Source: Microbulbifer litoralis
Lineage (GTDB): Bacteria; Pseudomonadota; Gammaproteobacteria; Pseudomonadales; Cellvibrionaceae
DNA length: 64,000 bases
Direction of reading: 5' to 3'
Assembly (NCBI RefSeq): GCF_023634065.1
Contig: NZ_JALKCV010000005.1
Span: 186,001-250,000, forward strand
The notes under the pieces were generated by a model. That model was given only the letters and a program-made list of their open reading frames with translations, made no database searches and had not been told where the DNA came from. Shown here piece by piece: positions 1 through 64,000 of this stretch; within the stretch, counting starts at the first letter, position 1, and every line of letters begins with the position of its first letter. A program made the translations under genes and the position numbers.

Positions 1-798
1 TTTGAGCAGGGCGTTCACCTCGGCCTGGGTGACCGGTTTGCGCACCTGCACGGACAGGTCGATGGCGGAGACATTGACGGTGGGAACCCGCATGGCCTGG
101 GCTTCGAACCGGCCGGCCAGGTGCGGCAGTATGCGCTCGATACCGCGGGCGAGACCGGTATCGACCGGGATGATCGAGGTCATGGCCGAGCGGGTTTTCC
201 TGAGGTCGGTGTGGTGGTAGGCATCGCTTACCGGCTGGTCGTTCATGGCCGAGTGGATGGTGGTGATCACGCCGGCATCGATACCGAAGGCTTTGTCCAG
301 TGCAGCGATGACCGGCACGCTGCAGTTGGTGGTACAGGAGGCGGCGGAGACGATGGTCTCTTCCCCACTGAGGACATTGTCGTTGACACCGTAGACGATG
401 GTGGCGTCCACGTCGCGGTTGGCGGGTTGGGAGAAGAGCACTTTTTTCGCGCCGGCTTTCAGGTGCAGCCCGGCGCGCTCGCGTTCGCTGAAACTGCCGG
501 TGCATTCCAACACTATGTCGATGCTGTCTTTGCGCCAGTCGAGGTCTTCGAGGTTCTCGTGGTGGGTCACCGCAATCCGGTCCCCATTGACGATCAAGGT
601 GTCCGCTGCGGTGGAGACATCGCCGGCAAAACGACCGTGAACGGAATCGTATTTGGTCAGGTGGGCGATGGTGGCGCAGTCGGCGAGCTCATTGATGGCA
701 ACGATCTGCAGGCGGTCGCGGGCACCGGATTCGTAAAGGGCGCGGAGAACGGAGCGGCCGATGCGGCCGTATCCGTTGATGGCGAGGCGGATAGTCAT
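1..798 (-). CDS. epd: D-erythrose-4-phosphate dehydrogenase (Epd/GapA family), 3' end outside window
   Basis: NAD-dependent aldehyde dehydrogenase of the GAPDH fold. Epd oxidises erythrose 4-phosphate toward pyridoxal phosphate; GapA uses glyceraldehyde 3-phosphate. The ATG is at 798 and 266 codons are visible, so about 70 residues are missing beyond base 1. Seen: N-terminal Rossmann motif NGYGRIGRS (residues 8-16) and the catalytic segment SCTTNC with Cys155. The stretches AINELAD and KYDSVHGRF, and the later TTIHSAM, resemble E. coli Epd more than GapA, which normally has a DLLD-type segment after AIN. It lies upstream of tkt on the same strand order, and tkt makes erythrose 4-phosphate, which fits Epd. 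Dual Gap/Epd activity cannot be excluded. Confidence 0.85.
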
Positions 799-843
799 CG
801 ATAGGCAGCCAACTTCGGCAGAGTGATTGTATTCCGGGGATGA

Positions 844-909
844 CTGGATCCCGGCCTGCGCCGGGATGACGACATTGCAATCGTCATGCCGGCGGGTGCC
901 GGCATCCAG
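844..909. repeat. Intergenic palindrome, 'CTGGATCCCGG...CCGGCATCCAG' family
   Basis: Imperfect inverted repeat filling most of the epd-tkt spacer. Left arm starts CTGGATCCCGGCCTGCGCC and right arm ends GGTGCCGGCATCCAG. A second copy lies between ahcY and metF (7038-7104). This kind of dispersed spacer palindrome is common in gammaproteobacterial genomes. No coding function is expected; it could form an RNA hairpin behind tkt. Confidence 0.7.
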
Positions 910-921
910 AGGAGCCGGTGA

Positions 922-2925
922 TTACTTCAACAGCTGTTCGACGGTCTCGACAACATTCTCGACGGTAAAGCCGAACTCCTTCATCAGCGCACCGCCCGGG
1001 GCGGATTCACCGAAGGTGCTCATGCCGACGATGGCGCCGTCGAAGCCGACGAACTTGTACCAGTAATCCCTGTGACCGGCTTCCACCGCAACACGGGCGC
1101 GTACAGAGGAAGGCAGTACGGATTCGCGGTAGGACTCGTCCTGTTCCATAAACGCCTCGGCGCAGGGCATGGAAACCACGCGGATCTTTTTGTCGGCCAG
1201 TTGCGCCCTGGCGGCCATGGCCAGCTCCACTTCGGAACCGGTGGCGATGAGGATGGCTTCCGGCGCGCCCTCGCAGTCCGCCAGTACATAGCCACCCTTT
1301 TCGATATGGGCCACCTGCGCGGCGTCACGCGGCTGCGGTGCCAGACCCTGGCGGCTGAAGACCAGCGCGCTGGGGCCGTCCTTGCGGCTGATGGCCATTT
1401 TCCAGCAGACCGCGGTTTCGGTGGTGTCCGCCGGGCGCCAGGTGTGCAGGTTCGGGGTCGCGCGCAGGGCGGTCAGCTGTTCCACCGGCTGGTGGGTGGG
1501 GCCGTCCTCGCCCAGGCCGATGGAGTCGTGGGTGTAGACGAAGATCACCCGCTGCTTCATCAGCGAGGCCATGCGCACGGCGTTGCGCGCGTATTCCATG
1601 AACATCAGGAAGGTGGCGCCGTAGGGCACGAAGCCGCCGTGCAGGGCGATGCCGTTCATGATCGCGCTCATGCCGAATTCGCGCACGCCGTAGTAGATGT
1701 AGTTGCCGGAGGCGTCGTCCGCACTCACGCCCCTGGAACCATTCCAGATGGTGAGGTTGGAACCGGCCAGGTCGGCGGAACCGCCGAGGAATTCCGGCAG
1801 CAGCGGGCCGAAGTTGTTCAGGGTATTCTGGCTGGCCTTGCGCGAGGCGACCTTCTCCGCCTTTTCCTGGCACTCCCTGATGTACTCGTCGGCCTTGACC
1901 AGGAAGTCCGCCGGCAGTTCGTCGCCGGCGCGACGCTCGAACTCGTCTGCCAGTTCCGGGAACGCCTCGCGGTAGTCGGCGAAGATATCCTGCCACTCCT
2001 CTTCCTGCGCCTCGCCCTTGCCGCGCGCATTCCAGCCCTCGTAGATTTCCGCCGGAATTTCGAAGGGCGCGTGGGGCCAGTTGATGGTCTCGCGCACCAG
2101 TGCAACCTCTTCCTCGCCCAGCGCCGCACCGTGGCATTCCTCGCGGCCCTGTTTGTTCGGCGAGCCGAAGCCGATCACGGTCTTGCAGCAGATGATGGTG
2201 GGCCTGTCGGTCTCGGCGCGGGCGGCCTCGATGGCCTTCTTGATCGCGGCGGAATCGTGGCCGTCCACATTCGCAATCACGTGCCAGCCGTAAGCCTCGA
2301 AGCGCTTGGGCGTATCGTCGGTGAACCAGCCCTGTACCTCGCCGTCGATGGAAATGCCGTTGTCGTCGTAGAAGGCGACCAGCTTGCCCAGGCCCAGGGT
2401 GCCGGCCAGGGAGCAGGCCTCGTGGGAGACGCCTTCCATCAGGCAGCCGTCACCCAGGAAGCAGTACGTGTGGTGATCCACCAGTTCGTAGCCCGGGCGA
2501 TTGAACTGTGCCGCCAGTACCTTTTCCGCCAGTGCCATGCCCACTGCGTTGGTGACGCCCTGGCCCAGCGGGCCGGTGGTGGTCTCGACACCCGGCGCAT
2601 AGCCGTACTCCGGGTGGCCGGGGGTTTTGGAGTGCAGCTGGCGGAAATTCTGCAGCTCTTCCAGCGGCAGCTCGTAACCGGACAGGTGCAGCAGCGAATA
2701 GAGCAGCATGGAACCGTGACCGTTCGACAGTACGAAGCGGTCGCGGTCCGCCCAGTCCGGGTTGGCCGGATTGTGCTTCAGGTAGTCGTTCCACAGGACT
2801 TCGGCGATATCCGCCATGCCCATGGGCGCGCCGGGGTGGCCGCTGTTGGCTTTCTGCACGGCATCCATGGACAGGGCGCGAACGGCATTGGCCAGTTCGG
2901 TGCGGGAAGGGGTCTGGGAACTCAT
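922..2925 (-). CDS. tkt: Transketolase
   Basis: Thiamine-diphosphate enzyme of the non-oxidative pentose phosphate pathway, moving two-carbon units between ketoses and aldoses. The open frame runs further upstream, but the family start is the ATG at 2925 ([11 protein letters not shown]), giving 667 residues, the usual length of bacterial transketolases. Seen: N-terminal [14 protein letters not shown] and [17 protein letters not shown]; the ThDP-binding run [13 protein letters not shown] then DDNGISIDG; the pyrimidine-domain segment [19 protein letters not shown]; and a C-terminal domain ending with EQLLK. It is transcribed toward epd with only a 123 bp palindrome-bearing spacer, so co-transcription is possible. 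The divergent neighbour is the SahR-type regulator. Confidence 0.97.
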
Positions 2926-3126
2926 AGGGCTCAGCTCTCTGGTCGGTTCTTGCGGGCCGGGTTTTTCACCGCGGGCCGCGGCGGCTAAAAAGGACGCGTA
3001 TTCTCCCGCAATCCGCTGCGGGGCGCAAAGGCGGCGGGCCATTCGACCCGACAACACGGCGGAAATGGTAACGCTACCACATCGATCCCAAAAACAGCCG
3101 GACTTCATCAAAAATTATTAATGCAC

Positions 3127-3150
3127 CTATATCAAAAAACTTTGATATAG
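3127..3150. promoter_or_regulatory. Perfect palindrome, likely SahR operator
   Basis: Arms CTATATCAAA and TTTGATATAG are exact reverse complements separated by AAAC. The site ends 27 bases before the ATG of the ArsR-methyltransferase gene, in the tkt/sahR divergent spacer. ArsR-family dimers bind short palindromes of this kind, and SahR regulators are known to control SAM/SAH-cycle genes. The assignment to this protein is inference from position and symmetry. Confidence 0.75.
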
Positions 3151-3177
3151 AGTAATGGCACTGCTAAACTCCCCGCC

Positions 3178-4143
3178 ATGCTTCCCTTCCAGCCCTCCAC
3201 GGATACTGCCGATCGCCAGGATGGCGACGCGATTGCGCTACTGGCCGCACGCCTGAAAGCGGCCGGCGATCCGCTGCGCCTGGAGATTTTGCGCCTGCTG
3301 AGCCAGGACTCCTACAGCGTGCTGGAGCTGTGCCGCATCTTCGACCTGCGCCAGCCGGCGCTGTCGCACCACCTGAAGGTGCTGGCCCAGGCGGAGCTGG
3401 TGAGCAGGCGCCGCGAGGGCAACAACCTGTTTTACCGACGCAGCGGTCACGACGACGGCCTGCAACCGCTGTTCGCCAGCCTCGACCAGTTGCCGCTGCC
3501 CCCCGAGCGCACGGCCGCCGTGGAGCGGGTGGCGGCGGAACGCGCCGAGGCATCGCGGCGTTTCTTCGCCGACTACGGCAACCGCTTCCGCGAGCAGCAG
3601 GAGCTGATCGCCGGCTACGAGGTCTACGGCCCGCAGGTGGCACAGCTGCTGAAACCCGGTGCGGCGGCAATGGAAGTGGGCCCCGGTGAGGGCGAGTTCC
3701 TGGCCGAGCTGGCGATGCGCTTCGAGCGCATTGCGGCACTGGACCTGTCCCACACCATGCTGGAGCGCGCGCAACAGTTTGCCGGGGACAAGCGGCTGGG
3801 CAATATCGAGTTTATCCACGGCGATACCCGCGAAGCGGCGGCGCGGCCGGACAGCGCCGACAGCATCGTCGTCAATATGGTGCTGCACCACACCCCGGAG
3901 CCGGCACAGATTTTCCGCGACCTGGAACAGGCGCTGAAAAGCGGTGGCCAACTACTGGTGGCGGAGCTGCAGGATCACCGCCAGGACTGGGCGCGCGAGG
4001 CCTGCGGTGACCTGTGGCTGGGCTTTGCGCCGGAGCAGCTGAGCGGCTGGGCCGAGGAGGCCGGGCTTGCGAACGGGCGCAGTGTGTACAGTGCACTGCG
4101 CAATGGGTTTCAGATCCAGATTCGGGAATTTATCAAACCCTAA
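3178..4143 (+). CDS. sahR: ArsR-family regulator fused to SAM-dependent methyltransferase domain (SahR type)
   Basis: Two-domain transcription regulator of 321 residues. Residues about 18-90 form an ArsR winged helix (GDPLRLEILRLLS, then the recognition region QPALSHHLKVLAQAEL). Residues about 145-320 are a class I methyltransferase fold with motif I MEVGPGEGEF (165-174), acidic AALDLS and VVNMVLHHT. SahR proteins sense S-adenosylhomocysteine and repress genes of the methionine/SAH cycle. Here metK, ahcY and metF follow on the same strand, which fits that role. A perfect palindrome lies just upstream of the ATG, suggesting autoregulation. The methyltransferase domain probably acts as a ligand-binding fold, but catalysis cannot be excluded from sequence. 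Confidence 0.88.
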   Translation: MLPFQPSTDTADRQDGDAIALLAARLKAAGDPLRLEILRLLSQDSYSVLELCRIFDLRQPALSHHLKVLAQAELVSRRREGNNLFYRRSGHDDGLQPLFASLDQLPLPPERTAAVERVAAERAEASRRFFADYGNRFREQQELIAGYEVYGPQVAQLLKPGAAAMEVGPGEGEFLAELAMRFERIAALDLSHTMLERAQQFAGDKRLGNIEFIHGDTREAAARPDSADSIVVNMVLHHTPEPAQIFRDLEQALKSGGQLLVAELQDHRQDWAREACGDLWLGFAPEQLSGWAEEAGLANGRSVYSALRNGFQIQIREFIKP

Positions 4144-4197
4144 CGGTGCGCACGGCGCACCCTACAGGTGTGCGAGTAGGGTGCGCCGTGCGCACCG
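4144..4197. repeat. Perfect 22 bp inverted repeat between sahR and metK
   Basis: Arms at 4144-4165 and 4176-4197 are exact reverse complements (right arm begins GTAGGGTGCGCCGTGCG) around a 10-base loop. It starts directly after the sahR stop codon region and would form a very stable RNA hairpin, possibly an attenuator or terminator between sahR and metK. Single arms recur at 5593-5614 and, degenerate, at 63953-63970. Confidence 0.9.
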
Positions 4198-4274
4198 GAA
4201 GAAGTGGAATCGATCGAACCGCTTAAAGCGACCTCACAATGGAGCGCCTGCGGCGTCATTAATGGAGAGATCAT

Positions 4275-5495
<1,221 letters not shown>

Positions 5496-5498
5496 TTT

Positions 5499-5540
5499 CG
5501 GGACTCGGGACTCGGGACTCGGGACTCGGGACTCGGGACT
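5499..5540. repeat. Heptamer tandem repeat, six CGGGACT units
   Basis: Six perfect consecutive copies of CGGGACT directly after the metK stop codon. The same heptamer appears twice in reverse orientation at 53201-53214, in front of hutU, and once near 54910 after hutU. It lies in a spacer; slipped-strand length variation is possible. Confidence 0.95.
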
Positions 5541-5554
5541 CGCAAGATTGTGCT

Positions 5555-5581
5555 GTAGGAGCCTGCAGGGCAGGCTCCTAC
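5555..5581. repeat. Short intergenic palindrome GTAGGAGCCTGC/GCAGGCTCCTAC
   Basis: Two 12 bp arms around a 3-base loop between metK and ahcY. A longer relative sits between hutU and hutH (54931-55001). This is a common spacer-palindrome type in gammaproteobacteria. Confidence 0.85.
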
Positions 5582-5592
5582 AGGAAAAACAT

Positions 5593-5614
5593 GTAGGGTG
5601 CGCCGTGCGCACCG
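5593..5614. repeat. Single arm of the GTAGGGTGCGCC repeat family
   Basis: Identical to the right arm of the hairpin at 4144-4197, here without its partner, 26 bases before ahcY. A degenerate third location is at 63953-63970. Confidence 0.85.
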
Positions 5615-5640
5615 ATAGATCCGACTAATTGGGTAAAACG

Positions 5641-7026
5641 ATGAACCAGATGAGCACCGAATTCAAAGACTTCAAAGTGGCCGATATCGGCCTGGCCGAC
5701 TGGGGCCGCCGCGAAATCGAGATCGCCGAGGGCGAGATGCCGGCGCTGATGACCCTGCGGGAAAAATACCGCGCGGAACAGCCGCTGAAAGACGCGCGCA
5801 TCATGGGCTGTATCCATATGACCATCCAGACCGCCGTGCTGATCGAGACACTGGTGGCACTGGGCGCCGAAGTGCGCTGGTCCTCGTGCAATATTTTCTC
5901 CACCCAGGATCACGCCGCCGCGGCCATCGCCGCCAGCGGTGTGCCGGTATTCGCCTGGAAGGGCGAAACCGAGGAAGAATACGAGTGGTGCCTGGAGCGC
6001 ACCGTGGGCGCGGACGTGGCCGGCTGGCAGCCGAACCTGATCCTCGACGACGGCGGCGACCTGACCGAACTGCTGCACCGCAAATACCCGGAGATCCTCG
6101 ACAACTGCCACGGCATCTCCGAGGAGACCACCACCGGCGTACACCGCCTGCAGGACATGCTCAAGGCGGGCACGCTGAAAGTGCCGGCAATCAACGTCAA
6201 CGACGCCGTCACCAAGAGCAAGAACGACAACAAATACGGCTGCCGCCACAGCCTCAACGATGCCATCAAGCGCGGTACCGATCACCTGCTGTCCGGCAAG
6301 AAGGCGCTGGTAGTCGGCTACGGCGACGTGGGCAAGGGCTCCGCTGCCTCGCTGCGTCAAGAGGGCATGATCGTCAAGGTGTCCGAAGTGGATCCGATCT
6401 GCGCCATGCAGGCCTGCATGGACGGCTTCGAGCTGGTATCGCCGTATAAAGACGGCATCAATACCGGCACCGACGAGGGCGTCAACCGCGAGTTGCTGGC
6501 CAATACCGACCTGATCGTCACCACCACCGGCAACACCACCGTCTGCGATGCACCCATGCTGAAAGCGCTGAAGAGCGGCGCCGTGGTGTGCAATATCGGC
6601 CACTTCGACAACGAGATCGATACCGCCTTTATGCGCGAAAACTGGCAGTGGCAAGAAGTGAAACCGCAGGTGCACAAAATCGTGCGCAATGCGGCGGACA
6701 ACGATCACCTGCTGCTGCTGTCCGAGGGCCGCCTGGTCAACCTGGGCAACGCCACCGGCCACCCGAGCCGCATCATGGACGGCTCCTTCGCCAACCAGGT
6801 GCTGGCCCAGATCCACCTGTTCCAGGAAAAATTCGCCGAGCTGCCGACGGACCAGAAAGTTTCCGCACTCTACGTGAAAGTGCTGCCGAAACACCTGGAC
6901 GAGGAAGTGGCGCGCTATATGGTACAGGGCTTCGGCGGCGTGATTACGCGCATGACCGACGAGCAGGCCGGTTATATCGGCGTGTCCGTGGATGGGCCCT
7001 ACAAGCCGGAAAGTTACAAGTATTAA
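5641..7026 (+). CDS. ahcY: Adenosylhomocysteinase
   Basis: NAD-dependent hydrolase splitting S-adenosylhomocysteine into homocysteine and adenosine, which removes the inhibitor of methyltransferases. From the ATG at 5641 the protein has 461 residues, typical for the family; a further in-frame ATG at 5650 is also possible. Seen: substrate-domain segments [15 protein letters not shown] and [39 protein letters not shown], the NAD-binding [13 protein letters not shown], and the C-terminal signature ending KPESYKY. No SAH-riboswitch-like structure is evident in the 145 bp spacer upstream, which is filled by repeats. Control is more likely through SahR. Confidence 0.98.
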
Positions 7027-7037
7027 ACCACCCCCAG

Positions 7038-7104
7038 CTGGATCCCGGGTCGAGCCCGGGATGACGATACCAATTTCGTCATGCCGGCGCAGGCCGGCAT
7101 CCAG
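7038..7104. repeat. Intergenic palindrome, second copy of the CTGGATCCCGG family
   Basis: Begins CTGGATCCCGGGTCGAGCC and ends GCAGGCCGGCATCCAG, between ahcY and metF. It contains a strong inner hairpin CCCGGGTCGAGCCCGGG. The related copy is at 844-909. Confidence 0.75.
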
Positions 7105-7128
7105 AACCTGGGACTGGAAGTGAGCACT

Positions 7129-7968
7129 ATGACCGACACCCCCAGAATCAGCTTCGAGTTCTTCCCGCCCAAGACCCCAGAGGGCCGGGAAAAACTGTAC
7201 AAGACCCGCGAGACACTGCAGGCATTCAACCCGGACTTTTTCTCCGTGACCTACGGCGCCGGCGGCACCACCCGCGATACCACGGCCAATATCGTCACCG
7301 ATATGCGCGGCGACGGCATCTCCATCGCGCCGCACCTGTCTTTCGGCGGCGACAACGAAGAGATCGTACTGGGCCTGCTGAATCGCTACAAAGAGGCGGG
7401 CGTGGACCGTATCGTCGCCCTGCGCGGTGATATGCCTTCGGGCATGGGCGCCGTGGCGCAGCTGGTCTACGCCAACGAGCTGGTGGCCTTTATCCGCCGC
7501 CACACCGGCGACCACTTTCACCTGGAAGTGGCGGCCTATCCGGAAATCCATCCGGAGTCGCAGAGCTACGACGACGACATCCACTACCTGAAGGTCAAGT
7601 TCGAGGCCGGCGCCGACAGCGCACTGACCCAGTACTTCTACAACCCGGATGCGTATTTCTATTTTGTCGACCAGTGCCAGAAGGCCGGCATCGACGCGCC
7701 GATTATTCCGGGCATCATGCCGATCACCAATTTCGCCAACCTGGCGCGCTTCTCGCGCAACTGCGGCGCGGAGATCCCGCGCTGGCTGCGCCAGCGGATG
7801 GAGAGCTTCCGCGATCCGGAAGATATCAAAAAGCTGGGGCTGGAAGTGGTCACAGACCTGTGCGAAACCCTGATCGAGGGCGGCGCACCGGGGCTGCATT
7901 TCTACACCATGAACCAGGTGAGCCCCAACGCGGATATCCTGCGCGCACTGGATATCCCTGAAAACTGA
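7129..7968 (+). CDS. metF: Methylenetetrahydrofolate reductase
   Basis: Flavoprotein reducing 5,10-methylene-THF to 5-methyl-THF, the methyl donor for methionine synthesis. The 279-residue TIM-barrel protein starts at the ATG at 7129 (MTDTPRISFEFFPPKT); upstream in-frame codons belong to the intergenic palindrome. Seen: the start motif SFEFFPPK, SVTYGAGGTTRD, the folate/FAD region IVALRGDMP, EVAAYPEIHPES, LKVKFEAGADSALTQYFYN, and PGIMPITNFANLARFS. It closes the sahR-metK-ahcY-metF block and supplies methyl groups to the cycle. No separate promoter or palindrome of the SahR kind was found before it. Confidence 0.97.
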   Translation: MTDTPRISFEFFPPKTPEGREKLYKTRETLQAFNPDFFSVTYGAGGTTRDTTANIVTDMRGDGISIAPHLSFGGDNEEIVLGLLNRYKEAGVDRIVALRGDMPSGMGAVAQLVYANELVAFIRRHTGDHFHLEVAAYPEIHPESQSYDDDIHYLKVKFEAGADSALTQYFYNPDAYFYFVDQCQKAGIDAPIIPGIMPITNFANLARFSRNCGAEIPRWLRQRMESFRDPEDIKKLGLEVVTDLCETLIEGGAPGLHFYTMNQVSPNADILRALDIPEN

Positions 7969-7986
7969 TAGGCCGCTGTCTCGTGT

Positions 7987-8085
7987 CGCCCGGATGCAGG
8001 CGCGCAGCGCTGGAATCCGGGAGCCCTTTCCCGGGCCGCTTTCTCCCGGATTCCGCTTCGCTCCATCCGGACTACGGCTCCTCCC
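7987..8085. repeat. Intergenic repeat, 'ATTCCGCTTCGCTCCATCCGG' family
   Basis: Imperfect inverted repeat in the metF-OPT spacer: left arm CCCGGATGCAGGCGCGCAGC, right arm including ATTCCGCTTCGCTCCATCCG. A second copy lies at 27788-27893 after tex. This is a widely dispersed gammaproteobacterial spacer repeat. Confidence 0.75.
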
Positions 8086-8185
8086 ACCCACGGTCTGAAA
8101 TCGGTGCAAACGGACTATCTGCGAATCCTTCCCGGAATTCCATCTGCTATAAGAGTGGAAGCCGATAACAACCGGGGATTTGCCC

Positions 8186-10180
8186 ATGGCCGATACACCT
8201 CTCGTCGCCCCCGAGCGCAACCTGCGCGAACTCACACTGAAAGCGCTGATTCTCGGCGCTATCCTGTCGGCGGTGCTGGCCGCCGCCAACGCCTATATCG
8301 GCCTGCTGGTGGGCCTGACCGTCTCCGCCTCCATTCCCGCCGCCGCGGCCTCGATGGGCATACTGCGGCTGTTCCGCCGTTCCACCATCCTGGAAAACAA
8401 TATGGTGCAGACCGCCGCCTCGGCGGGGGAATCCCTTGCCGCTGGGATTATCTTTACGCTACCGGCACTGGTGATCATGGGCGCCTGGGACGGCTACCAC
8501 TGGGGCACCATGGCATTGATCGGTGTGCTCGGCGGCATTCTCGGTGTCGCCTTTACCATTCCGCTGCGGCGCGCGCTGATTGTGGAAACCCAGCTGGCAT
8601 TCCCCGAGGGTGTCGCTACCGCGCAGGTACTGAAAACCGGTGGTATCGAAACCGACAAGGATCACCCCGAGTACCGTCACGATGAGGAGGCCCAACGCAG
8701 TTTCCGTGTACTGTTGAGCGCCGCCGGCCTGGGCGGGCTGATCAAGCTGCTGGAATCCGGCGTGGGCCTGCTGGCCGGCGGTGTCGCCGCGACGCGCAGC
8801 TGGCTGGGCGGCAACTGGCTGTTTACCGGCAATATCACCCTGAGCCCGGCGCTGCTCGGCGTGGGCTATATCGTCGGCCGCAATATTGCCTCGCTGGTGT
8901 TTATCGGCGGCGCCATCGGCACCCTGATCGGCGTGCCGCTCAACTGGCTGCTGAATCGCGAAGAACTGATGGGCATTGCCGGCGTCAGTGGCGCAATGGA
9001 AAACTGGAGCGGACAGGATTGGCAGGACCTGGCCAACACCTCCTGGCAGCAGTGCCGCCGCATCGGGGTCGGCGCCATGATGGTGGGCGGCGTCTGGTCG
9101 CTATTCACACTGGCGCGGCCATTGGCGGTGGGCGTGCGTGCGTCACTGCACGCGCACCGGCAGTCGAAAACCCACGGCACCACCGCCCTGCGCACGGAAC
9201 AGGATACCCCGATTCCGTACGTGGGCCTGCTGGTGCTGCTGTCTTCCGTGCCGCTCTATTTTATTTTCCTGCACGCGCTGGACGGCTATCCGGAGCGCGC
9301 CTGGATCGCGGCCATCATGTCCGCCCTGATGCTGCTGCTCGGCTTTGTATTCGCCTCGGTGGCCGGTTACATGGCCGGCCTGGTGGGCTCCAGCAACAAT
9401 CCCATCAGTGGCGTCACCATTGCCACGGTCATCGTCTCGGCGCTGATCCTGCTGCAGTTGATGGGCAACCAGGGCATGGGCGCGAAACTCGGCCCCATCG
9501 CAGTCATGTACCTGGCCGGCATGATCTGCTCCGCCGCGGCCATCGCCGGCGACAATATGCAGGACCTGAAGTGCGGCCATATCGTCGGCGCCACGCCCTG
9601 GCGCCAGCAGCTGTTCCAGATGGTCGGTGTGGTGGCCGCCGCCGGCGCCATCCCGCTGGTGCTGTCGATACTCGACCAGGGCTACGGCATCGGCCGCGTC
9701 AGTCCACTGAACCCGGGAGCGACACCGCTGTCCGCGCCACAGGCAAACCTGATGCGCGACCTGTCCACCGGCATCTTCGGCGCCGGTATCGAGTGGGCCT
9801 ATATCTTTATCGGTTTCGGGCTGGCGGCGATATTGATCGTGCTGGACCAGGTCCAGAAAAACCGCGGCTCGGATTTCCGCTTCCCGGTACTGGCGGTCGC
9901 CGTGGGTGTCTACCTGCCGCTGGGCCTGTCGGTGCCGATTTTTCTCGGCGGCCTGCTGGCGCACTGGCAGCGCAAACATCGTGCTGGCGACAGCGAGGGG
10001 AACGGACTACTGCTGGCATCCGGGTTGATTACCGGCGAGGCATTGATGGGCGTGCTGGTGGCGGTATTGGCGGTGACGCTGCCAGGGCAGGTGCCGTTCC
10101 TGAAAGAACTGGCGATCTCACCGTGGTTGGGACTGCTGGGATTGGCGATGTGTTTCTTTTACTTGCTTAAAAAAGGCTGA
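8186..10180 (+). CDS. OPT-family oligopeptide transporter
   Basis: Inner-membrane transporter of 664 residues with about 15 hydrophobic segments along its whole length. OPT proteins import small peptides or metal-siderophore complexes by proton symport. The ATG at 8186 follows a GGGGA stretch. Seen: an N-terminal ANAYIGLLVGLTVSASIPAA segment, the conserved SAGESLAAGIIFTLPAL region, QLAFPEGVATAQVL, the loop GSSNNPISGVT, and GDNMQDLKCGHIVGATPW, all typical of the bacterial OPT subfamily. It stands alone and ends at a strong bidirectional terminator shared with the convergent TonB-dependent receptor gene. The actual substrate cannot be read from sequence. Confidence 0.93.
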   Translation: MADTPLVAPERNLRELTLKALILGAILSAVLAAANAYIGLLVGLTVSASIPAAAASMGILRLFRRSTILENNMVQTAASAGESLAAGIIFTLPALVIMGAWDGYHWGTMALIGVLGGILGVAFTIPLRRALIVETQLAFPEGVATAQVLKTGGIETDKDHPEYRHDEEAQRSFRVLLSAAGLGGLIKLLESGVGLLAGGVAATRSWLGGNWLFTGNITLSPALLGVGYIVGRNIASLVFIGGAIGTLIGVPLNWLLNREELMGIAGVSGAMENWSGQDWQDLANTSWQQCRRIGVGAMMVGGVWSLFTLARPLAVGVRASLHAHRQSKTHGTTALRTEQDTPIPYVGLLVLLSSVPLYFIFLHALDGYPERAWIAAIMSALMLLLGFVFASVAGYMAGLVGSSNNPISGVTIATVIVSALILLQLMGNQGMGAKLGPIAVMYLAGMICSAAAIAGDNMQDLKCGHIVGATPWRQQLFQMVGVVAAAGAIPLVLSILDQGYGIGRVSPLNPGATPLSAPQANLMRDLSTGIFGAGIEWAYIFIGFGLAAILIVLDQVQKNRGSDFRFPVLAVAVGVYLPLGLSVPIFLGGLLAHWQRKHRAGDSEGNGLLLASGLITGEALMGVLVAVLAVTLPGQVPFLKELAISPWLGLLGLAMCFFYLLKKG

Positions 10181-10224
10181 CGTATTCATCAGCAGAAACT
10201 ACCCTCGCCCGGGCAAATTGCGAA

Positions 10225-10250
10225 AAAACCCGCCGGTTGCGGCGGGTTTT
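10225..10250. terminator. Bidirectional rho-independent terminator
   Basis: Perfect stem AAAACCCGCCG / CGGCGGGTTTT with loop GTTG. It has T-runs in both directions and lies between the convergent OPT transporter and TonB receptor genes. Confidence 0.93.
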
Positions 10251-10270
10251 ATAGGGCTCAGAATCGCTAC

Positions 10271-13198
10271 TTACAGGGAATAGTTAATCCCGAGATAGAA
10301 GCTGCGGCCCAGGGTATTGTAGATACCCGAACCACTAGTAGTACCGGAAAGACCTACCGGCGGCTCCACATCATCGATGTTATTGATGCCACCGTAGACT
10401 TCAAGCTCCGCGAAATTGTAACGCCCCTGCAGGTCGTGGTAACGGATACTCGGAGTCTTGTAGGGGGCCTGTAGATCGATACGCTCATCATTTTCAATCA
10501 ACAACATATCGTCAATATAACGGCTACGCCAGTTGATCTGCAGATCACCTCGGTGATACGTCAGGTTTGTAGTGTAGCTGCGAACCGGATCGCCCAACTC
10601 TCCGCGGATCTCATCCGGATCATCCGGGTTATCCTGGAACGGATAGTCATTGCGTTCCAGCAGCTGTGTACCAACCAAACTGAAATCCAGCGACCCCCAG
10701 TTTGATTCAGAAGGCATGATATCCGCCAGATCGAAGCTGTAATCCACTTGGTAGTCAATGCCGCGAGCGGTGAGGCTGGCGATATTGAACAGGGTGGAAG
10801 TCAGAGATGTCACTTCACCCGTGGAGTCCCGCGGCACCAGCGGACAATAAACATTGTCAATACTGGCACTGTCAACACAGCGCTCCAAAATCTCCTGGGC
10901 CGGTACGCCAGAAATAGAATCGGTGATATCCATATCCCAATAGTCAATGCTGATCGACAGACCCGGGGCAAAGCGGGGTGTGATAGCGAGACCATAGGTG
11001 ATAGTTTCCGCAGTTTCCTCTTTCAGCTCTGGGTTGCCGCCACTGAGGCCACCGATATAAGAAGCGTCGTTAACCGAGTTGAAACCCTCCGGTACCCCAA
11101 GTTCGGCGCAGCGTGCTGCTCGCTGAGCGGGATCGGGAGCATCGTCAATCTTGTCGTAACTGCAGGGGTCTTCCCAATCGAAGAAATTTTCACCCAGAGG
11201 AGCGTAAAGTTCATCGATATTAGGGGCACGCACTGCCTCGGAACTAGTTGCACGAACGCGAACATCCTCGGTGACAGCCCAGTCGAGAGACGCTCCCCAA
11301 GTGGTGGTGTTACCCACAGAACTGTAATCGGAGATACGCGCCGAGCCACCGAGGATCAAGCTCTCCACCGCTGGAATCCCATCAACCAGAGGCGCTGAAA
11401 ATTCGGCGTAGGCTTCGCTCACATCGTATTCGCCGGATGTCGGGGCGAGCGCATTCATGAAAGTCTCACCATCCTTGATAACCTGATCGTAGTCGACTTC
11501 GGAAGTCTCCTCACGGTACTCAATACCAAAGGCGGTAGCCAGGGCACCTGACGGCAGCTCAAACAGGTCGCCGGTAACGTTGGCAGCAAACACTGTCTGA
11601 GTCATTTTCTCCGTGGAGCCAGTGTCCTGCAGCATGAAATAATCAATGGCTTCCTGACTGTTGAGACCAAAACCAAACAGGTTGATAGGTTGACAGCCAT
11701 TGGCGCGGGCACTTTCGCTGCGACAGACAATTTCACCACTTTCCGGATCCACTACCGCATCGATGGCCTGGAAGAATCGGGCATTATGACGATTATTGGT
11801 GTAGTCCACCTCTGCGTCGTACTGACCGTAGACAGCAGAGACCTCATAGGTCCAATTTGTGTCCAGGTCGCCTTCCACACCCAGTACATAACGTTGCACT
11901 TCGCGTTCGGCATCATCGCCACGCATACCCAGATCCGAATGGAAGCGGTGATACCAGAAACTGTCCATTTCAGCTGCATCCAGCTCCTGCTTCAATTCAG
12001 ATGGCAAGAAAGCATTGTCCGCGGACAACACCAGATCTCCAAAGTAGTCGAAGGAAGGTTGACCATAACTCTGCGCATGATTTCGACTGTATTTTGCTTC
12101 GGCGAACAGTCGAGTACTATCAGTCAGGTCGTAATGAGCCTTTGTAAAGAAGTTTTGTGACTCCAGCTCCGGATACAACTGGGTAGAGCGGATAAAATTC
12201 AGACCATCGCCACCCACGGATGTGGTTTCTCCGGGGGGGTATTCACCGGGATTGAAGGCTACCAGCTGACCATCGTCAGTAAACGTGTAGGGTCCCCCGG
12301 CGAGACTTCCCAGGCCGGCAAAATCCTCTTCTGAGTATCCATAAATAGTGGATAGCGGATGCGGCCCCCAAATAACCCCGTTTTCACTCAACAGATTGTT
12401 AGTGGTGTTGAATACCAGAACTTCATCGGGAATACCGTTGTCCCCGGCTCCTTCAGGATTATTCTGATAGCCGGGCTGGCTAGCCACCCACGGCCGGTCC
12501 TTCCCGAATACTTGCGCAGTCTCGGAATGTTGAAAACTTACCGCAACGTTGCCGCGCCCCTCGGAAAAATTACTACCCCAGGTCACACTGAACTCGCTCG
12601 CCTCGCCACCATCGAGTTCGGGCTGCATATGATGCAGGTTGACTTTGACACCCTCAAAGTCGTCACGAGTTACGAAATTGATGACACCGGTAACAGCATC
12701 GGCACCGTAAATGGCTGATTGGCCACCAGTTACCGTGTCCACACGCAACAGTAGATCTTCCGGGATAGTATTTATATCTACTGCAGAAGTGCCCACAGAT
12801 GAACCGACATGGCGACGCCCATCCTGAAGCACCAGAGTGCGGTCAGTCCCCATTCCGCGCAGATCCAACAGATTCAGACCAGTTGTACCGATAAATCGAC
12901 CTGCATTACTATTGGAAAAAGTGGAACGCAGCGCGGGCAACTGGTTCAGATAGTCCCCCAAGCTGATGCTTCCACTCATCTCGATATCTTCGATACTCAC
13001 AGAAGTAATCGGACTAGCAGTTTCCAGGTTTGTACGTTTGATACGCGACCCGGTAACGACAACCTCCTCAACAAGTTGATCGTCTTTCATTACAGGTTGA
13101 CTAGTTTTGCCATTTTCCTGCGCAAAAGAGACTGAAGCACCAGCTGTGGCTAAGATAATTGTCGCGCTCAGGAAATTCCTTTTGAAATCAGGCTTCAT
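10271..13198 (-). CDS. TonB-dependent outer-membrane receptor
   Basis: Outer-membrane, TonB-energised importer of 975 residues. It has a signal peptide (cleavage after SVSFA), a short TonB-box-like stretch EEVVVTGSRIKRTN, a plug domain with QLPALRSTFSN, RGMGTDRTLVLQDGRR and the segment VTGGQSAIYGADAVTGVINF, and a beta-barrel ending in the aromatic YLGINYSL. The plug sequence is of the kind found in large receptor families of marine and polysaccharide-degrading proteobacteria. The ligand is unknown. The gene is noticeably lower in GC than its neighbours, suggesting more recent acquisition. It is monocistronic, with a long AT-rich leader upstream and a terminator downstream. Confidence 0.93.
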   Translation of the reverse strand: MKPDFKRNFLSATIILATAGASVSFAQENGKTSQPVMKDDQLVEEVVVTGSRIKRTNLETASPITSVSIEDIEMSGSISLGDYLNQLPALRSTFSNSNAGRFIGTTGLNLLDLRGMGTDRTLVLQDGRRHVGSSVGTSAVDINTIPEDLLLRVDTVTGGQSAIYGADAVTGVINFVTRDDFEGVKVNLHHMQPELDGGEASEFSVTWGSNFSEGRGNVAVSFQHSETAQVFGKDRPWVASQPGYQNNPEGAGDNGIPDEVLVFNTTNNLLSENGVIWGPHPLSTIYGYSEEDFAGLGSLAGGPYTFTDDGQLVAFNPGEYPPGETTSVGGDGLNFIRSTQLYPELESQNFFTKAHYDLTDSTRLFAEAKYSRNHAQSYGQPSFDYFGDLVLSADNAFLPSELKQELDAAEMDSFWYHRFHSDLGMRGDDAEREVQRYVLGVEGDLDTNWTYEVSAVYGQYDAEVDYTNNRHNARFFQAIDAVVDPESGEIVCRSESARANGCQPINLFGFGLNSQEAIDYFMLQDTGSTEKMTQTVFAANVTGDLFELPSGALATAFGIEYREETSEVDYDQVIKDGETFMNALAPTSGEYDVSEAYAEFSAPLVDGIPAVESLILGGSARISDYSSVGNTTTWGASLDWAVTEDVRVRATSSEAVRAPNIDELYAPLGENFFDWEDPCSYDKIDDAPDPAQRAARCAELGVPEGFNSVNDASYIGGLSGGNPELKEETAETITYGLAITPRFAPGLSISIDYWDMDITDSISGVPAQEILERCVDSASIDNVYCPLVPRDSTGEVTSLTSTLFNIASLTARGIDYQVDYSFDLADIMPSESNWGSLDFSLVGTQLLERNDYPFQDNPDDPDEIRGELGDPVRSYTTNLTYHRGDLQINWRSRYIDDMLLIENDERIDLQAPYKTPSIRYHDLQGRYNFAELEVYGGINNIDDVEPPVGLSGTTSGSGIYNTLGRSFYLGINYSL

Positions 13199-13542
13199 TT
13201 AACCCTCCAAGTATTTATTGTTGTTTTTAAGTTTTAACTAACAATACCCCACGTAGATGTACACTAATGCAGGGTTTCGGTATACCTCGAATTGATCATA
13301 CCGAGGATTAAACTGTCACTCGAGCATTTATAGATAACTCACAAAAAACGAAATATTTATCATTCTTATGTTGATACGTGCGACAAATGTATTACGCCTA
13401 TTACGAATCTGAAAAGATATGTTACATGTTCGAAATATTTTGAGTAAAAAAGAGTGATACTCAAACCAAAAAAGTTCATAGAATGAGCATTATGGCTAAC
13501 TTAAAGGCAATTTCGACGGGATCAATCCACTGAGTGGGTCAG
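13199..13542. other. AT-rich intergenic region (TonB receptor promoter region)
   Basis: 344 bases without a plausible gene. It is strongly AT-rich compared with the flanks and must hold the promoter of the TonB receptor, which starts at 13198. No convincing operator or repeat was identified. Confidence 0.6.
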
Positions 13543-14793
13543 CTAACCAAGTGACTGAATTTTCAGTCGTAAAAAACGCCTCTCGGGTTCCTGCTGCGCA
13601 AGAGACAATGCCTTGGCGTAAGATCCCCTGGCTTCTTCCCATCTCCCCAATTGTCGATAGAAATTGGCTTTGACTGCGAAAAATAAATGGTAGTTATCCA
13701 AACCTCCTTCCTCGGATAGCTTCTCCACCAACTCCAGTCCTATTTCCGGCCCATCCCGCATCGCCACCGCCACGGCACGGTTTAGGGCCACCACAGGAGA
13801 CGATGCCAGACGCTGCAACACATCATAAAGGGCAACGATCTCCGCCCAATCCGTTTCATCAGCACTGGGGGCCTCGGCATGGATAGCGTTGATAGCCGCC
13901 TGTAGTGCATAGGAACCAAAACGTCCGGATCGTAGTGCGGTCTCCACCAACTCGATACCTTCCGTGATCATCCGCCGATCCCATCGATTACGATCCTGAT
14001 CTTCCAGTAGAACTATGTCACCGGCACTGTCAGTACGAGCGTCGCGGCGGGATTCGTTGAGCAGCATCAGCGCCAGCAGTCCCTGTACTTCCGGATCTGG
14101 CAGCAGTTGGTTGAGCAGCCGACCCAGGCGGATCGCCTCGCGGCTCAGGTCAGCGCGCAGCAGCGACTCGCCACTGGATGCCGAGTAGCCTTCATTGAAC
14201 ACCAGGTAGATCACCTTCAGTACGCCGTCCAGACGCTCCTGCAGGTCGTTCCGCCCCGGGATCTGGTAGGGAATACCGGCACTGCGGATTTTCTTTTTTG
14301 CCCGCACGATGCGCTGGGCCAGGGTGGCGTTGCTGCTCAGGAAGGCGCTGGCGATTTCCTCCGTGGTGAGGCCGCAGACCTCCCGCAACGTCAGCGCCAC
14401 TCGCGCGTCCATCGACAGTGCCGGGTGACAGCAGGTGAAAATCAGCCGCAGATGATCGTCGCCGACGCGATCGTCGGCCCAATCGGCAGGATCGCCGGCG
14501 CCCTCGTCCAGGCCGCGCGCGATTTCATCGACGGCGGACTCGTGGCGATTGCGCCGGCGCACTACATCAATGGCCTTGAATCGGCCGGTTGAAACCAACC
14601 AGGCGCGGGGGCTTTCGGGAATCCCGTCTTCGGGCCACTGCTTCAATGCCGCGGCAAAGGCCTCGTGCAGCGCCTCCTCTGCCAGCTCAAAATCCCCCAG
14701 CAGGCGGATCAGTGTCGCCAGCACGCGGCGTGATTCGTCGCGATAGATTTCCTCAAGCCGCCACCGTACGGTTTCACGGTTCAGTTCTGCCAT
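13543..14793 (-). CDS. ECF sigma factor with C-terminal TPR-like domain (ECF42 type)
   Basis: RNA polymerase sigma factor, 416 residues from the ATG at 14793 (MAELNRETVRW); a TTG at 14823 in the same frame is less likely. Sigma region 2 is seen in LGDFELAEEALHEAFAAALK and PRAWLVSTGRFKAIDVVRRR. Region 4 is seen in LTLREVCGLTTEEIASAFL and LAQRIVRAKKKI. About 220 further residues (from DLQERLDGVLKVIYLVFNEGY) form the helical extension typical of ECF42 sigma factors. These lack a classical anti-sigma factor and sit beside DGPF (YCII-like) proteins. Exactly such a gene, plus a VOC-type protein, lies immediately upstream on the same strand. Confidence 0.92.
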   Translation of the reverse strand: MAELNRETVRWRLEEIYRDESRRVLATLIRLLGDFELAEEALHEAFAAALKQWPEDGIPESPRAWLVSTGRFKAIDVVRRRNRHESAVDEIARGLDEGAGDPADWADDRVGDDHLRLIFTCCHPALSMDARVALTLREVCGLTTEEIASAFLSSNATLAQRIVRAKKKIRSAGIPYQIPGRNDLQERLDGVLKVIYLVFNEGYSASSGESLLRADLSREAIRLGRLLNQLLPDPEVQGLLALMLLNESRRDARTDSAGDIVLLEDQDRNRWDRRMITEGIELVETALRSGRFGSYALQAAINAIHAEAPSADETDWAEIVALYDVLQRLASSPVVALNRAVAVAMRDGPEIGLELVEKLSEEGGLDNYHLFFAVKANFYRQLGRWEEARGSYAKALSLAQQEPERRFLRLKIQSLG

Positions 14794-14901
14794 TTCCCGG
14801 TCTCGCAGTCCCCAATCAGCCAATATGGCAATTCAAACACCGATTGGCGTGGGAATACAGGGAAAGACAGCGCAAAGAGGCAATCCGAATCTATTCGGCA
14901 A

Positions 14902-15306
14902 TCACTTGTCGCAATTGACCATCCACGGAATACCAAAGCGATCACTGAATACTGCGAAGCGTTGTGCCCAGAAGGTTTCCTCCATCGGCATCCGGACCGA
15001 GCCGCCTTCCGACAGCGCCTCGTACATGCGTTCGGCCTCCTCCGGCGTATCCACACCGATGGTGATGTTGATGCCCTGGGGGATATCGTAGTTCTGCGGC
15101 GCCGCGTCCGAGGCCATGATGATCTGGTCACCAACTTTGAGCTGCGCGTGCATGATCTTGTCCCTGAAACCGGGCGAAACATCGACATCTTCCGGGGCCT
15201 CTTCGAAGGTGGACATAAACACAATTTCGCCATCCAGTACTTCGGCGTAAAACTCAAAGGCTTCTTTGCAGTGGCCATCGAAGTTGAGGTAGGGGGAAAA
15301 TTTCAT
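14902..15306 (-). CDS. PhnB-like VOC-family protein
   Basis: A 134-residue cytoplasmic protein of the glyoxalase/bleomycin-resistance (VOC) superfamily, PhnB-like branch. Seen: start MKFSPYLNFDGHCKEAFEFY, the middle QLKVGDQIIMASDAAP, and the C-terminal AQRFAVFSDRFGIPWMVN, which match this branch closely. Members were once annotated as 3-demethylubiquinone methyltransferase, but the enzymatic role is generally unknown. It lies between the DGPF gene and the ECF42 sigma gene on the same strand and is likely co-transcribed with them. Confidence 0.88.
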   Translation of the reverse strand: MKFSPYLNFDGHCKEAFEFYAEVLDGEIVFMSTFEEAPEDVDVSPGFRDKIMHAQLKVGDQIIMASDAAPQNYDIPQGINITIGVDTPEEAERMYEALSEGGSVRMPMEETFWAQRFAVFSDRFGIPWMVNCDK

Positions 15307-15399
15307 TCGTCTCTCACTTTTCTGTCTTAACGTTTATCGATCGTCGCCGTCCGTGGGCCTGCCGCCGCGGCGCAGCAGGCAGTGTGCAAAGGCCACCTC

Positions 15400-15744
15400 C
15401 TAAACCTGTAGCTGGCGCACCGGCCGTACTTCAATACTGCCAATCCGGGCGGCGGGAATAGCGGCGGCAATCTCCAGCGCCTCGTCCAGGTTCTGCGCAT
15501 CCACCAGATAAAAGCCGGCAAGCTGTTCCTTGGTCTCGGCGAAAGGGCCGTCGGTGATCGACACTTGGCCGCCGCGCATGCGCACAGTCGTGGCCGTGTC
15601 CACCGACTCCAGCGCTTCCGCCGCCAGCATGCGCCCGGTCTCCGCCACAGATTCGGTGTAGGCCCGGCACTCGCTGTCCTTGGGGTTATCAGGCTGGGAG
15701 TGCCGTATCAGTTCATCGCCGTATACCAGACAAAGGTATTTCAT
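15400..15744 (-). CDS. DGPF-domain (YCII-related) protein
   Basis: 114-residue YCII/DGPF-family protein. It starts at MKYLCLVYGDE (ATG 15744) and carries the name-giving ITDGPFAETKEQLAGFYL motif, followed by DEALEIAAAIP and IEVRPV. DGPF proteins are the regular partners of ECF42 sigma factors and are thought to take part in that regulatory or stress response. Biochemical function is not established. The frame remains open for 77 codons upstream to an ATG at 15975; that extension is described separately. Confidence 0.9.
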   Translation of the reverse strand: MKYLCLVYGDELIRHSQPDNPKDSECRAYTESVAETGRMLAAEALESVDTATTVRMRGGQVSITDGPFAETKEQLAGFYLVDAQNLDEALEIAAAIPAARIGSIEVRPVRQLQV

Positions 15745-15975
15745 CGCGCGCTCTCCATTGGTTGCGTTGGCATCAATATCCACCACTTTATCCACCACTT
15801 TGTGCAGGCGGCGCAGAGTCACCGCCGCTCCGTCACACAGCAGTTCTCCGGAAAGCCACTGTATCGCCCGATTCAGGTCGCGCGCGCTAATCAGCACCAC
15901 AGATTGCAGTGCCGGCGGCAATGACGGCTGGATAGCGGTCGATGGTAGCGGATAAACCAGGCAGAGGTAGATCAT
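15745..15975 (-). pseudogene. In-frame remnant of a second DGPF gene start upstream of the DGPF gene
   Basis: The open frame upstream of the DGPF gene begins MIYLCLVY at 15975, mirroring the MKYLCLVY start of the intact gene at 15744. It then diverges and runs in frame into the intact gene, ending NATNGERA. This looks like the head of a tandem duplicate with an internal deletion. Alternatively it is a genuine N-terminally extended 191-residue protein. No DGPF motif is present in this part. Confidence 0.5.
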
Positions 15976-16141
15976 CGCGCCCCCGTTTTAGCTGTGTATC
16001 ACTGATTGGTCGGGCTGCGGGGAATGAAATCGACAGTGGCAGGGAAAAATATCAGAAACAGGTATCCGGGAAGGACAATCCCGTCACCACAGGCTATCAA
16101 CCAGAAAGACCTGATTGCCTCGTTAATCCAAATCTCGTGGA

Positions 16142-16732
16142 TTATTGGTATTTGATCTTCATCGTCTGGTATTCGAAATTCAGCACGCGAATCACCAGCC
16201 GGCGGTTTTCCCGTTTCCCGGCGGCCGTGCTGTTGTCGGCGATTGGCCGGGTGTCGCCGAACCCCTCGGCGGTGATGCGCTCGCCGTCGATACCGCGCTC
16301 GATAAGGAAGCGGCGCACCCAGTCGGCGCGCCACTGGGACAATTTCAGGTTTTTCTCCGACTCGCCGGCGTTGTCGGTATGACCCTCGATGGCAACCTTC
16401 AGGCCCGGGAAGTCGCGCATGATCACCAGCAGCGCCTCTATATCCGACAGGGTATCCATACGCGGCGCAAAACCACCCGGCTCGAATTCCACCTGCAGAA
16501 TAAAACCGGCGCCGGTGTTACTGTCGCGCGGTTTGCCGCGCAGGTAGCGCACCATTTCGTCGGCAAAGGGGGCGGCGTCGCGAGCGGCTTTCTCGCCGTC
16601 GCCGGTTACCACTTCCGCCAGTGGATCCAGGGTGTATTTCTTATGCGGGTCGTAGCAACCGCCCAGGGCCAACACACTGCATAACAGGCAGGCCGACGGT
16701 ATCGACACGGATAGAGGGCACGGCCTCAACAT
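16142..16732 (-). CDS. OmpA-family outer-membrane lipoprotein
   Basis: 196-residue lipoprotein with a C-terminal peptidoglycan-binding OmpA domain. The chosen start is the ATG at 16732 (MLRPCPLSVS), giving a lipoprotein signal ending LALGGC; a longer in-frame start at 16789 is less likely. The OmpA-like domain shows VAIEGHTDNAGESEKNLKLS, WVRRFLIERGIDGERI, EGFGDTRPIADN and the closing KRENRRLVIRVL. Such proteins tether the outer membrane to the cell wall. It is divergent from the tandem secreted-protein genes that start at 16988. Confidence 0.88.
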   Translation of the reverse strand: MLRPCPLSVSIPSACLLCSVLALGGCYDPHKKYTLDPLAEVVTGDGEKAARDAAPFADEMVRYLRGKPRDSNTGAGFILQVEFEPGGFAPRMDTLSDIEALLVIMRDFPGLKVAIEGHTDNAGESEKNLKLSQWRADWVRRFLIERGIDGERITAEGFGDTRPIADNSTAAGKRENRRLVIRVLNFEYQTMKIKYQ

Positions 16733-16987
16733 TCGCAGGCACTCCCGGATTGACCGACGTCGCCCGCATTCTAGTGTCGCGCAAGCCATCGACCAATCAA
16801 TACCGCGGAGTCAGGGCAAATATCCCAGGGGGCACTTCCAGCCCGATAGCCGCTGCGATTCCGCTTACCCCTAAGCAAATCCCCACACCCCGCGGCAAGC
16901 GTGCGCCAGCGGCATCCTGTTTCGGTGTTACCGTCCCGCTGCGACCTCGCCTTTTGTCATCCACCACCAGCCATTTCCCGACAAACA

Positions 16988-17530
16988 ATGGACCAGACCA
17001 TGAACGCGACAACCTTCCTCAAGCGCCTGCTCGCCCCGCTCGCACTGATCTTCTCCATCGCGGCAGGGGCCCCGGCACAGGCCGAGACCGTCACACTGAA
17101 CTGCAGTGTCGGCACCGAAATAGTGCACTACTCCCCGGGCATCACGAACACACCCAAGCCCACCACCATCACGGGCACCGAACAGCTGACCGCCTGTGTC
17201 GGGGTGCCACTGGGAATCTCCAACGCACAGATCAGTGTCAGCGGTTCCGGCAATATCGGCTGCGAAAGCAGTGATGCGGACATCACCCTCGATATTCTCT
17301 GGGGAGACCAGACCACCAGCACCGCCGAGGTGGTGAATGCCATCACGCAGAGACCCGCCGGGCAGATCATCCTGGTCAGCGAGGCGGAGATCGTTTCCGG
17401 CCGCTTTGTCGGGGCCACGCTGATCAGAACCGTAACGCTACTGCAGACAGACCTGGCCGGCTGCAGCACACCGGAAGGCGTCACCAGTGCCGCGGGACCG
17501 ATCACCATGACCGTGACCTCGCTGCTTTGA
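16988..17530 (+). CDS. Secreted protein, uncharacterised PGITNTP family, paralogue 1
   Basis: 180 residues, signal peptide ending GAPAQA, mature part about 150 residues and rich in Thr, Ser, Gly and Val. Family features shared with the next two genes: CSVGTEIVHYSPGITNTPKP, a Cys-containing TACVGVPLGISNA, SGSGNIGC, W.D.TTS.AEVVN, Q.P.GQI, EAEIVSGRFVGATLIRT, and GCSTPEGVTS...TMT.LL at the C terminus. Four conserved cysteines suggest disulfides in the periplasm or outside. Similar YSPG-type secreted proteins of unknown role occur in Actinobacteria, by my recollection of the pattern. Start is either this ATG or the one at 17000. No function is proposed. Confidence 0.8.
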   Translation: MDQTMNATTFLKRLLAPLALIFSIAAGAPAQAETVTLNCSVGTEIVHYSPGITNTPKPTTITGTEQLTACVGVPLGISNAQISVSGSGNIGCESSDADITLDILWGDQTTSTAEVVNAITQRPAGQIILVSEAEIVSGRFVGATLIRTVTLLQTDLAGCSTPEGVTSAAGPITMTVTSLL

Positions 17531-17556
17531 GCAGCCGACAAAAAAGGAAAGCAAAA

Positions 17557-18072
17557 ATGAAAGCAACAGCAATAGCGTTACTGGCAATCGCACTGCAGAT
17601 GATCGGTTCCGGGCACGCCTCCGCCCAGATAGCGACATTGACGTGTCCACTCGGGTCGACGATTACCCACTACACGCCCGGTATCACCAATACCCCAAAG
17701 CCGACAACCCTGGAGTCCACTTCATTACTCAGTGCTTGTGTGGGACTACCACTGGGTATTTCAAACGCGACAATCACAACCTCAGGCTCCGGCAATCTCG
17801 GCTGCGACGGCGGCACGCCGTTCGTGACTACCAATGTCGTCTGGAGCGACGGTACCACCAGCAGTGCGCAGGCAAACAATATCGTGGTTCAACGACCACT
17901 CGGACAGGTCATCGTCATTGAAGAGTCGGAAATCATATCCGGCAGGTTCATCGGCGCAACACTGGTCAGGACCCTGACACTGCTGCAGACCGATTTCGAT
18001 GGCTGTAGCAGCCCGGAAGGGGTAACCAGTGTCGGCGGCCCTACAACACTGACCATGACCAACCTGCTATAG
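17557..18072 (+). CDS. Secreted protein, uncharacterised PGITNTP family, paralogue 2
   Basis: 171 residues with signal peptide ending GHASA and the same architecture as its neighbour: LTCPLGSTITHYTPGITNTP, LSACVGLPLGISNA, SGSGNLGC, W.DGTTSSAQ.N, QRPLGQVIVI, ISGRFIGATLVRTLTLLQTD, GCSSPEGVTS and a final LTMTNLL. The ATG at 17557 has an AAGGAAAG ribosome site, and only 26 bases separate it from paralogue 1, so the two are very probably co-transcribed. Cysteine positions are conserved between the copies. Function unknown. Confidence 0.82.
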   Translation: MKATAIALLAIALQMIGSGHASAQIATLTCPLGSTITHYTPGITNTPKPTTLESTSLLSACVGLPLGISNATITTSGSGNLGCDGGTPFVTTNVVWSDGTTSSAQANNIVVQRPLGQVIVIEESEIISGRFIGATLVRTLTLLQTDFDGCSSPEGVTSVGGPTTLTMTNLL

Positions 18073-18157
18073 GGGTGGTGGGCGGCAACCACTGGAAACC
18101 CAACATCACTATCAGATTGTTACTTCCTTAGACAGTAAACACAGATGGAGAAAGAGA

Positions 18158-18685
18158 ATGCATTTACTGAAGATAGCCTCAGGAGTGGTTCTGATACCGC
18201 TGTTCTCATTGTTCCTGGGGGCCGGCAGTGCCGCAGCCCAGATAACAACGCTGACGTGTCCACTTGGAACCAACATCACTCACTACACACCAGGCATAAC
18301 AAACACGCCGAAAACCACTACATTTGTAGCCACTTCTGTATTAAGTGCCTGCACTGGGCTACCGCTCGGCATATCTAATGCCCAAATTACGACTACAGGT
18401 TTTGGTGAAATCGGCTGCAACAGCAACACTGCGACAATAAACAGCGAAATACTCTGGAGTGATGGCACTGAAAGTGCTGCGGAAGTAAACAACCAAGTAG
18501 TCCAGCGCCCTGTGGGGCAAGTCGTTGTTATTCAGGAGTTAGAAATAGTATCGGGCAGATTTTCAGGAGCAACACTGGTCAGAACTCTTACGCTGCTGCA
18601 AACCGACTTCGATGGCTGCAGCAGTCCGGAAGGCGTGACCAGTGTAGCAGGCCCAGAAACGCTGACCATGACCAATCTACTGTAA
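18158..18685 (+). CDS. Secreted protein, uncharacterised PGITNTP family, paralogue 3
   Basis: 175 residues, signal peptide ending GSAAA, then LTCPLGTNITHYTPGITNTP, LSACTGLPLGISNA, GFGEIGC, LWSDGTESAAEVNN, QRPVGQVVVI, VSGRFSGATLVRTLTLLQTD, GCSSPEGVTS and LTMTNLL. A GGAGAAAGAG stretch precedes the ATG. It is clearly more AT-rich than paralogue 1 although the proteins are close, so the copies have diverged in base composition. It ends 15 bases before the convergent HAD phosphatase gene. Function unknown. Confidence 0.82.
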   Translation: MHLLKIASGVVLIPLFSLFLGAGSAAAQITTLTCPLGTNITHYTPGITNTPKTTTFVATSVLSACTGLPLGISNAQITTTGFGEIGCNSNTATINSEILWSDGTESAAEVNNQVVQRPVGQVVVIQELEIVSGRFSGATLVRTLTLLQTDFDGCSSPEGVTSVAGPETLTMTNLL

Positions 18686-18700
18686 AGGCGATTGCTCCAG

Positions 18701-19348
18701 TTACAGAAAACCCACCACGGCCATCAGATCCCTGACCACCCGTGCGCCGGCCCTTTCCAGCTGTGGGGTCCGCACCGGGTGGTTGCTGTAGCCCACTACC
18801 GGCATCTCCGCCGCCACCGCCGCTTTGACGCCGGCAATGGAGTCCTCTACTACCAGGCAGCGCTCCGGTTCCACCCCCATGGACTGCGCCGCATGCAGGA
18901 ACAGGTCCGGGTGGGGCTTGCCGCGGGAGACATCGTCGGCGCTGAAAATACGTCCGTCGAAATACTCGTACAGACCGGTCTTGTTCAGGGTCAGGCGCAT
19001 TTTTTCATGGGAGCCGGACGAGGCCACGCAGCTGCGCAAGTTGACCTGTAACAGGTGGTCGAGCAGATCCTCGATACCGGCAATCGGCTGCAGCTCGCTG
19101 TGGAAGGCCTCGCGGATGCGCCGCTCGGTATTGCCGAAGTACTGGTCCGGCAGTGGGCCGCCGTAGCGGGTTTCGATTTCCAGCAGGCAGTCTTTGGCCG
19201 GGCGACCGCTGAACTGCTCGTCCAGTTCCTCCGCGGTGGTCTCCATACCGAGTTTGTTCATTTCCTCGGCGAGGATGCGGCAGACGATCGTCTCGCTGTC
19301 CACCAGCACGCCGTCACAATCGAAAATCACCAGTTCAGTGGCAAGCAT
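18701..19348 (-). CDS. HAD-superfamily phosphatase (YieH/beta-phosphoglucomutase-like)
   Basis: 215-residue cytosolic hydrolase. HAD motif I is FDCDGVLVDSE (nucleophile Asp10 and acid/base Asp12), followed by a helical cap with the SGRPAKDCLLEIE segment. Motif II is VASSGSHEK, motif III the lysine in RGKPHPDLFL, and motif IV VVEDSIAGVKAA. The pattern matches the 6-phosphogluconate/sugar-phosphate phosphatase group; substrate cannot be fixed from sequence. The next gene on the strand is a small membrane protein 13 bases upstream of its start, so the two may be transcribed together. Confidence 0.9.
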   Translation of the reverse strand: MLATELVIFDCDGVLVDSETIVCRILAEEMNKLGMETTAEELDEQFSGRPAKDCLLEIETRYGGPLPDQYFGNTERRIREAFHSELQPIAGIEDLLDHLLQVNLRSCVASSGSHEKMRLTLNKTGLYEYFDGRIFSADDVSRGKPHPDLFLHAAQSMGVEPERCLVVEDSIAGVKAAVAAEMPVVGYSNHPVRTPQLERAGARVVRDLMAVVGFL

Positions 19349-19361
19349 GGGGAGTCACTAC

Positions 19362-19727
19362 CTAAGTCGCCGAGAGAAGCAGGAGCCCCAGCAGGGCACC
19401 GATGGCACCGAGAACCCGCAGGAAAGTCTCGTTGCCGTGCGCAATCTTCAAAGCCAGTGCCTTGCTGCGCTCGAAACCGACAAACAGCATATAGGCGCCG
19501 GCCAGCACCAGCAGCACCCCGAGGGCATTGAAGAGAATATTCCAGGCACGGGTATCGGCGATCAGCAACAGGATAAGGCCGACGATGATCCGGCCCCAGG
19601 CGGAAACCGCATAGCCGGTTTCGTTCAGTCGCTCGGTGATATCGCGCGCAAACTGCGGCTTGACGATCACGGCGATGGACATGGCGAGGATCGCCAGGCC
19701 CAGCAGTACGAGAATCAGTTTGACCAT
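19362..19727 (-). CDS. Small integral membrane protein, unknown function
   Basis: 121 residues, almost entirely hydrophobic with about four predicted membrane segments (MVKLILVLLGLAILAMSIAV, then IIVGLILLLIAD, NALGVLLVLAGAYMLFVGF, VLGAIGALLGLLLL). A short charged stretch KPQFARDITERLNETGY lies between segments 1 and 2. The ATG at 19727 has a GGAGAA ribosome site. It lies between rsmE and the HAD phosphatase on the same strand. I do not recognise a characterised family. Confidence 0.8.
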   Translation of the reverse strand: MVKLILVLLGLAILAMSIAVIVKPQFARDITERLNETGYAVSAWGRIIVGLILLLIADTRAWNILFNALGVLLVLAGAYMLFVGFERSKALALKIAHGNETFLRVLGAIGALLGLLLLSAT

Positions 19728-19767
19728 TTTTCTTCTCCCTGAAGTGGTTGAGGGAAGCCGGTGGGCC

Positions 19768-20505
19768 TCAGAAATCCCCCCATTGGTACTGCAATACCGA
19801 AATGGCTGCCACTGGTGCGGTCTCGGTGCGCAGCACCCTCGGGCCCAGGCGCAGCGGCAGGAAATCCCGCGCCAGCGCCTCGTCTATCTCCGCCTCCGAC
19901 AGGCCGCCCTCGGGGCCCACCAGCAGCAGCGCCGACTGCGGGCGGCCGCGCTCGGCTTCCAGTTGATGCAACTGCTGCTCGGTGCGGTGGTGCAGCACCA
20001 GTTTCAGTGTCTCGTCGCCCCGCCGCTGGAGAAATTGTGCCAGCTTCTGCGGTTCGGCAATATCCGGAATACAGTTGCGGGCACACTGTTCACAGGCGCT
20101 GGTTGCCACCTGGCGCCAGTGAGCGAGCTTTTTCTGCAGTCGCTCACCGCTCAGTTTCACCTCACAGCGCGCCGTGAACAAGGGCTGGATGTGCGTCGCG
20201 CCCAGTTCGGTGGCTTTCTGTATCACCCAGTCGAAGCGGTCGCCGCGGGAAATGCCGATGGCCAAGGTCAGCGCCAGCGGCGACTCGCGGTCACCGGGGA
20301 AGAAATCCAGTGTGCGGGCCCGCGCGCGCTTGCCGGTTTCCACCAGCTCCGCACTGTACTCGCCGCCGCGGCCATCGAACAGTACCAGCGGCCGGCCGGC
20401 GGACAGGCGCAGCACCTTGACCAGGTGGCGCGAGGCGGCCTCGTCCAATTGTACTTCACAACCTTCGCTGAGGGGGTCGCTGGAAAAGATACGCGGGATG
20501 CGCAT
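19768..20505 (-). CDS. rsmE: 16S rRNA (uracil-1498-N3)-methyltransferase
   Basis: SAM-dependent SPOUT methyltransferase modifying U1498 of 16S rRNA, 245 residues, the normal size. It has an N-terminal PUA-like RNA-binding domain (MRIPRIFS, HLVKVLRLSAGRPLVLFDGRG). The knotted catalytic domain shows AIGISRGDRFDWVIQKATELG, IQPLFTARCEVKL, and the SAM-binding loop LLLVGPEGGLSEAEI, followed by LGPRVLRTETAPVAAI, which is diagnostic. It precedes the small membrane protein gene on the same strand. Confidence 0.96.
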   Translation of the reverse strand: MRIPRIFSSDPLSEGCEVQLDEAASRHLVKVLRLSAGRPLVLFDGRGGEYSAELVETGKRARARTLDFFPGDRESPLALTLAIGISRGDRFDWVIQKATELGATHIQPLFTARCEVKLSGERLQKKLAHWRQVATSACEQCARNCIPDIAEPQKLAQFLQRRGDETLKLVLHHRTEQQLHQLEAERGRPQSALLLVGPEGGLSEAEIDEALARDFLPLRLGPRVLRTETAPVAAISVLQYQWGDF

Positions 20506-20533
20506 GAATGGAAAATCCTCGATGAACAGGTAT

Positions 20534-20558
20534 AAAAAAGCCGACGCTACGCCGGCTT
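20534..20558 (-). terminator. Rho-independent terminator after the RND operon
   Basis: Read on the minus strand, AAGCCGGCG...CGTCGGCTT forms a stem followed by TTTTTTAT. It lies about 95 bases beyond the stop of the RND pump gene and just before rsmE, whose start is at 20505. Confidence 0.8.
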
Positions 20559-20652
20559 CTCGATCGAGATCAGTTTAGGGAGCCGGCCCGCGGCCCGCAA
20601 GCGGACCGGAGCCTCCAGCGCCGCCGGGCAGCGGGCTCCGCCGATCCCGGCA

Positions 20653-23600
20653 TCAGGCCTTCTCCAGGGTCACCGGCAACTCCTCGCCGTCCCCCTTGTT
20701 GCCTTTTACTTTTATGCGCAGTACCTCGATCACCTTGTACAGGTTGGGCACCAGAATCAGCGTCACGAAGGTGGCGCAGAGAACGCCGAACGCGAGACTG
20801 ATCACCGTGGGAATCAGGAACTGCGCCTGGATAGAGCGCTCGAACATGATCGGCACCAGGCCGATGAAGGTCGTGAGCGAGGTGAGGATAATGGGCCGGA
20901 AGCGATCGTGGCCCGCCTGTACCACCGCGTCCATCACCGCCATGCCCTCGGCGCGCAACTGGTTGATACGGTCCATCAGCACCAGGTTGTCATTCACCAC
21001 CACACCGGATGCGGCGAGAAAGCCGAGCATGGACATGATGCTGATGTCGTACCCCAGCAGCAGGTGGCCGAGCAGGGCGCCGAAGAAGCCGAACGGCACC
21101 GCGGTGAGAATCAGCAACGGCTGCGAATAGGAACGGAAGGCGATGGCGAGCAGCGCGTAGATGGTAAATAGCGACAACGCGAAGAAGGCGATGATGGCGC
21201 TGTTGAACTCCTGCTCCTCCTGCATGCCACCGGTCGTCTGGAGAGAGAAGCCGGGGAACTGCTTTTCCCATTCCGGTACATTTTTTTCACGCAGCTGCTT
21301 CAGGATTTCCTGGGCATTGGTCGCCCCCGGTGTCAGTTCCGCGGTAATACGCACCGCCCGCTCGCGGTCGTGCCGGCGGATGGTGGTGTAGCCAGGCACA
21401 TAGACCGCATCGGCCACCGCGCTGAAGGGCACTTCGCCCTCGCTGGTGCGGATGCGGATGCGGTCCATCTGCTCCTCGCTGGCACGCTCCTCCTCCGGGT
21501 AGCGCACCATCACGCGCACGTCCTCGCGACCGCGGGGAATGCGCTGCACTTCCTCGCCGTAAAAGCCCTGACGCACCTGCGTGGCCACATCGGAGAGACT
21601 GACCCCCAAGTTGGTGGCGTGGGGTTTCAACTGTATCTCGATGTCCTTGCGCGCGCTGACCAGGTTGTCGCGCACATCGTAGACGCCCGCGTAGTTGTCC
21701 ATGGCCTCTTTCACGGCGTCGGCGGCCCGGCGCAATTCGTCCATGTTGCCGGAAGCGGTGCTCAGGTTCAGGGACATGCCGGTGCCGCCATCGTTGATGG
21801 TGGAGGAGATGTTCATCTCCTCGACACTGGCCGGCAACTCACCGATGTACTCGCGCCAGCGTAGCGCCAGTTGCTCGGACGTCACGTCGCGCTCCTCGCC
21901 GTCAGTGAGCTGCAACAGAACGTGAATATCACCGCGCCAGAGGAACACCATGGTGTTCTCGAAAAACGGCTTGCCGCCGTTCAGCGCCAGCATCTCCTCG
22001 TCCTCGGCCAGCTTTTCGCCGGCGCGCTCGAACTGCTCCATCACCCGCTTGGACTCCTCGAAGGATTCGCCGGGGGCCATAGTGGTGTCCAGTTCCAGAA
22101 TGTCGGAGGGTACCTTGGGTTCGAAGGCGAAGCCGATATAACCGCCCGTGAACACCGCAAACGACAGCAACAGCGACATCACGAAGACCATCACCGTGGC
22201 TCGGCTGTTGCTCAGGGACTTCTGCAGCAGCGGCATATAGTATTTGTCACTGGCCACTTTCATGGCGCCGGCAAACTTGCCGCGCAGCCTCTGCAGTTTC
22301 AGGCCGGCACTGGACCTGGCCTTTTTCTCCGGCTTCAGGTTCACCAGGTGCGCCGGCAGTATCAGCAGCGACTCGATCAGGGAGAAGGACAGCGCCAGCA
22401 GCACCACCACTGGCAGCGGCAACATCATCTCCGCCGTATAGCCGGGCAGGAACAGCATCGGCACGAAGAACACCATGGTGGAAATCACGGCAAAGAGCAC
22501 CGGCGCGGATACCGTCTTCACCCCGTCCACTGCCGCGGCCAGTCCCGTGATACCGCGGTCGTGCGCCGCGTGTACCGCCTCGCCGACAATGATCGCATCG
22601 TCGACCACAATCCCGAGAATCAGCAGGAAAGCGAACAGTGACAGCATGTTCAGTGTCACGCCGGTGACCGGCAGCAACCAGAGGGCGCCCATAAAGGCAG
22701 TGGCGATACCGATGGTCACCCAGATCGCCAGCGCCGGGCGCAGGAACAGCATTAGCAACACGAACACCAGCGCCAGGCCGCCCAGGGCATTGCCCAGCAA
22801 CAAGTTCATGCGACCCTCATAGGCGTCGGAGAAATCGAACCAGATCTCGAATTCCATCCCCGGCGGCAGTTGCTCGCGCGCTTCCTTCATGAATTCGCGG
22901 ATATGTTCCGCGGTGGCCACCACATCCAGCGGCTCGCCCTGCATCACGCGCAGGTTCATGGCCGGCTGGCCATTGAAACGGATGACCCCCTGTTCTTCCT
23001 CGAAGCCGTCCTCGATATCGGCCACATCCCCCAGCAGCAGTTGAGTCCCGTCGACACGACTGACCAGCGGGATACTCGCGAAGTCATGGGCCGTGTATGC
23101 CTGGCCGCGGGTCTGCACCTGGATATCGCCGCGGTCGGAGCGTACCAGGCCGGCGGGGAGGTCGATGGAGGAGCGGCGCACCGCATTGGCGACGTCGTCG
23201 AAGGTCAGGTTGTAGCGGCGCAGGTCCACTTCCGAGACCTCGATGGAGACCTCGTCGGCGCGATCGCCCCAGACGTCCACGCGGCGCACACCCGGCTGCA
23301 GGATCAGTTGGTCGCGCAGGTCCAGCGCCGTCTCTTTCAGTTGCGCCGGGGAGACGGGGCCGCCAATGGCAATCATCATCATCTGCTGCTCCCACTCCTG
23401 CAGCGCCACCACCGGGCGCTCGATATCGGAGGGGAAGGTATTGACGGAATCCACCTGCGCCTTGATGTCGTTCAGCAGGCGCAACTGGTCGTAGCCATCC
23501 ATCGCCTCGACCTGCACGGAGCTGTGGCTGCGGGCCGACCAGGAGTTCACCTCCTTGATGCCCTTCACGTCGGAGATGGCCTGCTCCACCCGCTGGGTGA

Positions 23601-23790
23601 CCTGCTGTTCCACTTCCGCCGGGCCGGCACCGGGGTATCTGATTTCCACCTGTACGATACCGGGGCTGATGGCCGGAAAGACCTCCCGACCGATATGCCC
23701 AATGCCGAAGGCCCCGCCGATGATGATCATGATCATCAGCAGGTTGGCGGCCTTACTGTTGCGTACGAACCATCCGATAATGCCCTGCAT
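20653..23790 (-). CDS. RND-family efflux transporter, inner-membrane pump subunit
   Basis: 1045-residue proton-driven pump of the AcrB/HAE-1-like superfamily. It starts MQGIIGWFVRNSKAANLLM with the first of 12 membrane helices. The periplasmic porter-domain signature YPGAGPAEVEQQVTQ and VDVWGDRADEVSIEV follow. The proton-relay Asp pair is in LLILGIVVDDAIIVGEAVH, and the second half has FLAASGVVVNDNLVLMDRIN and RPIILTSLTTFIGL. The gene for the periplasmic adaptor ends 2 bases before this ATG, so the two form an operon. No outer-membrane TolC-type gene is adjacent. Substrates are unknown. Confidence 0.95.
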   Translation of the reverse strand: MQGIIGWFVRNSKAANLLMIMIIIGGAFGIGHIGREVFPAISPGIVQVEIRYPGAGPAEVEQQVTQRVEQAISDVKGIKEVNSWSARSHSSVQVEAMDGYDQLRLLNDIKAQVDSVNTFPSDIERPVVALQEWEQQMMMIAIGGPVSPAQLKETALDLRDQLILQPGVRRVDVWGDRADEVSIEVSEVDLRRYNLTFDDVANAVRRSSIDLPAGLVRSDRGDIQVQTRGQAYTAHDFASIPLVSRVDGTQLLLGDVADIEDGFEEEQGVIRFNGQPAMNLRVMQGEPLDVVATAEHIREFMKEAREQLPPGMEFEIWFDFSDAYEGRMNLLLGNALGGLALVFVLLMLFLRPALAIWVTIGIATAFMGALWLLPVTGVTLNMLSLFAFLLILGIVVDDAIIVGEAVHAAHDRGITGLAAAVDGVKTVSAPVLFAVISTMVFFVPMLFLPGYTAEMMLPLPVVVLLALSFSLIESLLILPAHLVNLKPEKKARSSAGLKLQRLRGKFAGAMKVASDKYYMPLLQKSLSNSRATVMVFVMSLLLSFAVFTGGYIGFAFEPKVPSDILELDTTMAPGESFEESKRVMEQFERAGEKLAEDEEMLALNGGKPFFENTMVFLWRGDIHVLLQLTDGEERDVTSEQLALRWREYIGELPASVEEMNISSTINDGGTGMSLNLSTASGNMDELRRAADAVKEAMDNYAGVYDVRDNLVSARKDIEIQLKPHATNLGVSLSDVATQVRQGFYGEEVQRIPRGREDVRVMVRYPEEERASEEQMDRIRIRTSEGEVPFSAVADAVYVPGYTTIRRHDRERAVRITAELTPGATNAQEILKQLREKNVPEWEKQFPGFSLQTTGGMQEEQEFNSAIIAFFALSLFTIYALLAIAFRSYSQPLLILTAVPFGFFGALLGHLLLGYDISIMSMLGFLAASGVVVNDNLVLMDRINQLRAEGMAVMDAVVQAGHDRFRPIILTSLTTFIGLVPIMFERSIQAQFLIPTVISLAFGVLCATFVTLILVPNLYKVIEVLRIKVKGNKGDGEELPVTLEKA

Positions 23791-23792
23791 GA

Positions 23793-25070
23793 TCAGCCCT
23801 CTCCCTGCGCAGAGGCATTGGAACCGGCCGCAGTGTCCGCCACCGGTTGGGTATCGGCGGCGGACTCCGCGGCGCCCGGCTCGCGCTCATCGCCAATCTG
23901 CAGGCCTGCGGGTTTCTCGTTCAGCGGGTTGGGGGTCAGCACCATGCCCTCGCGGGAGTAACCCAGGCTGGAAACCACGATCCGCTCGCCGCGCTCGATA
24001 TCGCCGCGCACCCAGACTTCCTCGTCCACGGTCTGCAACAGTTCCACCGGCTTGAAGTGCAGCATGTTCTCCGCGTCCAGCACCAGCAGGTGATCGCCCT
24101 CGTGCAGGGCCTGGCGGGGCAGGATCGAGATACCGTCGAGGGTCTTGCCGGCGATATCCGCCTCCACGAACAGGCCGTTGATCAGCGGCGCCTCACCGGC
24201 GTAGGGATCGCGGACCTGGGCCACGGCGTAGACGAAGCGGCTGTTCGGGTCGATGGCCGCCTCGGTGCGCACCAGCCGGCCGCGCCAAGTGCGCTGCTGG
24301 CCGGCAATCTGCGCGCGCAGGCGCACCGCCGGGCCATTCTCGATCGCCCGGCCCAGCGGCAATTGCAGCAGCGACAGCTGGTGGTCGGTCAGCGGCAGCC
24401 GCACTTCGGCGATGCCGGTGCTGTGCACCGTGGCCAGCACAGTGCCCGGGGTGACGTACTGCCCCAGGTCCACGGAAGTCTCCACCACGCGGCCGGCGAA
24501 GGGCGCGGTCACGCGGGTGCGGTCCAGATCCAGCTTCGCCTGGTCGCGGTCGGCGCGGGCCGCGGCCACCGCCGCCTCGGCGGCGGACAGCTGCGGCTTG
24601 CGCAGGAACAGCGCGTTGGCGGCTTCGCTGCCCAGGTCGCGCCACTCGCGCTTGGCCTGCTTGGCGCGGCCCTGCTCCTGGGCCAGGGTGGATTCGGCAT
24701 TGGCCAGCTCCGCCTCGGCGCGGGTCAACTGGTGGCGGTAGTCCGCCGGCTCTATCTGCACCAGCGCCTCGCCGCTATCGAAGAAGCCGCCGGCCACAAA
24801 GCCGTCGCTGACCCCCTGGACAGTGCCGCCGACGCGGGCCACCAGCTCGATCTCGTGGCGCGCGCGCACCGAACCCTGGCTGGGCACCAGCAGCGTGTGG
24901 CGGCCCGGCTCCGCGTAGACCACATCGGCCACCGGCGGCACCGCCTTCTCGGCAACTTTTTCCTCCGGCTCCGGCGCCATCCCGATCACCAGGCCTATCA
25001 CCGCGGCCCCGACGACAAAAACCATCGCAAAAAGCTTGTTCTTATTGGAAATTTTCACAAATACCCTCAA
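23793..25070 (-). CDS. RND efflux periplasmic adaptor (membrane fusion protein)
   Basis: 425 residues. It has an N-terminal membrane anchor (KLFAMVFVVGAAVIGLVIGM) without a lipobox, then a lipoyl-type half domain VRARHEIELVARVGGTVQGV, a helical hairpin rich in Ala and Arg (ELANAESTLAQEQGRAKQAK), and the second lipoyl half DLDRTRVTAPFAGRVVETSV. A beta-barrel segment ends with ERIVVSSLGYSREGM. The C-terminal tail is unusually acidic and Ala-rich. It links the pump encoded next to it to an outer-membrane channel encoded elsewhere. No regulator gene is adjacent; tex is divergent after a 274 bp spacer. Confidence 0.93.
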   Translation of the reverse strand: MRVFVKISNKNKLFAMVFVVGAAVIGLVIGMAPEPEEKVAEKAVPPVADVVYAEPGRHTLLVPSQGSVRARHEIELVARVGGTVQGVSDGFVAGGFFDSGEALVQIEPADYRHQLTRAEAELANAESTLAQEQGRAKQAKREWRDLGSEAANALFLRKPQLSAAEAAVAAARADRDQAKLDLDRTRVTAPFAGRVVETSVDLGQYVTPGTVLATVHSTGIAEVRLPLTDHQLSLLQLPLGRAIENGPAVRLRAQIAGQQRTWRGRLVRTEAAIDPNSRFVYAVAQVRDPYAGEAPLINGLFVEADIAGKTLDGISILPRQALHEGDHLLVLDAENMLHFKPVELLQTVDEEVWVRGDIERGERIVVSSLGYSREGMVLTPNPLNEKPAGLQIGDEREPGAAESAADTQPVADTAAGSNASAQGEG

Positions 25071-25344
25071 CCCGAACGGCAGAAATGTTGGTTAAATTTT
25101 GACTAGTGGCGCATTCTACTGGAGTTCGACGACGGGGGAAGCCCTTTCGGATGCAGATTGTCGCAACTGACAGCAACACTGCCGCAAACCTTTCTCAGCG
25201 CGCCCGGCTCGCGCATAATGCGCCACCGAATTTGCCTTTGTCGGGGCAATTGTGAACTGCGATCGGCATCCTTTTCTGGTTAATCGCGGTCGACAGGCGC
25301 CCCTCGCAGAACAACGAAGCCCTGCAATACGGATGTAAAACAAG

Positions 25345-27654
<2,310 letters not shown>

Positions 27655-27684
<30 letters not shown>

Positions 27685-27790
27685 CGGCTATCGGCGAATC
27701 CGGGTTCTGTGGCTCCGCCGCCCTGGCGGCGGCGATGAAGAATAAAAAATAGCGGCTATCGGGGAATCCGGGTTCTGTGGCTCCGTCACC
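27655..27790. repeat. 68 bp tandem duplication of the tex 3' end
   Basis: Units 27655-27722 and 27723-27790 differ at only a few bases. Each carries the last codons of tex, its TAG stop and the following GGCTATCG...CTGTGGCTCCG. The first unit is functional. The second is a non-coding echo that still contains GATGAAGAATAAAAAATAG. Confidence 0.95.
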
Positions 27791-27893
27791 CCTCCCGGAT
27801 TCCGCTGCGCTCCATCCGGGCTACGCCCGCTTCGCAATATTGACCGGACTGGTAGCCTGGATGCAGGCGCGCAGCGCCGGAATCCGGGTTTTC
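27788..27893. repeat. Intergenic repeat, second copy of the ATTCCGCTTCGCTCC family
   Basis: Inverted repeat with left arm CTCCCGGATTCCGCTGCGCT and right arm GCGCGCAGCGCCGGAATCC, convergent spacer between tex and the DUF1330 gene. The related copy is at 7987-8085. Confidence 0.75.
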
Positions 27894-27906
27894 TGGTTTC
27901 GCCACC

Positions 27907-28308
27907 CTACGCCAGCTCCACAGAGACAAGCAGGCGTGCATCTTCCAGCGCGGCGGTGCGGTGTTTCGACAACTCCCGGTAATCCGGGTCCGTCACCATC
28001 TCCACAAACTGCTCGATCGACGGGTAGCGCACCAGCAATATCTCGTCCCATTGTTCATCGGGCGGTGCAATGACGCTGGCTTTGGCATCGCCATGCCAGA
28101 CCAGCTCGGCGCCGACGCCCTGCAGGTGCGCGATGGCTTTCTCGCCGTAACGACGGTAGGCCGCACGACCGCTGCAGGCGGGCTCGCCATTTTTGTAGTC
28201 GGCCCGCTCACGAAACCTGAGCAGGTTCAGCATCACCACCGGCTCCCCCTGCGGCAATTCTGCCAGCAGCTCGGCAAACCGGTCGGGATGCGAATCAACG
28301 GTTTTCAT
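27907..28308 (-). CDS. DUF1330-like protein
   Basis: 133-residue cytosolic protein with the features of the DUF1330 (dimeric alpha-beta barrel) family: VVMLNLLRFRERADY, AAYRRYGEKAIAHLQGVGAE, DEILLVRYPSIEQFVEMVTD and the closing HRTAALEDARLLVS. Function of the family is unknown. The start overlaps the stop of the thioesterase gene by 4 bases (ATGA), so the two are translationally coupled. Together with the adjacent alcohol dehydrogenase this could be a small catabolic or detoxifying operon. Confidence 0.82.
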   Translation of the reverse strand: MKTVDSHPDRFAELLAELPQGEPVVMLNLLRFRERADYKNGEPACSGRAAYRRYGEKAIAHLQGVGAELVWHGDAKASVIAPPDEQWDEILLVRYPSIEQFVEMVTDPDYRELSKHRTAALEDARLLVSVELA

Positions 28309-28763
28309 TGTGTGTTCTCCATCTGGATGGCCTGCAGCGCGCGGCGAATCGGTTCCGGAATCGCCACCGATCGGTTCGCAGCCCGCTCGACAAATACATG
28401 GGTAAAGCTACCGGCCGCGCAGGCGCTGTCCTCACCGCGCCGGAAGATACCCACCTCATAGGTCACCGACGAATTGCCCAGGCGCGCCACACGCAACCCC
28501 GCCTCGATTGCCTGCGGGTAGGCAATCGGCGCGCGATAATCGCAGCTGGAATTCACCACAAAACCGACCACCGGCGCACGGTGGATATCCAGCCCACCCT
28601 CCTCGATCAGGTAGCGGTTCACGGCGCTGTCGAAATAGGAATAGTAGGTCACGTTATTCACATGGCCATAGATATCGTTATCCATCCAGCGGGTGGTGAT
28701 CGGGTAAAAGACCCGGTAATCACCGCGCGCTGCAGTCGTCTTTTCCACCATGCTGTTCCCCAC
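28305..28763 (-). CDS. Acyl-CoA thioesterase, 4HBT hot-dog family
   Basis: 152-residue hot-dog-fold enzyme hydrolysing acyl-CoA thioesters. The 4HBT signature is seen in RWMDNDIYGHVNNVTYYSYF (catalytic Asp and following NN region), with SSCDYRAPIAYPQAIEAGL and SVTYEVGIFRRGEDSACAAG in the usual places. An in-frame ATG four codons downstream (28751) is an alternative start. It overlaps DUF1330 by 4 bases at its 3' end and starts 3 bases after the alcohol dehydrogenase stop, so the three genes are one operon. Confidence 0.9.
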   Translation of the reverse strand: MGNSMVEKTTAARGDYRVFYPITTRWMDNDIYGHVNNVTYYSYFDSAVNRYLIEEGGLDIHRAPVVGFVVNSSCDYRAPIAYPQAIEAGLRVARLGNSSVTYEVGIFRRGEDSACAAGSFTHVFVERAANRSVAIPEPIRRALQAIQMENTQ

Positions 28764-28766
28764 TTC

Positions 28767-29930
28767 TCAAAATACCGCGCGATAGATGGCCGCCGCATCG
28801 GCTTCGGACACCGGGCGCGGGTTGTTGACCAACAGCCGTTGCTGCTGCATGGCATCGGCGGCCAGCCGCTCGATGGAATCTTCCGGCACACCGCAGTCCC
28901 GCAGCCGGTTCGGCAGGCCCAGCACATCGATCAGCCCCTCGATCCAGGTGATCAGGTTTTCCACCACCTCGACATTGGAGCCCGGCACAAAATCCTCGCC
29001 CATGATGATCGGCGCCAGCTCCGCATATAGCTCCGGGCAGGCCGGCCCGTTGAAACGCAACACCTGGGGCAACACCAGCGAGTTGCTGAGGCCGTGCGGG
29101 ATATGGAAATGGCCACCGAGGGGATAGGCCAGCGCGTGTACGGCCGCCACCGGCGCATTGGCAAAGGCCTGGCCCGCCAACAGGGCCCCCAGCAGCATAT
29201 TGCCGCGGGCCTCGATATTGTCGCCGCGGTGTACCGCCGTAACGATATTGCGCGCCAGCAACCGCAATGCCTCGCGGGCGAGCATATCCGACAGCGGGTT
29301 TTTCCGGATCGCCGAGGTATAGGCCTCGATCGCGTGTACCATCGCATCCACGCCGGTGGCGGCGGTCACCCGGGGCGGCAGCCCCAGGGTCAGTTCCGCG
29401 TCCAGCAGCGCGATATCCGGCTGCAGTACCGGCGACACCACACCGACCTTGGTGGCCTCCCCGGTGGTGACGATGGAAATGGGGGTGACTTCGGAACCGG
29501 TACCGGCGGTGGTGGGCATCTGCAGCAGTGGCAGGCGCGGCCCGCGGACATTGCCGACGCCGTAGAGCCGGTCCAGCGATTGCCCGCAGTCCGGGTGCGC
29601 CAGGACCGCCACCAGCTTGGCCACATCCATGGAGCTGCCGCCGCCAAACCCCACCACCAGCTCTGCCGATACTTCCCGCGCGGTGGCTACCGCCTGTAAC
29701 ACGGTTGTGTCCGACGGGTCCGCCTCGACCCGGTCGAACAGGCCAATCCGCACACCGGCATGCTCGAAGCCAGGCAATACAGGCTCCAGCAAGCCGGCGG
29801 AGACAATGCCGGCATCGGTCACCAGCAATACCGAGCGGGCGCCCCGCCCGGCGCAGATTTCACCCAGGCGCACGGCGCCGCCCGGCTCGTTGAGAATCGT
29901 ATTGGTGGTAGAAAAGCTGAATGCTTGCAC
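28767..29930 (-). CDS. Iron-containing (group III) alcohol dehydrogenase
   Basis: NAD(P)-dependent alcohol/aldehyde oxidoreductase of 387 residues from the GTG at 29930, which has GGGGGATAC just upstream. The open frame extends 20 codons further without family similarity. Seen: NAD-binding GFGGGSSMDVAKL, the PTTAGTGSEVT motif, metal-binding ATGVDAMVHAIEAYTS, then AVHALAYPLGGHFHIPHGLS with the two metal histidines, and the C-terminal NNPRPVSEADAAAIY. First gene of a likely operon with the thioesterase and the DUF1330 protein. The natural substrate is unknown. Confidence 0.93.
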   Translation of the reverse strand: MQAFSFSTTNTILNEPGGAVRLGEICAGRGARSVLLVTDAGIVSAGLLEPVLPGFEHAGVRIGLFDRVEADPSDTTVLQAVATAREVSAELVVGFGGGSSMDVAKLVAVLAHPDCGQSLDRLYGVGNVRGPRLPLLQMPTTAGTGSEVTPISIVTTGEATKVGVVSPVLQPDIALLDAELTLGLPPRVTAATGVDAMVHAIEAYTSAIRKNPLSDMLAREALRLLARNIVTAVHRGDNIEARGNMLLGALLAGQAFANAPVAAVHALAYPLGGHFHIPHGLSNSLVLPQVLRFNGPACPELYAELAPIIMGEDFVPGSNVEVVENLITWIEGLIDVLGLPNRLRDCGVPEDSIERLAADAMQQQRLLVNNPRPVSEADAAAIYRAVF

Positions 29931-30022
29931 GGTGTATCCCCCTGGGCAGCCGGACCGCAATCTATAGCAGTCCCGTCGCCCGGAGGCCATTACGTCGGAG
30001 TTCGGGTGCGGCCCCGGCGGCG

Positions 30023-31828
30023 CTACTGCTGTTCCATTTTCTCCACTTCCGCCATGGCCATTTTATGCCCCTGGCGGGCGGCCCCGGCAAACAGCGTCAT
30101 GGCGATGGAGCGATCGCGGTCGACGCCCTCACCGTTGCGGAACAGCTTGCCCAGTTGGTACATGCATTCCGGCACCTCGACTTTCGCGCACATCATGTAC
30201 CAGAGCGCCGCACCGACCGGTCCGGACTGCGGCAGCCGCTGCTCATTGTGCAGCCGCGCCATACCGATCTGGGAGGCGGTGTAAAACGGGCTCTGCATAA
30301 AGTGGCCCGCCGCCGCCTCGAAATCCCGCTCGCCGAGAAGGCCGGACTGGAGCAGGCTGCCCTGCAGCATATGCGCGGAGTCGGAATTGACCGCCAGGGC
30401 CGCGTCGAGGAATTCCCGCGCGCGGTGCCTCTCTTTCTCCGTGTGCTCGTCGGCATGGGTAAAGATCCATCGCGCATAGGCGACGGCCGCCGGCGCATAA
30501 CCCTGCTCGGCCAGCTCCTGCAACCCGGGTAGCAGTTTCTCCGCATCCGCCTCCCACCAGTCGCCCACTTCGCGCCGGAGCAACGCATATTTCGCGTCCG
30601 GCAGGCCCGTGGCCGCGGCCTTGCGCAGGTGCGCCAGCTCCACTTCGGCGTCCACTACCAGCCTGTCGCCGGCGTAGTAGCTGGAGAATTGCAGCTCTGC
30701 CAGGCCCGCTTCCGTTCTCTGTTGCGCAGCCTGCAGGAACTGCGCCGCGAGCTGCTCACTGGCCTCCACCCCGATGCCCTCGCGGTAAATGTAGGCAAGC
30801 AGGGACATGGCTTCGGCATGGCCCTTCTCCGCGGCCGACAGCAGGAAATCCACGCAATCGCCGCGGCTGAACATGGCCAGGTCCTCACTCACCAGGCACA
30901 GCCGGCCCAGGCGATACTGCGCCACCTGGCTGCCGTAGGCGGCGGCATCCATATAAAAGGAGATCGCCTTTTTCCGTTTGCCACTCAACTCCTGGTAATA
31001 CCCCAGCCCGACCATGGCCGCGGTGTTGTTCTCGGACATGGGTTCGAGCAGTTGGGTCAGGTAGAGATCGTCGAGACCGGCAAAGGGATAGTCGACCGCC
31101 AGCAGCCGGTGGATGGCCGGCTGGTTGTCGAAATAGATAGAGCGCTGGATACCGCTCTGCGGATCTTCCGCCAGGACCACGTAGTAGAGCCCCATGCCGT
31201 CGCGAACCGGCAACAGGAAGGAATCCAGGATGTGGTAGCCCGCCAGGTTCAGTATATCGTTGGCGTGATCCAGTATGCCGATCTCGTAGGCGGTATCGGT
31301 CTTTTCACCGTCGCCGCTCCCCAACACACCGCGCAGAATATATTGCACCGCGCGCGACTCGCGATCTGCCTGTTGCGTTTTCCCCAGCTGTTCGTAACAG
31401 TCCTGCGCCACCAGGTGGGGTTCCAGTTCAAAGAAGTTCTGCGCGGTCCAGCGCTGCCAGTCCACGGCACCGCACCGCTCGCTTTCGGCAGGCAACTGGT
31501 CAAGAAAGGCCTTGAAGTGGTTGCGATCGACAACAGCGGTGTGGATTTTCGAGCTGTCCAGGTACGCGGCCCAGAATTCGGCGTAGGGCACCGAGGCCGG
31601 GTCCCGGTAGATCCGCTCCGCCAGCGCCGACAGGCGGGCATCCGCGTCGGCAAAGGCTGCCAGTCCACCGGGTACCGTGGCGGCGCCTACGGCATTCATC
31701 GGGCCGAAATCACTGTCCTCGACCTGCATTTCCGGCGCAGCCATTTCCGGCAGGTCAAACGTCCTCGGCTGGCTGGCACAACCGGCAATGGCAAGCAGCA
31801 GCGACAGCGGGGCAATCCAGTACTTCAC
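30023..31828 (-). CDS. Sel1/TPR-repeat lipoprotein
   Basis: 601 residues, lipoprotein signal ending LAIAGC. The first 270 residues are not of a family I recognise. The second part contains Sel1-like helical repeats, for example MVGLGYYQELSGKRKKAISF, YRLGRLCLVSEDLAMF, SLLAYIYREGIGVEASEQ and YQLGKLFRNGEGVDRDRSIA. Sel1 repeats mediate protein-protein contacts in the envelope. The start overlaps the stop of the transglutaminase-like gene by 4 bases, so the two products are probably made in fixed proportion and may act together at the cell surface. Confidence 0.85.
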   Translation of the reverse strand: MKYWIAPLSLLLAIAGCASQPRTFDLPEMAAPEMQVEDSDFGPMNAVGAATVPGGLAAFADADARLSALAERIYRDPASVPYAEFWAAYLDSSKIHTAVVDRNHFKAFLDQLPAESERCGAVDWQRWTAQNFFELEPHLVAQDCYEQLGKTQQADRESRAVQYILRGVLGSGDGEKTDTAYEIGILDHANDILNLAGYHILDSFLLPVRDGMGLYYVVLAEDPQSGIQRSIYFDNQPAIHRLLAVDYPFAGLDDLYLTQLLEPMSENNTAAMVGLGYYQELSGKRKKAISFYMDAAAYGSQVAQYRLGRLCLVSEDLAMFSRGDCVDFLLSAAEKGHAEAMSLLAYIYREGIGVEASEQLAAQFLQAAQQRTEAGLAELQFSSYYAGDRLVVDAEVELAHLRKAAATGLPDAKYALLRREVGDWWEADAEKLLPGLQELAEQGYAPAAVAYARWIFTHADEHTEKERHRAREFLDAALAVNSDSAHMLQGSLLQSGLLGERDFEAAAGHFMQSPFYTASQIGMARLHNEQRLPQSGPVGAALWYMMCAKVEVPECMYQLGKLFRNGEGVDRDRSIAMTLFAGAARQGHKMAMAEVEKMEQQ

Positions 31829-33909
31829 GGTGTCCCCCCCGCGGGTCGCTGCCGCTTGAGCAGGTCTCGCGCCAACTGACGCGCACGGTTGCGGCGCTGC
31901 TCACCGGAAACCGCTGCCGGCGAAAGCCAGACGACATAACTGAGGTCATCGTCGATACGGTTGATCTGCTGCAGGTACTCGGGGAAATCCGCGGCCGAAA
32001 CCGCTTTCTGCCGGGACTGGTAATCGTACCGCACGGTGATTTTGCTTTCGCTCTTTTGTACGTCCCGGGAGAATTCGAACCAGGGATTGCTGATTTCCCC
32101 GCTACTGTCTTTTTCCGACCAGCGGATATCCCCCGCTTTCTCCGCCACAATTTCCAGGGTCTGCTGTATCTGCAGCTCTCCCGGCAACCGGAAGGGGTAG
32201 CGGCGCTGGCGGGAGTTGGGCAGGCGTACCGTATCCACCACATTGGACGCCACCAGCTCGAGCATTTTCTTTCCGGCGCTGTCGTCGCCGACCTTACCCA
32301 GGCGGTACCTTTCCTTCATGAGCAGCACATTGCCGGCTTGCTCATCGGTGATCTGTACCGGCTCCAGCACCTCCATATCGGGGAAGTAGCGCGAGTAGTA
32401 CTGCAGGAACTCCTCTTCCAGGGTCTGCCGATCGCGATAGCCGGTGTAGGAACGCATTTCCTCGGCGCGCCAGCCGGTGTAGCGGCTGGTGACCTCCAAC
32501 GTGGCGGTCTTGCGATTCGCGTCCAGGGTGATCGTATCCTTCACCTCCACGCGCGCCTGCCGCTGGCTCTGCAGGGGTGCCTCGATCGGTGTCAGGCCCC
32601 CGTGTTCGCCGTCAACGACCAGTGCCCAGTTGAAGTCCGGCAGCGACATTTCCCCCAGGGTACCACTCTGGCTGTTATCGGTGGGATCCACCCAGAAGCG
32701 CTTGCCATCCAGCTTGAAGGTGGTAATCACATGGTCGAAATTCCCCGGTGAGGGCAGGCGCTTGTCCAGATAAAAATTATCCACTGACGACACCAGGGCC
32801 GGTCGCGCCTCAATCCCCAAGTGGCGTAGGGCCGATACCAGTAGCACCGTCTTGTCTTTACAGTCACCGAAGCGGCGATCGAAGGTTTCCCCCGGCGCCG
32901 AGGGCCGGTGTGAGTTGACACCGTGTTCTATACCAAAATAGCGAATGTTGCTCTGGATCCACTGGGTGGCTGCCGCGGCCTTCTGTGCCTCGCTGCCGTC
33001 CAGCTGTGCCAGCAGCTCGACAAATCCCGGCGGCAATTCACCGGGCATACGGTACAGGGAGTGGGCCCAGCCATTTACTTCCCGCCAGTCCCGATACTGG
33101 CTGTACTGGAGCGTCGGAAAGGGTGACAGCCACTCGGGAATACCGTCTTCCGTCCGCACCGGTTGCGGATCGCGCAGATCGACAAAATAGCGCAACCTGT
33201 CACCCTCGCTGCGTTGCCGGATCTCCACTGCCGGCCTGTCCCGGCCATCGGCAACACGCAATTGCAGTGGCTGATCCGCCGGGCTCAGCACCCCGATATA
33301 GAGCCGCTCGATGGGAACGCCCCAGGCCAGCAGCTCGCGCCCGAACGCCTTGTCCCCGAGCACCGGGTTGGAACCGCGCAGTGTGTAACTGTACTCGACG
33401 GTATCCCCGGCGCGCAGGTCGTCGAGCAGCAGCATGGCGGTCCAGCGCTCGGCATACAGCCCCTTGTCGAGCTCATCCTCCTGCTGGAATAGCTTGATAT
33501 CCGCCGACTCCAGGCGATCGAACCGCTTCCCGTCGCGCAGCACACTGACATCGTGAATCACCAGTTCTTCATAGGCAGGGGCAAAACTCAGGGTAATGCT
33601 GGAAATCTGTTGCAACCCCTGCTGGTTCAGCGGTTGCATGGCCACGCGGTAAAAGCGCTCCTTCTGCTCCGCAGACAGGTTCACCTGGGTATCCACCAAC
33701 CGGTACCGGATACCTTCCCTTGCCGGATGCTCCTCACCCGGCGGCAACGCCACCGGCTGCAGCCAATCCGGACGCGACGCCAGCGAGTAATCCGCTGCCG
33801 ACACCTCGGGAGCCGGGAGCAAAACCAAAAGCGCGGCCAGGCCAAAAAACATACAGATCGATATTGGGAGGGGCTGGCCCACGGTGCGGGGGCGGAAGCG
33901 GGACATCAT
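31825..33909 (-). CDS. DUF3857/transglutaminase-domain exported protein
   Basis: 694 residues with an N-terminal signal or anchor (ICMFFGLAALLVLLPAPEVSA). DUF3857 domain occupies roughly residues 60-240. The transglutaminase-like core follows with the catalytic triad visible as FGDCKDKTVLLVSALRHLG (Cys), NFDHVITTF (His) and FWVDPTDN (Asp). The C-terminal third is a beta-rich DUF2569/3858-like region. Such proteins act in the periplasm; substrates are unknown. It overlaps the Sel1 lipoprotein gene by 4 bases. It is the last backbone gene before the cassette region. Confidence 0.88.
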   Translation of the reverse strand: MMSRFRPRTVGQPLPISICMFFGLAALLVLLPAPEVSAADYSLASRPDWLQPVALPPGEEHPAREGIRYRLVDTQVNLSAEQKERFYRVAMQPLNQQGLQQISSITLSFAPAYEELVIHDVSVLRDGKRFDRLESADIKLFQQEDELDKGLYAERWTAMLLLDDLRAGDTVEYSYTLRGSNPVLGDKAFGRELLAWGVPIERLYIGVLSPADQPLQLRVADGRDRPAVEIRQRSEGDRLRYFVDLRDPQPVRTEDGIPEWLSPFPTLQYSQYRDWREVNGWAHSLYRMPGELPPGFVELLAQLDGSEAQKAAAATQWIQSNIRYFGIEHGVNSHRPSAPGETFDRRFGDCKDKTVLLVSALRHLGIEARPALVSSVDNFYLDKRLPSPGNFDHVITTFKLDGKRFWVDPTDNSQSGTLGEMSLPDFNWALVVDGEHGGLTPIEAPLQSQRQARVEVKDTITLDANRKTATLEVTSRYTGWRAEEMRSYTGYRDRQTLEEEFLQYYSRYFPDMEVLEPVQITDEQAGNVLLMKERYRLGKVGDDSAGKKMLELVASNVVDTVRLPNSRQRRYPFRLPGELQIQQTLEIVAEKAGDIRWSEKDSSGEISNPWFEFSRDVQKSESKITVRYDYQSRQKAVSAADFPEYLQQINRIDDDLSYVVWLSPAAVSGEQRRNRARQLARDLLKRQRPAGGTP

Positions 33910-34111
33910 ATTATTGCCTTATCCGGATCTTGTTATGCAAGGTCCATCATAAGGCTTCATTACCCGGGGTGCCATGCCTGGAACCGGCGGGTCCTCGCAG
34001 TTTTCCCCGGCAGAAACCAAAACGGTCGCACAGCTCTGCTACTCGCCAGCGGCCTCTCCCCGCCAGGATTTAACCGCTTCCGATGCCAGAGAGGAAAACC
34101 CTGAAGACACA
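33910..34111. other. Spacer at the left edge of the cassette cluster
   Basis: About 200 bases with no gene and no recognisable attC site. Base composition shifts here from the high-GC backbone to the AT-rich cassette region. Confidence 0.5.
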
Positions 34112-34372
34112 TCACGCCCCCCGATAGGCCGAAGCAGAACCCTCTTTTATCGGTACAGAGTAGTGAATGTCATGTGCCAACTCGCCGAGATAATCACGGC
34201 CTCTGGTATTGTACTTCTCGATCTCGTCATCGTTGAGCTGAATCATGTAGGTATAGCCAAAGGCGCTTATATTGCAGTATGCATCCAGATATAGATTGCC
34301 CGCATGCTCAAACAAAAACCAGGCCCAGCTCTCGGTATCGATGACTTTCATACTATTCATTTCGTTTTTCAT
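34112..34372 (-). CDS. Hypothetical protein, gene cassette
   Basis: 86 residues, soluble, acidic, with an aromatic-rich N-terminal half (WAWFLFEHAGNLYLDAY) and the segment MIQLNDDEIEKYNTRGRDYL. I do not recognise the family. It lies directly after a degenerate copy of the 164 bp junction element, at the place where intact copies are followed by CGTTATGC, which marks it as a former integron cassette. No attC is recognisable after its stop, so this is the eroded left end of the cluster. Confidence 0.65.
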   Translation of the reverse strand: MKNEMNSMKVIDTESWAWFLFEHAGNLYLDAYCNISAFGYTYMIQLNDDEIEKYNTRGRDYLGELAHDIHYSVPIKEGSASAYRGA

Positions 34373-34377
34373 AAATC

Positions 34378-34472
34378 AGGCGATAGAAAAATTCTCACCT
34401 CTTCTCTCTGCTCACATTTATTTCAGAAAAGCACGACCTTAGGTGAATCTTAGGGTATCCGGGTGACGAAAC
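34378..34472. repeat. Degenerate copy (6) of the 164 bp cassette-junction element
   Basis: Begins AGGCGATAGAAAAATTCTCA, aligning with AGGCTGTAGAAAAACTCCAG of the intact copies, and stays alignable to GGTGACGAAACG. It is cut off by a fragment of the 162 bp MITE at about 34472. Confidence 0.7.
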
Positions 34473-34505
34473 GAACTGTTACCTAACTTTGCGAGCGGCC
34501 CACTA
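34471..34505. mobile_element. Terminal fragment of the TAGNGGGC MITE
   Basis: Reads GTTACCTAACTTTGCGAGCG then GCCCACTA. It is the terminal inverted repeat of the complete MITE at 48231-48392 in the opposite orientation to the fragment at 35464-35550. Confidence 0.75.
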
Positions 34506-34573
34506 GAACCCGTAGCACAAGTGAAATTGGAAAGCAGCGGAAATATTGTGCCTTTTATTGTTCTTGTAAATTT

Positions 34574-35005
34574 TCATAGCGTCATGTGCAGAATCGGATA
34601 TGGTTTTCCCTCGCCATCCACTGGTGAGCGACTCGTTACGGTAAAACCAATATTCTGGTAAAATCCTATCACTTTTTCATTCTGCTCATTAACATCAACC
34701 TTGGTTGCCCTCTGATTTTTGATGGCATGATCCGCCAACGAAGCCCCAACACCTTGCCCCCGGACATCAGGCGAAATGAACAGCATTTCAATATTACCAT
34801 CATGTACGCCAGAAAATCCTAGTATTTCACCACTATTTTATTTGGCACACCTCAGATCAACTGTGTCAAAATACTGTCCAAGGATCAACGGTTTTAAATC
34901 TTGCAGATCCTCCTCTAGCAAAAAATGATGGGCTGCCCTGGCCGAGGACTCCTATATTTCTAGAAGCTTGAGATAATCTTCCTTTTTGACAAGCTCAATA
35001 TCCAT
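34574..35005 (-). pseudogene. GNAT acetyltransferase (YjaB-like) cassette with two in-frame stops
   Basis: From the ATG at 35005 a single frame encodes a complete GNAT N-acetyltransferase of 143 codons, interrupted by TAG (codon 18, 34952-34954) and TAA (codon 56, 34838-34840). The C-terminal part is intact: acetyl-CoA loop SPDVRGQGVGASLADHA, VDVNEQNEKVIGFYQNIGF and GKPYPILHMTL, a pattern close to E. coli YjaB. Both stops are single-base events in an otherwise well-preserved frame, indicating recent decay. Only the last 70 codons could still be translated from an internal ATG at 34786. Confidence 0.85.
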
Positions 35006-35114
35006 TATTCAACTCGAATTTAAATTAAACGATACCAACAGAAGCCGAGTCTTAGCGAGATCCACCCAAGAGAAAATTCTGCCTAAATTGGCTAAATATC
35101 TATTTCACAAAAAG

Positions 35115-35312
35115 CTAATTTTTTTCTTCATCTTCACTGCCGCCGTAGAGCAATTCACTTAGCTCTTCGGGATTCATATGTTTGATTTTTTCTTCCAGCT
35201 TTCTATCATAACTGCGATCATTAGGATCCCATCCAGGATAAGCCTTGCGCGCATATTGCTTCATAAAAGCGCCAATCTCACCTTCTAGATTTTTCTTCCG
35301 CTTACTCTTCAT
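35115..35312 (-). CDS. Hypothetical small charged protein, gene cassette
   Basis: 65 residues, very rich in Lys and Glu (MKSKRKKNLEGEIGAFMKQY, then YPGWDPNDRSYDRKLEEKIK). It ends in an acidic tail SEDEEKN. Probably a soluble helical protein; no function can be assigned. It follows the degenerate junction element copy 4 through CCTCGTTAAATGCC, the same junction layout as the intact copies, so it is a cassette. No clear attC of its own remains. Confidence 0.7.
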   Translation of the reverse strand: MKSKRKKNLEGEIGAFMKQYARKAYPGWDPNDRSYDRKLEEKIKHMNPEELSELLYGGSEDEEKN

Positions 35313-35332
35313 TCTATTTCAGGCATTTAACG

Positions 35333-35463
35333 AGGCTTTAGAAAAACTTCCATCTCGCCCCTCGGTTTACATTTCATACAGAAAATTTCGTTCTTACGTG
35401 TATTCTGATCTTATCCTGGATGGCAAAAACGTTTCAGGACGCTCTCCGCACAAAAAATCTATC
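35333..35463. repeat. Degenerate, truncated copy (4) of the cassette-junction element
   Basis: Starts AGGCTTTAGAAAAACTTCCA and remains alignable with the intact copies to CGCTCTCCGCAC. It is then interrupted at about 35464 by the end of the TAGNGGGC MITE. It lies directly upstream of the 65-residue cassette gene. Confidence 0.8.
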
Positions 35464-35550
35464 TAATGGACCGCTCACAAAGTTAGGTAACAGCTCGCTT
35501 CGCCAAATCGCCCAGCTCTGCATTGAGAAATCTTGAAATAACGCTACTAT
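35464..35550. mobile_element. Left-end fragment of the TAGNGGGC MITE
   Basis: About 87 bases closely matching 48231-48317 (TAATGGACCGCTCACAAAGT then TAGGTAACAGCTCGCTTCGC). It ends at ACGCTACTAT, which overlaps the stop codon of the frameshifted lipoprotein gene, so its arrival probably replaced that cassette's attC. Confidence 0.8.
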
Positions 35551-35983
35551 GCTTTGGAGGGTACGGTTGCCCGCCACTGTCGACTGTCCGGATCTTTGAT
35601 AAAGCTTGCCTTATCGCGAGGGAAGCACTCACCAGATAGCTCCGAGAAATCACCCTGACTTCTCGAATGAACGGCATATTCGAGAACTTCATTCTCCGTC
35701 GCAAACACGATCACATTGTGTCCTTCAGAGTGCAGTACATCCGTATGATCACCGATATTCCATTCAAAACCCAAGGCTTCACTGGATCTTTCGTTGTAAG
35801 GCCCGAAAAGCAAACTTTCGACCAGCTTTTTTCAACGAATTGGGCGAAATCAATAGACCTATAATCATTTTCCTGAAGCTCTTCCGAAATCGCCTTGCTC
35901 AAATCACTCGCGGTATAGACCGGGTCAGAGCAGGCTACCAGAGCAAAGGCCGATATCAAAACTAGCTTTCTAGTCATATGCAT
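35547..35983 (-). pseudogene. Small lipoprotein cassette gene broken by a frameshift
   Basis: The ATG at 35983 (or the one two codons later) opens a lipoprotein signal ending FALVAC, and the frame runs to SWSKVCF. Beyond about 35812 the protein continues convincingly in another frame as LFGPYNERSSEALGFEWNIG, ending at 35547 with ATVPSKA. One missing base after the TGC codon restores a single protein of about 144 residues. Either it is a pseudogene or the base is an assembly error. The gene follows CTCGTTATGC at the end of junction element copy 5, so it is a cassette. No family is recognised. Confidence 0.7.
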
Positions 35984-35987
35984 AACG

Positions 35988-36335
35988 AGACTGTAGAAAA
36001 ACCATCCCGGATAACAAGCTTTCCGCAGCCATAATTTTGGCTACCTGTTCAAGTCGATTTAAACACAGTCGCTTTTATATAGCCATTCAATCAGAAAACT
36101 CCGCAGATTGGCTATTCCAGCGACCTACCGGCTCAATGAATCGCTCTATAATTCATCAGTTTCTCAATATTGTGTACCAGGAAGAAGATCTGCCAGTATC
36201 CATGAACCTTTTCTCGATCTCGTAATGAGAACCGATTCAGGCTTTTGTTAGTCCCGGTATTGCCGAATGCCGGCTTTACCACGAACATGCGGTGCCTCTC
36301 GCGATTTGCGCCCCGCACCTCTCGGCGCTTCGTTA
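35988..36335 (-). mobile_element. Truncated IS1182-like insertion sequence
   Basis: Remnant of a DDE transposon: terminal repeat AGACTGTAGAAAAACC at 35988, about 130 bases of 3' non-coding DNA, then the transposase C terminus reading from about 36335. The terminal repeat is nearly the same as that of the 164 bp junction elements. The left part of the element is missing. It abuts CTCGTTATGC, the start of the lipoprotein cassette. Confidence 0.75.
36133..36335 (-). pseudogene. Transposase C-terminal fragment (IS1182-like, DDE)
   Basis: About 65 residues with the typical end of IS1182/IS5-superfamily transposases: VVKPAFGNTGTNKSLNRFSL, RDREKVHGYWQIFFLVHNIE, KLMNYR. The conserved Glu of the V-E-P-V-F-G motif is replaced (VKPAFG). 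The rest of the protein, including the catalytic Asp residues, is absent, so it is inactive. Confidence 0.8.
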
Positions 36336-36464
36336 CATTGTCCAGGCCGCTGCTTTATTCAGGCCCGTAGATTCGCCCAGTGACATGGGCGGTTCCGTCC
36401 ATATCTAGCGGAACAACTTCATCGCGCGACTTCGTGTCGCACCTATCCTTATTCGTTATGCGCT
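36336..36464. other. Non-coding stretch with attC remnant after the esterase cassette
   Basis: Directly after the esterase stop codon the minus strand reads GCGCATAACG (36454-36463), which is the R'' box expected for that cassette because the cassette starts GTTATGCG. Short hairpins follow, but no complete attC or R' box can be defined before the IS remnant. Confidence 0.5.
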
Positions 36465-37316
36465 TTACTCGCCGACTTGCGACGAGAGCCAAGTTACACT
36501 TCGCACTACAGTCATAGGTAGCGCCGCCTGATGATCACCTTCAATAACTAAGTGCTTCAATGACAAGCTGTTATCATTTCTACTTTCTAGGATAGTGATA
36601 AGCTTTTCAGCTTCATCTCCAAGCTCACTCTCAAGCGATCCATATGAAACAAAAACGTTTGAATTTAGGCTCTCAATTTTTTCTTCCAGATTGGCTTCGA
36701 TATCAGCAAGGTAAGGGATATCGCCAACAATTGAAGGGCTACCAAGAATGTAGTTCTTAAACGTATCGGGTTTCGTGAGTAGTATGTATGCACCTAATTC
36801 ACTACCAAGTGAATACCCAAAGAAAGTACGATTTTTAGAATCGGCTCGGTAGTTGCTCTCTACATACTTAATTATGTCACTACGAATAAAATTTAGATGA
36901 TTATGCGCCTTTCCAAGTTGGTACTTTTGCTGCACTTCTTTCTTACTTGATGCTTGCATTGTGTAGTCACGATACCTACTTACATGAGGTCCTGCTTCCT
37001 TTAATAAACTCTCATCTATATCAGTTTGCCAGGAAATTCCGACCAAAATAGCGTCTTCCATCAAATATTCTGTTGTAGCAGATAAAATCTCGATATTCCA
37101 AGCCGCATCTGGAAAATAGATAGCGGGGAATTTTTTATCGTCTCTCTCGAAGTATTTCTCTGGCAGCTTTACATAAAGATCATATTGCCAATCAGACACA
37201 GAATCTCTGATAGGAACTATGTTGGTTCTAGGAATTTCATATGACTTTCGATCATTTGCTTCAACGCTTACAAAAGAAAACATAAACAAACAAAATATAA
37301 CCAGATTCTTCATCAT
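36465..37316 (-). CDS. Secreted alpha/beta-hydrolase (esterase D/Fes-like), gene cassette
   Basis: 283 residues with a signal peptide (MMKNLVIFCLFMFSFVSVEA). It belongs to the putative-esterase alpha/beta-hydrolase group: a nucleophile elbow GYSLGSELGAYI with the catalytic Ser, PDAAWNIEIL near the oxyanion region, and the C-terminal histidine in IEGDHQAALPMTVV. Related enzymes hydrolyse siderophores or carboxylic esters in the periplasm; the substrate here is unknown. It is AT-rich compared with the backbone. The cassette begins GTTATGCG right after junction element copy 1, and its own R'' box CGCATAAC follows the stop codon. Confidence 0.85.
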   Translation of the reverse strand: MMKNLVIFCLFMFSFVSVEANDRKSYEIPRTNIVPIRDSVSDWQYDLYVKLPEKYFERDDKKFPAIYFPDAAWNIEILSATTEYLMEDAILVGISWQTDIDESLLKEAGPHVSRYRDYTMQASSKKEVQQKYQLGKAHNHLNFIRSDIIKYVESNYRADSKNRTFFGYSLGSELGAYILLTKPDTFKNYILGSPSIVGDIPYLADIEANLEEKIESLNSNVFVSYGSLESELGDEAEKLITILESRNDNSLSLKHLVIEGDHQAALPMTVVRSVTWLSSQVGE

Positions 37317-37340
37317 ATTATTTTCTCATTTCGCATAACG

Positions 37341-37504
37341 AGGCTGTAGAAAAACTCCAGCCCCTCCTTGCTGTTCATATTTTACTCAAAAAGCGCGCTT
37401 CTACGTGAATTCTGCACCTATTCTCCATGACGAAAAGCATTTCAGGGCGCTCTCCACACGAAAAATTAACATGCTCCAGAATTACTCGAGTTTTTCTACA
37501 GCCT
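37341..37504. mobile_element. Cassette-junction element, intact copy 1 (164 bp)
   Basis: Bounded by perfect 17 bp inverted repeats AGGCTGTAGAAAAACTC and GAGTTTTTCTACAGCCT. On the minus strand it is preceded by ...GGCGTTC (end of the attC at 37502-37618) and followed by CGTTATGCG, the start of the esterase cassette. CGTT occurs on both sides, consistent with a 4 bp duplication. No transposase is encoded. Confidence 0.9.
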
Positions 37505-37618
37505 GAACGCCGTGCGCAGCGGCGGCTTACTTTGTGTAGTTTTTGCGCGAAAATAGGAGCGTAGCGACTGCGCAAAAATGCATGAAGTAAGACGTCGGTC
37601 TGCCGCACCTTGTTATGC
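37502..37618 (-). other. attC recombination site B
   Basis: On the minus strand it starts with R'' GCATAAC, which includes the TAA stop of the membrane-protein cassette, and ends with GTTCAGG at the junction element. Central arms GCGGCAGACC...GTCTTACTT and AAGTAAGCCGCCGC pair over about 30 bases around a GCGCAAAAA/TTTTTGCGC stem. This is the normal imperfect attC hairpin. Confidence 0.88.
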
Positions 37619-38101
37619 CACTCTACGTACAGCACTGAAAAGCCGATAATCATGCTTCTGCCAAAGCCATGCCAAGATAGTTGTAGTAGTAACAGTAATT
37701 AAAGTGGCGATGGCTCTATAGACCCCAGACTCGCTTTGTATTGAAATTCCTTCCGCTCCCCCCTGCCCAGGGCTTGGTCCAAAACTCATCGCATGCAAAC
37801 CATAAACTAAGGATACAAACAGAACAGATAAAAAATGCACAGAGAGAACGGCCCGAAAGAAAACAGGAGATAGAGAATTCTTTGCAAGCTCAACTGCTAG
37901 CAGGGAAAACATCAAGGGTAGAAATATGGTATTCCCTATGTAACTAAATTTTAACCCATGTATTACCCATTGACCGCTGTCACTCATAAGCTCGGTACCA
38001 AAATCTTCTGACAAAAATGCGGTAACTGCACGACCCAAGATAAAAAACGCCAATACAACCGCCAGCCACTTTGGCTGAAGCTTTTTTAGTAGACCTTCCA
38101 T
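37613..38101 (-). CDS. Four-helix membrane protein, gene cassette
   Basis: 162 residues with about four hydrophobic segments (LAVVLAFFILGRAVTAFL, IGNTIFLPLMFSLLAVEL, FLSVLFVSLVYGLHAM, AIATLITVTTTTILAWLW). It has a basic start MEGLLKKLQPKW and a basic end RRVA. I do not recognise a characterised family. A strong AAGGAGG ribosome site precedes the ATG. The cassette begins GTTATGCC, 22 bases before the ATG, and its stop codon lies inside its own attC R'' box, the compact layout typical of integron cassettes. Confidence 0.8.
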   Translation of the reverse strand: MEGLLKKLQPKWLAVVLAFFILGRAVTAFLSEDFGTELMSDSGQWVIHGLKFSYIGNTIFLPLMFSLLAVELAKNSLSPVFFRAVLSVHFLSVLFVSLVYGLHAMSFGPSPGQGGAEGISIQSESGVYRAIATLITVTTTTILAWLWQKHDYRLFSAVRRVA

Positions 38102-38122
38102 GAGTAAACCTCCTTTTTTATG

Positions 38123-38178
38123 GCATAACGTAGCAAGCGCGCCGCTTTTTGGCGTCGCTTGCCTAAACTTGTTCTGTT
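38123..38178 (-). other. attC recombination site C
   Basis: Short 56 bp site. On the minus strand it runs from ACAGAAC through the pairing arms GGCAAGCGACGCC and GGCGCGCTTGC around AAAAA to R' GTTATGC. It separates the decayed cassette at 38163-38495 from the membrane-protein cassette. Confidence 0.9.
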
Positions 38179-38495
38179 GGGTGAGTTGCAGTCCCCTCCG
38201 AACCCCTCTCTTCTTTCCGCCTGGCTTTTCTCGCAGCCTTGTCTGTTACCATCTGCTCGACTGATCGAACAATATCAGGCCCACTTTTATTGAAGTGCTT
38301 GAAATATAGCTTCTCAATATAATCCGGCAAAGGCTACTTCCATGGTTCTTGCTTGTGGTTGGCCAGACCTCTAAATTTCTTGGGGTTTAGACCAAGCTCC
38401 CTGGCCATCTGCACTTGAGCATGCGACAACCGATACTTCTTTCGTGCCTCAATCCAAGGTCTCAACTTCTGCGGAATAAAACCAGATTTTGCCAT
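38163..38495 (-). pseudogene. Conserved cassette protein with an in-frame amber stop
   Basis: From the ATG at 38495 one frame of 110 codons encodes a basic protein (MAKSGFIPQKLRPWIEARKK, LSHAQVQMARELGLNPKKF, NHKQEPWK). It is interrupted by TAG at codon 54 (38334-38336) and continues without further damage as PLPDYIEKLYFKHFNKSGPD, ending inside the attC. The pattern matches a small helix-turn-helix-like hypothetical family I remember as frequent in integron cassettes. One nonsense base separates it from an intact gene. Cassette start GTTCTGTTG is complementary to its own R'' CAACAGAAC. Confidence 0.82.
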
Positions 38496-38520
38496 TCACC
38501 TAAAGCCTGAATCCTCTGCA

Positions 38521-38640
38521 ACAGAACGCCGAGCTCACCGAAATATTTTACGGAGATCGTTTTTGTGTGAGAATGAAGCGCAGCGGAATGCACAAAAACG
38601 AGCGTAGTAAAATATTTCCGCTTGCAGCTTTTTGTTATGC
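38521..38640 (-). other. attC recombination site D
   Basis: 120 bp. On the minus strand R'' TGCATAAC directly follows the zinc-ribbon gene's stop codon, and R' is GTTCTGT. The inner arms GAAATATTTTAC and GTAAAATATTTC are exact complements, with GCACAAAAACGA/TCGTTTTTGTG-type pairing at the tip. Confidence 0.9.
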
Positions 38641-38641
38641 A

Positions 38642-38968
38642 TTACCGAATGTACTCCAGCTGAGCATTTGATTTTTCCAGCAATCTTGAAATGCGCCAAG
38701 AAACAAATAGTGCAATTCCCCACCAAATGCTACCAAATAGGTTGATAGAGGCTATCGCAAGAACAAAAACTAGTATTTCTAGTGCGACACCCCATAGTGG
38801 GTTATCGCTACTTTTTATACTTACCACAGCATGGCAGTTTTTACACTCACTCACGATACCTGGAATATAGAGAGTTTGAAGCACAAGATTTTTGCGAGAT
38901 ATCGTCTCTTCCTGACAGTATGGACATTTCCTATTTTTCATAAAACTCGGCAGTTGTTGATTTTGCAT
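38642..38968 (-). CDS. Zinc-ribbon membrane protein, gene cassette
   Basis: 108 residues from the ATG at 38968, which is part of the cassette core GTTATGC; the ATG nine codons later is an alternative. Two Cys pairs (CPYC and CKNC) form a zinc ribbon, followed by about two membrane segments (LWGVALEILVFVLAIASI, IWWGIALFVSW) and a basic tail. The frame is open upstream through the whole right end of junction element copy 2 to an ATG at 39010, so a 122-residue version starting inside the element is possible. Function unknown. Confidence 0.75.
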   Translation of the reverse strand: MQNQQLPSFMKNRKCPYCQEETISRKNLVLQTLYIPGIVSECKNCHAVVSIKSSDNPLWGVALEILVFVLAIASINLFGSIWWGIALFVSWRISRLLEKSNAQLEYIR

Positions 38969-38972
38969 AACG

Positions 38973-39136
38973 AGGCTGTAGAAAAACTCCAGCTCCTCCT
39001 TGCTGTTCATATTCTACTCAAAAATCGTGCTTCTACGTGAATTCTACACCTGTTCTCCATGACGAAAAGCATTTCAGGGCGCTCTCCGCACGAAAGATTA
39101 ACATGCTCCAGAATTACTCGAGTTTTTCTACAGCCT
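38973..39136. mobile_element. Cassette-junction element, intact copy 2 (164 bp)
   Basis: Same 17 bp perfect terminal repeats as copy 1 and nearly identical interior. On the minus strand it lies between attC E (...GCGGCGTTC) and CGTTATGC, the start of the zinc-ribbon cassette, with CGTT on both sides. Confidence 0.9.
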
Positions 39137-39251
39137 GAACGCCGCACTCAGACGCGGACAATTTTGTGCGCTTTATGCGCGATAATGGGAGCGTAGCGAC
39201 CGCGCATAAAGTGCGCAAAGTTGGCCGTCGGCCTGAAGCGGATTGTTAATG
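39134..39251 (-). other. attC recombination site E
   Basis: 118 bp. Minus strand: R'' CATTAAC, arms GACGGCCAACTTTGCGCAC and GTGCGCACAAAATTGTC-type pairing around CTTTATGCGCG/CGCGCATAAAG, ending GTTCAGG at junction element copy 2. R'' is the exact complement of GTTAATG, the start of the two-gene cassette it belongs to. Confidence 0.9.
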
Positions 39252-39278
39252 TGACGGTGGCACAGGAACCCCTGGAGG

Positions 39279-39545
39279 TTACGGGATTTGATTATCCCAT
39301 GTATCCGAGTAACCATTGTTTCCACAGTGTATGTGCAATGTTGTGTAAATTTTCTCTAGATAATATCCAAGATCTTTATCTTCGATAGTTTTATCAACAA
39401 TTTTCCAATAGAACTTAGCTAATTGAGCGACTTCTTCTTCGCTGGAAACACCTGACTCAATTATCTTGATAATTTCTTTATTTCCAAATTCACTAGCGTA
39501 GTGAACAAGTATTTCCTTTTCCTTTTTATCTTTGAACTCGATCAT
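39279..39545 (-). CDS. Small acidic protein, second gene of a two-gene cassette
   Basis: 88 residues, acidic and helical (MIEFKDKKEKEILVHYASEF, EVAQLAKFYWKIVDKTIEDK). It ends HCGNNGYSDTWDNQIP. Its ATG overlaps the TGA of the upstream gene by 4 bases, so translation is coupled. Size and charge fit an immunity or antitoxin partner for that gene, but this is conjecture. Family not recognised. The cassette's attC (E) follows the stop codon. Confidence 0.7.
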   Translation of the reverse strand: MIEFKDKKEKEILVHYASEFGNKEIIKIIESGVSSEEEVAQLAKFYWKIVDKTIEDKDLGYYLEKIYTTLHIHCGNNGYSDTWDNQIP

Positions 39546-40018
39546 AATGCATCCTGCGCATCTTTAATTACTGACATTCTATCCGCTACCCACTCTAGTT
39601 TTGAACGTAACTCAGAAACCGTCATTTTCTTCGTTACTGAGAGTAGAAAGTGCTGCTTCTTTTTATCTCTTGGATCTACGTTAAACTTTAACCCATCTGG
39701 AATCTTCGCTTTTTCCAACACCCAAAATACGTGCACCCTTTGTCCCGGATTTCGTTTTGATTTCATCCGGTGAATACCTTTCAAGTGTTGCCAATGTCCG
39801 GAAAAAGAAAGACCATGATCAGCCGAAGGCATAATCCATTTTCCACAATTTGAAAAGACATAATCATCTCGTTGGATTCCGTTCACTACTTCTCGATTTG
39901 AACTACCTGGATTGATATACAAAGTAGGATGCTCACCTTCTACGATTGGTCTCGCAAACCACTTTTCTAGCCTTTTTATTGCATCCCTTAAATCTTCTGT
40001 TGTTTTAAACTGCTCCAC
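39542..40018 (-). CDS. Hypothetical protein, first gene of a two-gene cassette (possible toxin)
   Basis: 158 residues, GTG start at 40018 with a very strong AAGGAGAGAGA ribosome site. Notable segments: HPTLYINPGSSNREVVNGIQ, GKWIMPSADHGLSFSGHW, KIPDGLKFNVDPRDKKKQHF and LLSVTKKMTVSELRSKL. The second half faintly resembles Tse2-type ADP-ribosyltransferase toxins in layout (an IPxGL segment, a basic stretch, then a K-x-M-x-x-x-x-L end). I cannot verify this by alignment. It is coupled to the 88-residue gene by an ATGA overlap. Cassette start GTTAATG matches its attC R'' CATTAAC. Confidence 0.65.
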   Translation of the reverse strand: MEQFKTTEDLRDAIKRLEKWFARPIVEGEHPTLYINPGSSNREVVNGIQRDDYVFSNCGKWIMPSADHGLSFSGHWQHLKGIHRMKSKRNPGQRVHVFWVLEKAKIPDGLKFNVDPRDKKKQHFLLSVTKKMTVSELRSKLEWVADRMSVIKDAQDAL

Positions 40019-40058
40019 TCTCTCTCCTTGTGTGGCTTATTGGAACTGAACATTAACG

Positions 40059-40223
40059 AGGCTGTAGAAAAACTCCAACTCCTCCTTGCTGTTCATATTT
40101 TACTCAAAAATCGCACTTTTACGTGAATTCTGCACCTGTTCTCCATGACGAAAAGCATTTCATGGGCGCTCTCCGTACGAAAAATTAACATGCTCCAGAA
40201 TTACTCGAGTTTTTCTACAGCCT
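40059..40223. mobile_element. Cassette-junction element, intact copy 3 (165 bp)
   Basis: Same 17 bp perfect terminal repeats. Interior differs from copies 1 and 2 at a few bases and by one inserted base. It lies between attC F (...AACGTTC) and CGTTAATG, the start of the two-gene cassette, with CGTT on both sides. Confidence 0.9.
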
Positions 40224-40305
40224 GAACGTTGCCATCTGCGGCGGCTGTAGCGTATTTAGCGCAAAGCGCGTTGTGTAGGGCGTCCGCAGCATGGCCTGGT
40301 TATGA
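40221..40305 (-). other. attC recombination site F
   Basis: 85 bp. Minus strand starts at R'' TCATAAC, which contains the TAA stop of the UspB-like gene, includes GCTGCGGACGCC pairing with GCCGCCGCAG, and ends GTTCAGG at junction element copy 3. Confidence 0.88.
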
Positions 40306-40614
40306 GGACGTGGCCACGACCAGTATGTAGCTAGTACAATAAGCAAACAAAGCCATGTATAAATAGACTACCTTCAATAGAAATCTGCATATTTTCTCAA
40401 CGAATTGGTCATCGTGAGATTGACAGTGGATGAATTTTAAAATTTTTTTCGTATGCTTTGGTGAATTATTTCCTATCAAGTGAGGCCTTCCAAGTGCTTC
40501 ATACTTAGATGGCAGGTTCAATTCTAGGTATTTTAAAAGAATCGAGAGCTTGCGCCCCCAAATGACCATTAGCACCCACAATCCAATAAAACTTGCAAAC
40601 CACAAAACTGCCAT
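40300..40614 (-). CDS. UspB-like small membrane protein, gene cassette
   Basis: 104 residues with an N-terminal membrane segment (WFASFIGLWVLMVIW) and a C-terminal one (VVYLYMALFAYCTSYILVV). The middle has LNLPSKYEALGRPHL, NNSPKHTKKILKFI and HDDQFVEKICRFLL. Layout and the HDD.F...C motif recall UspB, a stationary-phase membrane protein, so the call is tentative. The cassette begins GTTATGAG (complement at 40642-40649) and its stop codon lies in the attC F R'' box TCATAAC, so both boundaries are defined. It is the rightmost cassette I can delimit. Confidence 0.72.
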   Translation of the reverse strand: MAVLWFASFIGLWVLMVIWGRKLSILLKYLELNLPSKYEALGRPHLIGNNSPKHTKKILKFIHCQSHDDQFVEKICRFLLKVVYLYMALFAYCTSYILVVATSS

Positions 40615-40649
40615 ATTTTCTCACACTTCGGAAGTTCCGCTCTCATAAC

Positions 40650-40953
40650 AGTTAATTCAAAAGCCACCGCTCTATATCACTTCGCTTCTATCTACAGACA
40701 TACTCAACCAAAGACCACAGAAAAGCCTTTAAAGTCAATAACATAAAAGGTATTGTTTGTTTTTTGTACAGAACTATAAAGCAAAACAGCGTGGCGCAAT
40801 TTTCATAGCTCCGCTCTTGATCTCATTTCCCAGCCTTTATAAATCAATAACTTACAACCATTTCTCCACCGATAGAAGCCTCTCGCTCTTGAATTCGGCA
40901 ACTTTTCTTCACTTGGGCAGCCTGTACCAGTTGGTCCGATACTCCTGAGTGCA
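40650..40953. other. Spacer at the right edge of the cassette cluster
   Basis: About 300 AT-rich bases between the first cassette boundary (40649) and the FAD oxidoreductase gene. No convincing gene, integrase, attI or complete attC was found. Confidence 0.5.
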
Positions 40954-42648
40954 TCAGTTTGCAGCCTCAGTCTCTGTATCCTCCACTTTCTGCAGCCCGG
41001 ACTTACTTCCAAACACCTTTCGCAGCAGCGATATGCCCCGGCGCCAGCCCAGAATGGCCTGGCTCGTGAGCACACCGCCCATCATGGCACCGGCGACGCC
41101 GCAGCTCATTATGTCCTGGCCGGTCAGGTACAGGCCTTTGATGCGGGTTTTAGGGCGCAGCCAGCGCTGTTCAAAACGTTGGGGATCGTGGTTCAGGCCG
41201 TAGATCTCGCCGTGTGGATAGAAGCAGAAATGGTCAGTCGATAGCGGGGTGGAGAGTTCACAGTAGTCGATTTGGCCGCGCAATTGCGGGAAGTGTTTGT
41301 ACAGTTTCTCCAGCAACCGGTCACTGTAGTGCTGTTTCAATTGTTCGTAGTCCTGCCCGCGCTTACCCCAGGGTTTGTCCTGCCACTGTGCAAACCATTC
41401 ATATTTTCCCGGCGCCACGATTTCTATGGTCGCGCGCCCGGGGTAGCGCTGTGTGAAGCTCGGGTCTTTGGCGGAGGGAAAAGAGAGGTAGACCAGCGGG
41501 ATTTCCTCGTCGCTGTTTTGCAGGAACTTCTGCACATCGCCTTCATAGTCCCCACTCGGGTAGAGCCAGTAGTTGGTCTTCGGCAGGCCCAGTTCCGCGG
41601 CGGTTTTCTGCAGGCCGATATACAGGCAGATATGGGCCATGGAGGGTTGTACGCGTTTCAGGTCACGGTTGTATCCGGCAGCTTCACTGGCACTGTGTGG
41701 CAACAGGCGCTCGAAGGTGTTGAATACACCAGCACCGGAGACCACTGTCGGCGCACGGATTTCGGTACCGTCCGCCATACGCACACCGCAAACGCGGTTG
41801 CCATCCAGTAGCAGGGTTTCCACACGCGCGTAGGTGAAGACCTCGCCACCATCGGCCCGGATCTGCGGAATGATGGTCTCGGCAATTCTGCTGGCACCGC
41901 CAATCGGGTAGTAGCCGCCGTGGAGGTAGTGCTTCACGATCAGTGCATGGATGATAAAACTGCCGGTTTTGGGCGTCATACCATTGTCGCCCCACTGACC
42001 GGTGAGGACGGCTATCAGCTTTTCATTGTCTGTCAGCTCCCGCAGCACTTCGTAGGTGGTTTTGTTGAGGTAATTCGGCAGGCGCAGCTTTTTCCACAGG
42101 CTCAGCACCGGCGCACACCAGCGGGGCAACAGCTTTTCCATGGTAATCAGCGGCATGGCGCGGGCCACGGCAGAGACCCGCTCCAGGTACCGCTCGAGTG
42201 TCCGGCGCTCCTGAGGGAAATGTGCCAGGAGCTCTTCAATAAATGCCTCGCGGCCAGCGCGTAGATCGAATGGCTCTTCACCGAGGCAGATACGGTCGTA
42301 GGTACTGTCCATCGGCGCCCAGTGGAGTTTACCGGCGGACAGGAAGTCGAACAGTTTGCGGGTCGCGGTCGGATGTTCACCTACGTCACCGATATAGTGC
42401 ACGCCCACATCCCATTCGTAGCCATTGCGGTCGTAGGCGTGGGTAAAGCCACCGGCGGTATAGTGCTGCTCCAGCACCAATACTTTTTGCCCGGCGGCAC
42501 TCAGCAGGGCGGCGGTGGTGAGGCCGCCGATACCGGAGCCGATCACTACGGCGTCGTAGGGGCCATCCAGCCGGTTGGCGCGGTAGCGCCGGCCAATGCG
42601 CAGGCGGCTGGGCTGGGGGCCGCGGGGCTGGGCGTCTGTACTGTTCAC
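40954..42648 (-). CDS. FAD-dependent phytoene desaturase/retinol saturase-like oxidoreductase
   Basis: 564 residues with an N-terminal FAD-binding Rossmann motif (AVVIGSGIGGLTTAALLSAA) followed by VLVLEQHYTAGGFTHAY and YEWDVGVHYIGD, as in the carotenoid isomerase/retinol saturase group. The middle has HGGYYPIGGASRIAETIIPQ and the C terminus GLYLTGQDIMSCGVAGAMMG, the usual second FAD contact. These enzymes act on polyene or lipid C=C bonds. No carotenoid genes are nearby, so the substrate is open. It is divergent from the ParD-like/map pair across a 156 bp region holding two palindromes. Confidence 0.9.
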   Translation of the reverse strand: MNSTDAQPRGPQPSRLRIGRRYRANRLDGPYDAVVIGSGIGGLTTAALLSAAGQKVLVLEQHYTAGGFTHAYDRNGYEWDVGVHYIGDVGEHPTATRKLFDFLSAGKLHWAPMDSTYDRICLGEEPFDLRAGREAFIEELLAHFPQERRTLERYLERVSAVARAMPLITMEKLLPRWCAPVLSLWKKLRLPNYLNKTTYEVLRELTDNEKLIAVLTGQWGDNGMTPKTGSFIIHALIVKHYLHGGYYPIGGASRIAETIIPQIRADGGEVFTYARVETLLLDGNRVCGVRMADGTEIRAPTVVSGAGVFNTFERLLPHSASEAAGYNRDLKRVQPSMAHICLYIGLQKTAAELGLPKTNYWLYPSGDYEGDVQKFLQNSDEEIPLVYLSFPSAKDPSFTQRYPGRATIEIVAPGKYEWFAQWQDKPWGKRGQDYEQLKQHYSDRLLEKLYKHFPQLRGQIDYCELSTPLSTDHFCFYPHGEIYGLNHDPQRFEQRWLRPKTRIKGLYLTGQDIMSCGVAGAMMGGVLTSQAILGWRRGISLLRKVFGSKSGLQKVEDTETEAAN

Positions 42649-42705
42649 GATAAGAGCCTGTTGTGGGTTTATTGTTATGACGTCACCTTAGCTGTCACTC
42701 ACCCA

Positions 42706-42725
42706 ATATGCAATAAGTTGCATAT
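42706..42725. promoter_or_regulatory. Palindrome ATATGCAA-TAAG-TTGCATAT
   Basis: Perfect 8 bp arms around TAAG in the divergent spacer between the FAD oxidoreductase (start 42648) and the ParD-like gene. Position and symmetry suggest an operator; the cognate regulator is unknown. Confidence 0.65.
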
Positions 42726-42758
42726 CAGTTGCCTGCAATTTCCTCGTCATGCATTCGC

Positions 42759-42784
42759 TATATGAATCATATACAATTCATATA
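42759..42784. promoter_or_regulatory. Palindrome TATATGAAT-N8-ATTCATATA before the parD-like gene
   Basis: Perfect 9 bp arms, 20 bases upstream of the ParD-like ATG. ParD-type proteins commonly bind palindromes in their own promoters, so this is a candidate autoregulatory operator. Confidence 0.7.
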
Positions 42785-42804
42785 AACCCACGGGAGAGTC
42801 ACGA

Positions 42805-43011
42805 ATGGGCATCGTTAAAATATCCGATGAGCTGCACGATGAGATCCGCCGGGCCAGCTCGGCCATGGCCCGCTCGATCAATGCCCAGGCGGAGTTCTGG
42901 ATTCGCCTCGGTATGTTGGCCGAGATGAATCCGGATCAGGGCTACGACCAGTTGCGCAAACAGCTGCTGCGCGCCGAACCACCCACGCTGGAGGAGCTGA
43001 TCCGTGAATAG
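42805..43011 (+). CDS. ParD-like ribbon-helix-helix protein
   Basis: 68-residue protein of the ParD-like antitoxin family. N-terminal ribbon-helix-helix (MGIVKISDELHDEIRRASSA, MARSINAQAEFWIRLGMLAE) for DNA binding, and a short acidic C-terminal tail (PPTLEELIRE). The ATG at 42805 has a GGGAGAG ribosome site. It overlaps the methionine aminopeptidase gene by 8 bases. Pairing of a ParD-like gene with map instead of parE recurs in proteobacteria, by my recollection, so the partner is unlikely to be an ordinary toxin. A palindrome just upstream could be its target. Confidence 0.85.
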   Translation: MGIVKISDELHDEIRRASSAMARSINAQAEFWIRLGMLAEMNPDQGYDQLRKQLLRAEPPTLEELIRE

Positions 43012-43780
43012 TGCACCGATCAAGACCGCCACCGAGCAGGCACTGATGCGCAACGCCGGGCAGCTGCTGAGCCGGGTGTTCGCGATGCTGGACGACTTTG
43101 TCGGGCCCGGTGTGTCGACGATGGAGATCAATGATCGCGTCGAACGCTTTATTGTCGACGAGTTGCACTCCCGACCGGCCAGCAAGGGGCAGTACGACTA
43201 TCCCTATGTGCTGAACAGCTCCGTCAACGAGGTGGTGTGCCACGGCATGCCGAAGGGGACACAGCAGCTCCAGAACGGCGATATCGTCAACCTGGATATC
43301 ACCCTGGAGAACGGCGGCTATATTGCGGATTCGAGCAAGATGTACATGGTCGGCCGGGTGTCACCGGCAGCCTGGCAGCTGGTCCAGACCACCTACGATG
43401 CCATGTGGCGCGGTATCGAGGCGGTACGCCCCGGTGCGCGGCTCGGCGATATCGGCCATGCGATCCAGCGTTGCGCAGAGGGCGCCGGCTATAGCGTCGT
43501 ACGCGAGTATTGCGGCCACGGCATCGGCCGCGAAATGCACGAAGCCCCGCAGGTGCTGCACTTCGGCCGCCCCGGCACAGGACCGCTGTTGCACGAGGGA
43601 ATGACCTTTACCATCGAACCGATGATCAACCAGGGCAGTTACAAGACCAGGGTCAAGAAAGACGGCTGGACGGTGGTCACCCGGGATAAAAAGCTGTCCG
43701 CCCAGTGGGAACACACCGTACTGGTCACCGCCGGCGGTTGCGAGGTGTTGACATTGCGGGCAGAGGAAAAGGCCCGCTAA
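43004..43780 (+). CDS. map: Type I methionine aminopeptidase
   Basis: Removes the initiator methionine from new proteins; 258 residues, dinuclear metal enzyme. All five ligand positions are visible: Asp in NGDIVNLDITLE, Asp in YIADSSKMYMVG, His in CGHGIGREMHEAP, Glu in FTIEPMIN and Glu in QWEHTVLV. The substrate-pocket segment NSSVNEVVCHGMP is present. It is co-transcribed with, and overlaps, the ParD-like gene, so it is probably an accessory map rather than the housekeeping copy usually found next to rpsB. Its 3' end overlaps the convergent immunity-type gene by 4 bases. Confidence 0.93.
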   Translation: MNSAPIKTATEQALMRNAGQLLSRVFAMLDDFVGPGVSTMEINDRVERFIVDELHSRPASKGQYDYPYVLNSSVNEVVCHGMPKGTQQLQNGDIVNLDITLENGGYIADSSKMYMVGRVSPAAWQLVQTTYDAMWRGIEAVRPGARLGDIGHAIQRCAEGAGYSVVREYCGHGIGREMHEAPQVLHFGRPGTGPLLHEGMTFTIEPMINQGSYKTRVKKDGWTVVTRDKKLSAQWEHTVLVTAGGCEVLTLRAEEKAR

Positions 43781-44070
43781 ACGGCCGCTTTCTTCGCCGG
43801 TTCCCGCTCGGCTTCCGCGCCCTCGCCGGTTTTGCACTTACCGGTAAAGGCCCAGGCGATCAGCGCCAGCCAAGCCACCCAGGAGAGAATGGCCGGGATG
43901 TTGGCGACAAAGATCCTGCCCAGGTGATCGCGATTGCGAAACAGCGCGATGATGACTGGCAGAAACCACAGTGCCAGGAAGAACAGCACAAAGAGTATGC
44001 CTTTAAACAGGCCCAGGCCCTGAACGGCGGCGGTCATGTCCGCCCACATCTGGTCGAGATCGGTCAGCAT
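43777..44070 (-). CDS. Superinfection immunity-type membrane protein
   Basis: 97 residues, with two membrane segments (GILFVLFFLALWFLPVIIAL and IPAILSWVAWLALIAWAFTG) joined by a short loop FRNRDHLGRIFVAN, as in the T4 Imm-like superinfection immunity family common in bacterial genomes. In phages such proteins block DNA entry of related phages; in chromosomes the role is unclear. It is the last gene after the sigma factor, membrane protein and small ORF on the same strand, so it may belong to that regulon. A basic/acidic tail ends EPAKKAAV. Confidence 0.82.
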   Translation of the reverse strand: MLTDLDQMWADMTAAVQGLGLFKGILFVLFFLALWFLPVIIALFRNRDHLGRIFVANIPAILSWVAWLALIAWAFTGKCKTGEGAEAEREPAKKAAV

Positions 44071-44260
44071 GGTCGATATCCTCGGTGAATTGTGACAGGT
44101 GTGAACACAGCCGAGGCGGAGCTGCCGGAATCCCGGCCACCCGCGGCACCGGAATCGGCGCTGTGCTGCCGGAATCCCGGTGTATTTCCCGCAGGCTGCC
44201 GAGCAGCAACAACAGAATGCCGATCAGGAATAGGCTTCCCACCAGATTGCTCCACTGCAT
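44003..44260 (-). CDS. Small membrane protein (low confidence)
   Basis: 85 codons from the ATG at 44260, which has an excellent GGGAGGGGG ribosome site. One hydrophobic segment (NLVGSLFLIGILLLLLGSL) is followed by a Pro-rich, basic tail. It lies between the four-helix membrane protein and the immunity-type gene on the same strand and overlaps the start of the latter by 68 bases in another frame, so the true 3' end may be unusual. Family not recognised. Confidence 0.45.
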   Translation of the reverse strand: MQWSNLVGSLFLIGILLLLLGSLREIHRDSGSTAPIPVPRVAGIPAAPPRLCSHLSQFTEDIDHADRSRPDVGGHDRRRSGPGPV

Positions 44261-44313
44261 TTCCCCCTCCCGGGCTGTGTTCAATGAATACAGTCCCCGA
44301 CAACCGGGCTTTC

Positions 44314-44910
44314 TTACACAGAATCGGAGTTCTGTTTCTGCAGCTCGGTGAACAGCCGAAGGTCGCGCGCACTGCGCAACCAGACAAACAGGCTCCAGCC
44401 AGCCAGCACCAGGGTGACGGTCGCTATTGCCAGTAGCGTAGGTGTGGAGGCGGATGTCAGTATCGGCTCCAGCCACCCCCACAGCGCCAGGAGTTCCCAC
44501 GACAGGAAGATCGCCAGTTCGATGGCGTACAGAAGCCAGGCAAACCTTACCGCGTTGCGCTTGCGCGCGATACGCAACAGTGCCAGGTCGATATAGGCGC
44601 GGGTGGATTCCTCCGGCGGGCAGTAGAGATCGCGGCGATTGGCGAGGGAAAAGCTGAGTGCCCAGCCCACCAGGACCAGCACCACCAGTGCCCAGAAGAT
44701 ATCCGCCGGTGCCCAGTCGCGTGCCGCGATGACAATGGCATAGGTACACAGGCCCACAGCCACCAGCCATTCCGCCGCGGCGCCGAGGCGCAGGTAGCGC
44801 TCCTGCCGCTTGACCCGGCGGCGGACTTCCGCCGGCACCGGAGTCTCTGCGGGCTGCGCGCGCCACAGTTCCTGCAGCGCCTGCCAGTCCCGATCGGTGG
44901 TATCGTTCAT
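44314..44910 (-). CDS. Membrane protein following ECF sigma gene, candidate anti-sigma factor
   Basis: 198 residues. A soluble N-terminal part of about 40 residues (MNDTTDRDWQALQELWRAQP, VPAEVRRRVKRQERYLRLGA) is followed by about four membrane helices in two pairs. The start lies 1 base after the stop of the ECF sigma gene, so they are translationally linked. Position, size and the cytosolic N-terminal segment with a membrane anchor suggest a membrane-bound anti-sigma factor. No zinc-binding HxxxCxxC motif is present, so it is not a classical ZAS protein. Confidence 0.72.
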   Translation of the reverse strand: MNDTTDRDWQALQELWRAQPAETPVPAEVRRRVKRQERYLRLGAAAEWLVAVGLCTYAIVIAARDWAPADIFWALVVLVLVGWALSFSLANRRDLYCPPEESTRAYIDLALLRIARKRNAVRFAWLLYAIELAIFLSWELLALWGWLEPILTSASTPTLLAIATVTLVLAGWSLFVWLRSARDLRLFTELQKQNSDSV

Positions 44911-44911
44911 G

Positions 44912-45412
44912 TCAGTTTCTCCCGCCCAGCCGCTCGCTGAGTTTCTGTCGCGCGCGGTTCAGGCGCACTGCGACGTTGGATTCCCCGATGCCCAGCACTT
45001 CCGAGATCTCCGCATAGCTGAGCCCTTCCAGGCGCAGGGTCAGGGTCTGGCGCAAGCCCAGGGGCAGCTGCTGCACGGCGGCCAGGAGACGCTCGGAATC
45101 GCGTCGCGAAGCCAGCTGCTCTGCCGGACCGGGCGCGGAGTCCGCCAGTTGCTCCAGCGCGTCTTCCGCGGCGCCCTCCGGTCGCCGGCGCGCCAGCGCG
45201 GTAACCGCGCGGTTGTGCGCTATGCGGAAAACGAAGGTTTTCAGGCTGGCATCACCGCGAAAGGATGGCAGCGCGCGCCATACCGCGAGCCAGATATCCT
45301 GCGCCAGGTCATCGCGCTCGGCACTGTTGCGCACATAGCTGCCGGCAACGCGGGCAATGGCGGCGCCGTGGTCGGCGACTAACTGCTGGAATAACTGCTC
45401 GCTGGCTCTCAC
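44912..45412 (-). CDS. ECF-type RNA polymerase sigma factor
   Basis: 166 residues, two-domain sigma factor. Region 2 is seen in YVRNSAERDDLAQDIWLAVW and LKTFVFRIAHNRAVTALARR. Region 4 is seen in LQQLPLGLRQTLTLRLEGLS-type sequence, then YAEISEVLGIGESNVAVRLN and RARQKLSERL. The next gene encodes a membrane protein, probably its anti-sigma factor. Divergently, a fourth member of the uncharacterised secreted family starts at 45672, so the 259 bp between them may hold promoters recognised by this sigma factor. Confidence 0.92.
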   Translation of the reverse strand: MRASEQLFQQLVADHGAAIARVAGSYVRNSAERDDLAQDIWLAVWRALPSFRGDASLKTFVFRIAHNRAVTALARRRPEGAAEDALEQLADSAPGPAEQLASRRDSERLLAAVQQLPLGLRQTLTLRLEGLSYAEISEVLGIGESNVAVRLNRARQKLSERLGGRN

Positions 45413-45671
45413 GCGGACTTTCCCCTGGTACCCGGAGTTACAGTATCCGCAGCCAGGAAAAACTTACACAAAAATTTTCTATGGAAAATGGACTCCAGTC
45501 CCTATCCAGTCCGACAGGAACTGGTGCTGCCGGAATTTGTAGCGCCAATATTGTTGTGCCTGTTCACAACCGCCCGAAAACAGAATATCTACAGCGTCAG
45601 GCAAAATAAAAGGCCGGATCCTTGTGTTAAGGATAGTGGGTAGTCGAGAAGCCATTAACCGAGGATATTCC

Positions 45672-46217
45672 ATGAAAACTTCAAAAACCAGAACAGGCAC
45701 CAGCAGATTGAGTCACCGCACCCTGGCCCTGTTTGCGCTTGCCATAAGCCTGGCACTGCCTTCAGGTAATGCCCTGGCCGTCGGGGAGCTGACCTGCGTT
45801 GCCAGTTCGGAAATCAGCTACTCCCCCGGCCTGCGTCTGTTTACCCAACAGACCGACATCACTTTCGATACCGGTTACAGCGGCTGTACATCACTGACCG
45901 GCTCGCCAATTATCTCCGGCAGCCGCTCCGGCAGCTTCAGTGGTCCGCGCAGTTGCCTGGCACTGCCACCAAGCGGGTCTGCACTGGTGGAAGTAACCTG
46001 GAGCAACGGGCAGATCAGCGTTGTGGATGCGACCAGCCAGAGCACCGATGCCGCCGGCCAGACAATACACCTGATCACCGGCCCGATCATTTCCGGGCCC
46101 TTCACCGGAAGAACCTTCAATGAACAGATTGTGCAGGCATCCCTGGACCTGCTCTACTGCCTGACAGCGCCCGGCGTAACATTCCAGAGCGGTACCGGGG
46201 TGATGGAAATCCTGTAG
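45672..46217 (+). CDS. Secreted protein, distant member of the PGITNTP family, paralogue 4
   Basis: 181 residues, signal peptide ending GNALA. The mature part follows the same plan as the three tandem genes at 17-18.7 kb but is divergent: CVASSEISYSPGLRLFTQQT, GYSGCTSLTGSPIISGSRSG, RSCLALPPSGSALVEVTWSN, GQTIHLITGPIISGPFTGRT and LLYCLTAPGVTFQSGTGVME. Cysteines are again spaced through the chain. A GAGG ribosome site precedes the ATG. It is divergent from the ECF sigma operon. The YSPG, W.NGQ, G...I.SG.F.G and C..PGV core shows the common ancestry. No function is known to me. Confidence 0.78.
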   Translation: MKTSKTRTGTSRLSHRTLALFALAISLALPSGNALAVGELTCVASSEISYSPGLRLFTQQTDITFDTGYSGCTSLTGSPIISGSRSGSFSGPRSCLALPPSGSALVEVTWSNGQISVVDATSQSTDAAGQTIHLITGPIISGPFTGRTFNEQIVQASLDLLYCLTAPGVTFQSGTGVMEIL

Positions 46218-46409
46218 CTCAAGCCAACCAGCCCCCGCGCACAGCGGACCCGCGCCCGCCGAGGCGGGGTCCGCAGCCCACCACAAGTTCCGCCGGTGCG
46301 ACAAAGCGACTGGATTCCGCGGTAACCAAACTTTAATAATCCCCTCCCGCCCAAATATTTCTTCCCGACCCGGGCCCTTCCGCCCGTCCTGCAATTGTTC
46401 AGAAGTCGC

Positions 46410-47498
46410 ATGCCCAGAAGTACCCGTTATTGTTCTATCGAAAAACCCGTCATTACCCATCGGTTTTTTTGTCTTGTTCTATTCAGTTTATCCACGGCGC
46501 TGTTCGTGCTCAGTTCATCGGCCCTTGCCGATACCGGAAAAACCGACAGCGCATTGCAGGCAGTCACCCTGCGTATCGACAACGATATCTTTGCCGGCAG
46601 CGACCGGGGTTATTCCAACGGTATCAATATCGGCTTCCTGTCACAGACGGTGGACGACTTCGATGACTCGCGGCTGCCCGCCAGTTACCGATGGCTGAAT
46701 CATGGCCTGGGCTGGCTGCAGCCGCGGGAATGGGATCAGTACAATATGGCGTTGACTGTCGGCCACGGTATTTTTACCCCGGGCGACTGGCGCGCCAGCG
46801 AGCTGGTGAAAGACGACCGGCCCTACGCCGGCGTGCTGCTTGTCGGCGTGGACTATAACGGCAGAAGCGATAACCGCATGCAGAGTACCGGCCTGGACCT
46901 GGGGATTATCGGCCCCTCGGCATTGGGAGAGGATCTGCAAAAAGGTGTGCACAAGCTGCTGGGGTCGGAGACATTCCGCGGCTGGGACAACCAGCTTCGC
47001 GACGAACTGGTCTTCCGCCTGTCGACCCAGCGCCTGTATCGCCTGCATATCGAGCCCGGCGGGGGTGGCGACTGGCAACAAGACCTGATACTGCGCACTG
47101 GCGGCAGTTTTGGTAACCTGGTCACCGATCTCAATATCGGCGCCGAGTGGCGCTTCGGCCCGCAACTACCGGACAATTTCGGCAGCGCGCCGCTGTTGCC
47201 GGCGTCGGAAAACACCGTGCCCACGCGCCACAGGGATTACAGCCGCCGCCTGAAACTGCACGGCTTTATCGCCACCAACCTGCGCGGCGTCATCTATGAT
47301 GTCACACTGGACGGCAACACCTGGAAAGACAGCCACAGCGTCACTCGCGAACCACTGGTACTGGACCTGGGCATAGGCGTGGCGGGTAGTTACGGGCACT
47401 GGCGGTTCGCTTTTGCGCACTATTTCCGTAGCCGCGAATTCGAGCAACAGGAAGAGCCGCCCAGACTCGGTAGTTTCAGTGCCTGGCGGGAGTTCTGA
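46410..47498 (+). CDS. LpxR-like lipid A deacylase, outer membrane
   Basis: 362 residues from the ATG at 46410, with a signal peptide ending SSSALA. It matches the LpxR (DUF2219) beta-barrel family, whose members remove the 3'-acyloxyacyl group of lipid A at the outer-membrane surface. Seen: LRIDNDIFAGSDRGYSNGIN (conserved Asn-Asp and Ser region), TVGHGIFTPGDW (catalytic His), DDRPYAGVLLVGV, LGSETFRGWDNQLRDEL and a C-terminal beta strand ending SAWREF. The gene stands alone. The length and motif order agree with the family. Confidence 0.88.
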   Translation: MPRSTRYCSIEKPVITHRFFCLVLFSLSTALFVLSSSALADTGKTDSALQAVTLRIDNDIFAGSDRGYSNGINIGFLSQTVDDFDDSRLPASYRWLNHGLGWLQPREWDQYNMALTVGHGIFTPGDWRASELVKDDRPYAGVLLVGVDYNGRSDNRMQSTGLDLGIIGPSALGEDLQKGVHKLLGSETFRGWDNQLRDELVFRLSTQRLYRLHIEPGGGGDWQQDLILRTGGSFGNLVTDLNIGAEWRFGPQLPDNFGSAPLLPASENTVPTRHRDYSRRLKLHGFIATNLRGVIYDVTLDGNTWKDSHSVTREPLVLDLGIGVAGSYGHWRFAFAHYFRSREFEQQEEPPRLGSFSAWREF

Positions 47499-47561
47499 AG
47501 CAACTTCTCAGCCATACTGGAGAGAGACCTCTTTTCAGCAAACCACAGGGAGAGCAACACC

Positions 47562-47978
47562 ATGAAAGTCCTCTACAAAGCCGTGGCCACTGCCACTGGC
47601 GGCCGCGACGGCAAGGCCAAATCATCCGACGGCCAACTGGAAGTGAAGCTGGCGGTTCCGGAGGAAATGGGCGGCCCCGGCGGCGCGACCAACCCGGAAC
47701 AGCTGTTCGCCGCAGGCTATTCAGCCTGCTTTATCGGTGCCATGAAAAAGGTCGCGGGCGACGAGAAAATTTCGGTACCGGGCGATACCAGTGTCCGCGG
47801 CGAGGTTGGGATAGGGCCGAAGGGCGAAGGATTCGGTCTGGATATCGATCTCTTCGTAACGCTACCGGGCATGGAGCAGCAACAGGCCGAGGACCTGGTG
47901 GCCAAAGCGCACCGAGTCTGCCCCTACTCCAACGCCACACGCAACAATGTGGATGTGCGGTTACACGTGGAGACTTGA
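47562..47978 (+). CDS. ohr: Organic hydroperoxide resistance protein (Ohr)
   Basis: 138-residue thiol peroxidase reducing organic and fatty-acid hydroperoxides. Both reactive cysteines are present: the peroxidatic one in [10 protein letters not shown] and the resolving one in [14 protein letters not shown]. The substrate-pocket arginine is likely in GGRDGKAKS. Length and end (VDVRLHVET) are typical of Ohr. A GGGAGAG ribosome site precedes the ATG. No adjacent ohrR regulator is visible. Confidence 0.95.
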
Positions 47979-48230
47979 GGCGGTTTCAGGCTTATTCACA
48001 TAGCGCGACTTGAGCACTGCGTTGCATACCGGACTGCAGAGTCAGTCGCGCACTTTTCCGATGATTAATACGAGCATGTACGAGATAAAAAATCGCGTCA
48101 ATTCCGCCCGCTCTGCTGATGGTGAGTCGGGCTTCGGTCCAGCGCAGCCGCCTTGGTATATTCCAGCTTCCGATATCTTCCCCTGAGAGCTGCGGGCGAT
48201 CCACAGCGGCCTTTCTCTGCTACCGGCCCC
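47979..48230. other. Non-coding spacer after ohr
   Basis: About 250 bases. A minus-strand frame of about 70 codons (47992-48204) exists but starts with GTG, has no ribosome site and no family resemblance, so I treat it as non-coding. The TAGNGGGC MITE follows. Confidence 0.5.
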
Positions 48231-48392
48231 TAGCGGGCCGCTCGCAAAGTTAGGTAACAGTTCGCTTCGCCAAATCGTCCAGCTCTGCGTTGAGAAAGCT
48301 TGAAATAACGCTGCTATTCCAGCGCTTTCTCACCTTGACCTGAACAATTTGGCTGTGCTCCTTTGTTACCGAACTTTACAAGCAGCCCACTA
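48231..48392. mobile_element. Complete 162 bp MITE with 28 bp imperfect terminal repeats
   Basis: Left end TAGCGGGCCGCTCGCAAAGT and right end, read inverted, TAGTGGGCTGCTTGTAAAGT, both continuing NGGTAAC. No coding capacity. Fragments of the same element lie in the cassette cluster at 34471-34505 and 35464-35550. Confidence 0.88.
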
Positions 48393-48438
48393 GTTACCTC
48401 TTCGCAACCAGGAATACGAGATGACATCCAAAATATCG

Positions 48439-48618
48439 TTAACGCCACGAGCGAAGGGTATTATGAGCCGTGGTCATCAGCATTAACAGGGAGCCAAGCG
48501 CAAAGAGCCAGACTCCGGCAACAGCATACTGTGAAAAATTCGGCAAAAACAGGATACTGCCCGACAGAAATGCAATGCTGCTAACCACTCCCAACAGATT
48601 ATGAAGCTTCTCAATCAT
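48439..48618 (-). CDS. YrhK-like small membrane protein
   Basis: 59 residues from the ATG at 48618. Two hydrophobic segments (LHNLLGVVSSIAFLSGSILF and YAVAGVWLFALGSLLMLMTT) are separated by LPNFSQ, and the protein ends NTLRSWR. The G..LF.P.....AG.WLF..GSL pattern resembles the YrhK-like domain family of unknown role. An in-frame stop lies 14 codons upstream, so the start is well bounded, although the ribosome site is weak. It has no obvious operon partner. Confidence 0.6.
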   Translation of the reverse strand: MIEKLHNLLGVVSSIAFLSGSILFLPNFSQYAVAGVWLFALGSLLMLMTTAHNTLRSWR

Positions 48619-48731
48619 CGACTTACCCAGATACCCAGAAAAATCCCGGACAGCTCATACAGCGGCCCAAATAGAGTCTTGCAATCAATATCCACACGTT
48701 TCAATTTAAGCGGAAAATTTCCTGCTTGCTG

Positions 48732-49184
48732 CTACTGAATATCAGGCTGAAACTTCATACTAATCGATACGCGGTTCCAGCTGTTGATTTCCAGGATAAC
48801 GGCCATCAGCTCCAAAAGATCGCGCTCACCAAATTCCTGCAGACACTGCTGATATATGTCGTCGGTGACGCCGTCTTTTTCTATACGGGTAATGGACTCT
48901 GCCAGGGCCAGCGCCACTCTTTCACGCCCGGAGAAGCAGCTCGCCTCGTGCCAGGCGGACAGAACGTCCAGCCGCGCCTGCTGTTCGCCACCCTCGCGCA
49001 ACTCCTGAGAATGCATGTGCAGACAGAAGCAGCATTGATTGATTTGTGACACTCGCAACCTCACCAGATTGCAGAGGCTTTTCTCCAGTGCGGATTGATG
49101 ATCGGTCTTGCCCAACGCCAGGAGGCTGCTGGAGATCCGGGGACCGAGCTCATAGAAAGCCTGTTGTGACAAACGCTCACTCAT
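48732..49184 (-). CDS. Carboxymuconolactone decarboxylase/AhpD-like protein
   Basis: 150 residues of the AhpD/CMD superfamily. The peroxidase-type active site is visible as QCCFCLHMHSQELRE (CxxC with following His), preceded by LCNLVRLRVSQIN and followed by WHEASCFSGRERVALALAES. AhpD-like proteins reduce peroxides or act as disulfide reductases. The gene is just downstream of the AraC-family regulator on the same strand (55 bp apart), a common pairing in which the regulator controls the enzyme. Confidence 0.9.
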   Translation of the reverse strand: MSERLSQQAFYELGPRISSSLLALGKTDHQSALEKSLCNLVRLRVSQINQCCFCLHMHSQELREGGEQQARLDVLSAWHEASCFSGRERVALALAESITRIEKDGVTDDIYQQCLQEFGERDLLELMAVILEINSWNRVSISMKFQPDIQ

Positions 49185-49239
49185 ACTGATTTACCCACAG
49201 CCAATTGACATTGCCATGCAGTATAGGAATAAACGGGCG

Positions 49240-50049
49240 CTATTTATTGTAGATCTGCGACACCTTGCGCTTTCGATAGGAGCCAGGCGTCTCCAGCGTA
49301 TAGCGACGGAATGCGTGCGAGAAATGGGCCTGGTCGAAGAAGCCGCAATCCAGGGCGACATCCCCGATCGAGGCCGGGGTGTGGATCAAGCCATAACGCG
49401 CCCGATACATGCGGCCAAACTGGATCAGCTCTGCCGGACTGACTCCGACTTCACGCCGCAGCTTTCTCTCCAGGGTTCTGCGGTTCATGCCCAGCCGTTC
49501 ACAGAGCAGCGGCACGGAGTTCATGAGCTTTGTCTGTGCAACGATTCCCTGAATGGTGCGCATATCCCGCTCCAGCGCATCCAGCTTTTGCAGCCGATGG
49601 GTCAGCCAGCCCTGGATCCCTGCAACACGCCCGGACATCGTCAGCGAATGGATTCTGTCCATAAGCGCCATAAAGCTGCGATACCAGGCGGGTTCCAGAT
49701 CCCCACCCAATACATACTGCTGATCGCCAAACATCTGCGGATCCAGGTCGAGCAGGTAGAGACTGCCGGACGGGTTGAAGCGGATACTGATCAGTTGCTG
49801 GTTGCTGCGAAAGACCTCGACCCTGGTAACCCGGTTGGACGTAAAGGAAATTGCCGGCTGGTCTGTGGAGAGATCGATGGTGAGGCTGCTGCCGGCGTCG
49901 GGGTACAACTTCTCCCGCGCGGCGGTGCCGACACCGCCTTCGCCACCCAGAACCCAGTAACACTGGATCCAGGGCTTCAGGTGAGGCTCCGGAAAAAATG
50001 TCTGGACGTGCAGTGCCTCAAAGCTGTCTGCTGGAATCAACTCCGCCAT
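49240..50049 (-). CDS. AraC-family transcriptional regulator
   Basis: 269 residues. The N-terminal ligand-binding part (LKPWIQCYWVLGGEGG, YPDAGSSLTIDLS) resembles DUF6597-type domains of AraC regulators. The C-terminal double helix-turn-helix is seen in LCERLGMNRRTLERKLRREV, VSPAELIQFGRMYRARYGL, and ASIGDVALDCGFFDQAHFSH followed by AFRRYTLETPGSYRK. It probably regulates the AhpD-like gene next to it. It starts 10 bases beyond the hutG stop on the same strand, but a role in histidine use is not suggested by its sequence. Confidence 0.9.
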   Translation of the reverse strand: MAELIPADSFEALHVQTFFPEPHLKPWIQCYWVLGGEGGVGTAAREKLYPDAGSSLTIDLSTDQPAISFTSNRVTRVEVFRSNQQLISIRFNPSGSLYLLDLDPQMFGDQQYVLGGDLEPAWYRSFMALMDRIHSLTMSGRVAGIQGWLTHRLQKLDALERDMRTIQGIVAQTKLMNSVPLLCERLGMNRRTLERKLRREVGVSPAELIQFGRMYRARYGLIHTPASIGDVALDCGFFDQAHFSHAFRRYTLETPGSYRKRKVSQIYNK

Positions 50050-50059
50050 CCTTATGCAA

Positions 50060-51010
50060 TCAGGTCACCCCATTCGCAATCTGGAAAGCCACCCGCGCCG
50101 CCGTGCGCGCGGCGTGGTCCTCGATATCGAAATAGGGATTGAATTCGGCCAGGTCGGCGAGGCAGACCTTACCGGTTTCCAGTACGGTATCCAGCAATGG
50201 TTCAAACAATTCCAGCGGCACACCGCGCCCGGCCGGGGCGCTGACCGCGGGCATCACCGCTGCGGGAAATACATCGAAGCAGACGCTCAGGTAGACCAGG
50301 TCGACCCCCTGGATAAAGCGCAGGATCCGCTCGCGCACCCGCTCCAGGTGCCAACTGGTGATCTCCCGGTCGCGGATCACTTCCGCGCCCAGTTCGTCGG
50401 CGCGATTGAACAGCGCCGGCGTATTGGCATTGTCGGCGGCGCCGATACACAGGTAATTGAACGGCCGGCCGTTGATCTCGCACTGCTCGGCAATCTGGTA
50501 GAAGGGTGTTCCCGACGACCCCTTGGGGCTCGGAATACGCAGGTCCAGGTGGGCGTCGAAATTGATCACGCCGAGGGTCTTGTCCCGGTGCTCCTCGCGC
50601 ATCCAGCGGGCGATACCCTGGTAGCTGCCAAAGGCCACTTCATGACCGCCGCCGAGTACCAGCGGGAAATGGCCGCCGTTCAGCAGTTCAGTGACGCGCG
50701 CACCGAGCAGCGACTGGGCGGATTCCAGGTCCTCTTTTTCCACCTTGACGTTGCCGGCGTCGTACAGCGGCGTATCGAAGGTGGCCGGGAGGCTGGCCAT
50801 CGCCAGGCGCAGGATGCGCGGGCCCTTGGCGGCGCCGATGCGGCCCTTGTTGCGGCGCACGCCCTCGTCGGAGGCGAAACCGAGAATCGCCAGGCCCGGC
50901 GGGCTGTCCAGCTGCAGCGGCGAGATCCGCTGGTGCCAGCGCTCGCCCGCGCGGCCGTCCTCGCTGTCGGTGCGGCCGCTCCACAGGCGCATATCAGCCA
51001 GCTGTAACAT
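50060..51010 (-). CDS. hutG: Formimidoylglutamase
   Basis: Last step of the four-step histidine pathway: N-formimidoyl-glutamate to glutamate and formamide. 316-residue ureohydrolase-fold protein with manganese-site motifs LGGGHEVAFG and NFDAHLDLR. The third motif reads SVCFDVFPAAVMP, with Cys where arginases have the first Asp. ILGFASDEGVRRNKGRIGAA and GPRILR are typical of HutG. The ATG overlaps the hutI stop by 17 bases, so both are in one transcript leaving the HutC-controlled region. Confidence 0.9.
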   Translation of the reverse strand: MLQLADMRLWSGRTDSEDGRAGERWHQRISPLQLDSPPGLAILGFASDEGVRRNKGRIGAAKGPRILRLAMASLPATFDTPLYDAGNVKVEKEDLESAQSLLGARVTELLNGGHFPLVLGGGHEVAFGSYQGIARWMREEHRDKTLGVINFDAHLDLRIPSPKGSSGTPFYQIAEQCEINGRPFNYLCIGAADNANTPALFNRADELGAEVIRDREITSWHLERVRERILRFIQGVDLVYLSVCFDVFPAAVMPAVSAPAGRGVPLELFEPLLDTVLETGKVCLADLAEFNPYFDIEDHAARTAARVAFQIANGVT

Positions 51011-52223
51011 CTTTGCCTCCGAAAAAAATCTGCGCGGGTTGCAGGGCGCCGACCTCGTAGGCCAGCTGATCGGGCGTATCCATCGGCCACAGCACCATGT
51101 CGGCGCGCAGGCCCGGGCGCAGGGCGCCGCGGGAACAGCAGAGCCCCAGCGCGCGGGCGGCGGAGCGGGTCACGCCCGCCAGCGCCTCCGCCGGCGTCAG
51201 GCCGAACAGGTTGCAGCCCATATTCATCATCAACCGCAGCGAGGCGATCGGGCAGCTGCCCGGGTTCAGGTCCGTGGACAGCGCCATGGGCACGCCGGCC
51301 GCCCGCAATTTGTCCACCGGCGGCACACGGGTTTCGCGCAGGGTATAGAAGGCACCGGGCAACAGCACCGCAACGGTGCCGCTGTCCGCCATCTGCGCCA
51401 CATCCCCGTCGGTGATGTATTCGATATGGTCCACGGACAGCGCGCTGGACCGGGCCGCCATGGCCGTGGCACCGGTGCGGGCCAACTGTTCCGCGTGGAC
51501 TTTTACCGGCAGGTCCAGGTCTTTCGCGGCATCGATGACCCGCTGGCACTGCTCGACGGAGAAAGCGATCTTCTCGCAGAACATGTCCACCGCATCGGCC
51601 AGTTGCTCCCTGGCGACCGCCGGCAGAATCTGCTCACACACCAGGTCGATATATTCGTCCGCGCGGCCGTCGTATTCCGGGGGCAGCGCGTGCGCCGCCA
51701 GGCAGGTGGTGACGATCTCCACCGGATGGTGCTGGCCCAGGCGGCGCGCGGTGCGCAGCTGTTTCAGTTCGGTGTCCAGGTCCAGGCCATAGCCGGACTT
51801 CACCTCGATGGTGGTGGCGCCCTCGGCCATCAGCGCCCGCAGCCGCGGCTCGGCGCCGCGGTATAGCTGCTCGGCGCTGGCGGCGCGGGTCGCGCGGACG
51901 GTGGACAGGATACCGCCGCCGGCACGTGCCACTTCCTCGTAACTCTCGCCGCCCAGGCGACGGGCGAATTCCCCGGCGCGGTGACCGCCGTAGACCAGGT
52001 GGGTGTGGCAGTCGACCAGGCCCGGGGTCAGCCACTGGCCCTCGCCGTCGATGGTGTGGTCGGCGGCGGTTTCCGGCAGCTCCCCGCGCGGCCCCAGCCA
52101 CACGATTTTGCCCCCGGTCACGGCCACCGCGGCATCTTCCACGGCGCCGTAGCCCCCGGGAAGCGACGGATCCATGGTGGCGGCATGGACGTTGGTGATC
52201 AGCAGGTCGCAGCGTTCTGTCAT
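50994..52223 (-). CDS. hutI: Imidazolonepropionase
   Basis: Third step of histidine breakdown: imidazolone propionate to formimidoylglutamate. 409 residues from the ATG at 52223 (MTERCDLLITN); the frame is open 20 codons further. Amidohydrolase fold with metal site LVDCHTHLVYGGHRAGEFA, then the ligand-binding EVKSGYGLDLDTELK, HAEQLARTGA and ALSTDLNPGS. First gene of the leftward hut unit, with hutG overlapping its end, divergent from hutC. Confidence 0.95.
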   Translation of the reverse strand: MTERCDLLITNVHAATMDPSLPGGYGAVEDAAVAVTGGKIVWLGPRGELPETAADHTIDGEGQWLTPGLVDCHTHLVYGGHRAGEFARRLGGESYEEVARAGGGILSTVRATRAASAEQLYRGAEPRLRALMAEGATTIEVKSGYGLDLDTELKQLRTARRLGQHHPVEIVTTCLAAHALPPEYDGRADEYIDLVCEQILPAVAREQLADAVDMFCEKIAFSVEQCQRVIDAAKDLDLPVKVHAEQLARTGATAMAARSSALSVDHIEYITDGDVAQMADSGTVAVLLPGAFYTLRETRVPPVDKLRAAGVPMALSTDLNPGSCPIASLRLMMNMGCNLFGLTPAEALAGVTRSAARALGLCCSRGALRPGLRADMVLWPMDTPDQLAYEVGALQPAQIFFGGKDVTAG

Positions 52224-52407
52224 AGGCTTGTTCCCGGCGCGCGCACAGAGTCTGGCGGCGCGGTTTTCCTCATTTATAACCATAGTCGCTCGCCTGGTGG
52301 ACGAGCGGTTTTCAACGTCGGTGACCGACCGGCCCGCTCCAGGCCCAGCCGGGCTTCATTCGGCAATCTTGACACCGGCCGAGCCGGGCACCATAGTAAC
52401 GCCACCT

Positions 52408-52432
52408 CTTGTATATACAACCATATACAAGC
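52408..52432. promoter_or_regulatory. HutC-type operator in the hutI-hutC divergent promoter region
   Basis: Contains the perfect palindrome TTGTATATACAA (52409-52420) followed by a second half-site ATATACAAG. HutC of Pseudomonas binds CTTGTAT-N-ACAAG-type sites, so this fits. It lies 25 bases before the hutC ATG and in the region that must also hold the hutI promoter. Confidence 0.85.
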
Positions 52433-52456
52433 TCGAACAGCACTCTACCGAAGTCC

Positions 52457-53188
52457 ATGAATACTGCAAGCGCGCCCTCGGCCCCCACAAACGAACCCCG
52501 CTACGCGGCGATCAAGCGGCATATCCGCGGACAGATCGAGACCGGTGAATGGCCGGTGCACTTCCGCGTGCCGTCCGAGAACGACCTGGCGCGGGATTTC
52601 GGGGTCAGCCGCATGACCGCACGGCGCGCCCTGAGCGAGCTGACCGACGAGGGCGTGCTGATGCGCTCGCAGGGCCTGGGCACCTTCGTCGCCGAGCCGG
52701 TGCCGGCGGGCTCGCTGCTGGAGGTGCGCAATATCGCCGACGAGGTCTCCGCCCGCGGCCACAGCTACAGCAACCGGATCCTGCTGCTCGAGGAGGCGAC
52801 CGCCTCCACCGATGTGGCCCGCGCCCTGGGCATGCCGGAGGAGGCGCGGGTGTTCCACTCGATCATCGTGCACTGCGACAACGCGCTGCCGATCCAGTGG
52901 GAAGAGCGCTTTACCAATCCGGCGCTGGTACCCGACTACCTGCAGCAGGACTTCAGCGCCACCACCCCCAACGCCTACCTGTCCCGCGTGGCGCCACTGA
53001 CGGAGGCGGACACTACCGTTGAGGCAATCGCGGCGGAGGCAGCGGTGGCCGAGGCCCTGGCCATCGACACACACAGCGCCTGCCTGCAGATCTGGCGGCG
53101 CACCAAGAGCCGCACCGGCACCGTGAGTTTCGCCCGGCTGGTGCACCCGGGCAACCGCTACCGGCTGGGCGCACAGCTGCGTTTCTGA
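52457..53188 (+). CDS. hutC: Histidine utilisation repressor, GntR family
   Basis: 243 residues from the ATG at 52457 (MNTASAPSAP); an earlier in-frame ATG lies inside the operator. N-terminal GntR winged helix (YAAIKRHIRGQIETGEWPVH, PSENDLARDFGVSRMTARRA) and a C-terminal UTRA ligand domain (IADEVSARGHSYSNRILLLE, SIIVHCDNALPIQWEERF, AACLQIWRRTKS-type end). HutC represses hut genes and is released by urocanate. A HutC-type operator lies directly upstream, suggesting autoregulation and joint control of both hut units. Confidence 0.95.
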   Translation: MNTASAPSAPTNEPRYAAIKRHIRGQIETGEWPVHFRVPSENDLARDFGVSRMTARRALSELTDEGVLMRSQGLGTFVAEPVPAGSLLEVRNIADEVSARGHSYSNRILLLEEATASTDVARALGMPEEARVFHSIIVHCDNALPIQWEERFTNPALVPDYLQQDFSATTPNAYLSRVAPLTEADTTVEAIAAEAAVAEALAIDTHSACLQIWRRTKSRTGTVSFARLVHPGNRYRLGAQLRF

Positions 53189-53233
53189 AATTCCACAGCC
53201 AGTCCCGAGTCCCGAAAATGATACGAGGCAACC

Positions 53234-54907
<1,674 letters not shown>

Positions 54908-54930
54908 TCCGGGACTCACACAACCGTGCC

Positions 54931-55001
54931 GTAGGAACCTGCCCTGCAGGCGAAAGCGAGCGAACTCACTGCAGCCATTCGCCTGCAGGGCAGGCTCCTA
55001 C
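54931..55001. repeat. Long intergenic hairpin between hutU and hutH
   Basis: 24 bp arms at 54931-54954 and 54978-55001 (GTAGGAACCTGCCCTGCAGG outer part) pair with one mismatch around a 23-base loop. Related to the shorter palindrome at 5555-5581. It could modulate hutH expression relative to hutU. Confidence 0.85.
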
Positions 55002-55032
55002 AAGGCAGACACCAATTTACGACGAGAATTGT

Positions 55033-56583
55033 ATGTACCAACTGCAAATCACCCCCGGCCAACTGAGCCTCGCGCAACTGCGCCGCGCCGCGCGCGAGCC
55101 GGTGCAGCTGTCCCTGGGCAAAGACGCCTACCCGGCCATCGAGGCCTCGGCCAGAACGGTGTCCCAAGTGCTGGAACAGGGCCGCACTGTCTACGGCATC
55201 AATACCGGTTTCGGCCTGCTGGCCAACACCCGTATCGAGCCCCACGATCTGGAAACCCTGCAGCGCGCCATCGTCCTGAGCCACGCCGCCGGCACTGGCG
55301 ACTTTATGGACGAGGACACGGTGCGCCTGTTGATGGTGCTGAAAATCAACTCCCTGTCCCGCGGCTTTTCCGGCGTGCGCCCGCGGGTGATCGAGGCGCT
55401 GATCGAGCTGGTCAATGCCGGCGTCTTCCCGGCCATTCCGGAAAAGGGCTCCGTGGGCGCCTCCGGCGACCTGGCGCCGCTGGCGCATATGAGCGTGGTA
55501 CTCCTCGGTGAGGGCGAGTGTTTTATCGACGGCCAGCGCAAGCCGGCCGCCGAGGGCCTGAAAAAAGCCGGCCTGGAACCGATGACGCTGGCGCCGAAGG
55601 AGGGGCTGGCGCTGTTGAACGGCACCCAGGCCTCCACCGCCTTCGCCCTGCTGGGCCTGTTCGCGGCCGAGGACCTGTTCGCCGGCGGCCTGGTGACCGG
55701 CGCGCTGACGCTGGAAGCCGCCAAGGGCTCACGCCGGCCGTTCGACGACCGCATCCACGCGGTGCGCGGTCAACAGGCGCAGCGCGATGTGGCCGCGACC
55801 TTCCGCGACCTGCTGGGCGAGCAGAGCGAGATCGGCGAATCGCACGAGAACTGCGAAAAAGTGCAGGACCCCTATTCGCTGCGCTGCCAGCCGCAGGTCA
55901 TGGGCGCCTGCCTGCAGCAGATCCGCTTTGCCTCCGAAGTTCTTCTGGCGGAGGCCAATGGTGTCTCCGACAACCCGCTGGTCTTTACCGACGAGGCGAA
56001 CCCGGAAAGTTCCGACATCATTTCCGGTGGTAACTTCCACGCCGAGCCGGTGGCCATGGTGGCCGATAACCTGGCACTGGCACTGGCGGAGATCGGTGCC
56101 CTCTCCGAGCGGCGCATGGCGCTGCTGATCGACTCCAACCTGTCCGGCCTGCCGCCCTTCCTGGTGGACAACGGCGGTGTGAACTCCGGCTTTATGATCG
56201 CCCAGGTCACCGGTGCGGCGCTGGCCAGCGAAAACAAATCCCTGGCCCACCCGGCCAGTGTCGATTCGCTGCCCACCTCCGCCAACCAGGAAGACCACGT
56301 CTCCATGGCCACCTTTGCCGGCCGCCGCCTGCGGGACATGGCCGACAATACCTGCGGCATTCTCGCCGTGGAGCTGTTGGCCGCCTGCCAGGGACTGGAT
56401 TTCCGCGCGCCGCTGAAGACTGCGGAAAAACTGGAAGCGGCCAAGGCCAGGTTGCGCGAACGCGTATCCTTCTACGACAAGGACCGCTACTTCGCGCCGG
56501 ATATCGAGGAGGCCAAGCAGTTGCTGGCCGCCGCCGACTACCTGCAGTTTATCGATGGCGAGCTGATGCCCAGCACTCATTAG
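55033..56583 (+). CDS. hutH: Histidine ammonia-lyase
   Basis: First step of histidine use: deamination to urocanate. 516 residues from the ATG at 55033. The self-forming MIO cofactor triad ASG is at residues 143-145 within [16 protein letters not shown]. Also seen: [15 protein letters not shown] near the N terminus, [37 protein letters not shown] and [20 protein letters not shown], and [18 protein letters not shown]. Last gene of the rightward hut unit. Its TAG stop codon is the first triplet of a MITE-like inverted repeat. Confidence 0.97.
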
Positions 56584-56828
56584 CCCGGATATTTCACCAA
56601 GCCGCTCCATATATGGCGTAACTTTATGTTTTTGCTAAATTTTTGGAGCTTTACTCGCGGTACAAAGTGCTACCGGCCGCCGCTGGCCGCGCCCTCGCTT
56701 GATCTCTGCACGCTCAGCACATTTTTGCGGCTAATACGTGCAATGAGCATGCATGTACGCCGCAAAAATGCACTGAGCGCACAGATCTCGGCGCGATCAT
56801 CGCGGCCCCTGGTGAAACATCCGGGCTA
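56581..56828. mobile_element. MITE-like 248 bp inverted-repeat element
   Basis: Ends TAGCCCGGATATTTCACCA and TGGTGAAACATCCGGGCTA are inverted copies with one mismatch over 19 bases. A nested inverted repeat (CACATTTTTGCGGC ... GCCGCAAAAATGCA) makes most of the interior foldable. No coding capacity. It begins exactly at the hutH stop codon. Confidence 0.82.
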
Positions 56829-56850
56829 GTGGGCCGTACGGGAAGTTCGC

Positions 56851-56885
56851 AAAAGGCGCCGCGTTCAACCGGCGCCTTTTCTTTT
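56851..56885 (+). terminator. Rho-independent terminator after the hut operon
   Basis: Stem AAAAGGCGCC / GGCGCCTTTT with a 10-base loop, followed by CTTTTCC. Located between the MITE-like element and the S9 peptidase gene. Confidence 0.88.
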
Positions 56886-56986
56886 CCGCCTTTCCCGCTG
56901 CCGGCGCTTTTCTCGCCACCAGCGCTGTGCAATGCTGACCCGGTCAATGGAAGTCTCCACCAATAAAAACAGACAAGGAACCGACC

Positions 56987-59092
56987 ATGAAAAAATCAGC
57001 TGGATTTTTCGGCGTCTTCTCTCTTGTTGTACTCCTCACCGCCTGCGGCCGCGGGGATGAATCGACCGCAACGGCAGCACCTTCCGAAACCGCGGCGAGC
57101 AAAGCGCCCGCAAAAGAACAGCAGGTCGAACTGATCGACCGCGCACTGCTGCTCGGCAATCCCGATCGTTCACAGGGGCGCCTGAGCCCCGACGGCCGGA
57201 TGATGAGCTTTCGCGCCCCGCTCGACGGCGTCATGAATATCTGGGTGGCACCGGCCGGTGATATCGACGCCGCAGAGCCGATCACCCGCGATACCGGCCG
57301 CGGTATTCCCCGGCATTTCTGGACGCTCGACAGCCGGCGCATCCTGTTTACCCGCGACCGGAACGGCGATGAAAACTGGCATCTGTACAGCGTCGATCTC
57401 GACAGCGGCGAGATCACCGATCTCTCTCCCTACGACGGCGTGCAGGCACAGATGGTCGCGCAGGGCGAATCGCACCCGGGCATCGCCATTGTCGGCATGA
57501 ATGATCGGGATCCGCGCTGGCACGACCTGTATCGCGTCGACCTGGAAACGGCAGAGCGCGAGCTGCTGCTGGAGAACGACGGTTTCGCCGGCTTCCACTT
57601 CGACCACGACCTGCAGTTGCGGCTCGCCACCAGGACCACATCCAGTGGCGGCTTCAGGGTCCTGGAGAAACGGGGCGACGACTGGCAGGAGATATTCGAG
57701 GTCGGCCTGGAGGATTCCTTTACCACGCAGATTCTCGGTTTCGACGGGGACAACCGCGGTATCTACATGCTCGACAGTCGCGGCCGCGACAAGGCCGCGC
57801 TGACACACTACCTGCTGCAAAGCGGGGACAGCCAGGTGCTGGCGGAACCGGCCAGCGCCGAGATAGGCCAGGTATTGATGCACCCGCGGGAACACAAGCC
57901 CATCGCCTATTCGATCAACCTGCACACCAACCACTGGAACTCCCTGGACGATCGCTTTTCGGCGGATATCGATGCGCTGGAGAAACAGGCCGACGGAGAC
58001 ATTTCCATTCTCGGCGCCACCCGGGATGCCGCCCGCTGGATCATCTACGCCGCCCGCGACTCGGCCTCCGACGCCTACCAGGTATACAGCCGCGACGGCC
58101 GGCAACTGGACAAGCTGTTCGACGTCACGCCCGAGCTGAACGATTTACCGCTGGCAAACACCTACCCGCAGACCATACCCTCCCGCGACGGCCTGGATCT
58201 CGTTTCCTACCTGACGCTGCCGGTTGAAAAAGACCTGGGCGGTGAAGTCAAAGCGCCGGTGCCCATGGTGTTGCTGGTCCACGGCGGCCCCTGGAGCCGA
58301 GACAATTTCGCCGACAACGGCGCCGCGCCGTGGCTGGCCAATCGTGGCTACGCAGTACTGCAGGTGAATTACCGCGGCTCCACCGGTTTCGGCAAGGCAT
58401 TTATCAATGCCGGCCACGGCGAGTGGGCCGGCGCCATGCACGACGACCTGATCGACGCCGTGGACTGGGCGATCGGGCAGGGTATTACCACCCCAGACCA
58501 GGTGGCGATCATGGGCGGCAGCTACGGCGGTTATGCGACCCTGGTGGGACTCACCTTCACGCCGGAGACCTTTGCCTGTGGGGTGGACATTGTCGGCCCG
58601 TCCAGCCTCAATACCCTGATCGACTCGATCCCGCCCTACTGGGAGGCCTTCCGCAATACCCTGCACGCAGCCGTGGGCAATCCGGAAACCGAAGCCGGGA
58701 AGAAGATGCTGGCGGAGCGCTCACCGCTGACCTACGCCGACCGGATCGTGCGGCCCCTGTTGATCGGCCAGGGGGCCAACGACCCGCGGGTAAAACAGGC
58801 GGAGTCGGACCAGATAGTCTCGGCGATGAAAAAGCGCGAGATCCCGGTGACCTATATCCTGTACCCGGACGAGGGGCACGGTTTCCACAAACCGGAAAAC
58901 CGGCTGTCCTTCTTCGCCGCGACGGAATCCTTCCTCGCCGACTGCCTCGACGGCCGCCACCAGCCGATCGGTGACGACCTGGACGGTTCCAGCATCCAGG
59001 TAGTGCACGGCGCCGGATTCGTACCCGGTCTCAGCCAGGCTGTGGACAAGGCAAAAGTGATCGCCACCAACACGGTCGACTCCGGCGAATAA
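56987..59092 (+). CDS. S9-family prolyl oligopeptidase-like peptidase, lipoprotein
   Basis: 701 residues, lipoprotein signal ending VLLTAC. An N-terminal beta-propeller region covers about residues 45-390 ([39 protein letters not shown]). A C-terminal alpha/beta-hydrolase domain has oxyanion region [12 protein letters not shown], nucleophile GGSYGGYAT (Ser about 512), Asp in GANDPRVKQ and His in [12 protein letters not shown]. These enzymes cleave short peptides, often after proline or acyl-blocked residues, in the periplasm. A purine-rich AAGGAACC lies before the ATG. Likely role is peptide nutrition. Confidence 0.93.
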
Positions 59093-59261
59093 CCCTTCCC
59101 GGTCCCGGCCCCCGCCGGGACCACCTCTCCCTTTCCAATTGCGCTGTTCCGCTATCCCGGCCGCTCCTCCTCGACGGGGATTTTGTATTTGAGGAAATTT
59201 CCGCCAACCCTGCTAGGCTGAATTTAGACGTTTTACCCGCCAAAACGGCGTGGAGGTCTCC

Positions 59262-59588
59262 ATGAAGTTCCGGCCCAGGCGGCTGCTGCCCAGCGGCGCG
59301 ACTGCCGCATTGCTGGCGACGGCCTCGCTGGCACTGCCGGCGTGTACCGATACCGGCTATGTCAGCGGCGGCAACACAGGCTACGGCAGCAGCAACTACG
59401 GCAGCAGCAACTACGGCAACAACAGTTACTACCGGGTGACCGGCCGCTACTACCACTGCCACCCCAGCGGCGTCTGCCACAACAGCCGCCATCCCAACTT
59501 CTACTACCACGGCGGCTACTACCGGCAGCGGCCGCCACAGCGATACCAGCGGCCGCAGCCACCACCGGCCCGGCCGCGACCTTACTGA
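59262..59588 (+). CDS. Small Tyr/Gly/Asn-rich lipoprotein
   Basis: 108 residues from the ATG at 59262 (MKFRPRRLLP), lipoprotein-type signal ending ALPAC. The mature part is low-complexity: NTGYGSSNYGSSNYGNNSYY, then GRYYHCHPSGVCHNSRH with a CxC-like Cys/His group, and a Pro/Arg/Gln-rich tail. No family is recognised. The His/Cys group might bind metal or haem, but this is conjecture. A GGAGG site precedes the start. A second low-complexity lipoprotein gene follows 108 bases later. Confidence 0.72.
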   Translation: MKFRPRRLLPSGATAALLATASLALPACTDTGYVSGGNTGYGSSNYGSSNYGNNSYYRVTGRYYHCHPSGVCHNSRHPNFYYHGGYYRQRPPQRYQRPQPPPARPRPY

Positions 59589-59696
59589 GCGGAATCCGCG
59601 GACCCCCGGTCCGATTTTCGAGCAACCGGCGAGCGACACGCAGGTGCCGCAGGGAATGCCTCAACCAAAGGGTTTACCACCACTGGAGAGAGCATC

Positions 59697-60092
59697 ATGA
59701 ACAGATTCCTCAGAACCGGGCTGATCGCCGCCACGGTCTGCACCGCCCTGACCCTGGGCGCCTGCGCCAGCGACGGCTACTACTCCACCGGGACCTACTA
59801 TTCGTCCTATCCGTACACGCGCCCCTACGTCTACCCGTCCAGCAGTATCTACCTGCAGTATTCGTCGCCACGCTACTATCGCTATCGCGGCTACTATCCG
59901 CGCTATCGCTACTACCCGCGCTACCGTTATTACAACCGTTACGACGGCCACCGCTACCATCGCTATCGCGGACACAAACGCTACTACAACCGCCCCGGTC
60001 ACCGTCCCAGCCACCGACCCGGCTATCGACCCGGCCGGCCGAGTCACCGCCCCAGTGGCGGCCATCGCCCGAATCGCGGCGGGCGCCGCTGA
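59697..60092 (+). CDS. Small Tyr/Arg-rich lipoprotein
   Basis: 131 residues, lipoprotein signal ending LTLGAC. The mature chain is dominated by Tyr, Arg, Pro and His in repeating patterns (RYYRYRGYYPRYRYYPRYRY, HRPSHRPGYRPGRPSHRP) and is extremely basic. No known family; it probably lies in the outer membrane and might bind anionic polymers such as LPS or nucleic acid, which is inference from charge. A GGAGAG site precedes the ATG. It is paired with the previous low-complexity lipoprotein. Confidence 0.75.
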   Translation: MNRFLRTGLIAATVCTALTLGACASDGYYSTGTYYSSYPYTRPYVYPSSSIYLQYSSPRYYRYRGYYPRYRYYPRYRYYNRYDGHRYHRYRGHKRYYNRPGHRPSHRPGYRPGRPSHRPSGGHRPNRGGRR

Positions 60093-60221
60093 GCGGACGG
60101 TGCCGGACTCATACCTTGGTCATAGAGACCGCGCCAACCGCCGCTGATAGGATTTCTGCAGACTTGGAAAGCAGGGACGCTCTGGATTTGCAGAGCCCAG
60201 TATCAGCGGCGGGAGTTTTCA

Positions 60222-61010
60222 GTGCAGCGGGAACAACAATCACCAGTTCTGGTCACCGGTTCCACCAGCGGTATCGGCCTCGCCATTGCCCACGCGATGG
60301 CAAAGGCCGGGTACCCGGTCATGCTGCACGGCCTGCTGTGGCCGGAAGAGGGTGAAACCCTGGCGCGGGAATTCCGCGACAGCTACGGCGTGCCCTGCCG
60401 TATCAGCACCGCCGATATCTCCACCGAAACGGGCTGCGCACAGCTGGTCGCCGATACCCGCGAGGCGCTCGGCAACCCGGCCGTGCTGGTGAACAATGCC
60501 GGTGTGCAGTTCACGGCCAACGCCTGCGAATTTCCCGCCGAGCAATGGCAGCGCATCCTGTCCATCAACCTCAGTGCCGCCTTTTACCTGTCCCGCGATC
60601 TGCTGCCGTCCATGCGCGACAGGCGCTGGGGCCGTATCGTCAATATCTCCTCGGTGCACGGCCTGGTGGCCTCGGAACAGAAAGCCGCCTACTGCGCCGC
60701 CAAGCACGGACTGGTGGGTCTCACCCGCGTGCTGGCACTGGAAAATGCCGACTGCGGCGTAACCGCCAACGCCGTCTGCCCCGGCTGGGTGGAAACACCG
60801 CTGATCGAGCCACAGATCGAGAAAATCGCCCGCGATGGCAATATCGACCTGGAAGCGGCACGGGCCAGGCTGATCGGTGCCAAACAACCCATCGCCAAAG
60901 CCACCCGACCCGAGGCCATCGCCGGCCTGGTGCTGTACCTGTGCGGCGAGTATGCCGAAACCATCACCGGCGCCGCGCTGCCGGTAGACGGAGGCTGGAC
61001 CGCGCAGTAA
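60222..61010 (+). CDS. 3-hydroxybutyrate dehydrogenase-like short-chain dehydrogenase
   Basis: 262-residue NAD-dependent SDR starting at GTG 60222. Seen: cofactor loop TGSTSGIGLAIAHAMA, VNNAGVQ, catalytic Ser in VNISSVHGLVAS, Tyr-x-x-x-Lys in YCAAKHGLVGL, and PGWVETPLIEPQIEKIA, a stretch characteristic of 3-hydroxybutyrate dehydrogenases (BdhA). It ends in the usual ITGAALPVDGGWTAQ. It would interconvert 3-hydroxybutyrate and acetoacetate in ketone body or PHB metabolism. No PHB genes are nearby, so the assignment rests on sequence pattern. Confidence 0.88.
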   Translation: MQREQQSPVLVTGSTSGIGLAIAHAMAKAGYPVMLHGLLWPEEGETLAREFRDSYGVPCRISTADISTETGCAQLVADTREALGNPAVLVNNAGVQFTANACEFPAEQWQRILSINLSAAFYLSRDLLPSMRDRRWGRIVNISSVHGLVASEQKAAYCAAKHGLVGLTRVLALENADCGVTANAVCPGWVETPLIEPQIEKIARDGNIDLEAARARLIGAKQPIAKATRPEAIAGLVLYLCGEYAETITGAALPVDGGWTAQ

Positions 61011-61127
61011 TATCCTCCTCACCCGCAGAATAATTCTTATTGCTCAATTTTCGGAGTCCAGATCTATCGGGCTGGCCCGGTGGCTCCCGGAAAAACTCCG
61101 AAACCTGAGTTATTAAATGGGTGTGCA

Positions 61128-61751
61128 GTGAATTACCGACTACTGATCGCCGACGATCACCCCCTCTACCGCGATGCCCTGGCGGCGACGCTGAGGCAAC
61201 ATTTCCCCGATTGCGAACTGCTGCAGGGCGAGGACCTGCAATCCACGCTGGATGCGCTGGGCAACAGCGAAATCGACCTGTTGCTGCTGGACCTGAATAT
61301 GCCCGGCAGCGAGGGCTTCAACGGCCTGGCGCAAATCCGCAACGACTTCCCGGCGGTGCCGGTGGTGGTGGTTTCCGGCAGCGACCGACACCCGGTGGTA
61401 CAGCAGGCGGCCGCCTTCGGCGCCAGCGGGTTTCTGTCCAAGACCGCAAAACCCGGCGAAATCGTGCAGTGCCTGGAGGCCATTTTTGCCGGCCAACAGT
61501 GGTTCGACCCGGAAGCGCTGCAGGCATCGGAGGAGACGCCGCTGGCCGAGCGGCTGGCCCGGTTGACGGCGCAACAGTTTCGCATTTTCCAGATGATTGC
61601 CCGCGGGCAGCTGAACAAACAGATCGCCTACGACCTGGAAATCACCGAGCCCACGGTCAAAAGCCATGTAACCGCCATCCTGCGCAAACTGGAATTGCGG
61701 GACAGGAAGCAGCTGATCCGCGAGGCGCAGTCGCTGACGCGGTTAGGTTGA
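61128..61751 (+). CDS. LuxR/NarL-type response regulator
   Basis: 207 residues from the GTG at 61128 (VNYRLLIADDHPLYRDAL); an upstream GTG in frame would add 16 residues not expected in this family. The receiver domain shows the acidic pair in IADDH, phospho-acceptor Asp in LLLLDLNMPGSEGF, Ser in VVVSGSD, and Lys in FLSKTAKPGEI. The C-terminal LuxR helix-turn-helix has LTAQQFRIFQMIARGQLNKQ then IAYDLEITEPTVKSHVTAIL. No sensor kinase is adjacent, so it is an orphan in this window. Confidence 0.93.
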   Translation: MNYRLLIADDHPLYRDALAATLRQHFPDCELLQGEDLQSTLDALGNSEIDLLLLDLNMPGSEGFNGLAQIRNDFPAVPVVVVSGSDRHPVVQQAAAFGASGFLSKTAKPGEIVQCLEAIFAGQQWFDPEALQASEETPLAERLARLTAQQFRIFQMIARGQLNKQIAYDLEITEPTVKSHVTAILRKLELRDRKQLIREAQSLTRLG

Positions 61752-61777
61752 GTCCCGGGCACACGGAGCTCTCGGAA

Positions 61778-62725
61778 TCAGATTCCCCGCACATACTCGC
61801 CGATATGCCGATAGAGTTTCTCGCAGGCCCCCGGTACCAGGTTTTCCAGGTTCATGAAGGCGTGAATCATATTGTCGAAGTGCAGCGACTCGACGGCGAC
61901 ACCGGCCTGTTCCAGTTTTTCGGTATAGGCAAACGCTTCATCCCGCAGCGGACAGAATTCCGCCGAGACCACCAGTGACGACGGCAGCCCGCCGGTAAAC
62001 TCGCCGTGCAATGGCGAGGCGAGCCTGGGGTTTTCCGAACGCTGGAAATAATGGTCGAAATACCAGAGAATTTTTTCCCGCTCCAGCAGGTAGCCGCTGC
62101 CGTTTTCCTCGATCGACGGCTGCAGCATGGTGTAATCGAGGCTCGGGTAGATCAGCACCTGCGCGGCGATGAAGCCCGCGGAAACATCGCGCGGGCGGTG
62201 CTGCAGCAGGCGGCTGGCACTGGCACAGAGCGCGCCGCCGCCGGAATCCCCCATCAGTATCCAGCGGTTGTCATGCCGGATGTTGTTGCCATCCAGCGCC
62301 GCGCCCAGCCCCTTCACCACGGCGAGCAGATCGTTGAGGCCCGCGGGATAGGGATTTTCCGGTGCCAGGCGGTATTCCACCGACACCAGCGTGCGCCCGC
62401 AGGCATCGGCCAGGCGGCGGCAAATGGGATCGTAGATCGACACACTGCCGGCCATATGGCCGCCGCCGTGGCAATAGATGATCGCCGCACCCGGTTCGGT
62501 ATTGGCCGGCCGGTAGATCCGCACCGGTACCGCGTATTCACCGCCGTGCACCAAGGTTTCGCAAACCGGCATTTCCGGCCCCGGTTCTACAAAAGTGCGC
62601 GTCAGGTTGGCCAGGCTCTCGCGTGCGGAGATCGGGGTGGCTTCAAAGCCGGCGGCCTTCAGTTGCGCCAACTGGGCGTTGACGCCCTCGAGCCACTCGG
62701 CCAGTTTCGGGTCAGGCTGTCGCAT
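61778..62725 (-). CDS. Alpha/beta-hydrolase, hormone-sensitive lipase (HSL) family
   Basis: 315 residues from the ATG at 62725 (MRQPDPKLAEW). The HSL-type oxyanion motif HGGGHMAGS, the nucleophile elbow GDSGGGALCA, the VSVEYRLAPENPYPAGLND signature, an Asp in CPLRDEAFAY and the catalytic His in DNMIHAFMNL are all visible. Members hydrolyse short-chain esters. The start overlaps the end of the MFS transporter gene by 14 bases, so the two form an operon, perhaps for uptake and hydrolysis of an ester compound. Confidence 0.92.
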   Translation of the reverse strand: MRQPDPKLAEWLEGVNAQLAQLKAAGFEATPISARESLANLTRTFVEPGPEMPVCETLVHGGEYAVPVRIYRPANTEPGAAIIYCHGGGHMAGSVSIYDPICRRLADACGRTLVSVEYRLAPENPYPAGLNDLLAVVKGLGAALDGNNIRHDNRWILMGDSGGGALCASASRLLQHRPRDVSAGFIAAQVLIYPSLDYTMLQPSIEENGSGYLLEREKILWYFDHYFQRSENPRLASPLHGEFTGGLPSSLVVSAEFCPLRDEAFAYTEKLEQAGVAVESLHFDNMIHAFMNLENLVPGACEKLYRHIGEYVRGI

Positions 62726-63914
62726 CGTCGGCCTCCAGTTTTTCCGCTTCGTTACCTGCCCTGCCGCTCTCCGGCAGCAGGAAGGAAAACACAAACAGCG
62801 ACGCCGAACAGGCCACGGCGAAATAGGCGGCCAGCGCCGGCTCACCACTGGTATCCGCCAGCAGGCCGGCACCGTACATCAACGCCGTCTCCACGCCGTA
62901 GGAAATAGACCAGAACATGGCGAAGGTCACCGTGATGCGCGCCGGCGTCATGCCCGGCAGCTCCTGCGGCAGGGTCACCAGTGCGGTCATCGGCAGGAAC
63001 ATGAAGAAACCGGCCAGTGCCGCCGCCGCGTACGCCAGCAACGGATTGCGGCTGGCCAGCATCAGCGCGGCAAAGATCACCAGCGCCAGGCCGGCGTAGC
63101 GCAGTACCGGCAACCGCAGTGGATAGCGCCGCACGACAACGATACCGGCCGCGGTGCCGACCATGCCGGCGGCGATCATCACCGCCGACAGGTGATTGCT
63201 GGCGACGGCAAAACCGTCGATCAGCGGGAAGAGCGCAAACACCGAAATGTAGCAGAAGAGCACACCGCAATAGGCCAGCGGCAGCCACCAGTTGAAACGC
63301 TCGCGCACACCCTCCCTGAGACCGTATTTTTCCGGCGGTTTGTCCTCGCCGCCGGACAGGGAAAAGTCCTCCGCCGACAGCCACCAGAGTACTGCCAGTG
63401 CCAGCGCCATGACACCGTAGAGTGCCACCACCGACTGCCAGCTGCCCAGCCAGGCGACCAGCCCGCCGGTGGACAAGAGTGCGAGCAGGTTGCCGGTATT
63501 GAACGCGGCCGCGTTGATGCCGTTGATCAGCGGGCGCTCCGGCGCGGAGAAATAGTGCAGCACCACCGGATTGAAATACACGATCGCCAGCGCCCCGCCC
63601 AGCCCCAGCGCCAGCCTCGACAAGAGCCAGTTGCCGTAATCACCGGCCAGGGCACCCAGGCCCCCGGCGGCGATCAATACCATCGCCAGCGCAAAGGCAC
63701 GCTTGGCACCGAGCCGCATCAGCAGCATGGCGGCAGCCAGGTTGCCGACAATTTTCGCCAGGGTGATGACGTTGCTGCCCCAGGTGGCATTGGCAAAACC
63801 CTGTTCGCCAAAGGAGGACTGGATCGACGGCGTCAGTATTGCACCGGACACCCAACTGGCGGCGAAGAGCGCATAGGCGCTGAACATCAGTATTTCGAGC
63901 AGGTATTTTTTCAT
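62712..63914 (-). CDS. MFS transporter
   Basis: 400 residues with about 12 membrane helices, beginning MKKYLLEILMFSAYALFAAS. The first half contains the MFS-type loop LLMRLGAKRAFALAMVLIAA and SRLALGLGGALAIVYFNP. A central hydrophilic loop follows (EDFSLSGGEDKPPEKYGLRE). The substrate is unknown. It overlaps the HSL esterase gene by 14 bases at its 3' end. The upstream spacer carries a degenerate GTAGGGTGCGCC repeat at the window edge. Confidence 0.88.
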   Translation of the reverse strand: MKKYLLEILMFSAYALFAASWVSGAILTPSIQSSFGEQGFANATWGSNVITLAKIVGNLAAAMLLMRLGAKRAFALAMVLIAAGGLGALAGDYGNWLLSRLALGLGGALAIVYFNPVVLHYFSAPERPLINGINAAAFNTGNLLALLSTGGLVAWLGSWQSVVALYGVMALALAVLWWLSAEDFSLSGGEDKPPEKYGLREGVRERFNWWLPLAYCGVLFCYISVFALFPLIDGFAVASNHLSAVMIAAGMVGTAAGIVVVRRYPLRLPVLRYAGLALVIFAALMLASRNPLLAYAAAALAGFFMFLPMTALVTLPQELPGMTPARITVTFAMFWSISYGVETALMYGAGLLADTSGEPALAAYFAVACSASLFVFSFLLPESGRAGNEAEKLEADDATA

Positions 63915-63952
63915 TGTTGTTACTTCTGGGACCGATAATTTCTCACAGTTCC

Positions 63953-63970
63953 GTAGGGTGCGCCGCGCGT
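63953..63970. repeat. Degenerate arm of the GTAGGGTGCGCC repeat
   Basis: Reads GTAGGGTGCGCCGCGCG, related to the arms at 4144-4197 and 5593-5614. Located upstream of the MFS gene at the window edge. Confidence 0.65.
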
Positions 63971-64000
63971 ATCGCCACTGCTATACGACCTTGGTCGCAG

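Follow-up and report, generated by a model that had tools for sequence, protein, structure and literature searches.

A patchily distributed family of small, exported-looking four-cysteine proteins with a predicted barrel fold, represented by four genes in Microbulbifer litoralis

Four genes (W1–W4) in a 64,000-nucleotide stretch of Microbulbifer litoralis DNA (the window; contig C5 of the genome) belong to one family of small exported proteins that is without a Pfam or NCBIfam model and undescribed in the curated libraries searched. The best explanation of the data, to which a probability of roughly 45% is given, is an exported barrel, held by two disulphides, that binds a ligand or steers a reaction. 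The genes concerned in the window are:

16142..16789, reverse strand: OmpA-family gene, upstream of W1
17000..17530, forward strand: family copy W1, with putative signal peptide and an alternative in-frame start at 16988
17557..18072, forward strand: family copy W2, 26 bases past W1
18158..18685, forward strand: family copy W3, the copy modelled with AlphaFold2
18701..19348, reverse strand: HAD-family hydrolase, downstream of W3
44912..45412, reverse strand: ECF-like sigma factor, divergent from W4
45672..46217, forward strand: family copy W4, of a subgroup other than that of W1–W3
46395..47498, forward strand: LpxR-family outer membrane protein, downstream of W4 (Pfam run on 46449–47495)

The open reading frames of W1 (16901–17530; in-frame ATG codons at 16988 and 17000), W2 (17527–18072; ATG at 17557), W3 (18158–18685) and W4 (45624–46217; ATG at 45672), all on the forward strand, give products of 171–181 residues with signal-peptide-like N termini; mature W1, W2 and W3 would begin at about 17084, 17626 and 18239, respectively. 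W2 and W3 are spaced by 85 bases. The blocks HYxPGITNTP, PLGISNA, SGRFxGATLxRT and GCSxPEGVTS are common to W1, W2 and W3; identity to W3 over the matched part is 69% (W2) and 60% (W1). With W3 as query, E-values of 1.9e-72 (W2), 6.7e-59 (W1) and 3.4e-5 (W4) were obtained, so that the similarity reflects homology and not chance, and the original prediction that the three adjacent exported genes and the distant fourth form one family was borne out. GC contents diverge as had been stated: 0.629 (W1), 0.563 (W2), 0.505 (W3) and 0.591 (W4). All four cysteines and the tryptophan of the family are present in each copy.

The neighbour of W4 on the reverse strand is of the sigma-70 type (regions 2 and 4), in agreement with the divergent sigma gene described earlier. 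Orthologues of W4 (63–78% identical) were found in three other species of the genus, and the ECF sigma gene was not found in the 13–14 kb around them in 3/3 species; the W4–ECF adjacency therefore says little. Elsewhere in the window, positions 36000–40000 have a GC content of 0.43 (window-wide 0.597) and hold one ORF of at least 180 aa (36465–37316, esterase-like by eye).

Search of the own genome with profile A1 (17 members) gave 14 matches, i.e. 13 intact copies and one fragment: four on C5, six and one C-terminal fragment on C14, two on C25 and one on C12. The previously reported number of four copies holds for the window; these are 4 of the 13 intact copies of the genome. Within the genus, 6/48 genomes (own included) were positive with A1, with 25 matches in total, one of them stop-broken; an even draw of the class gave 2/321 genomes, own included, the other match being a weak stretch with three stops. 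A Streptomyces plasmid protein (tblastn) matched plasmid records of Streptomyces (three, the query's own included) and Nostoc (one), and W4 as query matched two of those Streptomyces records. No match to W4 was found in phage records, no family match in viral contigs (three scans) and none in the genome-contig collection with W3 as query; Streptomyces protein P0001 gave one match in this collection, in Actinomadura parmotrematis (G388).

With profile A2, the counts of which include the centre genomes as known carriers, 4/296 genomes were positive in an even draw of the phylum of A. parmotrematis, 51/249 in its order and 29/197 in the order of G634 (same phylum); a larger overlapping draw of the G634 order gave 62/391 genomes with profile A7 at E 1e-6. 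In most genomes the best 10–17 candidate stretches were scored and the per-genome counts are perhaps low; the maximum was nine copies (G989). Carriage in the two Actinomycetota orders amounts to roughly 15–20% of the genomes drawn, actinomycetes being the most frequent carriers among the groups sampled. Paired copies (gap of at most 3 kb, by eye) occur in 6/51 and 7/62 positive genomes of these orders, and small arrays are therefore habitual for the family. The distribution is patchy and covers actinomycetes, a cyanobacterial plasmid and the genus of the window; the matches in the two orders and on Streptomyces plasmids substantiate the suggested relation to actinobacterial YSPG proteins.

As the original prediction had anticipated, profile searches placed the proteins in no characterised family. 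For W1–W4 at E 10, Pfam and NCBIfam gave no fitting model (one weak MerP match, E 7.5); Pfam search of 17 members gave no fitting model either, each family listed matching one member. For 45 members each Pfam family listed again matched one member (best Big_6, 7.2e-5; Ig_GpJ_C, 0.004). NCBIfam search of the 45 members listed ten families; a urea transporter model (best 9.9e-5) and a fimbrial isopeptide domain (0.012) matched two members each, and the NCBIfam matches were taken as chance. Search of the PDB by sequence gave a best E of 0.056, and with profile A7 23 sub-threshold matches were obtained, mostly to antibody or IgE chains. The weak sequence matches thus lean to Ig-like domains and would suit a sandwich. 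No publication on the family was found, as judged by titles and abstract openings.

Conservation was assessed on 209 distinct members (profile score of at least 15 bits). Cysteine occupies four columns in 193/193, 202/202, 205/206 and 204/205 aligned residues, so that the conserved cysteines noted in the window copies are near-invariant far beyond the own genome; column 74 holds W in 177/206 and Y in 28/206 (W or Y in 205/206), and P in column 17 and G in columns 101, 106, 110 and 132 are conserved above 93%. In 45/45 rows of A7 the four cysteines stand in fixed order with W between the third and the fourth; these rows were pre-filtered by score, length and N-terminal Cys, and the Cys requirement bears on the first column only. 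Among columns filled in at least 150 rows, none carries a charged residue (D, E, H, K, R) at 50%, the top value being R at 47%; hence the alignment shows no charged residue that could be a conserved catalytic one, which would fit binding or steering better than hydrolysis. A crude rule (hydrophobic stretch and AxA) found a signal-like N terminus in 196/199 members, in line with the signal peptides proposed for the window genes, and by their sequences the members look exported, presumably by a Sec-type route. The divergent C12-type subgroup, found in five genomes of the genus and absent from the A7 rows, has all four cysteines and the tryptophan aligned in its five members; their E-values against A7, for a database size fixed at 10,000, were 1.4e-8 to 7e-4, and C12-type scores with A1 are partly circular, one such member being an A1 row.

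Mature W3 was modelled by AlphaFold2 on an alignment of five sequences (W1–W4 and the Actinomadura protein); the model is all beta, mean pLDDT 80.1, pTM 0.74, with pLDDT 59–80 over its five versions. The W4 model (run with L050) had pLDDT 45 and was unusable. Foldseek gave PloI4 as the best match of the W3 model (probability 0.99, E 5.9e-3), none reaching E 1e-3 against the PDB. The structural neighbours of the W3 model were 2q03 (Z 10.0), the spirotetronate cyclases and relatives AbyU (9.2–8.5), PloI4 (8.8–8.2), AbnU (8.6), PyrI4 and Cyc15 (whole group 9.2–6.4), PodA (8.7) and dirigent proteins (up to 7.7). Barrels of other kinds scored close to these: OmpW 8.1, a designed membrane barrel 8.0, NspA 7.7, PagL 7.6, OmpA 7.3 and streptavidins about 6.3. 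Part of the score is therefore barrel geometry itself; a Z of 10 exceeds only modestly the 7–8 commonly reached by models that match nothing clearly. That immunoglobulin-fold families do not appear among the structural neighbours does not count against them.

Mean-field couplings (200 sequences, effective number 158, 146 columns; strand limits from the W3 model) served as a partly independent check. After removal of nine near-invariant columns, 27 of the 40 strongest pairs were cross-strand; 18/27 joined barrel neighbours (background 0.285), 9/27 joined non-neighbours and none joined strands 4 and 5. When the 60 strongest pairs were scored, the meander cycle 1-2-...-8-1 ranked first of 2520 cyclic orders (28.76), followed by a rearranged order at 28.55. 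Hairpins would score in many folds, and the pairing of the first and last strands is the telling part: pairs 10–138, 19–134 and 2–145 fit an antiparallel ladder, and 16–144 lies off it. For the AOC-type superfamily, model and couplings agree, with a low-depth model, near-tied strand orders, similar Z for other barrels and no sequence homology. An Ig-like sandwich, suited by the Big_6 and PDB matches given above, stands against the barrel model and the 1–8 strand couplings; the disulphide-bonded beta-sandwich put forward in the original prediction is less favoured, and a closed meander barrel is considered the probable fold of the family.

The best structural neighbour, 2q03, which we take to be a DUF3224 protein (PF11528) from Shewanella denitrificans, superimposed on the W3 model with rmsd 3.2 over 116 aligned residues and is similar in length to family members. 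Profile–profile comparison of DUF3224 with the family gave a probability of 0.2, not above column shuffles; 18 aligned DUF3224 rows have no conserved cysteine, unlike the family, and PF11528 matched none of the 45 members at E 0.1, nor W1–W4 at E 10. DUF3224 was rejected as a sequence relative because its profile similarity does not exceed that of shuffled columns. PodA, the pyocyanin demethylase (5k21), aligned with rmsd 3.4 over 115 residues at 12% identity, and no family profile match to the PodA chain was found. The dirigent proteins GePTS1 (6ooc) and PsPTS1 (6ood), of PF03018, are barrels with Z 7.7 and 7.2, within the range that the tool labels a common arrangement; plant dirigents are secreted. 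No Pfam match to PF03018 was found in W1–W4 (E 10) or in the 45 members; its zero matches in 81 genomes are uninformative, the control genomes giving the same. In PMC10946715, spirotetronate cyclases are given a common eight-stranded barrel, (+1)8 in Cyc15, at below 25% identity, with a hydrophobic, aromatic-rich lumen. This (+1)8 order, as reported there, is that of the W3 model and of the top-ranked coupling order. Spirotetronate cyclases act in biosynthetic pathways, whereas family members look exported, carry four cysteines and have no recurrent biosynthetic neighbour that was seen.

An exported, disulphide-stapled barrel with no conserved charged residue and with many diverging copies points to a small-molecule binder or steering protein. 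W1–W4 would be exported by the Sec route and be about 145 residues long when mature; each would form a closed barrel of eight antiparallel strands in meander order, with the architecture of allene-oxide cyclases, dirigents and spirotetronate cyclases. The barrel would be stapled by two disulphides, C7–C38 at one end and C60–C127 at the other (mature W3 numbering); this pairing is read from the model, being beyond covariation because the cysteine columns hardly vary. Outside the cytoplasm the lumen might bind a small, probably hydrophobic molecule and hold it, carry it or steer its reaction; the copies would differ in the lumen and therefore in the ligand. The binding and any chemistry are what we infer from these features taken together.

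A tree of 191 members, 18 of them from the genus and C12-type rows excluded, was built by a quick method and leaves many forks unresolved. The 18 genus rows are scattered in it (at least 6 changes), and forcing them together lowered the log-likelihood by 74.9 (AU p 0.036); several origins of the family in the genus are therefore likely, though not strongly proven. W1–W3 form one clade (support 100), nested in a group of 23 rows (support 96) to which a Streptomyces plasmid protein and a copy from C14 also belong. A copy of another genome of the genus (G059) falls in a 16-row group, the other 15 rows of which are from actinomycetes (support 100), and the plasmid copy of Nostoc sp. HK-01 (L048:5887-6426) groups with three own-genome copies (support 92). 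For W1–W2, dN/dS is 0.22 at dS 1.7, and the other two pairs are synonymous-saturated. Selection for diversity, as proposed for the tandem array, is not what these values indicate; W1–W3 appear to have duplicated long ago and to be kept under purifying selection, and GC declines along the array from W1 to W3.

Patchy spread, several likely origins in the genus, arrays and plasmid copies are typical of competition genes and, with the frequent carriage by actinomycetes, would suit an interbacterial inhibitor or weapon, a small disulphide-rich protein that blocks a competitor's enzyme or receptor (protease-inhibitor-like, bacteriocin-like or an UmbB-like adaptor). This is judged unlikely, as no recurrent immunity-like partner or toxin gene was seen (crude gene calls, clusters by eye) and no profile match to PDB chains was found. 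UmbB of the Streptomyces umbrella toxins is likewise a small secreted actinomycete protein present in several copies; PMC11062931 describes it as carrying an N-terminal motif and pairing with the ALF repeats of UmbC, and reports that no Umb particles were found outside Actinobacteria. Identity with UmbB was set aside, motif, partners and range differing by that description. Profile A7 at E 10 listed no Umb chain in the PDB copy used, a result that bears on UmbB only if its chains are in that copy.

The surroundings of the other own-genome copies bear on two further explanations. One locus is:

L009:1445-14169 (G000 contig C14), near a contig end: luxI/luxR pair amid six family copies and a TSP_3 protein

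On the reverse strand the order is a copy, a protein with 34 TSP_3 repeats, a copy fragment, a copy, LuxR (PF03472 and PF00196), LuxI (PF00765) and four copies, followed by a secreted-looking protein without Pfam match; GC is 0.527 in this stretch and 0.641 beside it. The fragment (L009:7980-8216), C-terminal and directly upstream of an intact copy, is a decayed duplicate. The luxI gene is the one of the own genome, and none was found in the other 47 of 48 genus genomes; no more than 10 kb separates it from six of the 13 intact copies, all of them on its strand. The barrels might on this account be carriers or modifiers of a quorum signal, binding acyl-homoserine lactones or another diffusible signal made nearby. 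Such a role is regarded as improbable: seven copies, W1–W4 included, are on contigs without luxI, the other five positive genomes of the genus have no luxI match, and the tie rests on one island, which can join genes by chance. In 20 upstream stretches three 16-base near-palindromes were found, those of W4, of one copy on C14 and of the decarboxylase gene on C25; luxI, luxR and the array in the window had none.

Contig C25 carries two copies with DUF5122, TSP_3 and DUF11 proteins and a pyridoxal-dependent decarboxylase; the decarboxylase-like gene (L010:8318-10240) lies directly after a family copy. The C12-type loci (L011:4539-8472, L124, L126, L129 and L130) hold a TonB-receptor cluster (5/5), a FecR cluster (4/5) and a FecI-like sigma cluster (3/5), FecR and sigma being named from Pfam at L126 and the receptor from domains at L126 and L011. 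Large ORFs that resemble lipoproteins and have no Pfam match are also present. The arrangement resembles a locus for signalling at the cell surface that includes a secreted partner.

The large repeat proteins beside the C14 and C25 copies, as well as the lipoprotein-like ORFs and TonB receptor beside the divergent subgroup, are in keeping with a structural or adhesive protein of the surface or matrix, a stable cell-coat or biofilm-matrix module with no ligand. The columns conserved above 90% are C, P and G, structural residues, which fits the same role. We hold it to be somewhat unlikely, since neither an anchor or sorting signal (by eye) nor a two-domain ORF was noticed in 110 members, and the repeat-protein neighbours do not recur in 29 actinomycete loci. 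These loci have no specific recurrent neighbour (crude gene calls), the clusters in at least 3 of the 29 being generic by eye (dehydrogenase-, transporter- or kinase-like).

The exported ligand-binding or steering barrel is therefore retained as the preferred reading. A wider extension of it, which we rate as rather doubtful, would have exported, disulphide-stapled AOC-type barrels that bind or steer small molecules cross phyla, moving repeatedly between actinomycetes, cyanobacterial plasmids and the genus, and joined in one island by an AHL quorum-sensing pair, with a signal or quorum-controlled metabolite carried or processed outside the cell. Among barrels of this architecture are enzymes of pericyclic reactions, one that degrades pyocyanin, and steering proteins of the dirigent type. 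If the preferred reading is true, the family would fill a gap in how organisms that are studied for their metabolites handle signals or carry out small-molecule chemistry outside the cell, and its near-invariant four-cysteine core is a clean handle for naming and testing it.
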